A stretch of DNA of 64,000 nucleotides from Pseudomonadaceae bacterium (GTDB taxonomy: Bacteria; Pseudomonadota; Gammaproteobacteria; Pseudomonadales; Azotimanducaceae), in the NCBI GenBank assembly GCA_024743175.1, contig JANSXA010000010.1:1-64000 (forward strand). Direction: 5' to 3'. Numbering within the stretch: position 1 is the first letter of the stretch; each line of letters starts with the position of its first letter. The notes under the pieces are model-generated. The model ran no database searches, was not told the origin of the DNA, and saw nothing but the letters and a program-made list of their open reading frames with translations. Shown piece by piece: positions 1 to 64,000 of the stretch. Made by a program: the position numbers and the translations under genes.

Positions 1-2
1 CC

Positions 3-158
3 ACCTTTGATATAGAAAATACCACCGTGGTCTTACATCCACTGGAAATCGTCTCAGTTGACGTAAACAACCTCGGCAAACTAGTCGCTTCACTGAGCGA
101 ACACAGCCAGCAAATTGCTGATGCCTTAGATATGCTAATTAGTCGCGCGCATGGATGA
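3..158 (+). CDS. CcdB-family toxin, C-terminal part (cut by window start)
   Basis: An open frame enters from the left edge and ends at TGA 156-158, giving about 51 residues. The end of the frame resembles the C-terminus of CcdB-type gyrase poisons: a stretch like HPLEIVSVDVNNLG, then VASLSEH, then an ADALDMLIS helix. This parallels the '[31 protein letters not shown]' type ending of E. coli CcdB in order and spacing. In that family the extreme C-terminal residues contact DNA gyrase. The partner antitoxin (CcdA) would lie upstream, outside the window, so I cannot say whether the pair is complete. The alternative is an unrelated small protein; only about half of the sequence is visible. Confidence 0.6.
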   Translation, partial: TFDIENTTVVLHPLEIVSVDVNNLGKLVASLSEHSQQIADALDMLISRAHG

Positions 159-530
159 GGAGCGAAACGGACATAAAACAACGTAACTTTCCAGGTCTAA
201 AAGCGGAAGTCATGAGGAATTCAGATGTTGGGTGATTTGCGCCTGATCAAAGCAAATTCAACCAACGCGCTTCCGCGGTAACGTTTTTCACATATAAGCG
301 TACAACTCCTTATTCCAATTTCCACTAAAGCTGGCAATATCCCAATAGGTTTGTTTTTACCCGCTCGACTGTACGGCGTATCGCAAGCCCTAACAATCAG
401 CACGACTTCCGCCGAGAGTCGTCAAGAACGGCTTTCGCAACCTGAACCAGCGGCAGCTTTCGAGAAAATAATCCTGTGGATAAAATTAGTTTTGTCGCAC
501 GCAAGATGCGGCATTACGGGTCTCCAGGTG
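159..530. other. Intergenic stretch, no supported gene
   Basis: About 370 bases between the toxin tail and the end of the methyltransferase gene. The open frames here (for example 221-403 on the minus strand) have no recognisable protein character, and no clear terminator or promoter stands out. A short dyad (CGACT...AGTCG near 401-422) lacks a T-run. I see nothing further. Confidence 0.4.
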
Positions 531-1088
531 TTACCTGGCAAACACCATAAAATGTTGCTGCGGCAGAAAGTCTTCCGTCTTTACCCAGCGCAATCCAATC
601 GCAGCCATTTCCGCTTTTGCCTGCGCCTGCGTCATTTTGTGCAGGCGTTTAATGGGCACGCTCGGGTCTTCGCCTCGATACTCAATCAGCACTAATTGTC
701 CGTCGGGTTTCAGCGCTTCGACCATCGCTCGGCCCATCTCAAGCGGGTGTGAAAACTCATGATAAGCGTCAACTATGTAAATCAGATCTACGCTCTCTAC
801 CGCCAGATCAGCACCTTTGATGTCCCCCAGAATCGGCTTCACGTTGTCTACACCCAGCTCAAGGGATCGTGCGCTGATGATGTCTAACATCTCCTGCTGA
901 ATATCCACCGCCAGCACAACACCTTGCGGCAACCGTCGGGCGACAGGAAAGGCGAAGTAACCGGTACCTGCACCAATATCAGCTACCACGCTGTCCGGTT
1001 TCAGGGGCAGATTTTTAATCAGCAGATCTGTGCGCTCGACCTGCTCCCGTTCCGGACGTTCCAGCCAGCCGGCACCCAGGTGGCCCAT
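531..1088 (-). CDS. Class I SAM-dependent methyltransferase, N-terminally short
   Basis: The protein has a Rossmann methyltransferase core. Motif I reads VADIGAGTGYF, followed by an acidic end of strand 2 (VLAVDIQQEML), a motif near ILGDIKGADL and a later DGQLVLIEYRGED strand. The substrate is unknown. I start at the ATG of MGHLGAGW, giving 185 residues. Relatives that I remember carry a longer N-terminus, often a signal peptide, leading into a 'GREIAHVMGH' type segment. Here the same frame reads RRGHVMGHLGAGW and then loses family likeness, so the gene may be 5'-truncated or start further upstream in the same frame (open to 1214). It stands alone, convergent with nothing and divergent from the HD gene. 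Confidence 0.75.
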   Translation of the reverse strand: MGHLGAGWLERPEREQVERTDLLIKNLPLKPDSVVADIGAGTGYFAFPVARRLPQGVVLAVDIQQEMLDIISARSLELGVDNVKPILGDIKGADLAVESVDLIYIVDAYHEFSHPLEMGRAMVEALKPDGQLVLIEYRGEDPSVPIKRLHKMTQAQAKAEMAAIGLRWVKTEDFLPQQHFMVFAR

Positions 1089-1128
1089 CACATGACCTCT
1101 TCGCAAAAGGTCTAACTTAGTGGTGCCG

Positions 1129-1320
1129 CTAGAGATGACGCAAGGCGTAAAGGTTGAACCACCGCATGATGTTGTTGTACGTCTGGACAATGTCCACCTG
1201 GCCAAGGTGCGCAAAGATCAACTGTACAGGGTTCGCTGCTGGCGGGAATAAACAGCTGCATAAGATCCGCCATAGATTTTGAGGCCACAATTCGGCAGAA
1301 TCCCGCGCCGAATGTCCAGT
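1129..1320 (-). pseudogene. Coding-like fragment without start codon
   Basis: Between the methyltransferase start and the HD-gene start the minus strand has an open frame of about 63 codons. It ends at TAG 1131-1129 and is bounded upstream by TGA at 1323-1321. The translation looks protein-like (segments such as PVQLIFAHLGQVDIV and YNNIMRWFNLYALRHL) but has no ATG before its last third. I do not recognise the family. It may be the tail of a decayed or rearranged gene. Chance openness is the alternative. Confidence 0.25.
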
Positions 1321-2136
1321 TCAAAAAACCCACAATTCAGCCCCGCCGCCGAGAAGCTTGTACGACGATCTGCAGACACCCTGCGCAGTACCACACTCTC
1401 AAACTCATCCCCTATTGCCAGAGCGCAAGCGCTGGAAACTTTGATGATGGAGGGTATTGAGGTTCAGGTTAAACCTTCCTGGCTGGGTCAGATTGACGCC
1501 GCCGACCCACCCGGACTGCCGCGCGGCCGGTTTCTGATGGGTGACGATCCGCGATTGCCAGAGATGCCTGCAGCACCCACGCTGACAGATTTCTACCAGC
1601 TACGTGTGGCGCTGCAACCCACCGGTTACGCACACATGCTGCAGAGTGCCCAACGGGCAATGGATCAGGGTGCATCGGAGCGCGTTATCCTTGCCTGTCT
1701 GTTACACGACATTGCCGTCACTAACCTGATTCGGGCGGACCATGGCTACTGGGCAGCCGCTCTCATCGAGCCTTACGTCCATCCCGAAGTAACCTGGGCG
1801 GTGCGCTACCATCAGGCGCTCCGTTATTTTACTGAACCGCAGTACAACTACGACTATCCCACTTTCTATAAAAGCGCGTTTGGTGAAGATTTTGTTGTAC
1901 CTGCCTATCTGCAGGCGGATCGAGACCGTGCGCGCCAGCACCCCTGGTACGACACGGCAATGCAGGTGGTGGTTAACGATTTTTACGCCTTTGAACCTGG
2001 AGTTGAGCTGGACCTGGCAACCTTTGAGCCGCTGATCAAAGACAATTTCAAACAACCGTTAGAAGGGCTGGGATTTGACAATAGCCCCAGCGCGCACATG
2101 TGGCGTACCATGATCTGGCCAAACAACTTTCTCTGA
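1312..2136 (+). CDS. HD-domain phosphohydrolase-like protein
   Basis: 274 residues from the ATG at 1312 (MSSSKNPQF); an upstream ATG at 1279 would add 11 residues. The HD signature is seen as His109 (YAHML), His132-Asp133 (LLHDIAV), His144 (RADHGYW) and His167 (VRYHQAL), the spacing of a metal-binding HD fold. HD proteins are usually metal-dependent phosphohydrolases, and some are diiron oxygenases. Nothing here fixes the substrate. The next gene, a sterol-desaturase-family membrane enzyme, begins 6 bases after the stop codon, so the two are almost certainly co-transcribed and may act on one lipid-like substrate. That functional link is inference. Confidence 0.8.
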   Translation: MSSSKNPQFSPAAEKLVRRSADTLRSTTLSNSSPIARAQALETLMMEGIEVQVKPSWLGQIDAADPPGLPRGRFLMGDDPRLPEMPAAPTLTDFYQLRVALQPTGYAHMLQSAQRAMDQGASERVILACLLHDIAVTNLIRADHGYWAAALIEPYVHPEVTWAVRYHQALRYFTEPQYNYDYPTFYKSAFGEDFVVPAYLQADRDRARQHPWYDTAMQVVVNDFYAFEPGVELDLATFEPLIKDNFKQPLEGLGFDNSPSAHMWRTMIWPNNFL

Positions 2137-2142
2137 TACGCC

Positions 2143-3357
2143 ATGAACTATGTCACCTATGCCGTGCCGTTCTTCGTTCTCGCTGTCGCCTGCGAATTTC
2201 TGTTCGGCTGGCTGCGCAATCGTAATACTTTCACTCTGGCTGACACCCTCAACAGCCTGCAGCTGGGTATGCTGTCGCGGTTGCGCGGTCTGATCCAGCT
2301 TGGCTTGATCGGTATCGCGTTCGGCGCGCTCACTGAAAACTTTACAGTCTTTGCAATGGACCCCAGCCAATGGTGGGTCTGGGTATTCGCCTTTGTCGCT
2401 TATGACCTGGGTTACTATTTTTCGCACCGCTACGGGCACGAGTGGCGGATTCTGTGGGCTTCACACGTGGTGCATCACCAGAGTGAGCAATACAACCTGT
2501 CGACGGCTTTGCGGCAAACCAGCACTGGCTGGCTGAACGGCATTTTTTATCTACCCCTTTATATTATTGGTGTACCGGTTGAGGTCATGATCAGTGTCGG
2601 CAGTCTCAATCTGATATACCAGTTCTGGGTGCACACTGAACACGTTGGTGAACTCGGCTTCTTCGAAAAAATCATGGTCACGCCGTCAAACCATCGCGTG
2701 CACCATGCCAAAAACCCGATGTATATCGACAAGAACTACGGTGGGGTGTTTATCATCTGGGATCGCCTGTTTGGCACCTATCAACCGGAACTTGCAGACC
2801 AGCCCTGTCGATATGGTATTACCCGCCAGCTCAACAGCTGGAACCCGGTGTGGGCAAACGTCCATGCCTGGCTTGACACCGCTCAACAGAGTTGGCAGAC
2901 CCCTGAACTCAGTGACAAGGTAAAAGTCTGGTTCAAGAGCCCGGCCTGGGATGCGCCGGGAATTGTCAGCAAGGAGGCCAACTGGCAGGCGGACAAATAT
3001 CAACCGGTTACCAGCCGCTATGCTGCGGTGACCAGCTTTGTGGGTTTCTGGCTGCATGTTGGTGCCGCATTTATCTTATTAGGCGTTGCTGACGAGCTGT
3101 CTCAGCCCGTAGTACTGGCGGCCACCGCCTGGCTCACCTTCGGCTTCTGTGTGCAGGGTTTTGTGATGGAGGGGCGGCCAAGTGCTGTTTGGTTCGAATG
3201 GCTGCGTCTGGCGCTGGGTGCCGGGTTACTGCTGTGGCTGGCTTTACCCGAAACCTACACACAGATAGGAATTGGCTACCTGCTGATTTGCGCGGCCCTG
3301 AATATGGGTCTGCTTAAAACAACGCAATCTGCCGATCGTCTCCAATCACCTGGTTAA
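2143..3357 (+). CDS. Sterol desaturase / fatty acid hydroxylase family protein
   Basis: 404 residues, integral membrane diiron enzyme of the FA_hydroxylase superfamily. The eight-histidine signature is clear: HRYGH (His95, His99), HVVHH (His108, 111, 112), HTEH (164-167) and NHRVHH (184-188). Hydrophobic segments lie before the first His box, between the boxes, and again in the C-terminal 120 residues, which resemble the extra membrane region of alkylglycerol-monooxygenase-like members. The reaction would be O2-dependent hydroxylation or desaturation of a lipid chain at the membrane; the substrate is not known. It follows the HD gene with a 6-base gap. Its last 44 bases overlap the convergent polB gene tail to tail. 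Confidence 0.88.
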   Translation: MNYVTYAVPFFVLAVACEFLFGWLRNRNTFTLADTLNSLQLGMLSRLRGLIQLGLIGIAFGALTENFTVFAMDPSQWWVWVFAFVAYDLGYYFSHRYGHEWRILWASHVVHHQSEQYNLSTALRQTSTGWLNGIFYLPLYIIGVPVEVMISVGSLNLIYQFWVHTEHVGELGFFEKIMVTPSNHRVHHAKNPMYIDKNYGGVFIIWDRLFGTYQPELADQPCRYGITRQLNSWNPVWANVHAWLDTAQQSWQTPELSDKVKVWFKSPAWDAPGIVSKEANWQADKYQPVTSRYAAVTSFVGFWLHVGAAFILLGVADELSQPVVLAATAWLTFGFCVQGFVMEGRPSAVWFEWLRLALGAGLLLWLALPETYTQIGIGYLLICAALNMGLLKTTQSADRLQSPG

Positions 3358-5671
3358 ACGCCAGGCCCAGTGCCTCCAGCACCGGTGTGGCTACCGGCAG
3401 AATCTGTTTCTGCAGATAATGATCACGATCCAGCGGTGCACTGACTTCGTTCACCAGCTGCGGCCCGGCGGTGGTGATGACGTAGGCTACTACCCTCGGC
3501 GCAGGGGCTTTCGATTGCTTCACCGCCTGCACATGAGGTGGCACATTGCTGGTATAGGCACTCACCGGTTTACGCAGCCCTTTGTGATACACCAGCAGAT
3601 GATCCAGTTCACCTGAGCGAAATTGTTGGATCGTAGCCTGTAAATAGCTGGCTACCTCCTCGCCCTGAAAAAGACGTTCAAAGAGATTTCGTTGGATGAT
3701 TTTAGCCAGCTCCGTCCAATCACGACGCACCACTTCCATGCCCACAAACTCTACCGAGTCGCTGCCGAAAACCTGCCCCGCATAACGTTTGCGTGCACCC
3801 TGGGATCCACCACGCACCCTGGCCAGAAACAGCTGGGTATACAGCTTTTCGAATTCCAGCTCGAGCCGACTGTCCACTTCATAACGCTCGCGCAGATAGT
3901 CAGTCAGATCTGCATTGAACCGTGCGACCAGAGACTGGCCCAGATCAAAAGCCGCCTGGGCATCTGCGCGGCCGGATGCGACAAAAACACTGTCCGTATC
4001 TCCGTACAGAACCTGAAAACCCTGGCTCTCAAACCAGTCTTTGCTCCAGCTCAACAGGTGCCGGCCCTGTCCGGTAATTGCATTGGCAATTGCCGGGTTA
4101 TAGAAACGGCAGGAAGGTGCGCCCAGCACACCATAAAACGAATTCATCAATATTTTGATGGCCTGGGAGGCAATCTCATCACCGGCGGCTTTGGCGCGAC
4201 TGCGCTGGGGAAACAGGTCATCCAGCATCGCCGGCAGCACACCGGGCTCGCGGGAAAACCGGCAGCCGTTTTCCGTCCCGATACAATTCTCCTGCGCCTC
4301 GCTCTGGGCATGCGCCAGTGGGTCGATGTTGAACGTACGGATAATGCTGGGATACAGACTCTTAAAATCAAACACCCAGACATTAGGATGAATACCCACG
4401 CGAGGCTCAAACACTGCACCCCCGGACTGCGGCCCGGCAGACGAGCGGGTGCTCACCACGCTGGGTGCAGCCAGACCCTTCTTATGTAATGCGCTGAGAT
4501 AGAGAAAATCAAAAGACGCTATGCTGGCGGCCACTCGATCTGGTGGCATACCGGTGAGCGCAGATCGTGCAAAAGCCAGATCAACCAGTTTGAGCTTTTC
4601 GAGGATCTGCAATGCCAGACGAGCATCGGTTCGCGCGTAGAACGTGAAAGTGGCTAGATCTGTTTCATAAGAGGCCAGGATCTGCGCCACTTTATCAGGC
4701 TGTTGGGCATCAGCTGATATTGCGCCCAACGTCTTGCCTTCGCCAAGCACCTGTTGCGCAACTGCATCCAGCGAGTAGTCGTCCATTTTGACAAACGACG
4801 AGCGCAGCAGATCAATGCCATCTAAGACAATACGCCCGGGCACGACGGCATGGCCGCTACCAAAATAGCCCTGTGGGGCTCGGATCTGCATACGCCCACG
4901 CTCACGGCCAAGCTGCAGGTCATAACGCACACGTTGTGCCACTTTGGCCAGCTGGGTCAGGTCAAAGTCGATCACATTCCAGCCGGTAATCACATCCGCA
5001 TCAAAGCTGCGCACCCATTGGCAGAACAGATCTAACGCATCACGTTCGCTGCGCACACGGATGGATTGCGCGGGCATCTTCCGGTCACGTTTATCGACAA
5101 CAATCACCCGATCCAGCAGGGCGCCGTCAGCCGTGTAGCCATAACAGGCAATCGCCAGCAGCGCATCGGTGTCTGGGTTGGTTTCAATATCAAAGGCCAG
5201 TATCCGCGGGCTGACCACCGCTTGTGTCGGCCTTAGGGTGGGATCGTCGAAGACCAGATCAGTGCCATCACCTTCCGCCGCGTGGCCTTCGATCTCAACA
5301 CCACCTTTGATATCCCGGTCTATGAGGTAACGCATGGCGAAGCGCACATCGGCTTCATAGGTTTTAAAACCCTGGGCCTGCAGCCGATCTCGCAGTGGTG
5401 GTGCATCTGCGGGTATGGCAACGTCTACACGCAGCAGCGGATCGCCGGCAAAGTTGAATTTCTCTGTTGTTGAATTGTCAGGTAGGTGCACGTGGTTACG
5501 ACACGCTTCTGCAGCAGCCCCATCCACATAGAAATGTGGCACCTGCTGATGATCGCGCACCAGAAAGGTCCGTCCGTCCAGCAGGCGGCCAAAAAGATAG
5601 ACAGTTGGCTTACCCTGCTGCACTCGATAGGTCGCCTGCAGGATAAAGCCGGTATAGTTAGTGTCACTCAA
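3314..5671 (-). CDS. polB: DNA polymerase II (family B)
   Basis: 785 residues, the usual length for bacterial Pol II. The 3'-5' exonuclease motif is AFDIETNPD (Asp161, Glu163), followed by a VITGWNVIDFD ExoII-like motif. The polymerase palm motifs are DFKSLYPSII (motif A) and YGDTDSVF (motif C), with ILMNSFYGVLG (motif B) between them. Pol II takes part in translesion synthesis and replication restart, and in E. coli it belongs to the SOS regulon. I do not see a convincing LexA box in the short divergent region upstream, which is shared with slyX. The start ATG at 5671 begins MSDTNYTGFILQA, matching family N-termini. Confidence 0.96.
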   Translation of the reverse strand: MSDTNYTGFILQATYRVQQGKPTVYLFGRLLDGRTFLVRDHQQVPHFYVDGAAAEACRNHVHLPDNSTTEKFNFAGDPLLRVDVAIPADAPPLRDRLQAQGFKTYEADVRFAMRYLIDRDIKGGVEIEGHAAEGDGTDLVFDDPTLRPTQAVVSPRILAFDIETNPDTDALLAIACYGYTADGALLDRVIVVDKRDRKMPAQSIRVRSERDALDLFCQWVRSFDADVITGWNVIDFDLTQLAKVAQRVRYDLQLGRERGRMQIRAPQGYFGSGHAVVPGRIVLDGIDLLRSSFVKMDDYSLDAVAQQVLGEGKTLGAISADAQQPDKVAQILASYETDLATFTFYARTDARLALQILEKLKLVDLAFARSALTGMPPDRVAASIASFDFLYLSALHKKGLAAPSVVSTRSSAGPQSGGAVFEPRVGIHPNVWVFDFKSLYPSIIRTFNIDPLAHAQSEAQENCIGTENGCRFSREPGVLPAMLDDLFPQRSRAKAAGDEIASQAIKILMNSFYGVLGAPSCRFYNPAIANAITGQGRHLLSWSKDWFESQGFQVLYGDTDSVFVASGRADAQAAFDLGQSLVARFNADLTDYLRERYEVDSRLELEFEKLYTQLFLARVRGGSQGARKRYAGQVFGSDSVEFVGMEVVRRDWTELAKIIQRNLFERLFQGEEVASYLQATIQQFRSGELDHLLVYHKGLRKPVSAYTSNVPPHVQAVKQSKAPAPRVVAYVITTAGPQLVNEVSAPLDRDHYLQKQILPVATPVLEALGLAFNQVIGDDRQIALF

Positions 5672-5739
5672 ATTCGTATTCTGCGTTTGTCGCTGACGGG
5701 CAAGCGCCTTTTAAGAAAAAGCATTGATGAGCATAAATC

Positions 5740-5955
5740 ATGAAGTCTGAACTTATCCACGACCGAATCAGTGAACTGGAAAGCCGCCTGGAATTTCAGG
5801 ATGACACCATCGCCCGGCTCAACGATGCGCTGGTGGTACAACAGCAGCGATATTTTGAGCTGGAGCGTCGTCTTACGCTGCTGGTTAAACGTCTGCAGAG
5901 TGGTGAGGTTGAAATGGGAGACCCTGCGCAGGAGCCACCCCCTCCTCACTATTAG
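5740..5955 (+). CDS. slyX: SlyX family protein
   Basis: 71 residues, nearly all helix. A heptad-like stretch (ISELESRLEFQDDTIARLNDAL) predicts a coiled coil, and the protein ends in the proline-rich PPPPHY tail typical of SlyX. The function of SlyX is unknown. It was first noted beside slyD in E. coli, but here it stands between polB (divergent) and an amidohydrolase. The ATG at 5740 gives the normal length. Confidence 0.9.
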   Translation: MKSELIHDRISELESRLEFQDDTIARLNDALVVQQQRYFELERRLTLLVKRLQSGEVEMGDPAQEPPPPHY

Positions 5956-6030
5956 AAGCAGGCTGGTTCGGAGCACAGGACTTTTGTATCCGCTGGCGAT
6001 AAGCTCCCACAACTCGATTGGAGGGAAGAC

Positions 6031-7239
6031 TTGAATAAAACAGTGATTCGTGGCGGCTCGATTTTTGATCCGCACACCATGGAAGTATCAGCAAACGAGG
6101 CTCTGGTGATCGAAGATGGGCTTGTCTCCAAGAGCCGCGATTTATCCGGAGCAGATGTGGTTCTCGACGCCGATGGACAATACCTGCTGCCTGGCTTTAT
6201 TGATGCACACGTTCACTTCCGCTTAGCCACGCTGAACTTTGCGAAACTGTCTCAGTGGAGCGAAGTTCAATTTGGCATCGCCATGGCAAAACTGAGTCAG
6301 GAAACTCTGCAACGTGGTTTCACTTCTGTGCGCGATCTCGGGGGTGATGTCATTGGTTTACGCAGAGCCATCAGATCAGGCATGGCACAAGGGCCTGATA
6401 TTGTTCAGGCCAACCTGATGATTACCCAAACAGGTGGCCATGGTGATGTGGAATCCGGCGTGCTGCCGGTTCCCGATTGTGCCTGCCAGATGCGCCACAG
6501 TGCTTTCGGGATTGTTGCTGATGGTCCGGATGCCGTGCGCAAAGCAGCTCGCCACGTGCTGCGCGCAGGTGCCGATTTCCTCAAGATCCACGTTTCCGGC
6601 GGCGTGGCCACACCCATGGACCCGCTGGACTGCACACAATATACCGCGGGAGAAATACAGGCGGCTGTGGCCGAGGCGACAAACAGAAAAACTTATGTGG
6701 CCGCACATGCTTATACCCCTGAGGCGATCCAGTTAGCGGTTCGTAACGGCGTCAAATGTATCGAGCACGGCAATCTGATGGATGCAGAAACAGCTGAGGT
6801 TATGGCGGAGCATGATGCCTGGCTGGTGCCCACCCTGGTGACCTATATGGGAATGGCCTCAGAAGGTCGCAAGCTGGGGCTTCCCGAGCGGAACCTGGTT
6901 AAGAATGAAGCGGTATTGGCTTCCGGCCTGGAATCGCTGGCGTTTGCGGATAAAGCGGGCGTCAAGATGGGCTGGGGCACAGACCTGATTGGTGAAATAC
7001 AGTCCATGCAAAGACAGGAATTTGCTATTCGATCCGAGGTGCAGACGGCGGAGTCCATCCTGCACGCCATGTACGTGATGAATCCGATAATCCTGGGCAG
7101 GGCAGATAGCATCGGACGCCTTGCGCCAGGCATGGCCGGGGATGTTGTTCTGACAACCGTGAACCCGCTGGAAAACATTTCAGGGTTAGCTGATGACAAC
7201 GCGATAACACAAGTCGTCCAACGGGGTAACCCGGTTTAA
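6031..7239 (+). CDS. Metal-dependent amidohydrolase (imidazolonepropionase / Xaa-Pro dipeptidase-like)
   Basis: 402 residues starting at a TTG (MNKTVIRGG) preceded by GGAGGGAAG, a strong ribosome-binding site that supports this start. The amidohydrolase TIM-barrel signature is complete: HVHF (His60, His62) after PGFIDA, a Lys in DFLKIHVSGG that is carboxylated in relatives, AHAYTPE, EHGN and the WGTD aspartate. Relatives hydrolyse C-N bonds in cyclic amides or dipeptides; the substrate here cannot be read from sequence. There is no signal peptide, so it is cytoplasmic. The cyclophilin gene follows after 14 bases, suggesting an operon. Confidence 0.85.
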   Translation: MNKTVIRGGSIFDPHTMEVSANEALVIEDGLVSKSRDLSGADVVLDADGQYLLPGFIDAHVHFRLATLNFAKLSQWSEVQFGIAMAKLSQETLQRGFTSVRDLGGDVIGLRRAIRSGMAQGPDIVQANLMITQTGGHGDVESGVLPVPDCACQMRHSAFGIVADGPDAVRKAARHVLRAGADFLKIHVSGGVATPMDPLDCTQYTAGEIQAAVAEATNRKTYVAAHAYTPEAIQLAVRNGVKCIEHGNLMDAETAEVMAEHDAWLVPTLVTYMGMASEGRKLGLPERNLVKNEAVLASGLESLAFADKAGVKMGWGTDLIGEIQSMQRQEFAIRSEVQTAESILHAMYVMNPIILGRADSIGRLAPGMAGDVVLTTVNPLENISGLADDNAITQVVQRGNPV

Positions 7240-7253
7240 GCTGGCCTCAAAAC

Positions 7254-7739
7254 GTGGCCGAAGAGAGTTTAAAGCAGGTTACGATAGCCACCTCAGTTGG
7301 CGATATTGTAGTAGGCGTATGCGTTGAAAAAGCACCGCTGACAGCCAATTTCTTTTTGCATCTGGTCGAGGCCGGCTTCTATCAATCGGGAGATCTATAC
7401 CGTGCAAGCCGTTTGGGCATCGACAATGGTCCCTACCTGATCCAGGGAGGTGCCGCATTACCTTTTCTTCAGGGTTCAAAGGCAGCTAAGAGAGCGCCTA
7501 TGCTGGAGCAGATCGAAACCACTGGCAAAAGTGGCCTTCTGCATCGTCGCGGAACCCTGTCTCTGGCTCGTGATCTGGGTCGTACCGGTCACGCCCTGGC
7601 TGAGTTCTTTATCTGCCTTGGAGATTTCCCGTCTCTGGACCAACACGGTAGAGATCAGCCTGACGATCAGGGTTTTCCGGCATTTGGCGAGGTGCTGACA
7701 ACGCCCATCAAAATAGAACGCGTTTTTAGCATCAGTTAG
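7254..7739 (+). CDS. Cyclophilin-type peptidyl-prolyl isomerase
   Basis: 161 residues from a GTG start at 7254. The start of the domain (VTIATSVGDIVVGVCVEKAPLTANFF) and the spacing to GPYLIQGG, GTLSLAR and AEFFICLGD follow the cyclophilin fold. It is divergent: the usual F..FHRVI..F.IQGGD core reads LYRASRLG...YLIQGGA, and the catalytic Arg region is poorly conserved. It might therefore be a weak isomerase or a binding protein. There is no export signal. Its stop overlaps the convergent DUF938 gene by 8 bases. Confidence 0.8.
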   Translation: MAEESLKQVTIATSVGDIVVGVCVEKAPLTANFFLHLVEAGFYQSGDLYRASRLGIDNGPYLIQGGAALPFLQGSKAAKRAPMLEQIETTGKSGLLHRRGTLSLARDLGRTGHALAEFFICLGDFPSLDQHGRDQPDDQGFPAFGEVLTTPIKIERVFSIS

Positions 7740-8349
7740 TCTTCAGCTGAAACAGCAAAGAGAGGTTGTTGGCGGGCATGTCTGTCTGCGATGACAACAC
7801 CCAGTCCAGTGCCTGCGCCTGTTCGATAACCGCTTCGACATCTCGAATACCCCAGTGCGGGTTGCGCTGCTTGAGCGACTGATCAAATTCTGCGTTTCCT
7901 GTTGAGGTATGTGCGCCACCTTGTTTAAAAGGCCCGTAAAGGTGTAACAGGCCACCGTCTCGACAGACCTGACGTGCACCGGCAAACAAACCTTCAACAG
8001 TATCAATGGGACTGATGTGCAGCAGGTTGGCAACGACCACGGCATCAACCTGTAGATCCGGCCAGTCCGCCAGCACATCAAGTTCAACAGGCAGGCTGAC
8101 GTTGGGCAGGCCAGCTTGCAGAACGCGTTGCCTGATGACTTCCCGGGACGCGGCGTCCGGGTCCGACGGCTGCCAGGCAATATCTGGCAGCGCGGCGGCA
8201 AAATGTACAACATGCTGACCAAAGCCACTGGCGATCTCGAGGACTTTGCGCACCAGTAGTGATGACTCGCGCAAAGCAGCGGTCAGAATCCCGAGAATCG
8301 GATCTTTATTGCGCTCGGCGGGTGCAGAGGTGGGTAACTCTTCGATCAT
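7732..8349 (-). CDS. DUF938 family SAM-dependent methyltransferase-like protein
   Basis: 205 residues. The N-terminal APAERNKDPIL box and the motif I region VLEIASGFGQHVVHFA are hallmarks of DUF938, a Rossmann family conserved in proteobacteria without an assigned substrate. Later strands (DVLADWPDLQVDAVVVANLLHISP, GGLLHLYGPFKQGG) fit the class I methyltransferase fold. The start codon overlaps the end of the upstream amidase gene (8346-8349, ATGA type), so the two are translationally coupled. Confidence 0.87.
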   Translation of the reverse strand: MIEELPTSAPAERNKDPILGILTAALRESSLLVRKVLEIASGFGQHVVHFAAALPDIAWQPSDPDAASREVIRQRVLQAGLPNVSLPVELDVLADWPDLQVDAVVVANLLHISPIDTVEGLFAGARQVCRDGGLLHLYGPFKQGGAHTSTGNAEFDQSLKQRNPHWGIRDVEAVIEQAQALDWVLSSQTDMPANNLSLLFQLKTN

Positions 8350-9818
8350 GGCATGGCAGGCGGTGGTCGTCGCATCATCAGGGTCTGTTCCACGCTTAAC
8401 GCCAGGTTCAACAGTTTCTGCTCACTCCAGGACTCGGCAATCAATTCCAGCCCCACCGGCACACCTTCGATAAAAGCAACAGGCACCGAGATAGCGGGCA
8501 AACCAGAATTGGCAGAGAGGCGGCAATTTGTGCCCATCTGTTCTTCGCCGAGCGGTGCCGCAATGCGCCGGATAGTCGGATAAACAAGTGCATCAACGTT
8601 GTATTGCGCCATCATCGACAACAGGTGCCGCCTGATCACATCCCGTCGACCACGCTCGTACCAGTAGGTCGCCCAGGTTGAATCTCCCATGTTTGCAGAA
8701 GCCTGCAGCGATTCAATCACGCTGGCGTGCACCCGACCGTCCGCGAGTAGAGCTTCGATATCAGCGTAACCCAGTTCCGGATTAGCCTGCAGATACGCGT
8801 TGATGTCCTGTTTGAAATCATGAATGAGCACAAAGTGACCGTTCAGCGGCTGTTGCATAACCTCAACCAGGTTTGTAGTGTCCAGGTCCTGCACCTGCCA
8901 ATCTGCTTGTTCGACCATTTTGGCCAGACCTGCCCGTACTACCCCAGCCACCGGTTCATCAGCCGCATCCTGGCGCATCCAGTCAACCAGCACACCCACG
9001 CGCGCGCTGTTCATCGGGGCAAGCTGAGCATAGTAACTGTCCGCCAGCTTACCCACGGACTCAGCGGTTTGCGGGTCCACAGGATCAAAGCCCACCGTTG
9101 CATCAAGCACCCGGGCCAGGTCTTTCACTGACCGGGCCAGAGGACCAGCGATGTCCTGTGTTGAGGACAGCGGGATAATGCCTGTGCGGCTACTCAAACC
9201 CTGGGTGCCACGAAGTCCGACCAGGTTGTTCTGCGCCGCGGGAATTCTGATGGACCCACAGGTGTCGCTACCCATACCCACCACCGCAAAATTTGCTGCG
9301 ATAGCTGCACCGGTACCGCCGCTGGAGCCACCGGGGTTGCGGGTGGGTACATAAGGGTTCTTTGCGCTGCCATAGCGTGAGCCCTGGTTGGTTATTCCGT
9401 AGGCAAACTCGTGCATGGTGGTTTTACCCAGAATGATGGCGCCCGCGGCCTTTAAACGCGATACCTGTTCGGCATCCCGTTCCGGGCTGAAGCCGGCAAA
9501 CAGAATAGAGCCTGCACTGGTAGGCATACCGGCTGTCTCATAGTTATCTTTGACCAGTACCGGAATGCCGTGCAGGGCAGAACGCGGGCCCCTCGTCGCT
9601 CGCTCGACATCGCTGCTGTGCGCCTCGTTAACGGCCTCTGGATTCAGGTACTGCACGGCATTTAGACCCACACCCTGATGGTTGTATTGCTCGATGCGTT
9701 GCAGATAGAACTGCACCAGCCGACTGCTGGTCAGGCTGCCTCTGCTCATCATCTGCTGCAGCGTATCAATGTCCGCTTCAAGCAGTTGCGCATCGGTGAT
9801 ATCTGATTCCTGCGACAT
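8346..9818 (-). CDS. Amidase signature family protein
   Basis: 490 residues from the ATG of MSQESDITD; an in-frame ATG at 9839 would add seven. The Ser-cisSer-Lys catalytic set is present: Lys in PVLVKDNYET, the GGSSGG segment (NPGGSSGGTGAAIAAN) and the nucleophile Ser in SDTCGSIRIPA. This places it in the GatA/FAAH-like amidase signature family. There is no gatB or gatC nearby and the C-terminal region is not GatA-like, so it is probably a stand-alone amide hydrolase rather than a tRNA amidotransferase subunit. It is coupled by a 4-base overlap to the DUF938 gene. Confidence 0.9.
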   Translation of the reverse strand: MSQESDITDAQLLEADIDTLQQMMSRGSLTSSRLVQFYLQRIEQYNHQGVGLNAVQYLNPEAVNEAHSSDVERATRGPRSALHGIPVLVKDNYETAGMPTSAGSILFAGFSPERDAEQVSRLKAAGAIILGKTTMHEFAYGITNQGSRYGSAKNPYVPTRNPGGSSGGTGAAIAANFAVVGMGSDTCGSIRIPAAQNNLVGLRGTQGLSSRTGIIPLSSTQDIAGPLARSVKDLARVLDATVGFDPVDPQTAESVGKLADSYYAQLAPMNSARVGVLVDWMRQDAADEPVAGVVRAGLAKMVEQADWQVQDLDTTNLVEVMQQPLNGHFVLIHDFKQDINAYLQANPELGYADIEALLADGRVHASVIESLQASANMGDSTWATYWYERGRRDVIRRHLLSMMAQYNVDALVYPTIRRIAAPLGEEQMGTNCRLSANSGLPAISVPVAFIEGVPVGLELIAESWSEQKLLNLALSVEQTLMMRRPPPAMP

Positions 9819-9964
9819 AATACCTGTGATCCAAGTCATTCAGGCTAAGCCTATGCGGGCGGGCAACAGGGTGTCCAGCGTTTGTACCCATCGCAACCAC
9901 CGGCTATGGTGAGACATCCCGCGCGTACCTCGTACAGTAAAGTTCAACAACCGTTTTATAAACA

Positions 9965-11224
9965 ATGCACCTGTCACTAAAACCTGCCGCTCTGGCACAA
10001 CAAGTTGTTGAACGCTATCCGGCATTGGCTTCCCCTGCTTACAGACGTTTCTGGCTGGCGTCATTTGCATCCGTAGGCGCTACCCGGCTGATTACCCTCG
10101 GTCAGGGCTGGCTGATTTTCGAGCTCACCGGCTCGGCTTTACAACTGGGTATTTTAGGCGCAGCTGCATCGCTGCCGAATATTTTCATGACCCTGTTTGG
10201 CGGCGTTGTGGCGGATCGTTTTGACAAGCGACAGATCCTGCGCATCACCTCGGCATCCATTGCCATACTGTTGCTGGCACTTGCGCTTCTGGATGCATTT
10301 GAACTGGTACAGGTGTGGCATGTGGTCACCATCGCCGCCCTGATTTCGCTGATCACCGGCCTGGATTGGCCAGCCCGGGAAGCCATCTATCCAAAACTGA
10401 TTGCCCGTCCTGCGTTCATGAGCGCGGTTGCACTCAACTCATTCACCTGGCAGGCCACCCGCATGGCGGTGCCGGCGCTGGGAGGCATACTAATCTCGCT
10501 GACCGATACCTGGGTTGTGTTTGCGCTGAGTGCTGCTGGGTTTGCGATCATGTTTATCGTTATTTCTGGCATTCACATCGAACTACCTGAACCGACGGTG
10601 CACTCAGCGGTAGAACAACTGCAGCAGGGCCTTGTGTTTATCTGGCAAACCCCACTGTTCCGATGGTTGATCGGCTTAACGTTTGTTGGCATGTTTCTGG
10701 CCAATTCGTATATCCAGATCCTGCCGGTATTTGTGGGTTTAATGGGCAGCAGTGAGCAGGGCTACGGCTATCTGTTATCTGCCACAGGCGTTGGTTCCAT
10801 TCTTGGCACTCTTCTGGTGGGGGGGCTGGATCATGACAAACCTCTGGGCCGTTACATGTTTGCCGGTACTGCATTGTCAGTTGTTGCGCTGATGGGATTT
10901 GTCTTCGCCACCAGTTATGGCAACTTCCTGCTGGCGCTGGTTGCGGTGTTTTTTGTGGCGCTGTGCGGATCCGTCTATCTGGTAATTTCGGTGACCATTC
11001 TGCAGATGCGGGTGCCGGACGAATTGCGCGGCCGGGTCATGGGTATCCATACCAGCGGCTACAGCTTGATGTCGCTGGGTGGATTATTGCTTGGCTATCT
11101 TGCACAAGCGATCGGGCCGGGGAACGCAGTGCTGATGAGTGCGGGCCTTTACGGCGTCATTTTGCTGGTGGTATGGCTCACCCGGGCTGATCTGAGAGGA
11201 ATCGGCCATCAACCAGAGACATAG
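9965..11224 (+). CDS. MFS transporter, EntS-like (MFS_3 type)
   Basis: 419 residues with about twelve hydrophobic segments. The N-terminus (SPAYRRFWLASFASVGATRLITLGQGWLI) and the loop 2-3 motif GGVVADRFDKRQIL are typical of the EntS/MFS_3 branch, which exports small molecules including siderophores. A second conserved loop, RVPDELRGRVMGIH, lies between helices 10 and 11. The cargo is unknown and no siderophore genes are in view. It ends 2 bases before the end of the convergent coiled-coil gene. Confidence 0.88.
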   Translation: MHLSLKPAALAQQVVERYPALASPAYRRFWLASFASVGATRLITLGQGWLIFELTGSALQLGILGAAASLPNIFMTLFGGVVADRFDKRQILRITSASIAILLLALALLDAFELVQVWHVVTIAALISLITGLDWPAREAIYPKLIARPAFMSAVALNSFTWQATRMAVPALGGILISLTDTWVVFALSAAGFAIMFIVISGIHIELPEPTVHSAVEQLQQGLVFIWQTPLFRWLIGLTFVGMFLANSYIQILPVFVGLMGSSEQGYGYLLSATGVGSILGTLLVGGLDHDKPLGRYMFAGTALSVVALMGFVFATSYGNFLLALVAVFFVALCGSVYLVISVTILQMRVPDELRGRVMGIHTSGYSLMSLGGLLLGYLAQAIGPGNAVLMSAGLYGVILLVVWLTRADLRGIGHQPET

Positions 11225-11226
11225 TC

Positions 11227-11919
11227 TCAGCCGCTGGCAACGCGACGGGTGCGTTCGAGTTCCAGCTGCTGATGCAGCACCTGCAGTGATTTATTCTGCA
11301 GCTCGCGCTCACGCTCCAGTTCAGACACTTTATTCTGTTCCTGCATCAGATCGGCGTGAATAGCGCTGAGCTTGCTTTCCGTGCTGACCAGTTTGTTGCG
11401 CAGCGCCTCGGTCTCAATCTGCAGCAGTGTTTCATCCGCATCTGTTGTCATCTGCGCTGGCGCGGGTTCAGCCAGCTGCGCTTTCAAGCGGGCAATTTCC
11501 GCTGACAGTTCAGCAATCAGATTATCCGTATCTGTTGTGTCGGAATCCTGTTCGCCATCCTCGCCAAGATCAAAGTCGGTGAGGCTTTTCGACTTTCGCG
11601 CATCTGCTGTCTGCTGCAGCCGTGCACTGATACGCTGTTGTTCACGCAGGGCTTGTTCACCTGCACGCAGTTCCTGTTCAAGTTCACCTGCAGCCGCTTT
11701 ACGATCTGCAATTTCGGCTTTGAGTTTCTGTATCTGTTCATCACGACCGCGCAGAAGAGATTCAAGCTGTGGCAGTTTCGCTTTAACATCGGTTACTGAG
11801 CGCTGGGCGTTCTCTTCGGTGCGCTGAGCCTGAAGGTTACGCGCCAGCCACCCCGCCGCACCACCAATGCCGCCAGCCAGCAGCAGGTAAATAAATATTT
11901 TACCGATCAGAAACATCAT
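11227..11919 (-). CDS. Membrane-anchored coiled-coil protein of unknown function
   Basis: 230 residues. One N-terminal membrane helix (roughly residues 3-24, FLIGKIFIYLLLAGGIGGAAGW) is followed by two long charged coiled-coil stretches (about 45-110 and 135-225), split by an acidic linker around residues 115-130 (DFDLGEDGEQDSDTTDTD). I do not recognise a family. It overlaps the upstream OmpA-like gene by 4 bases (ATGA), so the two are made together. A role as a periplasm- or cytoplasm-facing scaffold for the peptidoglycan-binding partner is a reasonable guess only. Confidence 0.75.
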   Translation of the reverse strand: MMFLIGKIFIYLLLAGGIGGAAGWLARNLQAQRTEENAQRSVTDVKAKLPQLESLLRGRDEQIQKLKAEIADRKAAAGELEQELRAGEQALREQQRISARLQQTADARKSKSLTDFDLGEDGEQDSDTTDTDNLIAELSAEIARLKAQLAEPAPAQMTTDADETLLQIETEALRNKLVSTESKLSAIHADLMQEQNKVSELERERELQNKSLQVLHQQLELERTRRVASG

Positions 11920-12584
11920 GCCATTTCTCCAAGCACTCGAAACTCAATACGCCGATTGAGTTTTTGTCCAGCATCCGTGCTGTTGTCTGCTATGGGCTGG
12001 TTTTCACCATACCCTTTGGCTCTTATCTGAGCCGGGTTAACGCCGTATCGCACCAGGTGTTTAGCAACACTTTGCGCACGTCGTTCACTGAGGTGCAGGT
12101 TGATCTCTGCATCGCCGCGACCATCGGTATGGCCAGCCACTTCGACCAGCGTATCGCAGGTGCGCAGGATCATCGCCAGCATGCTCAACGCATGAAAGCT
12201 CTCCTCGGCAACTTCAGCTTTACCTGTTTTGAAATTGATGGTCTCGGTAGCAAGGTAGTCGTTCAGCTGCTGCTGGCACGTGCCTGCTTCACCAATCACC
12301 TGTATCTGATTATCTACCGATGTGATCCCTGCAACCGCCCAGGCTCTCTGTTCCGCCGCGCGCCTGGCAGGTACATCCGGGGCTGCGCCGCTGATCACCG
12401 CACTCTGACCGCGGACTTCAACACTCGACCAGTAAAGGTCCTGGGTATCAATGCTTTGCGACAACTCGGCCGCCAGCGTGTTTTCAATCGCAGACGCCTC
12501 GGAAAATACACACACAAAAAACAGGCAAAGAAGCATCGTGCCTGCCCCGGTCAAGATTTCAAAATGCGAGAAGCGAAAATCCAT
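11916..12584 (-). CDS. BON/OmpA-like domain envelope protein
   Basis: 222 residues: an N-terminal hydrophobic anchor or signal (about 10-30), a short BON-like segment (about 35-97) and an OmpA C-like peptidoglycan-binding domain (about 105-220). The latter shows INFKTGKAEV, VAGHTDGRGD, NLHLSERRAQSV and IRAKGYGENQPIAD, including the Asp and Arg residues that bind diaminopimelate in the family. It therefore probably links the inner membrane or periplasm to peptidoglycan. It is coupled by a 4-base overlap to the coiled-coil gene; tonB lies upstream but is separated by a strong terminator. Confidence 0.85.
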   Translation of the reverse strand: MDFRFSHFEILTGAGTMLLCLFFVCVFSEASAIENTLAAELSQSIDTQDLYWSSVEVRGQSAVISGAAPDVPARRAAEQRAWAVAGITSVDNQIQVIGEAGTCQQQLNDYLATETINFKTGKAEVAEESFHALSMLAMILRTCDTLVEVAGHTDGRGDAEINLHLSERRAQSVAKHLVRYGVNPAQIRAKGYGENQPIADNSTDAGQKLNRRIEFRVLGEMA

Positions 12585-12673
12585 TTCTTATGTAACGCAA
12601 GGTTTTCTAATCGATTCATTCTCGCCGGAAGTTCAAAATGAAGACGAGAACTGGTTCTCAGAGCGTCCACAGA

Positions 12674-12712
12674 AATAAAAAGGCCGGCCCCGCCTTTAAG
12701 GCGGAGACCGGC
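12674..12712 (-). terminator. Rho-independent terminator after tonB
   Basis: Read on the minus strand, GCCGG-t-CTCCGCC, loop TTAAA, GGCGG-g-GCCGGC form a long GC-rich hairpin followed directly by CTTTTTATT. It lies 22 bases past the tonB stop codon and separates that operon from the OmpA-like gene. Confidence 0.9.
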
Positions 12713-12733
12713 AAGCCGCCTGGAGAAATCAGA

Positions 12734-13339
12734 TCAGTTCTGCAGATTGAAGAAGATTCGCTGACGCACACCGGTTACCGGCACACTGCGGCCATCTACC
12801 ACCCGCGGCTTGAATTTGTAACGCACGATGGCGTCGAGTGCTGCCTTTTGAAAACCGTTGGCAGGTTGAGCATCGAGGACCATCGGAGACACCACCCGAC
12901 CTAAGGTATCGACGGTAAATTCAACCAGTACCCAGCCTGAGATACCGCGGGACAGCATGCGCTGGGGGAATTCCGGAGGGACGCGCATGATCGGGATCAT
13001 GTCGCCGTCCGGCTGGGCAGCAATCATCGGTCCCTCACGCGTCGGAGGCGCAAACTTGAGGTCCAGAATCTCAGTCAAGCCACCGTCAATTTCCGGAGTA
13101 ACTTTAGCTGTTGGCGGCGGAACAACCTTCGGTGGTGGCTCTACGACGTGGTCTTTCTTTATGATCGGCTCGTCTTTTCTTGGCCGCACAATTTCAACAA
13201 CGGTTCCTGGTTTAGAAGGCAACAGCGTCACATCGCCACTCTTTATCGCCAGTTCCATAATCAGAAACAGACAGAAGGTTATCCCTGTGGCCAGCAACAA
13301 CGCCGGAGCATAGCGAAACGAAGGCAGATAGACATGCAT
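12734..13339 (-). CDS. TonB family energy transducer
   Basis: 201 residues. One N-terminal membrane helix (about 11-30), a proline-rich periplasmic spacer (EPPPKVVPPPTAKVTPE, about 65-85) and a C-terminal TonB domain (about 112-200). The domain begins with RVPPEFPQRMLSRGISGWVLVEFTVD and contains the FKPRVVDGRSVPVTG segment. TonB proteins carry proton-motive force from ExbB/ExbD to outer membrane receptors. No exbB or exbD is in the window. The gene sits 18 bases downstream of the M56 peptidase gene and ends at a strong terminator, so it is the last gene of a blaI-blaR1-tonB transcription unit. Confidence 0.92.
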   Translation of the reverse strand: MHVYLPSFRYAPALLLATGITFCLFLIMELAIKSGDVTLLPSKPGTVVEIVRPRKDEPIIKKDHVVEPPPKVVPPPTAKVTPEIDGGLTEILDLKFAPPTREGPMIAAQPDGDMIPIMRVPPEFPQRMLSRGISGWVLVEFTVDTLGRVVSPMVLDAQPANGFQKAALDAIVRYKFKPRVVDGRSVPVTGVRQRIFFNLQN

Positions 13340-13357
13340 ACAATTCTCCTCATGGGT

Positions 13358-14785
13358 TTACGACCGCCTTTCGATACGAAAGAAGAACTTACGTTCGTAC
13401 CTGACGGGTTTTACATGCGGCGAAACAGTCATTTTGCGCGCATCTGCGGCGCGTCTGGTTGCAACCGAGTTGCTTTGTATGTCATTCAGCTTGTGTAATG
13501 GCTGGTAGCGGCTTGAAGACACTGCGCGTAATGCACTCTGCGCAAAGCCGTAATCATCCTGCTGCTGTGCTTTAGGTTGCACAACTGCGCCGTCTGCAGC
13601 CACGGCAAAGCTGATCGAAACCTCGTGTTCCTGGCCATCCGCCAGCGCCCTTCCCGGATACACAGCAGAAACTAATTCAACAGGGCGACGTAAACGCCCT
13701 GGCGTGGCGAAGCCCGGTTCCAGTGAAGCAGATTGGTCTTTAACAAGGGGGTACACGAAGCTTTCGGCCTGCAGAGGTGCTGATAACTGATGGAACAGGA
13801 CCGGGTCTACGGCGTTTTCCTCCTTGTCTGCGAGCACCGGCTTCACTCCGGAAACCCAGGTAACCGACAGGGTAATCAACATCAGAGCCCAGAACACACC
13901 AGCGGTATCCAGTTCAAGCGGTCGACGCTGGGTGAAACGGGCCACTCTGGCTATCAGGGGATGGCCGCGCATATGTGCAAACAACCGATGCTGTGGGTCT
14001 GTACTACCGATCGACGAGCCGTGCAGGGCAACCTCAAACAGTGCCTGCGCATACGAGTGATGCCTGCCGATAAGTTCGCTGGCCACATCGTCACAGCTTT
14101 CTTCCATCGACTGGACATAGACCTGTTGCAACTTCCGCAGCCAGGGCATCCACCAGTAGCACAGCAGCAGCAAACGCAACAGCAGCAACCACCGATCGTC
14201 GCATCGAGCGATGTGTGTTAACTCGTGGGCGAGCACGCTGCGACGGGTATCCGTGCTGAATGTGCGCCAGTTGCCGGGCAGCACAAGCAGCGCACCACCC
14301 AATGTTGTAGCACAGGCCTGATCACCTGTGCACACCTCAGGCAGCGGTAGATTAGGATAGTTAGGCAGCAGCGTATCGCGCAGATCGCGCACCTCTGCTG
14401 CCAGGTCCGGGTCACAGACACGCGGCAAAGCCCATATCCGCTTAAGCTCCTGATACACGTGACGCAGGTGTCGTGCGACAAGCGTCATCGCTACCAGGAT
14501 CCAGATACCCACCAGCAGATTGGGTACACCCATACCGAGTTGAATCACCGGTAGAAAATCTACTGGCAGATACCATTGCAGATTTATCGCTTGCAGCAGC
14601 CAGGGTAACAGCGCCATACAGACAATGCCCATCAGCAGCAGTACTCTTCGGCTTGCAGCATTTTTGGGAAACGCGACACCACAACAGATCGACAGCAGCG
14701 CAGACAGGAGGATCAAACGCAACACTTCGCGCAGGCTCAGCCACTGGTGCGCCGTAAGAACCTCGTGCAACAGCTCCAGACTCAT
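13358..14785 (-). CDS. BlaR1/MecR1-type M56 metallopeptidase with TonB-like C-terminal domain
   Basis: 475 residues. About four membrane helices (22-37, 47-66, 78-100 and about 290-310) surround a zinc peptidase with HELTH at 187-191 and a downstream ESCDD glutamate, the M56 signature. In BlaR1/MecR1 this domain cleaves the cognate BlaI/MecI repressor. The sensor part is not a penicillin-binding domain. Instead the last 100 residues (RRPVELVSAVYPGRALADGQEHEVSISFAV and on) resemble a TonB C-terminal domain. The upstream gene is a BlaI-type repressor (4-base gap) and the downstream one is tonB. The signal it senses is unknown. Confidence 0.88.
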   Translation of the reverse strand: MSLELLHEVLTAHQWLSLREVLRLILLSALLSICCGVAFPKNAASRRVLLLMGIVCMALLPWLLQAINLQWYLPVDFLPVIQLGMGVPNLLVGIWILVAMTLVARHLRHVYQELKRIWALPRVCDPDLAAEVRDLRDTLLPNYPNLPLPEVCTGDQACATTLGGALLVLPGNWRTFSTDTRRSVLAHELTHIARCDDRWLLLLRLLLLCYWWMPWLRKLQQVYVQSMEESCDDVASELIGRHHSYAQALFEVALHGSSIGSTDPQHRLFAHMRGHPLIARVARFTQRRPLELDTAGVFWALMLITLSVTWVSGVKPVLADKEENAVDPVLFHQLSAPLQAESFVYPLVKDQSASLEPGFATPGRLRRPVELVSAVYPGRALADGQEHEVSISFAVAADGAVVQPKAQQQDDYGFAQSALRAVSSSRYQPLHKLNDIQSNSVATRRAADARKMTVSPHVKPVRYERKFFFRIERRS

Positions 14786-14789
14786 GGAC

Positions 14790-15188
14790 CTAACGCTTCT
14801 TATCGGTTGTGGGTTTCAGTTTCTCCAGCTGTGCTTCGATAGCGCGGATGTCGTCAGCTGAAAGGCTGCCGTTTTCATCTCCGAGCAGGTTGACCACCGC
14901 ACTGGCTTTGGATCCGTCAAAAAACGTATTGACCAGGCGTGTGATGGCGCTGTCTTTGGCATCTGCCTTGGGCAACAGCGGCCTGTATAAGTAGCGTGCA
15001 CCGTCAGCGCGAAATTCTATGTGGCCTTTATCGATCAACTTGCGCAGGAGTGCTCGCACCGCTGAATAACTGGGTGAATCGGGTATCAGCCGCTGTATAT
15101 CCCCTGCACTGGCTTCTTCCTGTGCATACAGGACATCCATGATCTGCCGTTCACGGCGGGTCAAATGGACATGTTTACTGTGCACCAT
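14790..15188 (-). CDS. BlaI/MecI/CopY family repressor
   Basis: 132 residues from the ATG of MVHSKHVHLTRRERQIM, which has AGGGG eight bases upstream; a longer frame to 15308 lacks family likeness. The N-terminal winged helix (LTRRERQIMDVLYAQEEASAGDIQRLI, SAVRALLRKLIDKGHIEFRADGARYLYRPL) is characteristic, and a C-terminal helical part would dimerise. Such repressors are inactivated by proteolysis through the membrane peptidase encoded next door. Two tandem dyads upstream (15253-15289) are likely operators, which suggests autoregulation of the three-gene unit. Confidence 0.93.
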   Translation of the reverse strand: MVHSKHVHLTRRERQIMDVLYAQEEASAGDIQRLIPDSPSYSAVRALLRKLIDKGHIEFRADGARYLYRPLLPKADAKDSAITRLVNTFFDGSKASAVVNLLGDENGSLSADDIRAIEAQLEKLKPTTDKKR

Positions 15189-15252
15189 GTTATCCCCTTC
15201 TACTGCGTTGCGCGTTTGACCGCCGGATACACTTCCGATGACATCCCTATAA

Positions 15253-15289
15253 GTGCTACTTTTGTAACACTGTGCTGCTTTTTTAGCAC
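15253..15289. promoter_or_regulatory. Two tandem operator-like dyads upstream of blaI
   Basis: The first is GTGCTAC-TTTT-GTAACAC (15253-15270), a near-perfect 18-base dyad. The second is GTGCTGC-TTTT-TTAGCAC (15272-15289), of the same length and central TTTT, with the outer GTGCT/AGCAC intact. The two start 19 bases apart, about two helical turns. BlaI/MecI operators are also short TAC/GTA dyads found in tandem. Position (65-101 bases before the start codon) fits promoter occlusion. Binding by the neighbouring repressor is inference. Confidence 0.65.
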
Positions 15290-15480
15290 CGTCGGACCGA
15301 AGACGCAATGACTAGGGTATATCGATTTTTACTAGTAACCTTAACGCGCCATCGGTTTAGTTCTAATCATCCGGACCCGTCCGTGCAATAGCGTGGCGGC
15401 GGGGTGTTTTTACACCAGCACATGGTTACACTTTCGTGTCTTGAATAAGTCTTTTTGACGAACAATTGGAGGGGACCCCA

Positions 15481-17757
15481 ATGAAAGTCTTTTACCGCAC
15501 CAGTGTGCTTGCGGCCGCTTTAGTATGGTTAACAGCCTGCTCAGAACCCGCGACCACAGATACACCAACCGCCGCTGAACCAGCGGCATCAGAGGCCACC
15601 TCTACCACCGGCAACCTCGTCGCCAGTCGCAGCGCTGAAATACAGCAGGCTACTGCCAGCATCAACGAGGCCCGCATTGTCAAAGCGGACGCGGCCAACT
15701 GGTTATCTACCGGGCGGACCTATGACGAGCAACGTCACAGCCCGCTGTCGCAGATCAATAAAGACACCGTCGATGACCTCGGCCTGGCCTGGTTCTGGGA
15801 TACCGGTACCAAAAGAGGCCTGGAAGCCACGCCTATTGTTGTGGATGGCGTTATGTTCACCAGCGGCACCTGGTCAGTTGTCTGGGCGCATGACGCCAAG
15901 ACCGGCGAACTACTCTGGGAGTATGACCCCGAAGTACCTAAAGCCTGGGCCCGCTATGCCTGCTGTGATGTGGTCAATCGCGGTGTGGCGGCATGGAAAG
16001 GCAAAATCTATGTTGGCACCCTCGACGGGCGCCTGGTTGCACTGGACGCCGGCACCGGCGTGCCGGTGTGGGATGTTAAAACCATCCTGCCAAACCGTCC
16101 TTATACCATCACCGGCACACCACGCATCGTCAAAGACAAAGTCATCATCGGTAACGGCGGTGCAGAGTACGGCGTGCGCGGTTACGTCACCGCTTACGAT
16201 GCAGAAACCGGTGAACAGGACTGGCGTTTCTATACCGTACCCGGCAATCCCGAAGACGGCTTTGAAACCGAAGATATGGAAATGGCTGCGGCGACCTGGC
16301 GCGGTGGCAAATGGTGGGAAGTGGGCGGCGGCGGTACCGCCTGGGATGCCATGGCTTACGACCCCGAGCTTAACCTGCTCTACATCGGCGTCGGCAACGG
16401 CGCACCGTGGAACCGTTACATCCGCAGCCCCGGCGGCGGTGACAATCTGTTCATCTCCTCCATCGTCGCTTTAAACCCGGATACCGGTCTCAGGGAGTGG
16501 CACTATCAGACCACCCCTGGAGACACCTGGGATTACACCGCCACCCAGCACATGATTCTGGCGGACATCGAAATTCAGGGTGAGCCGCGTAAAGTGATCA
16601 TGCAGGCGCCGAAGAACGGCTTCTTTTACGTGCTGGACCGGACCAACGGCGAGTTTATCTCCGCTGAAGCTTATGTACCGGTCACCTGGGCGACCCATAT
16701 CGATCAGGAAACCGGGCGCCCGGTAGAAAACCCCGAAGCCCATTATGCGAATGAAAAGAAACGCATTCAGCCTGGCCCGCTGGGAGGCCACAACTGGCAT
16801 CCGATGACCTATCACCCGGGTACCGGACTGGTTTATATCCCGGCCCTGGATCTTCGTTTTGACTACGCCCAGGACAATGCCTTCCGACATTCGCCTGAAG
16901 ACTGGAACCTGGGTATCGACTTCCGTGAACAGGCACCGCCGCCCAGCGCCGAAGAAAACATCGACAATCTGCAATCGATCAAAGGCTTCCTGGCCGCATG
17001 GGACCCGGTCACGCAGCGCGAAGTGTGGCGCGTACAACATGCAACCGCCTGGAATGGCGGCCTTCTGTCGACGGCCGGAGATCTGATCTTCCAGGGCCGC
17101 GCAGACGGTCAGTTTGCCGCTTACACCGCAGATACCGGTGAGCTGGTCTGGGAAAGCCCGGTACACGTCGGCATTATCGCGGCACCGGTCAGCTACAGCA
17201 TCGATGGTGAGCAGTACATTACCGTGGTTGCGGGCTGGGGTGGCGCTTACGGCCTGGCTTCAGGTGCGCCGCGACACCGCAACAATGTACTCAGCGAGGG
17301 CCGCATTCTGACCTACAAACTGGGTGGTAAAGCTGAACTGCCAACGCCCGAGGTCACCTATCTGGCTGTGCCCACACCGCCTGCCATGGACTACACCACC
17401 GAACAACAGCAACACGGACAGGACCTGTTCCACCAGTATTGTGCTGTTTGTCATGGTCCGGGTGTTGGCACCGCAGGACCTGTTGCCAACCTGATGTATG
17501 CCGAGCAGGACACGCACAGCATCTGGGATGCAATTGTGGTGGGCGGCGCCTACGCTGACAAAGGCATGCCGAGTTTCAGCCATGCCCTCACGGCTTCCGA
17601 TGCACAGGACATTCGCGCCTATGTCATCGAACGCGCCAAAACTGTTATCGCATTCTGTGAATCATCATTCCGGGAAGAGTATCCGGAACTGTTGGATACG
17701 GCGTGTGAAGTACCCCAGGTTGGGGATGCGGGCGCTATCGCCGGCGGTGGTCAATAG
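15481..17757 (+). CDS. PQQ-dependent quinohemoprotein alcohol dehydrogenase, lipoprotein-type signal
   Basis: 758 residues from the ATG at 15481, preceded by GGAGGGG. The signal peptide ends LVWLTAC, a lipobox that predicts a lipid-anchored protein. The eight-blade PQQ propeller shows the vicinal disulfide Cys161-Cys162 (YACCDVV), several W-motif repeats (DAKTGELLWEY, DAETGEQDW) and the catalytic GDTWDYT (Asp351). The residue two after that Asp is Thr353. Lanthanide-type XoxF enzymes have Asp there, so this one is probably calcium-dependent. A C-terminal cytochrome c domain carries CAVCH (Cys654, Cys657, His658), as in type II alcohol dehydrogenases that pass electrons to a periplasmic cytochrome or azurin. 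No PQQ synthesis genes are in the window. It is divergent from blaI. Confidence 0.93.
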   Translation: MKVFYRTSVLAAALVWLTACSEPATTDTPTAAEPAASEATSTTGNLVASRSAEIQQATASINEARIVKADAANWLSTGRTYDEQRHSPLSQINKDTVDDLGLAWFWDTGTKRGLEATPIVVDGVMFTSGTWSVVWAHDAKTGELLWEYDPEVPKAWARYACCDVVNRGVAAWKGKIYVGTLDGRLVALDAGTGVPVWDVKTILPNRPYTITGTPRIVKDKVIIGNGGAEYGVRGYVTAYDAETGEQDWRFYTVPGNPEDGFETEDMEMAAATWRGGKWWEVGGGGTAWDAMAYDPELNLLYIGVGNGAPWNRYIRSPGGGDNLFISSIVALNPDTGLREWHYQTTPGDTWDYTATQHMILADIEIQGEPRKVIMQAPKNGFFYVLDRTNGEFISAEAYVPVTWATHIDQETGRPVENPEAHYANEKKRIQPGPLGGHNWHPMTYHPGTGLVYIPALDLRFDYAQDNAFRHSPEDWNLGIDFREQAPPPSAEENIDNLQSIKGFLAAWDPVTQREVWRVQHATAWNGGLLSTAGDLIFQGRADGQFAAYTADTGELVWESPVHVGIIAAPVSYSIDGEQYITVVAGWGGAYGLASGAPRHRNNVLSEGRILTYKLGGKAELPTPEVTYLAVPTPPAMDYTTEQQQHGQDLFHQYCAVCHGPGVGTAGPVANLMYAEQDTHSIWDAIVVGGAYADKGMPSFSHALTASDAQDIRAYVIERAKTVIAFCESSFREEYPELLDTACEVPQVGDAGAIAGGGQ

Positions 17758-17760
17758 ACT

Positions 17761-17783
17761 ACCGCCTGGGCGGTTTCTTTCTT
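17761..17783 (+). terminator. Rho-independent terminator after the PQQ dehydrogenase
   Basis: ACCGC, a CTGG-centred loop and GCGGT form a short GC hairpin followed by TTTCTTTCTT, starting 4 bases after the stop codon. It also lies past the end of the convergent endonuclease-family gene, although the T-run serves the plus strand. Confidence 0.75.
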
Positions 17784-17794
17784 AGGACTGTCTG

Positions 17795-18724
17795 CTACTG
17801 AACCAGTGGCCGCGCTTTTGCGGCCACTTCCACCGCAATCGGCAGATGGTCAGATACGCGGCAGTTCAAGACCTGATAATCTTTTATCACGAGATTGTCT
17901 GAGACCAGCACGTGGTCCAGCGCCAATGAGGGCTGCCAGGCCGGGTAGGTTGGTCCCACCGTTTCCGCAGGCTGCAGATTCAGACGCTTCAGGGGAGAGT
18001 CTTCCAGCAGGGTGCTGACCGGTGTATTCATGTCACCCATAATAATCACCTGGCGTTCATGCGCGACCTGCTCTGCTACATAAGCCAGCTGCCGGTCACG
18101 AGACTGTTTACCCAGCGACAGGTGCAGCATTACCACAACAATTTCATCACCTGCATAAGGCAGGCGTAAAAATACCGCGCCACGACCCGGGATAAACCCC
18201 GGCAGTTTGTGGTCTTCAAGACCCACCGGCTCGATGCGAGACAGCAGACCGTTGCCGTGTTGTGCTATCGGGCCGAGATCACGATTAAGCTGGGCGTACC
18301 AGTAAGGAAAGCCGGCAACCCGGGACAGATATTCCACCTGGTTCACAAAACCACTGCGAATACTGCCACCATCAATTTCCTGCAGACCCACAAGGTCGTA
18401 ACCGGTGACCAGGTCAGCAATACGACTGAGATTTTTGCCACGGCTCACATGCGGCAGCACATGTTTCCAGCCTTTGGTGAAATACTGACGGTAGGCGGAG
18501 GTCTTGATGCCCACCTGGATGTTAAAAGACAACAGCTTCAGCGGCGCCACGGCAGCAGTGCTTAGAGGTTCGCTTTGTAACTGCTGTGCTAAAGGCTGAT
18601 TGGCAACAGCGTCAACAACACACGAGCGTTCCGCTCGTCTGGCCCATGACATCATTTGAGGCTCCCATCCTGGAAGCTTCACTTTAGGCTGGGCTTTAAT
18701 TTCGGTCTGCGTACTACCTGGCAT
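17795..18724 (-). CDS. Endonuclease/exonuclease/phosphatase family protein
   Basis: 309 residues. The EEP fold signature is visible: LLSFNIQVG, VGLQEIDGG (metal-binding Glu), HLSLGKQSRDRQ, IIMGDMNTPV (Asp-x-Asn) and the terminal SDHLPIAVEV (Asp-His). The family includes DNases, sphingomyelinases and phosphoinositide phosphatases. The target cannot be deduced. No signal peptide is evident in the first 60 residues, which look disordered, so the start may be later. In Pseudomonas a protein of this type lies beside dsbA in the same order as here, so it belongs to the conserved block. Confidence 0.87.
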   Translation of the reverse strand: MPGSTQTEIKAQPKVKLPGWEPQMMSWARRAERSCVVDAVANQPLAQQLQSEPLSTAAVAPLKLLSFNIQVGIKTSAYRQYFTKGWKHVLPHVSRGKNLSRIADLVTGYDLVGLQEIDGGSIRSGFVNQVEYLSRVAGFPYWYAQLNRDLGPIAQHGNGLLSRIEPVGLEDHKLPGFIPGRGAVFLRLPYAGDEIVVVMLHLSLGKQSRDRQLAYVAEQVAHERQVIIMGDMNTPVSTLLEDSPLKRLNLQPAETVGPTYPAWQPSLALDHVLVSDNLVIKDYQVLNCRVSDHLPIAVEVAAKARPLVQ

Positions 18725-18754
18725 TTTTAGACGATCCTGACTCGCCGTGTGTCG

Positions 18755-19399
18755 TTATCTGTTGGATTGTTCAAGGTTCACAAGATAGTCAACAACTTCC
18801 AGCATCTTGGTATTGCTACCCGCCATGCGGCCGTCAATAAGATATTTACCGTTCACAACCAGGCTTGGCACGCCGGTTATGCGGTAGGCACGGCCTTTGG
18901 CTTTCGCCTGCTGCACGCGACTGCGCACAGAGAAGGAGTTGTACGCGGTATTGAAATCTTCTTCACTGACACCGGCAGACGATTCAAACAAGTCCGCCAG
19001 CAGCGGTGCCCGGCGCAGGTCCTGATTCTTAACGTGAATGCCTTCAAACATGGGCATGTGCACCTGATCTGTGACACCAAGGCTTTCTGCGGCATAAAAG
19101 CTTTGCGCGAGCAGTTCCCAGTCCGCATTGAATACGGCTGGGACACGATAGAAATCGACGTTCTCATCCTGGCGGCTTTTCCAGGACTCAATCATGGGGT
19201 CGAAGTTGAAGCAGTGCACACACGCATACGAGAACACCTCAACCACTTCAACTTTGCTGTCATCTCGTGTCTCAACGCTGACGGGCAGCACTTCATAGTG
19301 AGTACCTTCGACGAATTCCGCCGCGTGAACAGAGGTGCCGAACGACAGTGAAACCAGCACACACAACGATGTGACCACAATACCGGTTATTCGAGACAT
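18755..19399 (-). CDS. dsbA: Thiol:disulfide interchange protein DsbA
   Basis: 214 residues with a signal peptide (about 1-27, ending VHAAEF). The active site is CVHC (Cys60, Cys63) rather than the E. coli CPHC; CVHC also occurs in Pseudomonas-type DsbA. The cis-proline loop is GVPSLVVNGKYLI. DsbA oxidises cysteine pairs in exported proteins. It lies between the EEP gene and cytochrome c4, the usual gammaproteobacterial order. The upstream region has a purine-rich ribosome-binding site (AGAGGAAAAGAG). Confidence 0.95.
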   Translation of the reverse strand: MSRITGIVVTSLCVLVSLSFGTSVHAAEFVEGTHYEVLPVSVETRDDSKVEVVEVFSYACVHCFNFDPMIESWKSRQDENVDFYRVPAVFNADWELLAQSFYAAESLGVTDQVHMPMFEGIHVKNQDLRRAPLLADLFESSAGVSEEDFNTAYNSFSVRSRVQQAKAKGRAYRITGVPSLVVNGKYLIDGRMAGSNTKMLEVVDYLVNLEQSNR

Positions 19400-19514
19400 A
19401 ACTCTTTTCCTCTTTCTCTTAAGAAGTGTCAGACAGACGCGCTGTGCATTTTACCGAACAAGTATAGCTGTGGATTATGAACCCAGGCTTAATCCTTAGA
19501 CGTTTAAACGCGTA

Positions 19515-20159
19515 CTAGTTCAGACCCTGGATATAATCTGCGACCAGAGCCATCTCGGTATCGGTCAGACCTTCGGCTACGCCGCGCATCATGCCGCCCC
19601 AGGCTTCGTCGGTGGCGCGCACTTTTTCCCGGTAAGCGGTTAACTGTGCAATGGTATAAGCCACCGGCTGCCCGTTGATACGAGGAAAACCCGCTTGCGT
19701 ATTGCCATTGCCGTTAGGGCTGTGACACGCCGCACAGGCTGCAACACCTTTAGCTGCGATGCCGCCTTTATAGATTTGCTCACCGATAGCCAGTGCTTCA
19801 TCGGTACCACTGGCCTGGCCACCTTTGGCTGGCAGACTTGCATAATACGCAGCCAGGTCAGCCAGATCCTGCTCAGACTTGCCGTCCAGCTGACCCGCCA
19901 TCAGGAGAATGTTACGCGTACCGTCCTGAATCATTTTCAGCTGCGCCAGGGCGTATTTTTCGTTCTGACCTGCAAGCTTTGGATAATCCGGAGCCAGCGG
20001 CGTAGCACCGTCCTGACCGTGACAGGCTGCGCAGGCGGCAGCCTGGCGTTCACCTGCCGCAGGGTCGCCTGCAGCAAAAGCTGACGCGGCACTTGCCAGA
20101 GCCACTATGAAAACCGTTGTAAATTTGGTGAACCCACTAAGCATGTTCATGCATTTCAA
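19515..20159 (-). CDS. Diheme cytochrome c4
   Basis: 214 residues with a signal peptide ending AFAAGDP. Two c-type heme sites are present, CAACH at Cys43/Cys46/His47 and CAACH at Cys142/Cys145/His146. The two halves are homologous, and methionine ligands are likely in LLMAGQL and MMRGVAEG. Cytochrome c4 is a periplasmic or membrane-associated electron carrier that can feed cytochrome oxidases. The oxidase cluster 17 kb away is a plausible acceptor and the PQQ dehydrogenase a possible donor. It is divergent from engB across about 185 bases. Confidence 0.95.
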   Translation of the reverse strand: MKCMNMLSGFTKFTTVFIVALASAASAFAAGDPAAGERQAAACAACHGQDGATPLAPDYPKLAGQNEKYALAQLKMIQDGTRNILLMAGQLDGKSEQDLADLAAYYASLPAKGGQASGTDEALAIGEQIYKGGIAAKGVAACAACHSPNGNGNTQAGFPRINGQPVAYTIAQLTAYREKVRATDEAWGGMMRGVAEGLTDTEMALVADYIQGLN

Positions 20160-20343
20160 CCCATCTGATCCGAGAATTTGTATTACCCTGCTGTTTACTC
20201 AATCGTCTGCAAAGCCAGACTCATGGCACAGGGCCTTATCGCCCATGCTTACAAGCCGACTGGCTGGTATGAATGATAGACTGCCAGCCCAATCGATACG
20301 AAACTGGCGTCAAAACGGCAGGGCGCGCGGATTATATAACAAC

Positions 20344-20961
20344 ATGAACCAAAAAGTGCCCCTTCAGGAGCGTCTCGACGCAACCTTTTTAACCAGCGCA
20401 CCTGACTTGAAACACTGTCCTCGTGATGATGTCCCTGAAGTTGCGTTTGCCGGGCGTTCCAACGCGGGTAAATCCTCCGTTTTAAACACCATTACCGGCA
20501 ACCGGCGCATGGCCAAGGTGTCAAAAACACCCGGACGCACCCAACTGCTGAACCTGTTTGATCTCGCCAGCGGCGGCCGGCTGGTTGACCTGCCTGGCTA
20601 CGGCTACGCCAAGGCCGGCAAAACTGCCCAGGCGAAATGGCAGCAATCCGTCAACCAGTATCTTTCAAAACGCGATAGTCTCGTTGGGCTGGTTCTGGTT
20701 ACCGATATTCGACACCCCAAACAACCCTATGACGAAGAACTGATCAATTGGAGTGCCGCATCGGAGTTACCCATCCGGGTTTTGCTCAACAAAGCTGACA
20801 AACTCAGCTCGGCGGCAGGACAGCGGGCAGAAAATGAGTTTAAAAAGAACTATCGCGACCACCCCTGCCTCTCCGTCCAGCGTTTTTCAGCGCTGAAAGG
20901 TACCGGCAACAACGCATTGATTGAACACATCCGGGGTTGGTTAGCCGGAAATCCGGAATAG
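20344..20961 (+). CDS. engB: Ribosome biogenesis GTP-binding protein EngB/YihA/YsxC
   Basis: 205 residues from the ATG of MNQKVPLQERL; the upstream open frame to 20107 runs over the cytochrome c4 start region and lacks family likeness. GTPase motifs: G1 GRSNAGKSS (37-45), the switch I region with the KVSKTPGRTQ segment, G3 DLPGYGYA, G4 NKADKL and G5-like SALKGTG. EngB assists assembly of the large ribosomal subunit. In Pseudomonas it is adjacent to polA; here 5.6 kb of other DNA separates them. Confidence 0.96.
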   Translation: MNQKVPLQERLDATFLTSAPDLKHCPRDDVPEVAFAGRSNAGKSSVLNTITGNRRMAKVSKTPGRTQLLNLFDLASGGRLVDLPGYGYAKAGKTAQAKWQQSVNQYLSKRDSLVGLVLVTDIRHPKQPYDEELINWSAASELPIRVLLNKADKLSSAAGQRAENEFKKNYRDHPCLSVQRFSALKGTGNNALIEHIRGWLAGNPE

Positions 20962-21116
20962 CACTAGTTAAAATAGTCCGTATCTGACCTGACAGGCATT
21001 GTCAGAGTTGATTGCAACATAATCCCAAAGCAGACAGAAGGTCACGTGTTCGGACTTTGATATGATGTTTTCTTGTGTCGACATCTCTCCGGTCCTCTTT
21101 TGTTATTTGTGCGTAT

Positions 21117-21488
21117 TCAGGCAGTTGCTTTCGGATTAACGAAGCGGTTGCTCTGATCTTCCCCGTCACGTGGATCCAGGCATTCAAAGTCTTTTTCGAT
21201 CAGTAGCGCCAGAACACCGCCCGAAAATTCGTTTTCCCCATGAATAGAAACTGCATACTCGTCACCCGCCCACTGTGTTGCCACAGCTCTAGGTAAGCCG
21301 ACCTCGATACACCCCTCATTGAACTCGGCACTCACCTCGTCACTATCGGCGACGATCAATCGGTACCGAAACTCAGCACCTCCACTGAATCGCGTACGAC
21401 AGCTCACGGATCTTCCTCCGCCTATGACTTCCACCTCACTTCGGTCGAGACGTAGCCGGATGCTGTCATCGCTGATTCTGATCTTCAT
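21117..21488 (-). CDS. DUF7009-like small protein
   Basis: 123 residues, predicted mostly beta strands. It begins MKIRISDDSIRLRLDRSEVEVI and ends with an EKDFECLDPRDGEDQSNRFVNP segment that I recall from uncharacterised proteins grouped as DUF7009. There is no signal peptide or membrane segment. It is the third gene of an operon with the acetylene-hydratase-like enzyme (2-base gap to the gene before it). A role in maturation or protection of that enzyme is possible, but the sequence itself shows no function. Confidence 0.75.
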   Translation of the reverse strand: MKIRISDDSIRLRLDRSEVEVIGGGRSVSCRTRFSGGAEFRYRLIVADSDEVSAEFNEGCIEVGLPRAVATQWAGDEYAVSIHGENEFSGGVLALLIEKDFECLDPRDGEDQSNRFVNPKATA

Positions 21489-21490
21489 GT

Positions 21491-21727
21491 TCAGCCAAGT
21501 TCCCCGCGCTGAAATCGATCCAATTCATCAGGGTCAAACCCTTCGTCGTTGTCGATCAGTGGATCGCGAAGAAAATCGTCTTCCGGTTTTGGGGTTGACG
21601 CACGACTGATGATGAAGCGACATATCTTGTCCAACGGACTTTTGTTACGCGAAGATCTACCCGCCATCCACATCTGTATTTTGGCGGCGCGCGCCTGCTT
21701 ACGAATCTCTCTTTCCCGTGAACTCAT
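21491..21727 (-). CDS. Small hypothetical protein between a molybdoenzyme and DUF7009
   Basis: 78 residues: a basic N-terminal half (EREIRKQARAAKIQMW, SRNKSPLDKICRFIISRAS) and an acidic C-terminal half (EDDFLRDPLIDNDEGFDPDELDRFQRGE). I do not recognise it. Its start overlaps the stop of the large enzyme gene by 4 bases and its stop is 2 bases before the DUF7009 gene, so it is translated as part of that operon. This is stronger support for a real gene than its sequence gives. Confidence 0.7.
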   Translation of the reverse strand: MSSREREIRKQARAAKIQMWMAGRSSRNKSPLDKICRFIISRASTPKPEDDFLRDPLIDNDEGFDPDELDRFQRGELG

Positions 21728-24006
21728 TTTTCGAGGACCGGTTCAGCTTGCGCTTCAGCGTCTGTGTTAAGCGGCGCAGACTTCAGGATTCTGCACGCAA
21801 CACCTTTAAGGTGCGGGATGCCTTGCTCGCGGTCCAGATAATCTTCATCGTCCCTGCAGAGCAGTGCGTCAGCGTATTTCAAGGCGCCTGATAACTTACC
21901 CGCGCCTTGCTCCATCTCGGGTTTCCACCACCCATGTGGCACCCTCACCAGATCATCTGGCATGGCATCTTTGATCGCCACCTTCATCGAAACAGCTGCC
22001 AGTTCGTTCTCGACCTCGATCCATTCGTCTTCGTTCAATTCATACTTCGCGGCTGTACCAGGGCTGACGAAGGCAACAGGTTCCGGATGCCGCTTGCGCA
22101 TTTCTTCAATATGGCGATGTCCAGTTTGGAAAAATCCATCTTCACGAACGCCGGTGAACAGTTTGAGCGGGTACTCAGGATCGATTGGCGGGTCTTCCCG
22201 AAAGTAGGGTAATGGATCAAAACCCAGTTCTTCTAAAATGGACGATTTCAGCTCTACTTTGCCGCTCGGTGTGGCGAAACCTGTCTTAAGGTACTTGCGA
22301 AACTCTGGTGTTTTGAAATGTACATCCGTAGTGGCGACAAACTCTTCCCAGCCCATTCCCAGTTTTTCTAAACGATAGTCGTAGAAGTCTTCCAGGGTTT
22401 CCCAGGGAACAACCTCGGGTCGATCCAGCGCACCGGCTAGAAGCTTCCAGAATTCGAATGTGGAACGACACTCACCGGGTGGCTCCATCGATTTTTCGGA
22501 GGTGCGCACTGTCGACATCCAACCCATCGAATCCATCATCATCGGGCGTTCCAACCAACTGTCAGCGGGAAGAACATAGTCCGCAAGCTGCGCCGAGGGT
22601 GTCATGAATTGCTCGTGAGCGACGATGAGGTCCTGATTCATCATCGCCTTGATGATGAGATTCATATTCGCGTAGCTCATCATCGGGTTGTTACCCAGGA
22701 AAAAGAAGGCTTTGACTGGATAGGGTCCCTCACCAGCCATCGCGCGAAACAGTGACGAAGGCGGCGTCATGTAAGAGCCGGTGGCGATATTCGAATACTC
22801 CTGCCCCCACACCTTCTTCATAGGGCCACAAAACTTCTCCTGAGCGCGATAAGTAAACGCCGGGTGCTGATCTGAGCCGAGTTGCTTGGATTTCTGCTCA
22901 TCCGCAAGCACATGGTGCATTTCGATTTCTGATTCGTTGATGATGTCGGGGTTGAAACCCTGTAAGTGTTCACCACCCGGTACGTCTACGTACCCGCAAA
23001 TCGATCTCAAGATGGACTGCAGCCGAATACCAGATGTTGAATTGCGCTGCATGTCTGTAATCGGAGTCCACGGAATGATGGCAGGGCCTTCGGTTGCATA
23101 CATGCGCGCTGCTTTTGCAATCATCTCCGGGTCACATCCAGTCAGTTTGGCAACCCGCTCGAGTGGATACTCATTCACTCGCTCCTTGAGTTCCTCAAAC
23201 CCTATTGTCCAGTTGGCGACGAAGTCTTTGTCATACAGCTCTTCATCGATGATGACTTTTAACCAACCGAACATCATTGCGGCATCACTACCGACTTTCA
23301 GCGGCAGCCAGATGTCTGCGCGCTCTGCGCTCGAACTGCGACGCGGGTCGGTCACGATGAGCTTTGCGCCTCTTGCCTGTGCCTGGCGAATCCAGGTGTA
23401 CATCGGGGTCCAACTGTGACGACGTGGGTTATGACCCATCAAAACGATACACTTGGTATTCTGAAAGTCGCCGATTGGGAACCAGCCGTAGGTGAATTTG
23501 TTCACGGCGCCAGTATTCCCCGCACACAGCGCAACCCCACTCGTCCAGTTTGGCGAGCCGACGTGGTTCATGAGTCGACGGCCCAGCCCATGATCCGTCC
23601 CAGTATTCCACTGACTGGTAGACACGGCCCAGGCTTCAGGTCCGTGCTCGGCAATAGTTGCCTTTAGTCGCGCGCCGATATCCTCAAACGCATCTTCCCA
23701 GGAGACTCTCTCCCATTGCCCTGAGCCGCGCTCTCCAACTCGTTTCATCGGGTGCATGATTCGGTTCGGGTTTGCGAGCCCTTTGGGAGAGATAATCCCT
23801 TTCATGCAGATGTTGTCACGAAAAATTGGATTATCAGAAGAGCGTACGCGTACGACTCGACCATTCTTAACCTCGCTGACAACCGAACACTGGATGTCGC
23901 AGGCTGTACAAATTGTACGTTTCGCGGTGACGCCAGGCCGTAGCTTTCGCTCTTTGTACTTGGCATCAACCACTTCTTGTGGATCAAACGGAACCGGTGC
24001 AGGCAT
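21724..24006 (-). CDS. Acetylene-hydratase-like molybdopterin/tungstopterin enzyme
   Basis: 760 residues from the ATG at 24006, preceded by AAAGGA at 7 bases; the GTG at 24024 is unlikely. It is a DMSO-reductase superfamily protein without a Tat signal, so cytoplasmic. The 4Fe-4S site is Cys33, Cys36, Cys40 and Cys67, with Asp37 directly after the second Cys (CTACDIQC). The metal ligand should be Cys161 (ALCAGNT). Compared with my recollection of Pelobacter acetylene hydratase, Asp13 (Asp37), Ile14 (Ile38), Cys141 (Cys161), Trp179 (Trp199), Trp293 (Trp313) and Trp472 (Trp484) correspond at matching spacing, while Ile113 and Ile142 become Trp133 and Ala162. No redox partner gene is adjacent, which suits a non-redox hydratase. 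The exact substrate is uncertain. Confidence 0.85.
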   Translation of the reverse strand: MPAPVPFDPQEVVDAKYKERKLRPGVTAKRTICTACDIQCSVVSEVKNGRVVRVRSSDNPIFRDNICMKGIISPKGLANPNRIMHPMKRVGERGSGQWERVSWEDAFEDIGARLKATIAEHGPEAWAVSTSQWNTGTDHGLGRRLMNHVGSPNWTSGVALCAGNTGAVNKFTYGWFPIGDFQNTKCIVLMGHNPRRHSWTPMYTWIRQAQARGAKLIVTDPRRSSSAERADIWLPLKVGSDAAMMFGWLKVIIDEELYDKDFVANWTIGFEELKERVNEYPLERVAKLTGCDPEMIAKAARMYATEGPAIIPWTPITDMQRNSTSGIRLQSILRSICGYVDVPGGEHLQGFNPDIINESEIEMHHVLADEQKSKQLGSDQHPAFTYRAQEKFCGPMKKVWGQEYSNIATGSYMTPPSSLFRAMAGEGPYPVKAFFFLGNNPMMSYANMNLIIKAMMNQDLIVAHEQFMTPSAQLADYVLPADSWLERPMMMDSMGWMSTVRTSEKSMEPPGECRSTFEFWKLLAGALDRPEVVPWETLEDFYDYRLEKLGMGWEEFVATTDVHFKTPEFRKYLKTGFATPSGKVELKSSILEELGFDPLPYFREDPPIDPEYPLKLFTGVREDGFFQTGHRHIEEMRKRHPEPVAFVSPGTAAKYELNEDEWIEVENELAAVSMKVAIKDAMPDDLVRVPHGWWKPEMEQGAGKLSGALKYADALLCRDDEDYLDREQGIPHLKGVACRILKSAPLNTDAEAQAEPVLEK

Positions 24007-24027
24007 TGGTCTTTCCTTTGTCACGGA

Positions 24028-24070
24028 AATCAGATTATATGTACACTCATTCAGTTTTTATATTCGGATT
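24028..24070. promoter_or_regulatory. Dyad and -10 element between the hydratase-like gene and tetR
   Basis: Arms AATCAGATTATA (24028-24039) and TATATTCGGATT (24059-24070) form an imperfect 43-base dyad (AATCnGAnTATA on both strands). On the minus strand 24039-24034 reads TATAAT, a perfect -10 box placed about 28-33 bases before the enzyme's start codon. A TetR-type repressor encoded divergently could act here. The dyad is longer than a usual TetR site, so this is tentative. Confidence 0.45.
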
Positions 24071-24111
24071 AGCCCTTGGCACCAGTACAACAAGCTAACG
24101 CATTGTATTCA

Positions 24112-24702
24112 ATGAGAAAAACACCCAAACAGGCGAGGTCAAAGGCGACCGTGGAGGCCATTATTTCGGCGGGTATTCAGGTTTTGCTGACCAATGGTTA
24201 TGACAAAGCAAGTACTTATAAGATTGCCGAGATTGCGGATGTCAGCATTGGCTCGCTTTATGAATACTTCCCAGGGAAGGAAGCAATCTACGCAGAGGTC
24301 CAGCGAAGAAACGACCAAAACTTGTTCGATCTCGTCATGGCCCAACCCGAGCCTAAGTCGGTGAAAGAGCTTATCCGATCGCATACCTCCGCGAACATCG
24401 AGTTCGTTCGCCAGAATCTGGAGCTGCATGCTGCGCTCATCAACGATGTACCCCAGTTTGCTGTGGGACGGCAAGAACTCCCCGTGTACAGGGACTACCT
24501 TCCATGGGTTACCAATTTCCTACATCAACATCAGGAAGAACTGCGGCAAGATATCAACACCAGTCGAATCGTTGATTTCGCACTTCGTGCGACACGTTCA
24601 ACCATTGACAACTACGTCCTCTATACACCAGAGCAGTTGAGTGGCCCATTGGTCGAAGAGCTGCTCATCGATCTAGCTGAACGGTTTTTGCTACGAACCT
24701 AA
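24112..24702 (+). CDS. TetR/AcrR family transcriptional regulator
   Basis: 196 residues from the ATG of MRKTPKQARSKATVEAI; a TTG at 24076 is less likely. The helix-turn-helix is typical: TVEAIISAGIQVLLTNGYDKASTYKIAEIADVSIGSLYEYFPGKEAIY. The C-terminal half would bind a small ligand and dimerise. It is divergent from the acetylene-hydratase-like operon with 105 bases between start codons, the usual arrangement for a TetR protein controlling its neighbour in response to the substrate or product. Confidence 0.93.
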   Translation: MRKTPKQARSKATVEAIISAGIQVLLTNGYDKASTYKIAEIADVSIGSLYEYFPGKEAIYAEVQRRNDQNLFDLVMAQPEPKSVKELIRSHTSANIEFVRQNLELHAALINDVPQFAVGRQELPVYRDYLPWVTNFLHQHQEELRQDINTSRIVDFALRATRSTIDNYVLYTPEQLSGPLVEELLIDLAERFLLRT

Positions 24703-25034
24703 AAAGTTTCTGTCTACTGCATGACGCACTGAACAACCGCCTAAAGGTGCGGCATTCTTTCATCTAATTGGGTTGAGATGTCCGAATGGGAATGTCTGCA
24801 ACTGTCCTTTCTTTCTAGCGGCTTGAGCGTCTGCTTCAGAGGAACCTAATTTCCGAAACTGGCCCGAAGGTGGAAATAAGCGAACGTCTGTTCCGGATCG
24901 TTTTGAGACCTCCGAGGCAGCTCAGCGAACTTCAGCTTTCACGCTTCGCGTGAAGTAGGTCACGAAACACTTCAGTTTCTGCAAAGCCGACGTTCACCAA
25001 CCTATATGTAACGCGTACTTTCGGCCAACAACGG
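24703..25034. repeat. Intergenic region with degenerate repeat-like segments
   Basis: About 330 bases without a gene. Motifs such as GAATGTCTGC (near 24800) and CGAACGTCTG (24881-24890) recur; the latter is repeated exactly at 26569-26578. TTCACGC-TTC-GCGTGAA (24938-24954) is a perfect hairpin without a T-run. CCGC...GCGG at about 24738-24753 is a weak terminator candidate for tetR. The look is of diverged dispersed intergenic repeats. Confidence 0.35.
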
Positions 25035-25040
25035 TCATTC
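25018..25040 (-). repeat. Repeat copy at the end of the DUF7336-like gene
   Basis: On the minus strand the segment begins GAATGAC and ends TTGGCCGAAAG. The same two blocks occur at 25686-25715. The TGA inside GAATGAC is the stop codon of the gene in both places. Confidence 0.45.
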
Positions 25041-25241
25041 GCCGAACCCTTCCTGCCACCAAGCTTCGTTCAGTCTGTATAGGTCGATCGAAAACCCGTT
25101 GGGGTAGTCGCGGAAACCGGAAGAATCTCGCAACTCTGCTACTGCGCCTTCCGCCCGTTCTTTCGAATCAAAAACGCCGATGAATTTCACGTCTTCGTGA
25201 GTATCATCCTCGTAGGTGTGCTGAACTACATAAACATCCAT
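25035..25241 (-). CDS. DUF7336-like small protein
   Basis: 68 residues. MDVYVVQHTYEDDTHEDVKFIGVF, SKERAEGAVAELRDSSGFRDYPNGF and the terminal EAWWQEGFGE match a widespread small family that I recall as DUF7336, of unknown function. It is cytoplasmic with an alpha/beta pattern. Its stop codon lies in a repeat-like GAATGAC segment shared with the YcxB-like gene end further upstream. It is 13 bases downstream of the lipoprotein gene. Confidence 0.75.
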   Translation of the reverse strand: MDVYVVQHTYEDDTHEDVKFIGVFDSKERAEGAVAELRDSSGFRDYPNGFSIDLYRLNEAWWQEGFGE

Positions 25242-25254
25242 CGGTGAAATCTTG

Positions 25255-25680
25255 CTACAACCGTCTACTACTAAGCCCGCTGTAGGGCAGCCTGTATATG
25301 CAATGCCCCGTATCGCGGTTACAAAGAAATAGCCAAGTTAGCCCGGCTGTATAACTGAAGCCTTTGTATCCGCTTTTCTGCATCTTTACGATGTAGTCAG
25401 CATGATCCACGTATGGCTCCTCAAGGGCGGAGAGCCGCCTAACTAAAGTGTCGACATCTTCAACAGCAACCATAAACTCCCCTTCTGAAGTGTTGGTATC
25501 GAGATCATTCGAGGTACGAATTGAGACTGTCGATTCGGGGAGAATATCGGGAAGCCAACCCCTTCTAAACAGGGTATCGTCGCGAGCCTCGTCCAAAGTT
25601 TCGTACTTGCTCGTTACGACATCACAGCCGGCTGCAAGCGAAAGAAAACCTCCAATAACTATTAGTGTAATTACCCTCAT
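25255..25680 (-). CDS. Hypothetical lipoprotein
   Basis: 141 residues from the ATG at 25680, preceded by AAAGGAAAG, a good ribosome-binding site; the longer frame to 25848 overlaps the next gene. The N-terminus MRVITLIVIGGFLSLAAGC is a lipoprotein signal with Cys19 as the likely lipidated residue. The mature part has no motif I can name (TLDEARDDTLFRRGWLPDILPE, then a beta-rich region with Cys in FLCNRDTGHCIYRL). It probably sits on a membrane facing the periplasm. It lies among other small uncharacterised genes of the same strand. Confidence 0.7.
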   Translation of the reverse strand: MRVITLIVIGGFLSLAAGCDVVTSKYETLDEARDDTLFRRGWLPDILPESTVSIRTSNDLDTNTSEGEFMVAVEDVDTLVRRLSALEEPYVDHADYIVKMQKSGYKGFSYTAGLTWLFLCNRDTGHCIYRLPYSGLSSRRL

Positions 25681-25685
25681 CTTTC

Positions 25686-25715
25686 CTTTCGGCCAATAGC
25701 CGCCATCCGTCATTC
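25686..25715 (-). repeat. Repeat copy at the end of the YcxB-like gene
   Basis: Minus-strand reading starts GAATGAC and ends TTGGCCGAAAG, as in the copy at 25018-25040, with a longer middle. It covers the stop codon of the YcxB-like gene and abuts the ribosome-binding site of the lipoprotein gene. Confidence 0.45.
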
Positions 25716-26201
25716 GATGACCTTCAGCCCCCACTCGTCGAATTTGGACTTTACGCGGCCCACATCCGTTAAGCTGAGTGTTGTTGTAGGAATCGTGAAA
25801 AACTGAGAGCGTGAGAGAAAGACCAGCCAGAAATCTGCATAAACCCAAACTTCTGTGATGAGCGTTTTTCTTACTTCGCCGCTTCCCGCATCAGATTTGA
25901 TGTTCAGATGCTCGTCGTGCAGTTCGAGCATCGCACTGGGGTCTCGCATGTTCCGAAACTTCTGCATCGAGTTTCGGTAATGAACCAAATACACCGCAAC
26001 AACAACGATGATCGCGAGAGCTATCATGGTGCCCAATAACCCAACCATCCAGGTGCGATCTCCGCTCCATATCAGGTAGGCAAACAGGACAACCATTAGC
26101 ATTAAGGCAACGGGCAGCCCAACGCCAACGGTTCGCTTCCAGAACTCGAAAACAGCACGTTTTACTAATTCTTCAGTGTACTCAATTCTTATCGGAGTCA
26201 T
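25710..26201 (-). CDS. YcxB-like membrane protein
   Basis: 163 residues from the ATG of MTPIRIEYTEELVKRAVF; a TTG at 26216 would add five. Two adjacent membrane helices (about 28-48 and 54-76) are followed by a soluble C-terminal domain. A segment like LLDEHLNIKSDAGSGEVRKTLITEVWVYADFWLVFLSRSQFFTIP is typical of the YcxB-like domain: a strand-rich module ending in a 'facilitating' FFTIP box. The function is unknown. It starts 16 bases after the end of the small membrane-anchored gene upstream. Confidence 0.75.
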   Translation of the reverse strand: MTPIRIEYTEELVKRAVFEFWKRTVGVGLPVALMLMVVLFAYLIWSGDRTWMVGLLGTMIALAIIVVVAVYLVHYRNSMQKFRNMRDPSAMLELHDEHLNIKSDAGSGEVRKTLITEVWVYADFWLVFLSRSQFFTIPTTTLSLTDVGRVKSKFDEWGLKVIE

Positions 26202-26217
26202 GCGTTTGATTAACAAT

Positions 26218-26499
26218 CTACGGTGAGTGAAGCACTTGCTTACCGACTACCTTTCCATCTTTCATCACGATCAGATAAACGGTTGGGATCGGCCAACGAT
26301 AGTAACTCAACTCATCAACGCTTTGATTATAGAAACCAGGACTATCTAACTTCTGTGGCTCGCCCATTGTCTCGAAGACACTGGCTTCGCTTGCACCTAA
26401 TTGAACGTTTTCGAAAGCGCGTGGTTGTTCTGTGGCATACAAATATAGCCCACCCGTGACGAATCCGAGCACTCCAAGCGATATGAGAAATGTGCGCAT
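26218..26499 (-). CDS. Small exported or membrane-anchored hypothetical protein
   Basis: 93 residues. A hydrophobic N-terminus (MRTFLISLGVLGFVTGGLYLYA) is followed by NVQLGASEASVFETMGEPQKLDSPGFYNQSVDELSYYRWPIPTVYLIVMKDGKVVGK. The 'G.s...V...MG.P' pattern followed by a YYRW strand recalls the small BamE/SmpA-like fold. That is only a resemblance. It is the first of four small same-strand genes downstream of polA's end. Confidence 0.65.
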   Translation of the reverse strand: MRTFLISLGVLGFVTGGLYLYATEQPRAFENVQLGASEASVFETMGEPQKLDSPGFYNQSVDELSYYRWPIPTVYLIVMKDGKVVGKQVLHSP

Positions 26500-26629
26500 C
26501 CGCTGGATTATGAAGCCAGCGCGACTGACTGCAATGGGTCGATAGCGGCGGTAGATACTACATGCCGCCGAACGTCTGCTTTAGCGGGTATCTGACGCTG
26601 TCTGTCAGATCAGATGCTACCCACTACAA
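26500..26629. repeat. Short repeat-like region beyond the polA stop
   Basis: It contains CGAACGTCTG (26569-26578), shared with 24881-24890, and a nested hairpin GGGTA-TCTGAC...GTCAGA...TACCC (26586-26622) without a T-run. A GCAATGGGTCGATAGCGG stretch at 26531-26548 also looks like intergenic repeat families of marine gammaproteobacteria. Confidence 0.35.
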
Positions 26630-29353
26630 TTAGTGCGCCTCATCCCAGTTAGCCCCAACGCCCGAATCCACAATAAGCGGCACTGTCAGATCCGCGGCAT
26701 CCTGCATGAGCTTAGTGACGCCTTCAATCAGCGCTGCGCTGTCCGCTTTGGCCACCTCAAAAACCAACTCGTCGTGCACCTGCATGATCATGTCGCCGTC
26801 CAGCTTGCTGTCACGCAGCCAGTAAAACACCTCTATCATGGCGCGCTTGATGATGTCTGCGGCTGTGCCCTGCATCGGCGCGTTTATCGCGGTGCGTTCG
26901 GCAGCCTGTCGACGGGGTCCGTTTTTGGCATTGATGTCTGGTAGGTAAAGACGCCGGCCAAACACGGTCTCTACATAACCCTGTTCACTGGCCAGTGCGC
27001 GGGTTTCATCCATGTAACGGCGTACGCCAGGGTAGCGGTCAAAATAGCGATCTATGTAATCCTGCGCCAGGGTGCGCGAAATACTCAGCTGCCGTCCCAG
27101 ACCAAATGCCGACATGCCGTAAATCAGGCCGAAGTTGATCGCTTTTGCGCTGCGACGCTCCTCGTCGGTGACCGCCTCAGGTGAACTGCCAAACACCTCC
27201 GCGGCAGTGGCACGATGGATATCTTCACCATCGGCAAATGCCTGACACAGACTTTCATCACCGGACAGGTGCGCCATGATGCGGAGCTCAATCTGTGAGT
27301 AGTCTGCGGCCACCACCACTTTGCCTTTGGGTGCAACAAAGGCCTGACGTATGCGTCGCCCTTCAGCGTTGCGGATAGGGATATTCTGCAGGTTCGGATC
27401 CGACGACGATAAACGTCCAGTGGCCGCAACCGCCTGATGATAAGACGTGTGGATGCGCCCGGTTTCTGTATTGATCTGCAGCGGCAGTTTGTCTGTATAG
27501 GTTGACTTGAGTTTTGCTAACGACCGATATTCGATCAATGTTGCCGGCAGCTCATAGTCCCTCGCCAGGTCAACCAGCACAGGCTCCGCGGTACTGGGCG
27601 CGCCTTTAGGTGTTTTCTTCAGCACCGGTAGCTCGAGTTTGGTGTAGAGAATCTCCTGCAGCTGTTTCGGGCTGTCCAGATTGAACTCGCCACCCGCCTG
27701 GCTCCATGCGGTTTCTTTCAGGGTCTGCAGGCGGTCCGCCAGTTCAGCACTGTGCTGTTTGAGTAAACGTCCGTCCACCAGGGCGCCGTGACGCTCTACT
27801 GCAGACAGCACGGGTACCAGTGGCGTCTCTATGTCTTCAAAAACCTGCTGCAGAGACTTGTGCGCAGTCAGCTGCGGCCACAACACGTGGTGCAACGCCA
27901 GAGTAATGTCTGCATCTTCTGCGGCGTATGTTGTTGCCTGTTCTACACCGACCTCATTAAACGTCAGCTGTTTAGCCCCTTTGCCGGCAATATCCGTGAA
28001 CGAAATTGTTTTGCGGTCCAGATAAAAGCCTGCCAGCGCATCCATGTTATGCCGGGTTGCAACGCTGTTCAAAACATAAGACTCGAGCATGGTGTCATAG
28101 ATGGTGCCGACAATATGCACATCGTAGCGCGCCAGCACGCTCATATCGTACTTCAGATTCTGTCCGACCTTGATCAGCTTCGGATCTTCCAACAGGGGTT
28201 TTAAGGCGTCCAGCACTTCGTCTAAACTCAGCTGTGGTGGCGCGCCGGCGTAATCATGCCCCACCGGCACGTAGGCGGCTTCACCCGGCTCTACCGCAAA
28301 TGAAAACCCAACCAGATGCGCCTGCATATAGTTGATTGAGGTCGTTTCTGTATCAATTGCAAATGTACCGGCAGCTTTCAGCTTCTTTATCCATGCCTTT
28401 AACGCCGCTGCATCGATGACACACTCATAGTCGACGTCGAGGGCTGCCGGTTCCGGCGCTGCCGCAGGCTCTGCGTCTGATCCACCTTGCAGCTCTTGCA
28501 CCCAGGTTTTGAATTCCCAGGCGGTAAAATATTCCAGCAGCGCAGATTCATCAGGTTCGTGTGGCGTCAGGTCGGTTAAATGAATATCCAGCTCAACATC
28601 ACATTTAATGGTGGCGAGTTCTTTTGACAAAGGCAGTTGATCTAACGAGCCTCGTAAGTTCTCACCTACTTTGCCGCCCACTTCCTCAGCACGCGACATG
28701 ATGTCATCCAGGGTGCCAAATTGTTTGAGCCACTTCGCAGCGGTTTTGGGGCCGACTTTGGGCACACCTGGAATATTGTCGACGCTGTCTCCCACCAACG
28801 CCAGATAATCGATGATCCGCTCTGGGGGCACGCCGAATTTCTCAGCCACACCCTCGGCGTCCATTTTGGTGTCTGTCATGGTATTGACCAGCGTCACGTG
28901 ATCGCTCACCAGCTGCGCCATATCTTTATCGCTGGTTGAAACGACGGTGTGTCGCTCTGCGTCGCTTGCCTGCTGCGCCAGGGTGCCAATCACGTCGTCG
29001 GCTTCAACACCGGGCACGATAAACAGCGGAATACCCATAGCGCGAATAATTTCGTGAATCGGTTCTATCTGCTCACGCAGGTCATCGGGCATGGCTTCAC
29101 GGTTGGCTTTGTATTCCGGATAAAGGTCATCACGAAAGGTTTTTCCCGGCGCATCAAAAATCACTGCAATTGGACTGCCGTCATAATCTTTCACCAGTCG
29201 ACGAATCATCGATATAACCCCTCTGATCGCGCCGGTCGGGTGGCCTCTGGTGGTCTTCAATTCAGGTAGCGCAAAAAACGCACGGAACAGATACGAAGAG
29301 CCGTCTACCAGAACAACCGGTTTGGTTTCCGCCAGGTCAAGCTGCTGAGCCAT
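26630..29353 (-). CDS. polA: DNA polymerase I
   Basis: 907 residues with all three domains. The 5'-3' exonuclease (about 10-290) has LVDGSSYLFRAFF and GVEADDVIGTLA. The 3'-5' exonuclease (about 330-510) has FAIDTETTSIN, so the proofreading acidic residues are present. The polymerase (about 520-907) has VVAADYSQIELRIMAHLSGD (motif A), RRSAKAINFGLIYGMSAFGL (O helix) and MQVHDELVFEV (motif C). It fills gaps in repair and lagging-strand maturation. Together with the divergent DUF2782 and thrB genes it keeps the Pseudomonas order. Confidence 0.97.
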   Translation of the reverse strand: MAQQLDLAETKPVVLVDGSSYLFRAFFALPELKTTRGHPTGAIRGVISMIRRLVKDYDGSPIAVIFDAPGKTFRDDLYPEYKANREAMPDDLREQIEPIHEIIRAMGIPLFIVPGVEADDVIGTLAQQASDAERHTVVSTSDKDMAQLVSDHVTLVNTMTDTKMDAEGVAEKFGVPPERIIDYLALVGDSVDNIPGVPKVGPKTAAKWLKQFGTLDDIMSRAEEVGGKVGENLRGSLDQLPLSKELATIKCDVELDIHLTDLTPHEPDESALLEYFTAWEFKTWVQELQGGSDAEPAAAPEPAALDVDYECVIDAAALKAWIKKLKAAGTFAIDTETTSINYMQAHLVGFSFAVEPGEAAYVPVGHDYAGAPPQLSLDEVLDALKPLLEDPKLIKVGQNLKYDMSVLARYDVHIVGTIYDTMLESYVLNSVATRHNMDALAGFYLDRKTISFTDIAGKGAKQLTFNEVGVEQATTYAAEDADITLALHHVLWPQLTAHKSLQQVFEDIETPLVPVLSAVERHGALVDGRLLKQHSAELADRLQTLKETAWSQAGGEFNLDSPKQLQEILYTKLELPVLKKTPKGAPSTAEPVLVDLARDYELPATLIEYRSLAKLKSTYTDKLPLQINTETGRIHTSYHQAVAATGRLSSSDPNLQNIPIRNAEGRRIRQAFVAPKGKVVVAADYSQIELRIMAHLSGDESLCQAFADGEDIHRATAAEVFGSSPEAVTDEERRSAKAINFGLIYGMSAFGLGRQLSISRTLAQDYIDRYFDRYPGVRRYMDETRALASEQGYVETVFGRRLYLPDINAKNGPRRQAAERTAINAPMQGTAADIIKRAMIEVFYWLRDSKLDGDMIMQVHDELVFEVAKADSAALIEGVTKLMQDAADLTVPLIVDSGVGANWDEAH

Positions 29354-29482
29354 ACGTTTCCTTGTATCCGTGATAAGTAGATGTGACAGAGATTATTTGC
29401 TGTATCACCCGCTTGCGACTTTGCGCAGCGTGGGCTTTTGCGTACCATGCCCTGCACTGGTAACCGAACTGTACTACAGCCC

Positions 29483-29818
29483 ATGGGCATTTTTCCCGTT
29501 TCCCGAGATTCTGTTTATTCCAGCCAGGCTTTGCTGATCCTGGCGGTATCTCTGACGGCGATACTGCTGCTTTTGTCCATCACAACCGCGGTTGCCGCAG
29601 AGAATGACATCACCCTGCAAGGTCCTGACGTGGTGATCATTGCCGGGGAGGACAAGGTGATTTACGAATTCCGCCAGAATGGGCAACTGCGCATGGTTCG
29701 AGTGGTACCTACCTGGGGTAAACCCTACTATCTGGTGCCGAGAGACAACACCACCGGTTTCGGCGACCTTGAGCGGGCCGATATGCTGCTGCCGCAATGG
29801 ATCATCGCGGAATTCTAG
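29483..29818 (+). CDS. DUF2782 family exported protein
   Basis: 111 residues from the ATG of MGIFPVSRDS; an ATG at 29447 is an alternative. A hydrophobic signal (about 13-38, LLILAVSLTAILLLLSITTAVAA) precedes a small domain with KVIYEFRQNGQLRMVRVVPTWGKPYYLVPRD and a terminal LPQWIIAEF, the DUF2782 pattern. The function is unknown. In Pseudomonas a gene of this type lies between polA and thrB, as here. It ends 1 base before the thrB start. Confidence 0.85.
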   Translation: MGIFPVSRDSVYSSQALLILAVSLTAILLLLSITTAVAAENDITLQGPDVVIIAGEDKVIYEFRQNGQLRMVRVVPTWGKPYYLVPRDNTTGFGDLERADMLLPQWIIAEF

Positions 29819-29819
29819 C

Positions 29820-30803
29820 ATGCAGGCACTCACTCAATTAGCAGACACCCATCTCGAGGATGCGCTGTCCCGCTACGATATTGGTCATCTGCAGCGCTAC
29901 TGGCCGGCATCCAACGGCATCGAAAACAGCAATTATTTTGTAACCACAGAACACAACGACCGCCTGCGGCAGTTTGTCCTCACCATCATGGAGCAACCGT
30001 CTAATGCAGGGGACGCTTATGTGGGCATGATGGATAAGTTGTTTGCAGGCGGCCTGCCGGTGGCACCGCCGATACGCAATCTGGCGGATCTGGCGATAGA
30101 GGACGTCTGCGGTAAACCTGCCATGTTACAGCCGCGCCTCAGCGGACATCATGTCTGTAACCCGACAAAAAAGCAGATTGGCGCCATCGCGCGTTTTGTC
30201 GCGCGGATGCATCTACAGATGCAGATGAGCGATATCACTCTGCCGGACTATCCCCGTGATCGCCTGTGGCTGGATGAACGCAGCGCGCTTACCAAAGGTT
30301 ACCTCGACCATGGCCGAGCCACTCTGCTGGCCGGCGCATTGCAACAGGTTGATTCACTGCTCAACCGCAACGACGTGCAGCGGCTGCCCCAGGGCATGAT
30401 TCACGGCGATCTGTTCCGCGACAATGTTCTGTTTAACGAACATGGCCTGTCTGGTGTTTTAGATTTTCACCATGCAGCACAAGGCTATTGGATATACGAC
30501 CTGGCGGTGATTGCCAATGACTGGTGCACTGATGCGAGTGGCTTGCTGGACGCTGAACGCAGTACCGCGATGTTGAAGGCATACCACGAGATCCGACCAC
30601 TGCAGGATGCAGAGTTGTGGTTTTTCTCCAGTTTCTGTCTGTATGCCGGGCTGACGTTCTGGCTGTCCCGATTATCCGTTGCCTTGCAGCAGCAGCACGC
30701 AGAGCGGCTGCGATTTAAGAACCCTGAGGAATTCCAGCGCATCGTTGCCCAGCATCAACGCCATGGCTTTTATCTTGATCCGCGCGCGCTAACGAGCCTG
30801 TAA
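29820..30803 (+). CDS. thrB: Homoserine kinase (ThrB2, APH-fold)
   Basis: 327 residues from the ATG at 29820, 1 base after the DUF2782 stop. It belongs to the aminoglycoside-phosphotransferase-fold type of homoserine kinase, not the GHMP type of E. coli. Visible are the early NSNYFVTT strand, the catalytic loop MIHGDLFRDNVLF and the metal site VLDFHHAAQGYWIYDLA. It phosphorylates homoserine in threonine synthesis in the cytoplasm. It overlaps the convergent egtD gene by 15 bases. Confidence 0.93.
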   Translation: MQALTQLADTHLEDALSRYDIGHLQRYWPASNGIENSNYFVTTEHNDRLRQFVLTIMEQPSNAGDAYVGMMDKLFAGGLPVAPPIRNLADLAIEDVCGKPAMLQPRLSGHHVCNPTKKQIGAIARFVARMHLQMQMSDITLPDYPRDRLWLDERSALTKGYLDHGRATLLAGALQQVDSLLNRNDVQRLPQGMIHGDLFRDNVLFNEHGLSGVLDFHHAAQGYWIYDLAVIANDWCTDASGLLDAERSTAMLKAYHEIRPLQDAELWFFSSFCLYAGLTFWLSRLSVALQQQHAERLRFKNPEEFQRIVAQHQRHGFYLDPRALTSL

Positions 30804-31751
30804 CAGATACAGCGTAAAATACGCCCTGCTGTCGCTGAATTGAGCCAGGGACCCGAATCCTGCACTGTCCGCTAACGCCAGAAACTCATCCGGATCATAT
30901 TTATAAGAGTTTTCTGTGTGCAGTTCTTCCCCTTCCACAAAACTTATGGTCTCACCGGCGATCTCTACGCGCTGTTTCACATCGCTGCGCAGAAACATCT
31001 GTATGCAACCCAGTTGTGGGTTGTAACGCGCTACATGAGAAAACTGTTGGGGTTCAAAATCCGCATCCAGTTCGTTATTAATATGTGTCAGCACGTTTAA
31101 GTTGAAAGCCGCGGTAACGCCCTGTTTATCGTTGTAAGCCTGCTCCAGAACGCTTACCGATTTTTTCCGGTCTACACCAACCAGCATAGCGCCGCCAGGT
31201 CCAACCGTTGCATGCACATTCTCCAGGAAGCGCTGCGCGCCCTGAGGGTCAAAGTTGCCAATACTGGAGCCAGGAAAAAATCCAACTTTAGTCATATCCG
31301 CCACCGCAGCCGGCAGCTCAAATCGCTGGGTGAAATCCGCACACACCGGCAGCACATTCAGCGCTGGAAAATCCTTATGCAACGCCCGGGCATTGGCCTG
31401 CAGGTGTTCATCAGAGATATCTACAGGGACATAAGCCGCCGGTGTCACGGTCTGCAGAAGCTTGCGGATTTTTACCGAGCTGCCGCTACCGTATTCAATC
31501 AGGCAGACATTGCCGCCCAGATGCTGCGCAATATCGACCAGGTGGGTATCAAACAGCGCCATTTCCGTACGGGTCAGATAGTACTCATCAAGTTCCGTAA
31601 TCTGATCAAACAGTGCTGAGCCCTGGGCATCATAAAAATACTTCGGCGATAACGTTTTCGGCTGGGTCTTGAGCCCGGCCAGTATTTCCCGGGCCATTTC
31701 CTGTTGCGCTGGCTTGTTATCCAGAAACGCGTACGATCCTTTACTCGACAT
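30789..31751 (-). CDS. egtD: L-histidine N-alpha-methyltransferase EgtD
   Basis: 320 residues. It begins by family convention with FLDNKPAQQEMAREILAGL and TLSPKYFYDAQGSALFDQITELDEYYLTRTE, followed by the SAM site IEYGSGSSVKIRKLL, FFPGSSIGNFDP and the later NLNVLTHINNELDADF. The terminal SFVEGEELHTENSYKY contains the Glu and Ser contacts of EgtD. It trimethylates histidine to hercynine, the first step of ergothioneine synthesis. The gene overlaps egtB by 11 bases, so they form an operon. Confidence 0.96.
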   Translation of the reverse strand: MSSKGSYAFLDNKPAQQEMAREILAGLKTQPKTLSPKYFYDAQGSALFDQITELDEYYLTRTEMALFDTHLVDIAQHLGGNVCLIEYGSGSSVKIRKLLQTVTPAAYVPVDISDEHLQANARALHKDFPALNVLPVCADFTQRFELPAAVADMTKVGFFPGSSIGNFDPQGAQRFLENVHATVGPGGAMLVGVDRKKSVSVLEQAYNDKQGVTAAFNLNVLTHINNELDADFEPQQFSHVARYNPQLGCIQMFLRSDVKQRVEIAGETISFVEGEELHTENSYKYDPDEFLALADSAGFGSLAQFSDSRAYFTLYLLQAR

Positions 31752-33021
31752 CTTTTGCTAACCGTATCCCTGTAAACTGCCACCGATCCGGTGGGTAAAA
31801 GAAGTTGCGATAACTCGCCCGCGCATGCGACCTTGGCGTTGCGCAGGACGCGCCGCGCAGAACCAGCTGACTGCTCATGAACTTACCGTTGTACTCTCCC
31901 AGAGCGCCAGGTAACGGACGATATCCGGGGTAGGGAGCGTAACTGCTGGCAGTCCACTGCCAGACATCACCGTACAACTGTTGCACACCTGGCGTGTTTG
32001 CCGCGGGTTGCGGATGAAAGTATTGGGCTTCAACAAAGTGACCATCAACTGCCGTGCTGCCCGCGGCGTGTTCCCATTCAAACTCCGTGGGCAGACGCGC
32101 GCCCGCCCATTGGGCAAAAGCAAACGCCTCATGCCCCGACACATGAGTCACCGGGCAGTGCAGGTCAAGCTCATGACAACCGTCCAGACGATACTCAAAC
32201 CAGACTCCGTCACGCTGTTGCCAGTAAAGGGGGGCCTGCCAGCCTTGCGCCTGGACCTCAGCCCAGCCTTCAGAGAGCCACAACTCTGCACGGGCATAAC
32301 CCTGATCTTCCATGAACGACAGATATTCACCGTTAGTCACCACGCGATCGGCCAACTCAAACCCCTGCAGCAGCACCGGATGCCGTGGCGTTTCATTATC
32401 AAACGAAAATCCGGCCAGGGCGCCGATTTCAACAATACCGCCTGTATATTGCGAATACGTGACTGCGTCCGCTGCTACCGCAACTTCAGCCGGTCTACGA
32501 TCACAGTAAGCGGGGTAGAGGGGGTTGTGGCCAAAATTGTATTTGATGTCCGTCAGCATCAGCTCCTGGTGCTGCTGTTCATGATGTAACCCCAGCACCA
32601 GTTGTGCAGCGACCTCATCAGTCAGGTCACCTTCGAGCAGGGTATTCATGTGTTCATCAACATGGGCACGGTATTCCAGTATCTGGGCAACTGTGGGCCG
32701 TGAAAGAAATCCCCGTGACGGTCGCGGATAGGGCTGCCCTACTCCGTTGTAGTAGGAATTAAACAGATACTCAAATTGCGGATGGAATGGCTGATACTCA
32801 GGCACCTGTTGCTTCAGGATGAAGGTTTCAAAGAACCAGGCAGTATGAGCCAGATGCCATTTCGGTGGACTCGCATCGTCCATCGGCTGCACGCCGAAGT
32901 CTTCCACAGCCAGTGGCTCACAGAGCGCTGTCGACTGCTGACGTACCTGGTGATATCGGCTCTGCAGATCCTCTGCCGTGACCGCTTCAACTGACCGCTG
33001 GGGGCCAGGCTCAACGCGCAT
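31741..33021 (-). CDS. egtB: Hercynine oxygenase EgtB
   Basis: 426 residues from an ATG with AGGAG upstream. A DinB-like N-terminal domain holds the iron ligands in KWHLAHTAWFFE and HHEQQHQELMLTD, and a C-terminal FGE-sulfatase-like domain includes FSFDNETPRHPVLL, RLPTEFEWEHAA, WQWTASSYAPYPGY and the terminal FFYPPDRWQFTGIRLA. EgtB joins hercynine to a thiol at the epsilon carbon of the imidazole using O2. Glutamylcysteine ligase EgtA, EgtC and EgtE are not adjacent, so the donor may be cysteine or glutathione-pathway gamma-glutamylcysteine. Confidence 0.96.
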   Translation of the reverse strand: MRVEPGPQRSVEAVTAEDLQSRYHQVRQQSTALCEPLAVEDFGVQPMDDASPPKWHLAHTAWFFETFILKQQVPEYQPFHPQFEYLFNSYYNGVGQPYPRPSRGFLSRPTVAQILEYRAHVDEHMNTLLEGDLTDEVAAQLVLGLHHEQQHQELMLTDIKYNFGHNPLYPAYCDRRPAEVAVAADAVTYSQYTGGIVEIGALAGFSFDNETPRHPVLLQGFELADRVVTNGEYLSFMEDQGYARAELWLSEGWAEVQAQGWQAPLYWQQRDGVWFEYRLDGCHELDLHCPVTHVSGHEAFAFAQWAGARLPTEFEWEHAAGSTAVDGHFVEAQYFHPQPAANTPGVQQLYGDVWQWTASSYAPYPGYRPLPGALGEYNGKFMSSQLVLRGASCATPRSHARASYRNFFYPPDRWQFTGIRLAKDVE

Positions 33022-33056
33022 AACGCTCCTTGCTGATCTGTGGCGTGAGTTCGGTC

Positions 33057-33695
33057 CTAAAACCGAGCTGCTAAAGATTGATAGGCAAGCCTAATCGTCT
33101 CCGCTTCATGCGGCAACTTTATGAAGCCGTGGTAGTGTCCGCGCGGGTTGATGATAATGATGTTGCCGGTATGGTCCATCGTGTAACCACCCTCATCAGC
33201 AGGCATCTTGGCAAAAACTGCATTCACCTGCTGCGCAAATTCTGCCGTTGGTCCACGCTCGCCCCAGACACCCAGAAAACGTGGTGAGAAAGCTGTGGCG
33301 TACTGCCCGAGCACTTCGGGCGTGTCCCGTTCAGGGTCAACCGTCACCAGCACACCCTGGAAACCCGCATCAAGTTCACCGCCACTCTGGCGCAGCTGGG
33401 TGTCTACCTGGCCCAGTTCAGACATCGATGTGGGACAGATATCAGGACAGTTGGTAAACCCGAAAAACACGAAGGTCCACTGACCCAGCAGGCGTGAGTT
33501 ATCAAACACCTGACCAAGGTGGTCCTGCAGCGCAAAAGGTGCAATATCGCGGGGGCGTGGCAGCAGAAACACACCCTGGTCGCGCAGTTCATCATCGCTG
33601 AGTTGCGGCGTCTGCAGCGTGCTGTAGACAAACATGCCCACCACCAGGGTAATGAATACACAACATAAAAGTACTGTACGAGCCACTGCAGACAT
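33057..33695 (-). CDS. Sco1/SenC-type copper chaperone
   Basis: 212 residues. An N-terminal membrane anchor (about 6-27) and a thioredoxin fold with the copper site FGFTNCPDICPTSM (CPDIC) and the distal His in YTMDHTGNI. Sco proteins deliver copper to the CuA centre of cytochrome oxidase subunit II. It is the last gene of the SURF1 to sco transcription unit. Confidence 0.94.
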   Translation of the reverse strand: MSAVARTVLLCCVFITLVVGMFVYSTLQTPQLSDDELRDQGVFLLPRPRDIAPFALQDHLGQVFDNSRLLGQWTFVFFGFTNCPDICPTSMSELGQVDTQLRQSGGELDAGFQGVLVTVDPERDTPEVLGQYATAFSPRFLGVWGERGPTAEFAQQVNAVFAKMPADEGGYTMDHTGNIIIINPRGHYHGFIKLPHEAETIRLAYQSLAARF

Positions 33696-33761
33696 TTTAC
33701 TTCCTACTCATTTATCGGATCTGATCTAACCGGGCTTGTACAAGGCCTGCTGACCTGCGTG

Positions 33762-34694
33762 TCAGGCAGAAATCTGCTGGAATTCGTAAACCGGTGCAGG
33801 CTGCAGGCTCAGCGTGAACAGATAATGATCCGCCAGCAGAAAGCCAAACAGCAGACCCAGATAGACAATCGAATAACGAAAAGTTTCCATCGGTGCGCGA
33901 GGGTTTGTGTTGCGCAGCAACACAATGGCCCAGTAAAGAAATCCCGCGCCCAGGGCCAGAGCCCCAGCCAGATATAGCAAACCGGCCATGCCAATCACAA
34001 ACGGCAACAGGGTCGAGATGATAAGAATAACGGTATACAGCAGTATGTGCAGACGGGTGAAAGATTCGCCATGGGTGACCGGTAACATCGGCACGCCGAC
34101 TTTGGCGTACTCTTCTTTGCGTTCCAGCGCCAGCGCCCAGAAGTGTGGTGGCGTCCAGGCAAAAATGATCAGCACCAGCAGCAGACCACCTGGATCAATA
34201 CTGTTGGTCACCGCGGTCCAGCCAAACAGCGGTGGTGCGGCACCGAACAGACCGCCAATAACAATATTCTGCGGTGTCGCGCGCTTCAGCCAGAAGGTGT
34301 AGATCAAACCGTAACCCACCCAGGAAGCAAGATTAAGCCAGGCGGTCAGCGGGTTAACACCAAAAAACAGGATGGCCATACCGGCCAGGCCGATAACTGC
34401 GGAAAAGACGATGCCCTGAGTAGGACTCAAGCGGCCAGTGGCTTGCGGTCGACTCTGGGTGCGCGCCATACGCGCATCGATATGTGCATCAGCAATGTGA
34501 TTAACCACTGCCGCGGAACCGGCAACCAGGCCAATGCCGGTTAATCCCAGAATCAGGGTATCCAGAGGCACGCCCCCGGGTGTAGCCAGAAACATACCCA
34601 CCAGGGCACAGAGCAGCATCAGCAGAACCACGCGGGGTTTGGTCATTTCGAGATAATCTCGCCAGCCTGTGGCGTTGCTGATGGCTTCACTCAT
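33762..34694 (-). CDS. cyoE: Protoheme IX farnesyltransferase (heme O synthase)
   Basis: 310 residues, UbiA superfamily with about nine membrane helices. The first prenyl-binding motif is in AAVVNHIADAHIDARMARTQSRP (N..D..D..M.RT..RP), with a second acidic region after the FAWTPPHFWALAL helix. It converts heme B to heme O, the substrate of CtaA, whose gene overlaps it by 4 bases. Both serve the neighbouring aa3 oxidase. Confidence 0.97.
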   Translation of the reverse strand: MSEAISNATGWRDYLEMTKPRVVLLMLLCALVGMFLATPGGVPLDTLILGLTGIGLVAGSAAVVNHIADAHIDARMARTQSRPQATGRLSPTQGIVFSAVIGLAGMAILFFGVNPLTAWLNLASWVGYGLIYTFWLKRATPQNIVIGGLFGAAPPLFGWTAVTNSIDPGGLLLVLIIFAWTPPHFWALALERKEEYAKVGVPMLPVTHGESFTRLHILLYTVILIISTLLPFVIGMAGLLYLAGALALGAGFLYWAIVLLRNTNPRAPMETFRYSIVYLGLLFGFLLADHYLFTLSLQPAPVYEFQQISA

Positions 34695-35719
34695 AGTTGT
34701 GTCTCTTGCAGTTTATTCCGCGCATGCATTTTGGCGTCGTCGGCAGCGGGCGCAAAGTTTACTGTAACCATCGCTAACAGCAAGAGCGCACCAAAAGCGT
34801 TATGTGCTGTTGCTATCCCCAGAGGCAGGCTCCAAACCACATTCAGAACGCCCAACATCAGCTGAAAGACCAGCAGCGTAAAGGTCAATGTCGCTAAAAA
34901 GCGGTTTGCAGACCAGAGCCGGAAAGCCAGCGCAGCAACAACAACCATGACCAGTAGCGCACCCAGACGGTGGGTCCAGTGGATGGCAATGCGGGCTTCA
35001 TTATCCAGCAGGCCGCCCAGATAGTTCGGACCCACGTGCTGGAAAATATTGAAACCGGAGGCAAAATCCATCGGTGGGGAATAACTGCCGTAACAGGTGG
35101 GGAAGTCCGCACAAGCCAGAGCGGCATAGTTAGAAGCCACCCAGCCGCCCAGCGCAATCTGCGCAATGACCAGCCCCAGAGCTACCTGGGCATGTCGCTT
35201 AAGATTGATTTTCTGCGCCTGGTCCAGCCAGAGCAGGCGCCCACCACCCTGGCGCAGGTACAGTACCCACAACAGGCTGAAGGTTGCAAAGCCACCCATG
35301 AGATGCGCCGTCACCACCTGAGGCCAGAGTTTCAGAGTGACGGTCCAGGCACCAAAGGCCGCCTGACATATGATGAGCACCAGCAGCGCAGTGCTGATCT
35401 CACGTATTCTGTTGGGCGGGTTGTCGCGCCAGGCAATAAGCGTCAGCGCCAGTACCACAAGCAGCAGTGCACCGGCAAAATACCGATGAACCATCTCCGG
35501 CCATGTTTTGGCGTGGTCTACAGGCGATTCGGGAAACAGCTTTTCAGCGCGCTCTACGTCTTCGACACTATCCGGCCACTTCAGATGCCCGTAACACCCC
35601 GGCCAATCCGGGCAGCCGAGGCCCGCATCCACCAGACGGGTGAATGCGCCTAAAACCACAACAAATACAACCAGAACCAGACCGAGTCGATTCAAATTGA
35701 GAACGCGCTGACTAACCAA
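34691..35719 (-). CDS. ctaA: Heme A synthase (COX15/CtaA)
   Basis: 342 residues, eight membrane helices. It starts with GAFTRLVDAGLGCPDWPGCYG, which contains the conserved cysteine pair, and has heme-ligand histidines in MVHRYFAG, VVTAHLMGG, AIHWTHRLGALL and TAHNAFGALL. A second cysteine pair is in ALACADFPTCYG. It oxidises the C8 methyl of heme O to a formyl group. It overlaps cyoE by 4 bases and its start overlaps the preceding gene by 8 bases. Confidence 0.96.
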   Translation of the reverse strand: MVSQRVLNLNRLGLVLVVFVVVLGAFTRLVDAGLGCPDWPGCYGHLKWPDSVEDVERAEKLFPESPVDHAKTWPEMVHRYFAGALLLVVLALTLIAWRDNPPNRIREISTALLVLIICQAAFGAWTVTLKLWPQVVTAHLMGGFATFSLLWVLYLRQGGGRLLWLDQAQKINLKRHAQVALGLVIAQIALGGWVASNYAALACADFPTCYGSYSPPMDFASGFNIFQHVGPNYLGGLLDNEARIAIHWTHRLGALLVMVVVAALAFRLWSANRFLATLTFTLLVFQLMLGVLNVVWSLPLGIATAHNAFGALLLLAMVTVNFAPAADDAKMHARNKLQETQL

Positions 35720-36281
35720 TGTGAGATACCTTTAATAACTTCTTCAGGTCCTGGAGCACCAGCTTTGGGTTTGTGTCCATGGCGTAGTGAAAAACCAGAT
35801 TGCCGTTGGGGTCTACGATGTAGACGCCCTCATTGAGGAGTGTGGCGTCACCAATATCAACCAGCGCCAGCTCTGGAAACGGTGCCATCCAGGAGGCGCG
35901 CGTCTGCGTTTCGAGGTCCAGATCAGTAAAGCCACGACGCACTCGATCCATTTCCCTGTTTAAAAGAATATGTAACGCCTGCATGTGCTGCACGGTCTGC
36001 TGGCAGTCGGCTGTGCAATCGGGGCTTACAACCCATAGCCACCAGCGTCGTGTATTACCTTCCACCTGCCAGTCCAGTTGCGTTGTAGTGATCTCCGGCT
36101 GCACAAATGTACCGTTGTTGGTGGTGCCCCAACCGTCTGAATTCTGCGCCAGGTAGAACATCAGATATGAGCCGCCCAGCGTTAAGAAGCCGATCATCAT
36201 GATGCCGATCAACTGCAATCGATTGCGCCGCTGTACCGCCGCGGCCTGGGTGGAGTCTGAATCGTTAGAGGTTTCGCTCAT
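35712..36281 (-). CDS. Membrane-anchored Sco-like protein of the oxidase cluster
   Basis: 189 residues from MSETSNDSD. One membrane helix (about 24-46, LIGIMMIGFLTLGGSYLMFYLA) and a periplasmic domain. A CxxxC pair (SPDCTADCQQTVQH) is placed like the Sco copper motif, and the C-terminus GVYIVDPNGNLVFHYAMDTNPKLVLQDLKKLL is like the end of a thioredoxin/Sco fold. Pseudomonas has an uncharacterised protein at the same place. A role in copper or thiol chemistry for oxidase assembly is inferred from this motif and from its position between SURF1 and ctaA. Confidence 0.8.
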   Translation of the reverse strand: MSETSNDSDSTQAAAVQRRNRLQLIGIMMIGFLTLGGSYLMFYLAQNSDGWGTTNNGTFVQPEITTTQLDWQVEGNTRRWWLWVVSPDCTADCQQTVQHMQALHILLNREMDRVRRGFTDLDLETQTRASWMAPFPELALVDIGDATLLNEGVYIVDPNGNLVFHYAMDTNPKLVLQDLKKLLKVSHIG

Positions 36282-36293
36282 CAACACTTACCT

Positions 36294-36992
36294 TTATTTA
36301 TCATTTTCTCTGGCATTGCGTATGCCCAGGAATACATAGCCGGCTAACAGCGTTATGGCCAGGCCAAACCAGGTCGCCGCATAACCCCGATGTTTAGCAT
36401 CACTTAAGACCTGGGCAAATGGTGCCGGCTGCAGCACGCCGGCCTGGCCCGGTTCCAGACGCACCTCAACCGGCTCTGCTGACAACAGCTGCGCCATGCG
36501 CTTTATATCCAGACGCTGCACACGCTTGGGCCAGGTCGGTGGCCAGGGGTCGTCATCTAGTACTGGAATCAAGCCCGTATAGGGCCATGCAACGCCGATG
36601 AGTTGTACCCGGCCTGGCAATGCCGGCACTTCGGGCAGCTGATCACGCCGGGCTGGCGCCGCCAGAAACCCGCGATTCACAATAAACCGGCTGCCCTGGG
36701 CTTCGTTAAACAGTTGCAACACCCAGTAACCGGTTTTGCCATTAAGCACCTGATTATCAACCAGGAAGGTCTCTGGCTGTAACTCACCGTCTAATTTTAC
36801 CCTTTGAAAGCGCACGTTGGGATCAAATTCTGCAGCTCGAACCGGTAAACTTGTCAGACGATCCAAATAGTCACTTTCCAGGGCGCGCTTTTCTGCACCC
36901 CGCGACAGCTGCCAGGCACCAAGCGTTAAGACAACAGGCAGGAGAATCACGACAAACAAAGACATGCGCCACCCTGGAGCAAACCGCTTCAC
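36294..36992 (-). CDS. SURF1 family oxidase assembly protein
   Basis: 232 residues with two membrane helices, one near the start (about 10-28, LFVVILLPVVLTLGAWQL) and one near the end (about 205-223), the SURF1 topology. The family motifs GAWQLSRGAEKR, ETFLVDNQVLNGKTGYWVL and FIVNRGFLA are clear. SURF1 helps insert heme A into subunit I. It is the first gene of the SURF1-(Sco-like)-ctaA-cyoE-sco unit. It is divergent from the DUF2909 gene, with 60 bases between their starts. Confidence 0.93.
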   Translation of the reverse strand: MKRFAPGWRMSLFVVILLPVVLTLGAWQLSRGAEKRALESDYLDRLTSLPVRAAEFDPNVRFQRVKLDGELQPETFLVDNQVLNGKTGYWVLQLFNEAQGSRFIVNRGFLAAPARRDQLPEVPALPGRVQLIGVAWPYTGLIPVLDDDPWPPTWPKRVQRLDIKRMAQLLSAEPVEVRLEPGQAGVLQPAPFAQVLSDAKHRGYAATWFGLAITLLAGYVFLGIRNARENDK

Positions 36993-37052
36993 GTGATTAA
37001 CCCTTCACACACAATGGTTTAAAGTGCGCGCTCACTTTAAAAGGCAATTGCT

Positions 37053-37325
37053 TTGTTGAAAGTCATTATCGTTGTTCTGCTGATTGGCGTTGTCATCAGC
37101 TTGTTCTCCGGATTGGTATTTCTGTTTAAAGACACAGACCGTGCCGATTCAAAACGCACACTGTATGCGCTGGGTGTACGCATTACCCTGGCTGGCGCAC
37201 TGCTGCTGACTATATTCTACGGTTTTTATACCGGTGAGTTACGTATCGGGACAAACGCGCCCTGGCACAATACAACCCAGCAGCTGCTGGAAGAAAAGAG
37301 CGCTGCAGAAGCAGAGGCTGACTAG
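37053..37325 (+). CDS. DUF2909 family twin-helix membrane protein
   Basis: 90 residues starting at TTG 37053 (or the next TTG, 37056), with AAAGG upstream. Two membrane helices (about 3-24 and 43-63) flank a short loop DTDRADSKRTLYALGVRI, typical of the twin-transmembrane DUF2909 family found next to cytochrome oxidase genes. The function is unknown; association with oxidase assembly rests on position. A strong hairpin terminator follows 13 bases after the stop. Confidence 0.85.
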   Translation: MLKVIIVVLLIGVVISLFSGLVFLFKDTDRADSKRTLYALGVRITLAGALLLTIFYGFYTGELRIGTNAPWHNTTQQLLEEKSAAEAEAD

Positions 37326-37338
37326 CACCTGACATAAG

Positions 37339-37364
37339 AAAGGGGGCTGTAGGGCCCCCTTTTT
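37339..37364. terminator. Bidirectional terminator between DUF2909 and coxC
   Basis: AAAGGGGGC, loop TGTAGG, GCCCCCTTT then TT: a perfect 9-base stem with an A-run on one side and a T-run on the other. It lies between the ends of two convergent genes and can serve both. Confidence 0.92.
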
Positions 37365-37386
37365 CGAACTGATGTTTCGAGCGCGT

Positions 37387-38304
37387 TTATAAAACGTAAA
37401 CGAAAATAAACAGCCCTACCCAGACCACATCGACAAAGTGCCAGTACCAGCTGGCCGCTTCAAAGCCAAAACAGTCTTGTGAGTTGAAGTGTCCTTTAAT
37501 TGCGCGGTATAGCTGCACGATCAGAATAATAGTACCCAGAGTAACGTGAAAACCGTGGAATCCGGTCAGAAGGAAAAATGTTGAGCCGTAAATACCACTA
37601 TCCAGAGTGAGACCCATCTGGGTATAAGCAATCACATACTCTTCGATCTGCAGGCCCACAAAAATGATGCCGAGAACAACAGTAAAGAGGAGCCAGCCAA
37701 TCAGCTTCTTGCGGTTATTGGCTTTGATGGCCGAATGAGCCCAGTGAATCGTAACGCTGGAAAACAGCAGAATGGCTGTGTTCCAGAAGGGCAGATAGGC
37801 GTACCAGCTGGAAACCGAAGGCGCTTTCATATTTTCTGCAGGTCCCGGAAATGCAGTTGCATCAGGGTTGCTCATCACCGGCCAGGTGGCATCGAACTCA
37901 GGCCAGAGGTAGTCGCCGACTATGCCTTTTGCACCCTCACCACCAAGCCAGGCGACTGCAATCGAACGCGTATAAAACAGCGCGCCGAAGAAAGCTGCAA
38001 AAAACATGACTTCAGAGAAAATAAACCAGCCCATGCCCCAGACGTAACTTCGCTTGAGCTGCTCATTGGCTAAACCCTGCTGATTCTCAGCAATGACTTT
38101 GGCAAACCAGCAGTACAGGACAAATGCCACCATCGCAAAGCCGATGATGCTTTGAGTCCAGGTGTGCGGTTCACCCGCCTTTGTATCGTTCAACCAACTG
38201 GCCAGGCCAGTTACCGTTAACATCAACCCGAGGGCAAGAACGACCGGATACCAGCCACTATGAGGTACGTAATAGACCGATTGATCTGTGTCAGCATTTG
38301 CCAT
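37387..38304 (-). CDS. coxC: Cytochrome c oxidase subunit III
   Basis: 305 residues from the ATG of MANADTDQS, with TTGGAG upstream; the TTG at 38316 lies in that site. Seven membrane helices of the COX3 family, with VYYVPHSGWYPV at the start, FFSEVMFFAAFFGALFY, GFHGFHVTLGTI and the terminal FEAASWYWHFVDVVW. Subunit III stabilises the catalytic core of the aa3 oxidase. It is the last gene of the coxB-coxA-ctaG-coxC unit. Confidence 0.96.
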   Translation of the reverse strand: MANADTDQSVYYVPHSGWYPVVLALGLMLTVTGLASWLNDTKAGEPHTWTQSIIGFAMVAFVLYCWFAKVIAENQQGLANEQLKRSYVWGMGWFIFSEVMFFAAFFGALFYTRSIAVAWLGGEGAKGIVGDYLWPEFDATWPVMSNPDATAFPGPAENMKAPSVSSWYAYLPFWNTAILLFSSVTIHWAHSAIKANNRKKLIGWLLFTVVLGIIFVGLQIEEYVIAYTQMGLTLDSGIYGSTFFLLTGFHGFHVTLGTIILIVQLYRAIKGHFNSQDCFGFEAASWYWHFVDVVWVGLFIFVYVL

Positions 38305-38341
38305 TGTTTTCTCCAATATTCCCTTTGCTCGATCGCTGGCG

Positions 38342-38908
38342 CTAACCGCCAGTTACTACGGCATCACCCATGGCTTCAGTGATGTCAAAAAGAGCGTAAC
38401 TCAAATTGATGGACTGCACGTTTGTCGGCAGTTCCCGGCCAACGATGAAGCGCATGGGCATAACCATTTCCTCACCGGGCTGCAAAATTTGCTGGTTAAA
38501 GCAAAAACATTCTGTTTTATGAAAGTACTGTGTGGCGGATACCGGCACCAGAGAGGGTATTGCCTGCCCGACCATCACTCTGTCAGTGGTGTTCCTGACG
38601 TAGAAATTGACTTCTTTGAGTTCACCTGGGTGAACCCGCACACCACCTTTCTCTGACCAGAAATCCCACACCATGCCCTGGTTGGTATTCGTGATGAAAT
38701 TCACTTTGACCAGGCGCGAGGTATCCGGCGAGGTTGTCGCTGGATCATAGGTGTATGGACCGCCGGTTTTTCCATTCAAGCCGGTAATTTCGCAAAACAG
38801 GTCGTACAACGGCACCAGGGCCCAGGCAAACGCAGCCATCGCCAACACGATCAGGCACAACTTACGTACCGTACGTTTGATCTCTGAGCTTTGCGCGTTT
38901 GTTGTCAT
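38342..38908 (-). CDS. ctaG: Cytochrome c oxidase assembly protein CtaG/Cox11
   Basis: 188 residues with one N-terminal membrane helix (about 17-36) and a periplasmic immunoglobulin-like domain. The copper motif is ECFCFNQQ with PGEEMVMPMRF after it, and the front has FCEITGLNGKTGG. It delivers copper to the CuB site of subunit I. It is located between coxA and coxC, the usual order. Confidence 0.96.
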   Translation of the reverse strand: MTTNAQSSEIKRTVRKLCLIVLAMAAFAWALVPLYDLFCEITGLNGKTGGPYTYDPATTSPDTSRLVKVNFITNTNQGMVWDFWSEKGGVRVHPGELKEVNFYVRNTTDRVMVGQAIPSLVPVSATQYFHKTECFCFNQQILQPGEEMVMPMRFIVGRELPTNVQSINLSYALFDITEAMGDAVVTGG

Positions 38909-38957
38909 AACCTGTTTTACTCCGTTACTGCTTTGTGCACTTTTACTTCTCTAGGTA

Positions 38958-40577
38958 CTAGGCGTGCACTTCCTCATCCGTCACTTTTGGCGGATGGGTG
39001 AAGCTGTGGTAAGGCGCTGGTGAAGGCAGGGTCCATTCCAGCCCTTTAGCCCCTTCCCACGCTCGTGCTTTTGCCGGTGTACCCGAACGTATGCCATGGA
39101 TGATCACGTACAGGAAGAACAGCTGTGAGAATCCAAAGATGAATGCGCCCACTGACGACACCATGTTGAAGTCCGCAAACTGCAGCGGGTAGTCAGGGAT
39201 GCGTCGAGGCATACCCGCCAGACCTGAGAAATGCTGCGGGAAGAACGTAATGTTCACACCGATAAATGACAGCCAGAAGTGCAGTTTGCCCAGCGTCTCA
39301 TTGTACATTTTGCCCGTCCACTTCGGGAACCAGAAGTAAACTGCTGCAATAATCGAGAACAGCGCACCGGGTACCAGTACGTAGTGGAAGTGAGCCACAA
39401 CAAAGTAAGTATCGTGGTACTGATAATCCACCGGCGTTATCGCCAGCATCAGTCCAGAGAAACCACCAATGGTAAACAGGACCACAAACGCGATAGCAAA
39501 CAACATCGGAGTCTCGAAAGTCATCGACCCGCGCCACATTGTCGCCGTCCAGTTAAAGACCTTCACGCCAGTGGGTATCGCAATAAGCATGGTGGTGTAC
39601 ATAAAGAACAACTGACCCGCCAGCGGCATACCTACGGTGAACATATGGTGTGCCCAGACGATGAAGGACAGGAACGCAATGGACGCCACTGCATACACCA
39701 TTGAGTCGTAACCAAAGAGTGTCTTGCGCGCGAACGCCGGAATGATGTGCGAGATGACACCAAACGCAGGCAATATCATGATGTACACCTCAGGGTGTCC
39801 GAAGAACCAGAAAATGTGCTGGAACATGACTGGATCACCGCCACCAGCAGCATTGAAGAAGCTGGTACCAAAGTGGATATCAAACAACATCATAGTGACC
39901 GCACCCGCCAGTACCGGCATAACCGCAATCAGCAGATAGGCGGTAATCAGCCAGGTCCAGATGAACAGGGGCATTTTCATCAAAGTCATACCCGGTGCCC
40001 GCATATTCAGGATGGTCGCGATGATGTTGATGCTGCCCATGATCGAAGAGGCACCCATCAGGTGAACCGCGAAGATAAAGAACGTTACCGAATCAGGCGC
40101 GTAGGTGGTCGATAAAGGCGCGTAAAAAGTCCAACCGAAGTTAGGGCCGCCACCTTCCATGAACAGTGTAGAAATCATGATGCCGAACGCAAAGGGCAGG
40201 ATCCAGAAAGACAGGTTGTTCATGCGTGGCAGAGCCATATCCGGTGCACCTACCTGCATGGGCACCAGCCAGTTAGCCAGGCCAACAAAGGCCGGCATGA
40301 TGGCACCAAACACCATGATGAGACCATGGTTGGTGGTCATCTGGTTGAAAAATTCAGGGTTTACAAACTGCAGACCCGGCTGGAACAGCTCGGTGCGGAT
40401 GACCAGAGCCATCACACCGCCGACAAGGAACATCGCAAAACTGAACCACAGGTAAAGTGTGCCGATATCTTTGTGGTTGGTGGTGAACAGCCAGCGCGCT
40501 AAGCCTTTATCTGGCCCATGATCGTGGTGATCGTCGTGGTGGTCGTCTTGCTGACCTGCATGTATGACTTCGCTCAT
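38958..40577 (-). CDS. coxA: Cytochrome c oxidase subunit I
   Basis: 539 residues, twelve membrane helices, heme-copper oxidase type A. The low-spin heme His is in TTNHGLIMVFG, the CuB and cross-linked Tyr region in FWFFGHPEVYIMILPAFGVIS, the CuB histidines in WAHHMFTVG and the heme a/a3 His pair in VAHFHYVLVPG. The His/Asp-rich N-terminus (GQQDDHHDDHHDHGPD) could bind metal. The GHPEVY glutamate marks the D-channel type A1. It is the catalytic subunit reducing O2 to water. Confidence 0.98.
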   Translation of the reverse strand: MSEVIHAGQQDDHHDDHHDHGPDKGLARWLFTTNHKDIGTLYLWFSFAMFLVGGVMALVIRTELFQPGLQFVNPEFFNQMTTNHGLIMVFGAIMPAFVGLANWLVPMQVGAPDMALPRMNNLSFWILPFAFGIMISTLFMEGGGPNFGWTFYAPLSTTYAPDSVTFFIFAVHLMGASSIMGSINIIATILNMRAPGMTLMKMPLFIWTWLITAYLLIAVMPVLAGAVTMMLFDIHFGTSFFNAAGGGDPVMFQHIFWFFGHPEVYIMILPAFGVISHIIPAFARKTLFGYDSMVYAVASIAFLSFIVWAHHMFTVGMPLAGQLFFMYTTMLIAIPTGVKVFNWTATMWRGSMTFETPMLFAIAFVVLFTIGGFSGLMLAITPVDYQYHDTYFVVAHFHYVLVPGALFSIIAAVYFWFPKWTGKMYNETLGKLHFWLSFIGVNITFFPQHFSGLAGMPRRIPDYPLQFADFNMVSSVGAFIFGFSQLFFLYVIIHGIRSGTPAKARAWEGAKGLEWTLPSPAPYHSFTHPPKVTDEEVHA

Positions 40578-40587
40578 AGCTTCCTCG

Positions 40588-41715
40588 TTATTCGCCAGAT
40601 AGTTCTATGACATCACGTGGCTGAGTGATGTCGTCTGAATCGTTGCCCCAGGAATGGCGCTCGTAGTGCACAACGGCTGCCAGTTGGGCAGCATCAAGTT
40701 GACGTCCGAATGCCTGCATGGCTGTTCCTGGCACACCCTCTATGACCATTTTAATGTGGTCGTCGCGTGGCCCGACGATGTACGGGCTACCTACCAGAGA
40801 GGGGAAAACCGGTGGCAGGCCCTGGCCGTTAGGCTGATGACAGCTGGCACAGAACGTTCCGTAGACCTCTTCGCCTTGCTCCATTAACTCTTCGTGGGTA
40901 AATGTCTTGCTCAAGGCTTCCTGGCGGACACTTTCGTTGGCAACTTCTTCGGCATACCAGGCATCAAAATCAGCCTCTTCCATCACCTCTACCACAACGG
41001 GCATGAAGCCATGGTCTTTACCGCACAATTCTGTGCACTGGCCTCGATAGATACCGGGCTCTTCAACCACAGTCCATAATTCATTCAGCATGCCGGGCAC
41101 CGCATCTCGTTTAATGCCAAAATCGGGCACCCACCAGGCGTGGATCACATCTTCTGAAGTGACCAGAAAACGCACTTTACGGTTGGACGGAATCCGCAGG
41201 GGGTTATCTACCTCCAGCAGGTAGTTTTCACCTTTCGCACTGCGGTTCTGGATTTCGTCTTGCGTGGTTGCCATGTTAGAAAAGAACGAAAAAGTGTTGT
41301 TGTAATCGTCGTCGAGATATTTGTACTGCCATTTCCACTGATAGCCCCGCACTTCAACGGTCATATCTTCACCGCCGGTGTCATACATCGCCACCAGCAC
41401 CTGGGTGGCCGGGATCGCCATGCCAATCAGAATCAGCGTCGGAACGATGGTCCAGGCCAGTTCAAGCTTGGTGCTTTCGTGAAATTTAGCCGCTTCATAA
41501 CCCGCAGAACGGCGGTGATGAATAACGGACCAGAACATCACACCAAATACCGCTATACCAATAAACACACATATGACCAGGATGATCATGTGCAGATCGT
41601 AGACCTGCTGGCTGATGTCGGTGACGCCCGGGCGCAGGTTTAATTCATCGGCAGTTGCCACGCCAGCCATCAGTAAGCTGAGCAGGCCGCCTGCAAGACT
41701 AATTCTTTGTTTCAT
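40588..41715 (-). CDS. coxB: Cytochrome c oxidase subunit II with cytochrome c domain
   Basis: 375 residues: signal peptide (about 1-22), two membrane helices (about 40-63 and 84-106), a cupredoxin CuA domain with YRGQCTELCGKDHGFMPVVVEV, and a C-terminal cytochrome c domain with CASCHQPNGQG and a late Met ligand region (GTAMQAFG). Fusion of a heme c domain to subunit II, as in caa3-type and Pseudomonas aa3 oxidases, lets it accept electrons from periplasmic carriers. It is the first gene of the oxidase unit and lies 10 bases ahead of coxA. Confidence 0.97.
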   Translation of the reverse strand: MKQRISLAGGLLSLLMAGVATADELNLRPGVTDISQQVYDLHMIILVICVFIGIAVFGVMFWSVIHHRRSAGYEAAKFHESTKLELAWTIVPTLILIGMAIPATQVLVAMYDTGGEDMTVEVRGYQWKWQYKYLDDDYNNTFSFFSNMATTQDEIQNRSAKGENYLLEVDNPLRIPSNRKVRFLVTSEDVIHAWWVPDFGIKRDAVPGMLNELWTVVEEPGIYRGQCTELCGKDHGFMPVVVEVMEEADFDAWYAEEVANESVRQEALSKTFTHEELMEQGEEVYGTFCASCHQPNGQGLPPVFPSLVGSPYIVGPRDDHIKMVIEGVPGTAMQAFGRQLDAAQLAAVVHYERHSWGNDSDDITQPRDVIELSGE

Positions 41716-42156
41716 CCCATATGTTCCACAATTTGTGTCTGTCTTATGCGCATATCTCGTGATTACGCATGAGTCTGGTTACCGGTGATCAATGGACTGT
41801 GTCCAACCAGGCCATTACCGGCGCATGCGAAAATGCCGCATCGGCAGCCATTCTTTAGGTGCGCAGGCCAACCCGTCTTTCGACGTGTTTTCAGGCCTGA
41901 TAAACCACTAGGTATTTCGCTCTAAGTTATAGACCAAAAAACTGACTATCATCAGAAGGTCTATGTTCCCATTTACGCTCGTCTCGTTGTCCAGGCTGTC
42001 TTCAGCGACGCTGGCACTGAGCGCGGAGCGATTATAGCAACCCAAGAACGTACAGCAACACGAAACTATGGCGGATAACGTCAAGATAACTAAAGAAATA
42101 CCTTATGTTCCGACTCAGTCTCTGTCTGGGCAGGCAAAGTGCTGTTGATTTGCCTG
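41716..42156. other. Long leader region upstream of coxB
   Basis: About 440 bases without a supported gene, between the end of yheV and the coxB start. It should contain the oxidase promoter. I cannot place -35/-10 boxes with confidence. GCAGGCAAA (42130-42138) and TTTGCCTGC (42149-42157) form a perfect 9-base stem right at the yheV stop codon. It has no T-run, so it is more a hairpin at the transcript end than a canonical terminator. Confidence 0.4.
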
Positions 42157-42504
42157 CTAGCGTTTGGGGTGCTTCCCGGGGTCAAGAATTCTGACCGGCT
42201 GTGCAGAGGACGCAGGTTGAGTTGGATTTGGTTTGGCTCGTTCCGGCTTACCGCGCGGTACACCCTGGGAATTGACCCGATTGTCGATCGAAAACTCATC
42301 TGCAAAGCCACACGCCACACAGCGGCGACGTGACAACTCAGGCTGGTCAGTCGACCCGGATTTGTCCGCCGTTTGTGCGCCGGGCTTCTCCGCATGCGCT
42401 TCTACCTGGGTGCCTGTTTCAACCACAATGCGGTCTACAATCTGACAATCCGGGCAGACTGCCCCTGCAATAAAACGCTTCTTTAAAATCTTTACCTGTG
42501 TCAT
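42157..42504 (-). CDS. YheV family zinc-ribbon protein
   Basis: 115 residues. The start KKRFIAGAVCPDCQIVDRIVVE and the later RRRCVACGFADEFS supply two CxxC pairs, the putative metal ribbon of YheV/DUF2387. The C-terminus is longer than usual and rich in Pro, Lys and Gln, likely disordered. The function is unknown. It lies 11 bases downstream of aroE. Confidence 0.85.
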   Translation of the reverse strand: MTQVKILKKRFIAGAVCPDCQIVDRIVVETGTQVEAHAEKPGAQTADKSGSTDQPELSRRRCVACGFADEFSIDNRVNSQGVPRGKPERAKPNPTQPASSAQPVRILDPGKHPKR

Positions 42505-42515
42505 GACGGCCTTAT

Positions 42516-43382
42516 CTATGCGGAGGACTGTTGCGCGCCTACTGGCTGCGCGCGGCGTATCAGTTCATAAACGGGTTGTGTCCGGGGTAGCTGACCGTGC
42601 CAGATGCAATAGCTTTGCGCCGCCTGTTCTACCAACATGCCAAGCCCATCAACGCTGCTGGTTGCTCCAGCGCCAGCTGCCCAGCGGCAGAATCTGGCCG
42701 CGGGTCCGTAACTCATGTCGTAACAGAACGCATCATTCACCAGGCTGGGTTGCAGTGGCATAACTTCATTCCCCAGACCGAATGAGGTGGCATTAATAAC
42801 AAGGTCTGCGGGTTCATCCAGCATGTTAAGCGCCTGGGCGGCAAGTTCTACCCCGGCGTTCCTGAACACCGGCTGCTGTAACAACAGCTGGGCTTTCTCC
42901 ACAGTGCGATTCATCAGTGTTAAGCGCCTGATACCAGCCTGCAGCAAAGGCAGGAGCGCACCTTGCGCTGCACCACCTGCGCCAATCAACAGCACATGTT
43001 TACCCTGCAGATCGACGCCGTGGCGCTCGCTCAGATCGCGCAGCAGACCAATGCCGTCAGTATTAAATCCCTTGCTCTGGTTATCCGAAGTAAATTTGAT
43101 GGTATTAACCGCGGAAGCAGCTCGCGCATGTTCATCTACTGTGTCTACATAGTTGTAGGCGTCAATTTTAAACGGCACAGTCACGTTCATCCCCTTGCCA
43201 CCGCTGGATTTAAACTGTTCTGCAAATTGCGAAAACTCACCTGTTTCAACTTCGGCCTTGTCGTATATTATTTTGTCACCTAACTGTTTCGCAAAGGCGT
43301 TATGGATCTGCGGTGAGCGCGAATGCGCAATTGGATTGCCAACTACAAGGTAACGATTTATTTCTGTTGTCTGCATAATCAT
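42516..43382 (-). CDS. aroE: Shikimate dehydrogenase
   Basis: 288 residues. The substrate region VVGNPIAHSRSPQIHNAFA, catalytic Lys in NVTVPFKIDAYNYVD, FNTDGIGLLRDL (conserved Asp) and the NADP Rossmann motif VLLIGAGGAAQGALL followed by LMNRTVEKA are all present. It reduces 3-dehydroshikimate in aromatic amino acid synthesis. The gene follows tsaC almost immediately (its ATG starts within 2 bases of the tsaC stop). Confidence 0.97.
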   Translation of the reverse strand: MIMQTTEINRYLVVGNPIAHSRSPQIHNAFAKQLGDKIIYDKAEVETGEFSQFAEQFKSSGGKGMNVTVPFKIDAYNYVDTVDEHARAASAVNTIKFTSDNQSKGFNTDGIGLLRDLSERHGVDLQGKHVLLIGAGGAAQGALLPLLQAGIRRLTLMNRTVEKAQLLLQQPVFRNAGVELAAQALNMLDEPADLVINATSFGLGNEVMPLQPSLVNDAFCYDMSYGPAARFCRWAAGAGATSSVDGLGMLVEQAAQSYCIWHGQLPRTQPVYELIRRAQPVGAQQSSA

Positions 43383-43384
43383 CT

Positions 43385-43951
43385 TCAGCGCAGGATAGTG
43401 CCATCCAGACCGTGAATGGTACTCGCTTTACCGGGGTTAAGAACTGCACCTGGCAAAACAAAGCCTGCCTGCCTGCCAAACGCATCCTCTGCCTGGGTCT
43501 GCGTTGTCAAACTGGGTTCGCCAGAGCGGTTTGCAGATGTAGACACCAGTGTATTTCCAAACAATTCACATAAGCGCCTGGCCTGAACGTGGCCGGGTAC
43601 ACGACAGGCCAGCGTTGTGCGGCCACCGCGAATAACATCCGGATAGTTTGTGTCCGGCAGGATCCAGGTATGAGCCCCTGGCCAGGTGGCTTGAATCGCA
43701 AGCTTCTGTGCTTCAGACAAACCCGCCATCTGTTCGGCAAAGTTATGGGCTTGAGCTCCAATCACAATAAAACCCTTGTTCGCCTGGCGACCCTTGATTG
43801 CCAGCACCGCCTCCACCGCTTCAGCATTGAACGGATCACAGGCAAAGCCCCAGACACCTTCGGTCGCATGCAGCACCACTCCGCCTGCTTTAAGAATTGC
43901 AGCTGCCTTATGTAGTTGTGCCTCGGCTGCACTCACTGGATTATCCACCAT
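43385..43951 (-). CDS. tsaC: Threonylcarbamoyl-AMP synthase (TsaC/YrdC family)
   Basis: 188 residues, the YrdC-only length. Motifs include GGVVLHATEGVWGFACDPFN, AIKGRQANKGFIVIG (KxR phosphate-binding), WPGAHTWILPDT and LVSTSANRSGEP (SxSAN). It makes the threonylcarbamoyl adenylate used for t6A37 in tRNA. It lies between dprA and aroE as in Pseudomonas, although hemF and qor, usually next to aroE there, are absent. Confidence 0.94.
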   Translation of the reverse strand: MVDNPVSAAEAQLHKAAAILKAGGVVLHATEGVWGFACDPFNAEAVEAVLAIKGRQANKGFIVIGAQAHNFAEQMAGLSEAQKLAIQATWPGAHTWILPDTNYPDVIRGGRTTLACRVPGHVQARRLCELFGNTLVSTSANRSGEPSLTTQTQAEDAFGRQAGFVLPGAVLNPGKASTIHGLDGTILR

Positions 43952-43969
43952 AGACCGGACCGATTCATG

Positions 43970-45112
43970 TTAAGCCGCGCGATGCGGCGAGCGAATATAA
44001 CCAAGCTGGACCTGCTGAACAAATCCGAACAACTCCAGGCTCACCAGCAGCGAACTTACCGTCCCAGCTGCCAGGCCGGTTTGCAGGCAGACTTCATCAA
44101 GGGTCACCGGCAGACCCTGGATACAATCCAGTACCCGATGATGATCATCAGAGGGTAAATCGCCTGGCGACAAGCTTGCGTGAACGCTTTCTGTCTGGGA
44201 TTGTTTTTCCTCAGCAGTGGCCTCAATACCCATGGCTAACAGAACATCCCGCGCATCCGTCACCAGAGCAGCACCTTGTTGAATAAGCCGGTGACAACCT
44301 GCACTGACCTTGCTGGACACCGGCCCGGGTACAGCCATGACATCGCGACCCTGTTCTAATCCCAGCCTCGCTGTAATCAGAGATCCACTTTTCTCGCCTG
44401 CTTCAATCACCACTGTTGCACCACAGACACCACTGATCAGTCGGTTGCGCTCTGGAAAGTGATGCGCCCTGGGGCCTGTAGATGGCGGGTATTCCGAGAG
44501 CAGCAAGCCATCTGCCATTACAATCTCAGCCGCCAACGGACGATGGCGTTCCGGATAAATGCGATTCAGGCCACTGCCCAGCACAGCCACAGTTGCACCG
44601 GTTGTTTTTGACGCACCCATAGTTTCAGCTGTCGCGCTCAACACACCTCGATGAGCTGCTCCGTCAATGCCAAGCGCCAGACCACTCACAACGGTCAGGC
44701 CGTAGCCTGCCAGATCTCTGGCCATCTGCTGGGCGAGCAGACGCCCGGCGCTGGTGCACCGACGCGCCCCAACCACAGCCACGGCGCCCGAGCTCTGCAG
44801 AAGGCTTAACACTCCTTTGTAGTACAGCACCAGGGGAGGGTCAGGTATGGATTTCAACAGTGGCGGGAAATGGGCGTCAAAGATTCCAACCACCGCAGTA
44901 CCTGATGAGCTGTGACTGCGACGAGGTGCTCGCTTGCTTCTAGGACGGCAGTTCTGTTGCAGCGTATCAGCCAGGTGGCCTTGCAGTAACGCAGCTTGAG
45001 GATCGGCACATCGATCAATGCATTTCAGGATCTGTCGACGGGAATACTGATCGAGCAGCTCCATGAGTGCTGCCGTACTGGCTGTAGGGGGTTGAGGATG
45101 GGGCTGGAACAT
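43970..45112 (-). CDS. dprA: DNA-processing protein DprA
   Basis: 380 residues from the ATG of MFQPHPQPP; a TTG at 45136 is possible but weak. The Rossmann DNA-binding domain is clear: VVGARRCTSAGRLLAQQMARDL, SGLALGIDGAAHRG, VLGSGLNRIYPERH and ERNRLISGVCGATVVIEAGEKSGSLITA. A C-terminal winged helix (VTLDEVCLQTGLAAGTVSSLLVSLELFGFVQQ) is present. DprA loads RecA on incoming single-stranded DNA in natural transformation. No other competence gene is in view. Confidence 0.95.
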   Translation of the reverse strand: MFQPHPQPPTASTAALMELLDQYSRRQILKCIDRCADPQAALLQGHLADTLQQNCRPRSKRAPRRSHSSSGTAVVGIFDAHFPPLLKSIPDPPLVLYYKGVLSLLQSSGAVAVVGARRCTSAGRLLAQQMARDLAGYGLTVVSGLALGIDGAAHRGVLSATAETMGASKTTGATVAVLGSGLNRIYPERHRPLAAEIVMADGLLLSEYPPSTGPRAHHFPERNRLISGVCGATVVIEAGEKSGSLITARLGLEQGRDVMAVPGPVSSKVSAGCHRLIQQGAALVTDARDVLLAMGIEATAEEKQSQTESVHASLSPGDLPSDDHHRVLDCIQGLPVTLDEVCLQTGLAAGTVSSLLVSLELFGFVQQVQLGYIRSPHRAA

Positions 45113-45200
45113 CGGACCCAGATTACCGGCGCACAATGCGCCGGCGTAGGGTCTGGCGCGGCAACTGGTGTCAGAAAAACACCCGTTGCCTGGCTGAAGA

Positions 45201-46271
45201 TCAGGGGTTGCGGACCTCGTCGCTTACTGCCAGCGGTCGCTCAGTTGCGAGAACCAGGCCGTAAGACAGTTTTTCAAAAGTGCGGAATATCATCAGCAGC
45301 CCTGCGCGTTCGCTGGGTAAACGAATGTTTTCATTGGCAATGCGATCGCGCGCTATTCCACCTTTCTTGTAAATGGCCAACACGTTGCCCACTTCAAGAT
45401 TTTCTCGTTCGCCTCGGTTGATCACGACCACGTCATACTGACCGACCTGGGTCACACCGCTGAACACGGAAATAATTTCGCCATTGATATCGTCAACAGG
45501 CGCACTTGGGAAAAAGTTGGCATCAACGCGGCGTTCTTCGGTGGGCAATACACGATCGCCGATCTGCACTTCTTCGCGGGTACTGGTAACCGCCATGGTC
45601 GCAACGTCCGCATCTTGAGCAACTGCGGTACCTAAGCCGATATAAGTCGCTTCGCGGCCTAAAATTTCCTGGGTATTCGGGTCCACATACAGGGGACCAC
45701 GGCGAACAAAATTAAATGATTCGCTGTCAGGTAATTCACCGCGGACGTAAACCCGGTCGCCAGCACCTAATATCAGTCGCTCGGCTTCACCTTCCACTAT
45801 ATAAGGTGCAGCTTCCAGCACAGCGGGTTCGATGACCCGGTTCTGCACCAGAAAACCCTGAATAGCATCCAGGCTGATGGCCGGTATTGACGACTCAAGT
45901 GGCGTTGCACGAATCTGAGGCTGCAGACTGATGGTGTCTGAAGGCGTTAGTTTCACGGTTCGGCCCGCATCTCCACGACGTAACTGCAGGCGAGGCTGCC
46001 CGTCAACATAGACCAGAGCGATCTGGTCACCCGGATAAATCAGATGCGGATTATCAATCTGCGGGTTAATCTGCCAGATTTCCGGCCACAGCCATGGCTT
46101 GGACAGGAAGGTGCCACTGATGTCCCATAACGTGTCACCCTTCACCACGGTGTATACATCGGGGTGACCGGGTTTGAGGAATTGGGCAATGTCTTGCGCG
46201 GTGGCGGACAATCCGACCAGCAGGCTCATCGACAGTACGCATGAAGTTAGTAAGCGCTTACATTTATTCAC
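45201..46271 (-). CDS. LysM domain exported protein
   Basis: 356 residues from a GTG at 46271 (MNKCKRLLTSCVLS), with AAAGGA upstream; an earlier ATG-like frame to 46373 lacks character. A signal peptide ends GLSATAQDI. A LysM domain follows (YTVVKGDTLWDISGTFLSKPWLWPEIWQINPQI...LIYPGDQI). The remainder is beta-rich with repeated 'VRGELPDSESFNFVRRG', 'VLPTEERRV' type strands and is shared by Pseudomonas homologs next to dprA. LysM binds peptidoglycan. The exact role is unknown. It is divergent from def. Confidence 0.88.
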   Translation of the reverse strand: MNKCKRLLTSCVLSMSLLVGLSATAQDIAQFLKPGHPDVYTVVKGDTLWDISGTFLSKPWLWPEIWQINPQIDNPHLIYPGDQIALVYVDGQPRLQLRRGDAGRTVKLTPSDTISLQPQIRATPLESSIPAISLDAIQGFLVQNRVIEPAVLEAAPYIVEGEAERLILGAGDRVYVRGELPDSESFNFVRRGPLYVDPNTQEILGREATYIGLGTAVAQDADVATMAVTSTREEVQIGDRVLPTEERRVDANFFPSAPVDDINGEIISVFSGVTQVGQYDVVVINRGERENLEVGNVLAIYKKGGIARDRIANENIRLPSERAGLLMIFRTFEKLSYGLVLATERPLAVSDEVRNP

Positions 46272-46460
46272 TATGCTACATATCCTTTGTTTTCGTTGAT
46301 TACGGGTGCACTTTGCTAGTGAATACAACCGTCGCCATGACCTGAACAGGCTTTGCTTCAAACTCATAGGCACAAAAAGCTATAATCGGCGCCATCTTAG
46401 CAGCACAATTTGGACCAATACTAGAGACAGTTCACAGGCTCTAACAACACTATTTACACC

Positions 46461-46964
46461 ATGAGTTTATTGAATATTTTGCAATACCCCGACCCGCGCC
46501 TGAGAACAGTGGCTGCGGACGTCACCGAGTTCGGTCCAGACCTTGTGCGCTTTGCCGACGATCTGCTGGAAACCATGTATGCCGCTCCCGGTATAGGCCT
46601 GGCTGCAACCCAGGTAAACGTGCACGAGCGAATTATCGCGGTTGATGTGTCTGATAACGCCGACACACCCCACATACTGGTCAACCCACAGTTCACCACA
46701 CACGGTGAGCTGCTGGAAACCGAAGAAGGCTGCCTGTCAGTGCCCGGCTTTTATGAGCCGGTGACTCGCGCCGAGCGCATTACCGTTACTGCACAAAACC
46801 CCATGGGTGAAGCATTGCAGCTGGAAGCAGAGGGGTTGCTGGCGGTCTGTATCCAACACGAATGTGATCACCTGGCGGGCAAATTGTTTGTCGACTATAT
46901 TTCGAACCTGAAGCGCAATCGCATTCGCAAGAAGCTTGAGCGGCAACAGAAACAACGTGCCTGA
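46461..46964 (+). CDS. def: Peptide deformylase
   Basis: 167 residues. The three metal-site motifs are complete: GIGLAATQVN, EGCLSVPG and QHECDHLAGKLF. It removes the N-formyl group from nascent proteins. It overlaps the start of fmt by 8 bases, coupling the enzymes that add and remove formyl groups. Confidence 0.98.
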   Translation: MSLLNILQYPDPRLRTVAADVTEFGPDLVRFADDLLETMYAAPGIGLAATQVNVHERIIAVDVSDNADTPHILVNPQFTTHGELLETEEGCLSVPGFYEPVTRAERITVTAQNPMGEALQLEAEGLLAVCIQHECDHLAGKLFVDYISNLKRNRIRKKLERQQKQRA

Positions 46965-47940
46965 GCTGAAAACCGTTTTTGCGGGCAGCCCGGAATTTGC
47001 AGCCCGTATCCTTGCGCGAATGATTGATTCGCCATTCACACCTGCGGCGGTGTTTACCCAACCGGATCGACCCACCGGGCGCGGCAGAAAAGTTCGCCCG
47101 AATGCCGTCAAACAGCTGGCAGAAACCGCAGGTATTGAACTGTTTCAACCTAAAAGCCTGCGCGACAAAACCGCGCAGAATCTGCTGGAAAACCAGCAGG
47201 CGGACGTCTTTGTGGTTGCCGCCTACGGACTTATCCTGCCCCAGGCAGTCCTTGATATACCTCGCTTTGGCTGCCTCAACGTGCACGCTTCACTGCTGCC
47301 GCGCTGGCGTGGCGCTGCGCCGATTGAGCGCGCGGTCATGGCCGGAGATAAGCAGACTGGCGTTTGTATCATGCAGATGCAGGCCGGGTTGGATACCGGT
47401 CCTGTCTTTGCGCAAACAGAAATACCGATAACTGCAGATACGACAGCGCTTGCGCTGACCCAGGTGCTGGCAGATGCGGGTGGTGATCTGCTCATTGAAG
47501 TACTGGCGAGCTTCGCCAGGGCCAAGACGAAAAAACGCAAGCTACCCACCCCCACGGCACAAGATGACAACCTGGCGACATACGCGCACAAACTGGAAGC
47601 CTCTGATCGCAGCGTTGATTGGCGCGAATCAGCTCAATCTATTGCGGACAAAATCCGCGCTCTGGCAGGACGCATGCCCGTGCGCACCCTTCTGGGGGAA
47701 GTGCATGTTCAAATTCTCCAGGCCCACGCCGTGCAGCAGAACCTGCCAGATACAGAAGCAACACCAGCGGGCACTCTGATTGACGTCTCCAGGAGTGGCA
47801 TTATTGTGCAATGTGAAACCGACCTTTTGCAGATTACACGGGTCAAGGTTGAACGCGGTAAAGGTAGTGAGCTGGACCCGGCCGCCGCTATCAACGGCTA
47901 CAGTGATCTGTTTTTCCCCGGGGCGCGTTTTGCGAACTGA
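46957..47940 (+). CDS. fmt: Methionyl-tRNA formyltransferase
   Basis: 327 residues from the GTG at 46957 (VPELKTVFAGSPEFAARIL). Catalytic elements: the N-terminal VFAGSPEFA fold, VFTQPDRPTGRGRK, VVAAYGLILPQAVLD, NVHASLLPRWRGAAPIERAVMAGD (Asn and His of the formyl-transfer site) and the GLDTGPVF Asp. A C-terminal OB-like domain follows. A TTG at 46936 is the alternative start. It formylates initiator Met-tRNA. Confidence 0.96.
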   Translation: MPELKTVFAGSPEFAARILARMIDSPFTPAAVFTQPDRPTGRGRKVRPNAVKQLAETAGIELFQPKSLRDKTAQNLLENQQADVFVVAAYGLILPQAVLDIPRFGCLNVHASLLPRWRGAAPIERAVMAGDKQTGVCIMQMQAGLDTGPVFAQTEIPITADTTALALTQVLADAGGDLLIEVLASFARAKTKKRKLPTPTAQDDNLATYAHKLEASDRSVDWRESAQSIADKIRALAGRMPVRTLLGEVHVQILQAHAVQQNLPDTEATPAGTLIDVSRSGIIVQCETDLLQITRVKVERGKGSELDPAAAINGYSDLFFPGARFAN

Positions 47941-47943
47941 ATC

Positions 47944-49296
47944 GTGAGCGAACAGCACACGTCGCGCCAGTGTCGGGGTTATGCGGCAAAAGGCGTGGAC
48001 CTTGTCACAAAACACAACCGAACGATAGATTGGGTTCTTTACAACCGCGCTGAATGGTTCATTTCACCGGAAACACGGCATTTATTTTATGGCACCATCC
48101 GGCACCACCAGGCACTGGTTGATCTGGTCAGCCCGCTGTTGGACAAACCCCTGCGTGACAAAGATTCAGTGGTCTACAGTTTGATGTTAGTAGGTGCTTA
48201 CCAACTTAAAGTGGCAGATACACCCGCCCATGCGGCGATCAATGAGACGGTAAACGCAACCCGCACCATCAGTCGTCCCTGGTCCCGGGGGTTGGTCAAT
48301 GCAGTCCTCAGAAAAGTCACATCCCTTGACATAAAACCAGATCAATCGTTCGGTCATGCCCACTGGCTGGTGCACCTGATGACACAGGCTTGGCCTGGTG
48401 AATGTATTGATATTCTGAGTGCCAACAGCTTACGTGCACCTATGGCTCTGCGCATTAACTCAATATTAACCACCCGCGCTCAATATCTTGAACGATTGTT
48501 CGAGGTTGGTATTCAAGCTGGTCAGGGTCTCGCCGAACAAAGCCTGATTCTGAATCATCCCCAACCCAGCATCACGCTGCCCGGCTGGGTCGAAGGAGAA
48601 GTTGCGGTCCAGGATATGGGGGCTCAATTTGCGGCACCACTTATGCTGTTGCCCGCAGCCGAAAGTTCCGCATGCCGAAGTACCGGATCTAACCCGGCGA
48701 CACGCATTCTGGACGCCTGCGCAGCTCCTGGAGGGAAACTTGCTCATCTGATTGAACTCAGCACAGCCACTGCGGCAGAGGCTGATGACAATTCTTCACT
48801 GCCAGAAGTGGTCGCAATAGACATCAATCCAGATCGTGTCGCGCAAACCGAAACGATACTGGCACGCCTCGGCCACGCCTGTCAGCTGGCGGTTGGTGAC
48901 GCTTGCACACTGTCCTGGTGGGACAGAAAGCCATTTGATCGCATTCTGCTGGATGCGCCCTGCAGCGGCACCGGTACAATCCGACGGCACCCGGATATCA
49001 AACTACTCTTAAAGGAACCGGCAATTGCGGAACATGCGGTGTTGCAGCTTCAGATGCTCAACAACCTCTGGCAGACGCTGGCACCAGGCGGTACTCTGCT
49101 GTACTGCACCTGCTCACTCCTGCCACAAGAGAATGATGGTGTGATCAGCCAATTTATAGAACAACCTGGTAACGACGCCAAAGTGTGCAGTATTGATTTA
49201 CCAACGGGACATGCGACCCAACATGGTTGGCAGCTTTTACCGACCGACCCCAACACTGATGGTTTCTATTATGCCCGGCTGCAGAAGGTTGCTTAA
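47944..49296 (+). CDS. rsmB: 16S rRNA m5C967 methyltransferase
   Basis: 450 residues from a GTG, 3 bases after fmt. An NusB-like N-terminal helical domain (about 10-140) precedes a methyltransferase domain with ILDACAAPGGKLAHLIEL, VVAIDINPDRV, ILLDAPCSGTGTIRRHPD (first conserved Cys) and LYCTCSLLPQEND (catalytic Cys). It methylates C967 of 16S rRNA. The region between the two domains is normal in length. Confidence 0.96.
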   Translation: MSEQHTSRQCRGYAAKGVDLVTKHNRTIDWVLYNRAEWFISPETRHLFYGTIRHHQALVDLVSPLLDKPLRDKDSVVYSLMLVGAYQLKVADTPAHAAINETVNATRTISRPWSRGLVNAVLRKVTSLDIKPDQSFGHAHWLVHLMTQAWPGECIDILSANSLRAPMALRINSILTTRAQYLERLFEVGIQAGQGLAEQSLILNHPQPSITLPGWVEGEVAVQDMGAQFAAPLMLLPAAESSACRSTGSNPATRILDACAAPGGKLAHLIELSTATAAEADDNSSLPEVVAIDINPDRVAQTETILARLGHACQLAVGDACTLSWWDRKPFDRILLDAPCSGTGTIRRHPDIKLLLKEPAIAEHAVLQLQMLNNLWQTLAPGGTLLYCTCSLLPQENDGVISQFIEQPGNDAKVCSIDLPTGHATQHGWQLLPTDPNTDGFYYARLQKVA

Positions 49297-49326
49297 CATC
49301 AAGCTGCTCACTGAACAGAGCACGTC

Positions 49327-50700
49327 ATGAAAATTCTTATTCTTGGCGCGGGTCAGGTCGGTGGCACACTGGCGGAAAATCTTGCCAAAGAGTCATTTGA
49401 TGTGACTCTGGTGGACGAACAGGCCAGTCGCCTGCAGGAGCTGGCCGACAGACTCGACATTCAGACCATTCAAGGCTGGGCATCTCACCCGGATGTGCTG
49501 CGCCGTGCTGGCGCCGATGATGTCGACATTCTGGTTGCGGTGACCTCCAGCGACGAGGTCAACATGATCGCCTGCCAGGTGTGTTATTCACTGTTCCGCA
49601 CACCGTTAAAAATTGCGCGGGTTCGGTCCATGTCCTACCTCACCCGGGAAGGATTTTTCAGCAAAGAACACATGCCCATAGATGTGCTGATCAACCCGGA
49701 GCAGGTGGTTACTAACCACATTCATGAGCTGCTGAAACACCCCGGCGCATTACAGGTGCTGGATTTTGCCGACGGGCGCGTTCAGCTGGTTGCCATGCGC
49801 GCTTATTATGGCGGACCTCTGGTGGGTCAGGCGCTGAGTTTTTTACGCGAACATATGCCTAACGCTGACACGCGTGTTGCCGCAATCTTCAGACGGGGTA
49901 AAGCGATCATCCCTGAAGGCAACACCGTGATAGAAGCCGATGACGAAGTATTTTTCATCGCCGCCCGGGAACACATCGATGCCGTCATGGCAGAACTGCG
50001 CAAAGTAGAACGCCCTTTCAAACGCATCATGATTGCCGGTGGCGGAAACGTCGGTGCGCGTCTTGCTCAGGCCGTGGAGAACCACTACGCCGTCAAGCTG
50101 CTGGAATACAGCGAGCCACGCGCTAAGTTTCTGGCTGATCAGCTGACTAAAACCGTTGTCCTGCAAGGCAACGCCACAGACAGAGATCTATTGCTCGAAG
50201 AGAACATCGAGCAGTGTGATGCTTTTTGTGCCGTCACCAATGACGACGAAGTAAATATCATGTCGTCCCTTATGGCCAAGCGCCTGGGCGTTCGCCAGGT
50301 TATCACGCTGATTTCAAAACCCGCATACGTTGACCTGGTGCAGGGGGGCGAAATTGATATCGCGGTAAGTCCGCAACAAGCCACCACCAGCACGCTGCTC
50401 TCGCATGTGCGGCGTGCGGACGTTGCCCGGGTCCACAGCCTGCGACGTGGTGCTGCAGAAGCCATTGAAGCGATCGCTCATGGTGATGCCAAAAACTCCA
50501 AGGTGGTAGGCCGGCGTATCAATGAAATAGACCTGCCTAACGGCTGTTCCATTGGCGCCATTGTCAGGGGTAATGAAGTGCTTATTGCACATGACAATGT
50601 GCTGGTTGAATCTGACGATCACGTGATTCTCTTCCTGGTCGACAAGCGACAGGTCCGCGCCGTCGAAAAACTGTTTCAGGTTGGCGTGTCGTTCTTCTGA
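49327..50700 (+). CDS. trkA: Trk potassium uptake regulatory protein TrkA
   Basis: 457 residues with two RCK units: [18 protein letters not shown] at the start and [18 protein letters not shown] near residue 235, each with an NAD-binding Rossmann site and a TrkA-C lobe. It is a cytoplasmic regulator of the Trk K+ channel. trkH follows after 17 bases, so both are made together. Confidence 0.97.
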
Positions 50701-50717
50701 GCGGCCGGTAATAACTT

Positions 50718-52163
50718 ATGCATCTTGCGGTTATTTTTCGCGTTATCGGGACGCTGTTGACGTTTTTCAGTTTCACCTTTTTTATCCCGGGCCTGCTGGG
50801 CCTGGCTTATGGTGAAAACACAGCCACCACCTTCGGCTTGGCATTTGTCATCACCCTGGCTGTTGGTCTGACACTCTGGTTACCATTGCGAGGCAACCGT
50901 GAGCTGCGGGGCGGAGACGGCTTCCTGATAACGGCACTGTTCTATGTCGGTCTTGGTTTGTTCGGCGCTATCCCTCTATATTTTGCTGACTCGACAAACT
51001 TGAGCTTTACCGACGCGGCTTTTGAGTCCATGTCCGGTTTAACCACCACCGGTGCAACAGTGATCACGGGGCTTGACGAGTTACCTAAGTCGCTGCTCAT
51101 TTATCGCCAGCTTCTGCAATGGCTGGGTGGCATGGGCATCATTGTTCTGGCGGTAGCGATATTCCCGATGTTAGGCATCGGTGGCATGCAGCTGTATCGA
51201 ACGGAATCCCCGGGGCCATTGAAAGATAACAAACTGACCCCGCGCATCACCGAGACAGCCAAGGCGTTGTGGTATATCTACCTGAGCCTGACAATCGCCT
51301 GCGCTCTGGCTTACTGGGCTGCAGGCATGACGCCTTTTGATGCCATCAGTCACAGCTTCTCAACGGTGGCAATTGGCGGCTTCTCAACTCACGATGCCAG
51401 TATTGGTTACTTCGCCAGCCCTTTGATCGAAAGTGTAGCGATCGTTTTTATGCTGCTCTCCGGTATAAATTTTGGTCTGCACTTCCTGGTCTGGCGAAGG
51501 CGTAACCCATTACATTATTTCCAGGATGCCGAAGTAAAAACCTATCTGGCGGTATTGGCTGCAGTTGCCGGGATTGTAATATGGGTGTTGTACAGCTACC
51601 CACTACCAGGCGTCTCACCCGTGCGTGATGGATTGTTTCAAACCATCTCTATTGCCACCACTACCGGCTTCACTACGCAGAATTTCAGCTTATGGCCTTC
51701 GGTTGCCCCCATACTGCTATTGTTAGCGGCGTTTGCGGGCGGTTGCGCCGGCTCAACCGCAGGCGGCATCAAGATGATCCGCGTGCTGATGATTTACCTG
51801 CAGGGTATGCGCGAAGTGAAACGCCTGATTCATCCAAACGGCGTGTTTCCTATCAAACTCAACAACTTGCCGGTCTCCGATCGCCTGATACAGGCAGTCT
51901 GGAGTTTCTTCAGTGTCTACGTGATGATTTTTCTGCTGATGGTCACCGCGGTGATGTTGATTGGTGAGCTTGATTTTGTGACTGCATTTTCAGCCGTTGG
52001 CGCAAGCCTGAATAACCTGGGTCCGGGCCTGGGTGAGGTTGCCCTGAACTACGCCAGCCTGCCCGCGGCTGTGAAGTGGTTATTGATGTTTACAATGATG
52101 CTGGGGCGCCTGGAGATATTTACTTTGCTGGTACTGCTGACACCTGCCTATTGGCGGCGATAA
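50718..52163 (+). CDS. trkH: Trk potassium uptake protein TrkH
   Basis: 481 residues with about ten membrane helices and the repeated pore loops of the SKT superfamily: MSGLTTTGATVITG, SHSFSTVAIGGFSTHD, TISIATTTGFTTQNF and FSAVGASLNNLGPGLGEV. The K+ filter glycines are seen in each. It imports K+ with TrkA. It overlaps the convergent lpxL-type gene by 16 bases. Confidence 0.96.
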   Translation: MHLAVIFRVIGTLLTFFSFTFFIPGLLGLAYGENTATTFGLAFVITLAVGLTLWLPLRGNRELRGGDGFLITALFYVGLGLFGAIPLYFADSTNLSFTDAAFESMSGLTTTGATVITGLDELPKSLLIYRQLLQWLGGMGIIVLAVAIFPMLGIGGMQLYRTESPGPLKDNKLTPRITETAKALWYIYLSLTIACALAYWAAGMTPFDAISHSFSTVAIGGFSTHDASIGYFASPLIESVAIVFMLLSGINFGLHFLVWRRRNPLHYFQDAEVKTYLAVLAAVAGIVIWVLYSYPLPGVSPVRDGLFQTISIATTTGFTTQNFSLWPSVAPILLLLAAFAGGCAGSTAGGIKMIRVLMIYLQGMREVKRLIHPNGVFPIKLNNLPVSDRLIQAVWSFFSVYVMIFLLMVTAVMLIGELDFVTAFSAVGASLNNLGPGLGEVALNYASLPAAVKWLLMFTMMLGRLEIFTLLVLLTPAYWRR

Positions 52164-53041
52164 AGGTTGTCGCGACCACCACCTGGCGGTCGCTTGAAGC
52201 GTTTGTATTCCCATTGATATTGCTCCGGCGCTCGTCTGATCACCTGCTCTATGGTGCGGTTCAGAACTTCAGCACACCCTTGAGCATCCAGACCCTCAAT
52301 TGAATCAACCAGGGATTCAAACCGCGCAACATAACCATAACCATCGTCACTTTTTTTGCGCTGGACTGAGCCGACAATGACATCAGGCGCAGTTTTGTCA
52401 ATCAAGCGGTGCACAAGACTCATGGTCAGCGCCGGGTGACCAAAAAAATCCGCATAAACACCGGCGCTTCGATCTGGTACCTGGTCCGGCAGAATCGCCA
52501 CGAGTTTGCCCTGTTTAAGAACCCGCAGGATGTTGCGCATACCTGCTGTATCGATGGCAAACAGCTGCCCACCAAAACGTTCCCGTGTGGCAAGAATGGC
52601 GGGTTCCAGCGCTGCGACTTTAGGGGGGGCATAAAGGGCAGCAACACTGTAGTTCAAACCCAGAAAAGCACACAGCAACTCCCAGTTGCCAAAGTGTGGC
52701 ACCAGCAACAGAACACCCCGTTCACGCTGGTACGACTGCTTTAACAGGTCCTCTCCTTCCACGCTCAGGATCTGCGCCATCAGCTCCTGTTCAGTACGGT
52801 ACGCCATTTGCGCAAACTCGAAGACCAGCAACACCATATCGGTAAGACTTGCTTTGACCAGCGTCCTTACTTCGCTGTCAGACAGTTCGGGAAAGCAGAG
52901 TTGTATATTGATCCGGCTGAACCTGGCTGAATCGCTGTCGATCAGAAGCAGAATGCGCGCGGCTGCTGCGGATAGACGGGTGGCCAGACGCGGCGAGGGT
53001 AATTGGGCCAGCCACAGCCCGAAGCGAACAATCTGTGACAT
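52148..53041 (-). CDS. LpxL/LpxM-type lipid A acyltransferase
   Basis: 297 residues from the ATG of MSQIVRFGL; an ATG at 53059 would add six and overlap the gmhB start. The Lip_A_acyltrans motif HFGNWE (His-x4-Glu, in VPHFGNWELL) is seen, with a PDQVPDRSAGVYADFFG stretch and an N-terminal membrane helix. It would add a secondary acyl chain to Kdo2-lipid IVA, but which position is unknown. Pseudomonas also has such a gene near gyrB. It starts 16 bases from the divergent gmhB start. Confidence 0.9.
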   Translation of the reverse strand: MSQIVRFGLWLAQLPSPRLATRLSAAAARILLLIDSDSARFSRINIQLCFPELSDSEVRTLVKASLTDMVLLVFEFAQMAYRTEQELMAQILSVEGEDLLKQSYQRERGVLLLVPHFGNWELLCAFLGLNYSVAALYAPPKVAALEPAILATRERFGGQLFAIDTAGMRNILRVLKQGKLVAILPDQVPDRSAGVYADFFGHPALTMSLVHRLIDKTAPDVIVGSVQRKKSDDGYGYVARFESLVDSIEGLDAQGCAEVLNRTIEQVIRRAPEQYQWEYKRFKRPPGGGRDNLYRRQ

Positions 53042-53057
53042 TATTGTATTTTCACCC

Positions 53058-57174
<4,117 letters not shown>

Positions 57175-57186
57175 CTGATGCAGGCC

Positions 57187-58290
57187 TTAAAGCCTCATAG
57201 GCATAACAACATAATTTGCCGAGTCGTTACCTATCCCCTCTATCAGGGCGGAACTGTTGGCGTCTGAAACACTGAGTCTTATAGCCTCTGTCTGCAGCAC
57301 ACCCAGAACGTCCAGTAAGTAACTGACATTGAAACCGATCTCCAGCTCTTCACCATTGAACTCTACGGCAACAATTTCCTCAGCTTCTTCCTGTTCCGGG
57401 TTGTTGGCTTGTATGGTCAATAACTCTGGCGTCACTATCAACCTGACACCGCGATATTTTTCATTCGAAAGTATCGCTGCACGCTGAAACGCGTGGCGCA
57501 ACGTCTCCCTATCTCCAACCAGGGCACGGGAACCATCCGTTGGCACCACCTTTTCGTAGTCAGGAAACTGACCGTCAACTAACTTGGTAGTCAGCGTGTA
57601 TTCACCGGTTTTCGCGCGCAGATGATTTCCACCCAACTGCAACTCTATGGTTTCACCTTCACCATCCAACAGGCGGGCCAGTTCCAGAACACCCTTGCGG
57701 GGCACGATAGCCTGAATTCTTTGTGCAACATTTTGATTGCTTGAATCTTTGGTGCTCATGGCCAACCGGTGACCATCTGTTGCGACGGCGCGGATATGGT
57801 CACTTGTTACCTCAAACAGCATGCCGTTTAAAAAATAACGAACGTCCTGCTGAGCCATGGCAAAGCCAACTTCATCAATCAAACCGCGCACATCAGCTTG
57901 TTTCAGCTGCAGTGCAACATCCGCGTCACCACCGGGTACTTTAGGAAAGTCCTCCGCCGGCAGTGTCGCCAGGGTAAAACGACTACGCCCGGAACGCACA
58001 ATGGCCCTGTCAGCTTCAACACTCACCGTCACTTCTGCGCCATCTCCCAGCGAACGCCAGATGTCAGCGAGCTTCCTTGCCGGCAGCGTGGCCTCTCCTT
58101 CCTGTTGGATATCCGCATCACATTCGGCAACCAGTTCAACTTCCAGGTCGGTGCCGGTAATTTCGAGACGGTTATCTTTGGCCCTGAACAGGAGGTTTGC
58201 TAACACAGGCAGAGTCTGCCTGCGTTCAACCACACCAGTGACCAACTGCAGAGGTCGCAGTAGTTGTTCACGCTGAATTGTAAATTTCAT
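57187..58290 (-). CDS. dnaN: DNA polymerase III sliding clamp (beta subunit)
   Basis: 367 residues, three repeated clamp domains. It begins MKFTIQREQLLRPLQLVTGVVERRQTLPVLANLL, the normal start, and ends SANYVVMPMRL, the normal end. GTDLEVELVAE, RGLIDEVGFAMAQQDVRYFLNGMLFE and SDANSSALIEG are conserved. It tethers polymerase to DNA. It lies between dnaA and recF. Confidence 0.98.
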   Translation of the reverse strand: MKFTIQREQLLRPLQLVTGVVERRQTLPVLANLLFRAKDNRLEITGTDLEVELVAECDADIQQEGEATLPARKLADIWRSLGDGAEVTVSVEADRAIVRSGRSRFTLATLPAEDFPKVPGGDADVALQLKQADVRGLIDEVGFAMAQQDVRYFLNGMLFEVTSDHIRAVATDGHRLAMSTKDSSNQNVAQRIQAIVPRKGVLELARLLDGEGETIELQLGGNHLRAKTGEYTLTTKLVDGQFPDYEKVVPTDGSRALVGDRETLRHAFQRAAILSNEKYRGVRLIVTPELLTIQANNPEQEEAEEIVAVEFNGEELEIGFNVSYLLDVLGVLQTEAIRLSVSDANSSALIEGIGNDSANYVVMPMRL

Positions 58291-58301
58291 GATGCCCTCG
58301 G

Positions 58302-59618
58302 CTAACCCGATAGTAGTCGCGTTAAATTTTTATGGTCTTCCGCAAGGTCCATGCTGGATTCACGCAATTCAGCAACCTTACGGCAAGCATGCAGCACTGT
58401 TGTATGGTCTCGACCACCAAAAGCATCACCTATCTCCGGCAGAGAATGGTTGGTTAACTCCTTGGCCAGCGCCATCGCCACCTGTCGTGGCCGCGCAATT
58501 GTACGATTACGCCGCTTGGATAACAGGTCTGCAATTTTTATATTGTAATACTCCGCAACGGTCCGCTGAATATTATCAATCGAGATCTGCCGATCCTGAA
58601 TAGCAAACAGATCGCGCAGGGCGCGCTTAACCTGTTCGATGCTGATGTGTGCTCCGGTAAAACGGGCATTTGCGATGACCCGTCGCAGGGCACCTTCAAG
58701 TTCGCGCACGTTAGAACGAATTCGCTCCGCAATGAAGAACGCAACGGCCGGATCCAGATGCACCTGCTCCGCCTCCGCTTTCTTCATCAGAATAGCAACA
58801 CGGGTTTCCAGTTCCGGCGGTTCCACCTCAACCGTCAAACCCCAGACAAAACGGGACTTCAAGCGCTCTTCAAGACCATCAATCTCGCGTGGATAACGAT
58901 CACAGGTCAGCACCATCTGATGACCTCGCTCAAGCAGCGCATTAAATACATGGAAGAACTCTTCCTGTGAACGCAGCTTTTTAGCAAAGAACTGAATGTC
59001 ATCTATCAGCAACGCATCTACCGATCGATAGTACTGCATGAAATCCTGCATCGTACCTTGCTGCAGAGCTCTGACCATATCCTGCACAAACTTCTGCGAG
59101 TGCAGATACACCACTTTGGCTTCAGGGTTTACTTTAAGTATTTCGTTACCAACCGCCTGCATCAGGTGAGTTTTACCCAGACCCACACCGCCATAGAGAA
59201 GCAACGGGTTGTATGCAATACCGGAGTTACTGGCAACCTGCAGCGATGCCGCTTTGGCCAACTCATTGGATTTACCCTCAACAAATGTATCAAAGGTGAA
59301 TTCAGCGTTCAGGTTGTGCGTGGCTTTAGGTGTCTGGCGAAGCCCATCCGCCCGTAATGGAGCACCCGGCAGGTTCTGCCCGACGCTCAACATAATGTCT
59401 AATTCTTCATCAATACCACTGATCTGACTGACCAGATCCTGTATACGCTGCAGATAGGTTTGCCGTACTTCATCTTCTACGTAGATGTTTGGTGCCAGTA
59501 GCGATACTGAACCGTCATCAATGCGAACCTGCAGGGGTTTAATGTATGTATCAAACTGATCTTCTGCAATTTCACTGGCGAGCCTACCCAAGCACTGTTG
59601 CCAAATGCTGTGTCCCAC
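58302..59618 (-). CDS. dnaA: Chromosomal replication initiator DnaA
   Basis: 438 residues from a GTG at 59618 ([17 protein letters not shown]). A TTG at 59633 is the only earlier in-frame start. Domain I is about 1-90, the variable linker about 95-110, and AAA+ domain III has Walker [17 protein letters not shown] and Walker [12 protein letters not shown]. Domain IV holds the DnaA signature [12 protein letters not shown], with SLPEIGDAF before it. It starts replication from the adjacent oriC. Confidence 0.97.
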
Positions 59619-59939
59619 TAAACATGCCCCCAAGACATTTGCGCCGAATCGATGTCCGGCGCTAAAAATATTTTCTTTCTTTTTTTCAGCTGTCTCTCTT
59701 GCCAGTTTAAACTGGACTACTCTTTCTTGAGAGTCGCAAACACCGCCCTAAATTGGGTTGACAAGTTAGCCAACGGGGAAGCTACGCGCGAATCATCAGG
59801 AAGATTTGATGTGGCAGCGAACGAATTTATTTAAGCTCAAGCAACTCAAAATAGCTATGCATAGCTTGCAAAAAGCCTGCAAAAATTTTCTATCTCAGTA
59901 AATTCAAAAGCTTACAGGCAAAGATCAGGAACGTCTTAA

Positions 59940-60180
59940 CTCATGCCGTGTTCACAGTTTGTGTGCAACCTGCTGGAGAACCTGTGGATAACTTTCACCA
60001 GACGACTTACACACATGAATAAGCGACATTACGCACAGCTGGAGGCACTCACTGTCCACAGCCTAAAGCAGCCGGTTAGGCCTTGTGTTTCAGCCACTTA
60101 AACTACTTAGTCACAGCTACAGCCGTCCTTAACAAACAACAATAACAATTCTTTAATATATAACTATCTTATTATTTGAC
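59940..60180. other. Candidate replication origin oriC
   Basis: It lies between dnaA and rpmH, the Pseudomonas oriC position. A perfect DnaA box TGTGGATAA (minus-strand TTATCCACA) is at 59983-59991. Weaker two-mismatch boxes are TTACACACA (60007-60015), TTACGCACA (60029-60037), CTGTCCACA (60052-60060) and TTAGTCACA (60107-60115). An AT-rich stretch at about 60128-60178 (AACAAACAAC, TTTAATATATAAC, TTATTATTT) would be the unwinding element. The dnaA promoter must lie in 59619-59940, but I cannot place its boxes. Confidence 0.8.
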
Positions 60181-60204
60181 TCCGAAGAGAGCTGTCCCTA
60201 GAAT
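60176..60204 (+). promoter_or_regulatory. Sigma70-type promoter for rpmH
   Basis: TTGACT (60176-60181), a spacer of 17 bases and TAGAAT (60199-60204). Each box has one mismatch to consensus. Transcription would start about 32 bases before the rpmH ATG. The -35 box abuts the AT-rich part of oriC. Confidence 0.75.
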
Positions 60205-60242
60205 CTCGCCCCCGTATTTTCGATGGCCAAATTGAGTAGGAC

Positions 60243-60386
60243 ATGAAAAGAACATTTCAGCCCAGTAATCTGAAACGTGCACGCACCCATGGCTTTCGTT
60301 CACGCATGGCTACCAAGGCAGGGCGGAAAGTGTTGAATGCACGCCGTGCCAAAGGCCGCAAACGCTTGACTGTAAAAGCTTCCTGA
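60243..60386 (+). CDS. rpmH: Ribosomal protein L34
   Basis: 47 residues: [20 protein letters not shown], then [24 protein letters not shown] and the extra tail KAS; the family usually ends at the RLTV of 44 residues. The protein is too short for a long-ORF screen, but the family match is unmistakable. It sits in the large ribosomal subunit. A sigma70-like promoter lies just upstream; rnpA follows after about 100 bases. Confidence 0.98.
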
Positions 60387-60489
60387 TATCCTGGTACAGC
60401 AAGCGCTTGCTTGAAAGTGTTTGCTGATCGTTTGACCCGCTCCTCACGTAAACTGGCGTAATCAGACACTGACAGTGCAGGCAGGTGCG

Positions 60490-60831
60490 GTGACTACGTT
60501 CCCAAAATCATCGCGACTATCAAATGCAGCTGAATTTACCGAAGTATTCAGAAACGCTGAGATAAATCTTTCCTCCGGTCCGTTACGTATTCGTGCAATT
60601 TCAAATAGAATGCGCTGCGCTCGATTAGGCTTGGTTGTCAGTAAGAAAGGCAACCCGAAGGCAAATCGACGCAACCGGATAAAGCGTTTAATCAGAGAGC
60701 GATTTCGAGCGCAAAGGTGCCAGCTACCAGACGTTGATATTGTGGTTCAGGTGTTTGGACAGATTGACGACGCACAGCTTGTTACCTTGCTGGATAAGCA
60801 GTTTTTACGCATCGCTCGTGAATTGGGGTAG
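60490..60831 (+). CDS. rnpA: Ribonuclease P protein component
   Basis: 113 residues from the GTG at 60490 ([16 protein letters not shown]); a GTG at 60475 would add five. The family motifs [17 protein letters not shown] and the RNR box, [28 protein letters not shown], are complete. With the RNA subunit it matures the 5' end of tRNA. It lies in the conserved rpmH-rnpA-yidD-yidC order. Confidence 0.94.
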
Positions 60832-60833
60832 GT

Positions 60834-61175
60834 TTGACAATAAATACTCATCAACCGTGCGACCTGCCAGATAACTGCCAGGCAGATAGTATCGATACTG
60901 CGCTCCCCGCTGCCAGGCGGACCATAGGTGTTCGGCTGGGTACTGGTTTTATACGTCTTTATCAGATAACGCTGAGCCCCTGGCTGGGTAATCAGTGTCG
61001 CTTTCATCCAACCTGCTCTCATTACGGCATACACGCCATCGAAACGCACGGTCTTGTGAAAGGCCTCTGGCTGACAGTGAAACGCATTGTTAAGTGCCAG
61101 CCTTTTCATCCGGGTGGCATCGACCAGGTGCCCGAAGCGATTGGCAAATCATCGCGTCCACGCAGCGCTAAATAG
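60834..61175 (+). CDS. yidD: Membrane protein insertion efficiency factor YidD
   Basis: 113 residues from a TTG at 60834, 2 bases after rnpA. The core [33 protein letters not shown], then [21 protein letters not shown], contains the three conserved cysteines. The first 25 residues ([16 protein letters not shown]...) are an extension or could be 5' untranslated if a later start is used. YidD helps YidC insert membrane proteins. Confidence 0.93.
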
Positions 61176-61183
61176 GAAAGAAC

Positions 61184-62935
61184 ATGTTACCTCCGGAAAT
61201 ACAACGTATTGTGCTGCTGGTTGCGCTAGCTGCGACAGGCTATTTAATGATTCTCGCCTGGAACGATGACATGCAGGAAGCAAAAACGCCTGTGCAATAT
61301 GACGAGGCGCCCCTTTCTGCCAGCGGATCAGAGCGGGTGAACAGTGCTGATACGCCGGCGGTTGCACTGGGGGACGTGCCGCAAACGCAGACATCTTCAG
61401 CGGATGCCAGTGACATACCTGATGTATCGCTGGTGGCGCCAGGCAATACTGAACCAGCCAATACCGCGTCAACGGCGTCATTACCCAATTCTTCTAACCT
61501 GCTTGAGGTCACCACACCAACACTTCACATATGGATAGATCTTGTCGGCGGCGACATTGTTCGCGTGCAGTTGCCTAAATTTCCCATTGAAATAGATCAG
61601 CCGGATATCTCCTTTCAGCTGCTGAATAATTCCGCATCACAAACGTATATTGCGCAAAGTGGTCTTATAGGTCCCGATGGACCTGATGCCTCGCCAGGTA
61701 GAGCGGTTTACACCACGGCAGAGTCCAGCGTCAGAATTGGTGCTGGCGAAGAGCGGGACGTTGTTCTGCGGCACGAAGCGGATGGTGTCCGTATGGACAA
61801 AGTGTTCACGTTTCGCGGTGATGAATATCTGGTTGATGTGCGCTTCGAACTGCAGAACCTGAGCGCAGAAGCCAAACAGGCGGCCATGTTTGCGCAGATC
61901 AAACGCGATACCCGGCAGCCACCCGATCAGGATACGTTTGCCCTGGCGCCAAGACCTTATCTGGGTGCGGCGCTGACCACATTGGATGAACGCTACAAAA
62001 AGGTAGATTTTGAAGACATCGACGATGATGGTCCGATGGATGAAACTTTAACGGGTGGCTGGATTGCATTTCTGCAACACTATTTTCTGTCTGCATGGAT
62101 TGCACCCACCGAGCAAACAAACCGGTTCAGTGCCCGTCGCAGTGCAGATGGTACTTACCTGTTTGGTTTTACCAGCCCTCTGCAGCAGATCGCGCCTGGT
62201 GGCACAGGGGTCTGGGACGCGCAGTTTTATGCTGGACCCAAAAATCAGAAACGCCTGGAAGAGATTGCCGAGAACCTGAATCTGACTGTGGATTACGGAT
62301 TCTTGTGGTGGATTGCTGTGCCGCTGTTTTATCTGCTGGATTTTCTGCACGGTCTGGTGGGTAACTGGGGTCTTGCAATCATTCTGCTGACCGTTGTGGT
62401 CAAAGTAGTGCTGTATCCGCTATCAGCGGCTGGATACAGGTCCATGGCAAATATGCGTCGCGTGGCGCCGTTAATGAAGCGTCTGCAGGAACGCTATGGC
62501 AGCGACCGCGAAAAATTGTCTAAAGAAATGATGGCGCTTTACAAAAAGGAAGGGGCGAATCCGCTGGGTGGCTGTCTGCCTATGTTGCTGCCGATGCCTA
62601 TATTCATTGCCCTGTACTGGGTGTTGTTCGAATCGGTAGAGCTGCGCCAGGCACCGTTTTTCCTGTGGATCGATGATCTGGCGGTGATGGATCCGTTTTT
62701 CATTCTGCCCTTATTGATGGGTGCCAGTATGTACTGGATGCAGACGCTGAATCCCCAGGTTGGTGATCCGTTACAGGTTAAGATGATGAAAATGATGCCC
62801 ATCATGTTCACCGTCCTGTTCCTGTTCTTCCCGGCAGGATTGGTGTTGTACTGGTTGGTCAACAACGTGTTGTCGATAGCACAGCAGCAATACGTCTACA
62901 AAAAAGTAGAAAAAGCCCAAGCCGCTAAGTCTTAG
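61184..62935 (+). CDS. yidC: Membrane protein insertase YidC
   Basis: 583 residues, the gram-negative form. A first membrane helix (about 5-24) is followed by a large periplasmic domain (about 60-350), then the 60KD_IMP core with helices starting at about 370. GNWGLAIILLTVVVKVVLYPL and MLLPMPIFIALYWVLFESVELRQAPFFLWIDDL are conserved. It inserts and folds inner membrane proteins, including oxidase subunits. It ends 8 bases before mnmE. Confidence 0.98.
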   Translation: MLPPEIQRIVLLVALAATGYLMILAWNDDMQEAKTPVQYDEAPLSASGSERVNSADTPAVALGDVPQTQTSSADASDIPDVSLVAPGNTEPANTASTASLPNSSNLLEVTTPTLHIWIDLVGGDIVRVQLPKFPIEIDQPDISFQLLNNSASQTYIAQSGLIGPDGPDASPGRAVYTTAESSVRIGAGEERDVVLRHEADGVRMDKVFTFRGDEYLVDVRFELQNLSAEAKQAAMFAQIKRDTRQPPDQDTFALAPRPYLGAALTTLDERYKKVDFEDIDDDGPMDETLTGGWIAFLQHYFLSAWIAPTEQTNRFSARRSADGTYLFGFTSPLQQIAPGGTGVWDAQFYAGPKNQKRLEEIAENLNLTVDYGFLWWIAVPLFYLLDFLHGLVGNWGLAIILLTVVVKVVLYPLSAAGYRSMANMRRVAPLMKRLQERYGSDREKLSKEMMALYKKEGANPLGGCLPMLLPMPIFIALYWVLFESVELRQAPFFLWIDDLAVMDPFFILPLLMGASMYWMQTLNPQVGDPLQVKMMKMMPIMFTVLFLFFPAGLVLYWLVNNVLSIAQQQYVYKKVEKAQAAKS

Positions 62936-62943
62936 AGGATGCA

Positions 62944-64000
62944 GTGGCGACCTCCCTGCACGATGACCTGATAGCAGCAGTAGCCACCCCTCCTGGCCAG
63001 GGTGGCATTGGTGTCATTCGATTATCTGGCAACGGTGCTGCAGACGTCGCCAGAATAATCTGTAATCAGAACCTTGTTCCCAGACATGCCACTTACTGCA
63101 AATTCAGCGACGGCGATGAAGTTCTGGATGAAGGCATTGCCATCGCTTTTGCACATTCGGCGTCTTTTACCGGTGAAGAGGTGGTTGAACTGCAGGGGCA
63201 TGGCGGACCGGTTGTGTTGCAGAGGCTGCTTGATCTGGTTTGCCGTCATGGTGCCCGCCTGGCTCGGCCTGGCGAATTCAGTGAACGTGCATTTTTGAAT
63301 GGCAAACTTGACCTGGCTCAGTCTGAGGCGATAGCAGATCTGATTTCCAGTTCTTCCGTTGCCGCCGCTCGTGCTGCAGTGCGTTCCCTGCAGGGAGACT
63401 TTTCCAGACAGGTTCATCACGTTACTGAACACCTGGCCAAACTCAGAGTGCTGGTAGAAGCCTGTATCGATTTTCCCGATGAAGACGTTGAGTTCCTGCA
63501 AACGGGTCAGGTTGCATCGCGTCTGCAGCAGGGCATCGATCAGTTACAGCAGCTGAGAAGTGATTCCGTGCAGGGACAGCTGCTGAATGAAGGTGCTTCG
63601 GTGGCGCTTCTGGGTGTTCCAAATGCAGGAAAATCCAGTCTTCTGAATGTGCTGTCCGGGGAAGAAGCTGCAATTGTCACAGATATTCCGGGCACTACCC
63701 GTGACCTTCTGAAGGTCGATTTGTTACTCGATGGCCTGCCTCTGCGCCTGGTCGACACGGCAGGCTTGCGTGACAGTGGGGACAAAGTAGAGCAACTGGG
63801 GGTAGCGCGAGCAAAAACCCAGGCTCAGCAGGCGGATCTGTTACTGATTGTTGTTGACGCCACCGCGGTTGCCGCAGCGGACCTGGACAGCTATGTATCT
63901 GGACTGCTTGATGGGATAGGTGTGGAACGGGACCAACTGCCCACCATCGTGGTGTTCAACAAAATTGACCTGCTGCCAGCATTAAACGTAGGCATTTCCA
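62944..64000 (+). CDS. mnmE: tRNA modification GTPase MnmE (cut by window end)
   Basis: Starts at GTG 62944 (VATSLHDDLIAAVATPPGQGGIGVIRLSG) and runs off the right edge after 352 residues of about 450. The tetrahydrofolate-binding N-terminal domain and the start of the helical domain (FSERAFLNGKLDLAQSEAIADLI) precede a G domain: G1 GVPNAGKSS, G2 TTRD, G3 DTAGLR and G4 NKID. With MnmG it modifies U34 of some tRNAs. Confidence 0.97.
   Translation, partial: MATSLHDDLIAAVATPPGQGGIGVIRLSGNGAADVARIICNQNLVPRHATYCKFSDGDEVLDEGIAIAFAHSASFTGEEVVELQGHGGPVVLQRLLDLVCRHGARLARPGEFSERAFLNGKLDLAQSEAIADLISSSSVAAARAAVRSLQGDFSRQVHHVTEHLAKLRVLVEACIDFPDEDVEFLQTGQVASRLQQGIDQLQQLRSDSVQGQLLNEGASVALLGVPNAGKSSLLNVLSGEEAAIVTDIPGTTRDLLKVDLLLDGLPLRLVDTAGLRDSGDKVEQLGVARAKTQAQQADLLLIVVDATAVAAADLDSYVSGLLDGIGVERDQLPTIVVFNKIDLLPALNVGIS

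Follow-up and report, generated by a model that had tools for sequence, protein, structure and literature searches.

The window, a stretch of 64,000 nucleotides analyzed here as a whole, carries a 5.67-kb segment between engB and polA (positions 20962 to 26629). This segment holds a DUF7009 gene, a gene resembling that of Pelobacter acetylene hydratase (AH), a TetR-family regulator gene, and three small genes (25255 to 26499). The AH-like gene lies at 21724 to 24006 on the minus strand as a single open frame of 760 codons plus stop, with its ATG at 24006 and its stop codon ending at 21724. The plus-strand frame over the same interval is interrupted by stops, and an alternative GTG start upstream at 24024 would extend the product to 766 amino acids. 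An initial annotation had already called a 760-residue protein here, without giving the strand. Its product is assigned as an AH-like bis-MGD, [4Fe-4S] enzyme on the basis of the open reading frame, Pfam domains, PDB match, tree, and structural model.

Of 18 further genomes of the genus that were searched, 17 yielded engB (18 loci, one genome having two), and in all 18 loci polA lies within ~350 bases of it, compared to 5.67 kb in the window; none of the same-genus loci examined has the segment at this site. The AH-like gene, inserted between engB and polA, was likely acquired. The host looked like an aerobe to the initial annotation, and aerobic cytochrome oxidase subunits are indeed encoded in the window. 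Some 4 kb past the inserted segment, at 15466 to 17757, lies a gene for a PQQ-dependent dehydrogenase with a C-terminal cytochrome domain.

Regulator and DUF7009 genes beside the AH-like gene

The TetR-family gene (24112 to 24702, plus strand; Pfam TetR_N) is divergent from the AH-like gene, and its product may regulate that gene; the start given was chosen within a longer frame from 24076. A counterpart with 61.5% identity adjoins the AH-like gene of genome G200, and none was detected at 30 other loci searched at E ≤ 1e-4. Some other members carry, adjacent to the AH-like gene, a regulator of the MarR, MerR, or HxlR type (Pfam on L132, L115, L119, and L180). The DNA separating the AH-like gene from tetR was searched for a palindromic operator and yielded nothing beyond 6-base repeats.

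The next gene downstream encodes a 123-amino-acid DUF7009 protein (21117 to 21488, minus strand; PF22668, 101.6 bits). DUF7009 takes this position with the same orientation in 9 of 29 loci of the subclade to which the window protein belongs (see below) and in none of three other Asp-type loci; it is present in 33 of 117 relatives' genomes. By a motif-based survey of 30 DUF7009 loci, its neighbors were AH-like in 9 (window included), MobA-like in 10, and bacterioferritin-like in 12, with Pfam confirming MobA-like genes in L149, L171, and L179 and ferritin in L171. L157 and L174 combine a MobA-like gene, DUF7009, and another MopB gene, and the second DUF7009 gene of the window's own genome is flanked by mobA-like and bacterioferritin-like genes. 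Since AH-like, MobA-like, and MopB genes are among its neighbors, we infer that DUF7009 is a candidate factor for MGD supply or insertion. The family is not mentioned in the open-access literature searched. Further examples of DUF7009 occur at L179 (9256 to 9630) and at loci L149 to L178.

Relationship to acetylene hydratase and distribution of relatives

The AH-like protein contains the Pfam domains Molybdop_Fe4S4, Molybdopterin, and Molydop_binding. Its top PDB sequence match is Pelobacter AH (2E7Z, 669 bits), followed by PsrA with 204 bits. The match to 2E7Z covers residues 29 to 736 at 45% identity (E = 7.8e-200) and exceeds chance by far; over the first ~310 residues, which had been described as aligning almost without gaps, it runs from residue 29 to ~339 with two gaps of 3 and 1 residues. 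All NCBIfam models listed for the protein scored well under their cutoffs, including the PhsA equivalog model (263.9 bits against a cutoff of 694). An AlphaFold model (mean pLDDT 90.5, pTM 0.91), for which 32 aligned proteins served as input, matches 2E7Z at 1.6 Å (TM 0.91/0.95), so that the structural comparison proposed at the outset came out in favor of AH, whereas the other 49 of the 50 fold matches listed deviate by at least 4.7 Å. PsrA and PhsA share the MopB fold and the Cys ligand with the window protein but differ from it in score and in fold (5.9 Å). By our own reading, the N terminus has no twin-arginine-like signal, which is consistent with a cytosolic protein.

Trees were built with IQ-TREE on 37 rows and by a quick method on 57 of the 109 aligned rows, with PsrA as the sole outgroup row; L089, L098, L099, and L102 of the 28 subclade rows lay outside both trees and were placed by identity, and one aligned row (L103) is a fragment. 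Both trees agree that the window protein falls with AH in a clade marked by Asp13 (AH numbering), with a support of 99/100 on 37 rows and 99 on 57 rows. The expected placement on the AH branch, away from polysulfide and thiosulfate reductases, is thus borne out, and score, tree, and fold rule out the latter identity. Within the clade, the 37-row tree set the window subclade (100/100) apart from AH, paired AH with L008 (99/98), put L104, a protein of Rhodococcus opacus DSM 44186, outermost, and did not resolve the placement of L136. The subclade, which is mostly proteobacterial, has three branches: a Gly14 group (100/100), a Phe462/Trp472 group (100/100), and the window branch (100/99), where the window protein pairs with the G200 protein (100/100). 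Most same-genus members fall in the Phe462/Trp472 group and the window protein in another branch.

Asp13 was present in 31 of the 109 aligned rows, namely, the 28 of the window subclade (window included), AH, L104, and L008. It co-occurs with Trp179, which all 31 of these rows carry, while the other 78 rows have neither Asp13 nor an aligned Trp179. Rows L015 and L020, presumed members of the catechol dehydroxylase kind that stood in here for the characterized enzymes, have His at position 13, have no aligned Trp179, and lie outside the Asp13 clade. His in place of Asp13 (CRMCHGGC) also marks a large AH-related group (L016, L019, L023, L025, L047, and many more rows) that occurs in Desulfobacterota, Rhodospirillales, Actinomycetota, and other MAGs. 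In six further AH relatives (L043, L058, L063, L070, L076, and L079) the second of the cluster cysteines has either moved or given way to another residue (CxxxDHGGC-like, e.g., CARMDHGGC), and their [4Fe-4S] site may therefore be unusual.

In its own genome, the AH-like protein was the only strong match. A search of 58 genomes of relatives at E ≤ 1e-100 gave matches in 20, own genome included; all of them belong to the genus, 19 of whose 36 remaining genomes had a match. With the threshold set to E ≤ 1e-130, matches came from 3 of 369 genomes in a class sample (the own genome, G200 at 84%, and G095 at 75%, the last two from other families) and from 3 of 398 in a phylum sample (the own genome, G452 at 69%, and G663 with two copies at 59% and 53%). 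Because the nearest relatives of the window protein sit in other families, horizontal transfer is likely. The window's own family has a further ortholog in G1481, which shares 85% identity with its G200 counterpart across 404 residues. In G663, a 7-Mb genome, the two AH-like genes (C141, 136968 to 149115; L130 and L131) lie ~10 kb apart and represent the Gly14 and Ile14 branches; an aldehyde dehydrogenase gene is directly upstream of one of them.

Beyond these samples, a search with the R. opacus protein at 1e-130 in the phylum to which G428 (Adlercreutzia) belongs gave matches in 4 of 346 genomes, with 2 of the 5 matches (L135 and L136) being Asp type. A search with AH in the phylum of the Desulfuromonas MAG G805 gave matches in 8 of 297 genomes, with none of the 9 matches being Asp type. 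A plasmid search at E ≤ 1e-100 returned one record, that of R. opacus DSM 44186 (41% identity). Five viral stretches fit a pattern, and none was confirmed. Among the matches listed in a contig scan, Gammaproteobacteria and Burkholderiales MAGs appeared at 63, 58, and 53% identity before values fell to 38%; of 550 confirmed stretches 80 were retained, and matching required exact peptide patterns, so the scan yields no frequencies.

Active-site residues compared with those of acetylene hydratase

AH numbering was anchored on the 2E7Z sequence and checked at Cys9, Cys12, Cys16, Cys46, Cys141, Asp13, Lys48, Trp179, and Trp293. The residues that define the Asp13 clade are all present in the window protein (C33, C36, D37, C40, C67, and C161). 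Codons 33 to 40 (23887 to 23910, minus strand, like all codons below) encode CTACDIQC with the cluster cysteines 33, 36, and 40; as the initial annotation had proposed, Asp37-Ile38 in this motif align with AH Asp13-Ile14, their function being assigned by analogy to AH, in which Asp13 is essential (2025 review, PMC12096430). Codons 67 to 69 (23800 to 23808) span Cys67 (AH Cys46) to Lys69 (AH Lys48). Cys161, the metal ligand (AH Cys141), and Ala162 at the position of AH Ile142 are encoded at 23521 to 23526. Trp199 (AH Trp179; 23410 to 23412) and Trp313 (AH Trp293; 23068 to 23070) follow Cys161 at +38 and +152, spacings that are equal to those in AH, as had been claimed. Trp133 (23608 to 23610) replaces AH Ile113.

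Codons 484 to 496 (22519 to 22557) call for a correction. Trp484 had been equated with AH Trp472; however, AH carries Trp at both 462 and 472, and in the alignment Trp484 (DSWLERP) pairs with 462 and Met494 with 472, while Trp496, two residues further, corresponds to AH474. The hydrophobic ring of AH, which we take to consist of Ile14, Ile113, Ile142, Trp179, Trp293, and Trp472, is thus kept at three of six positions (Ile14, Trp179, and Trp293). The previously noted exchanges to Trp133 and Ala162 hold, and the count of differences rises from two to three because AH Trp472 aligns with Met494. Published sources place Asp13, Cys141, Trp179, and Trp472, together with an unnumbered pocket isoleucine, near the AH site.

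All 28 subclade rows have Asp13, Lys48, Cys141, Trp179, and Trp293; Cys16 is found in 27, Ile14 in 25, Trp113 in 26, Ala142 in 27, and Trp at AH474 in 25. At position 472 the rows show Trp (16), Phe (5), Tyr (3), Met (the window alone), or no residue (3). The most divergent rows are the Gly14 rows L007, L095, and L109, with Ala/Ala, Trp/Leu, and Gly/Ala at 113/142 and Tyr at 140; L135, added later, has Trp113 and Ala142. Outside the subclade, residues at 113/142/472 are Ile/Ile/Trp in AH, Ile/Leu/Trp in L104, Tyr/Met/Ser in L136, and Leu/Met/Phe in L008. Compared to its nearest ortholog, the AH-like gene is saturated at synonymous sites with 0.11 nonsynonymous differences, which argues for strong constraint. 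That Met494 recurs in no other row of the 28-row subclade would fit a protein that had lost catalysis and turned to binding or sensing; this is very improbable given the strong constraint and the fully retained cofactor site. Altogether, the window protein is a genuine AH-clade enzyme under constraint, and its pocket is altered across the whole subclade.

Metal, chemistry, and substrate

A ModA protein is encoded in the own genome, where we found no TupA-like protein; TupA would, we assume, belong to the PBP_like_2 family, and by our reading the sole protein of that family adjoins Pst- and PhoR-like genes. Molybdenum is therefore likelier than tungsten as the metal of the AH-like enzyme.

We lean, at somewhat below even confidence, toward a cytosolic, probably single-subunit, regulated non-redox hydratase of the AH clade, encoded by an acquired gene and acting on a substrate other than acetylene. 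Asp37 would activate water next to the Cys161-bound metal, the activated water would add onto an unsaturated small molecule by AH-type non-redox chemistry, and the rebuilt ring (Trp133, Ala162, and Met494, with Trp496 near) would fit a non-acetylene substrate. With its own TetR-type regulator, the acquired gene may serve the catabolism or detoxification of the substrate compound in an aerobe. Judged from comparison with AH, the chemistry is probably AH-like. Several points count against this reading. All wet-lab facts come from one distant enzyme, AH (45% identity), and the model is weaker in the blocks 131 to 140 (pLDDT 70), which holds Trp133, and 491 to 500 (pLDDT 77), which holds Met494 and Trp496. 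Besides DUF7009 and the two-genome TetR pair, no recurring adjacent catabolic gene pointing to a pathway was seen across the family, in a comparison that used mechanical gene calls (which did not delimit the L006 gene) and in which several recurrences stem from near-identical neighborhoods.

Most MopB enzymes are redox enzymes, and the window protein could be one of them, such as one that reduces or dehydroxylates an organic compound and uses its Asp in another role. The retained [4Fe-4S] cysteines and Lys48 would suit such an enzyme. The catechol dehydroxylases Dadh, Cadh, and Hcdh of Eggerthella are, in the available text of PMC7028382, described as the closest enzymes to AH and are its next characterized relatives; that Asp-less relatives of AH include these redox enzymes counts against the hydratase reading. 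Nonetheless, Asp13 and Trp179 are absent from rows beyond the Asp13 clade, AH is the closest characterized relative in both sequence and fold, and none of the 29 subclade loci has a ferredoxin-like motif within 3.5 kb (a crude motif, with some flanks short). We regard a redox function as unlikely. An Fe-S protein gene nearby is a reported trait of AH in the available text of PMC7858054; the ferredoxin-like motif that would indicate one is missing from all 29 of these loci within the same limits. Near other Asp13 proteins the motif was present at L104 and L136 and absent at L008, which weakens the ferredoxin argument.

It is more unlikely still that the protein is a plain acetylene hydratase of an aerobe, in which Trp133 fills the space left by Ala162 and acetylene remains the substrate. 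The retained catalytic Asp, Lys, and Cys and two ring Trp residues speak for it, as does the bracketing of the subclade in the tree by AH and the possible aerobic AH of R. opacus. L104, encoded on the DSM 44186 plasmid, resembles the window protein (41% identity) in Asp13, Trp179, Trp293, and Trp at AH474; it differs in its AH-like Ile113, Leu142, and Trp472, in its AurF-like and ferredoxin neighbors, and in its outermost position. The record of DSM 44186 names Tuebingen, and we take the strain to belong to the isolates on acetylene described by Rosner et al. 1997, in which case L104 is probably the aerobic AH; it is a candidate for the aerobes' molybdenum AH. If so, the ring change in the window protein is more telling, because L104 keeps an AH-like ring. 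According to the available text of PMC7858054, R. opacus is an aerobic acetylenotroph, Mo-dependent AH exists in aerobic acetylene users, the R. opacus AH was not recognized by antibodies against the Pelobacter enzyme, and no AH of an aerobe has been characterized. On the mobilizable plasmid (L104, 12025 to 16076), the AurF-like protein and ferredoxin FdxA genes adjoin the AH-like gene among transposase and integrase genes.

Compared to AH, the window protein shares the cluster cysteines, Asp13, Ile14, Lys48, Cys141, Trp179, and Trp293, yet it has Trp, Ala, and Met at 113, 142, and 472, belongs to another subclade, and occurs in an aerobe-type host with no ferredoxin-like neighbor. We take the AH pocket isoleucine that has been exchanged for Ala to be Ile142. 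A review reports that this Ile-to-Ala exchange markedly lowered activity, which makes acetylene a doubtful substrate for a subclade with Ala at 142. The three ring differences, this Ala included, tell against a plain acetylene hydratase, as does the lack of a ferredoxin-like neighbor, unlike at L104 and L136. Moreover, the exchange of bulk between 113 and 142 is not strictly coupled, as seen from Ala/Ala in L007 and Gly/Ala in L109. The initial annotation had proposed a different or larger alkyne; the ring change at 113 and 142, common to the whole subclade, argues for a changed substrate, and acetylene is probably not the substrate as judged from these residues, whereas a larger alkyne is one option among others. 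Propyne is an inhibitor of AH rather than a substrate, and calculations ascribe this in part to metal-alkyne electronics (available text of PMC6308299), so that an altered pocket alone need not admit larger alkynes. Since AH also leaves acetylene derivatives and nitriles unconverted (review; available text of PMC6308299), new hydration substrates are hard to name.

More broadly, and at less than even odds, the subclade may be a second enzyme type within the AH clade. Its members would use molybdenum to hydrate, without redox chemistry, a substituted alkyne or some other unsaturated compound enclosed by an aromatic cage. The gene would have spread by horizontal transfer, as a single regulated unit, mainly among aerobic Proteobacteria, and in part of the family DUF7009 would help to load the cofactor. 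The open-access literature on AH searched gave no description of this subclade. AH is the only known non-redox Mo/W enzyme as described in a 2025 review, which lists similar proteins of the subfamily as uncharacterized (PMC12096430). Such genes in metagenomes should be read with caution, as they are not proof of acetylene use. A subclade in which acid and metal ligand are retained but the pocket is swapped offers a natural test of what determines substrate and chemistry, and it could extend enzymatic water addition past acetylene.
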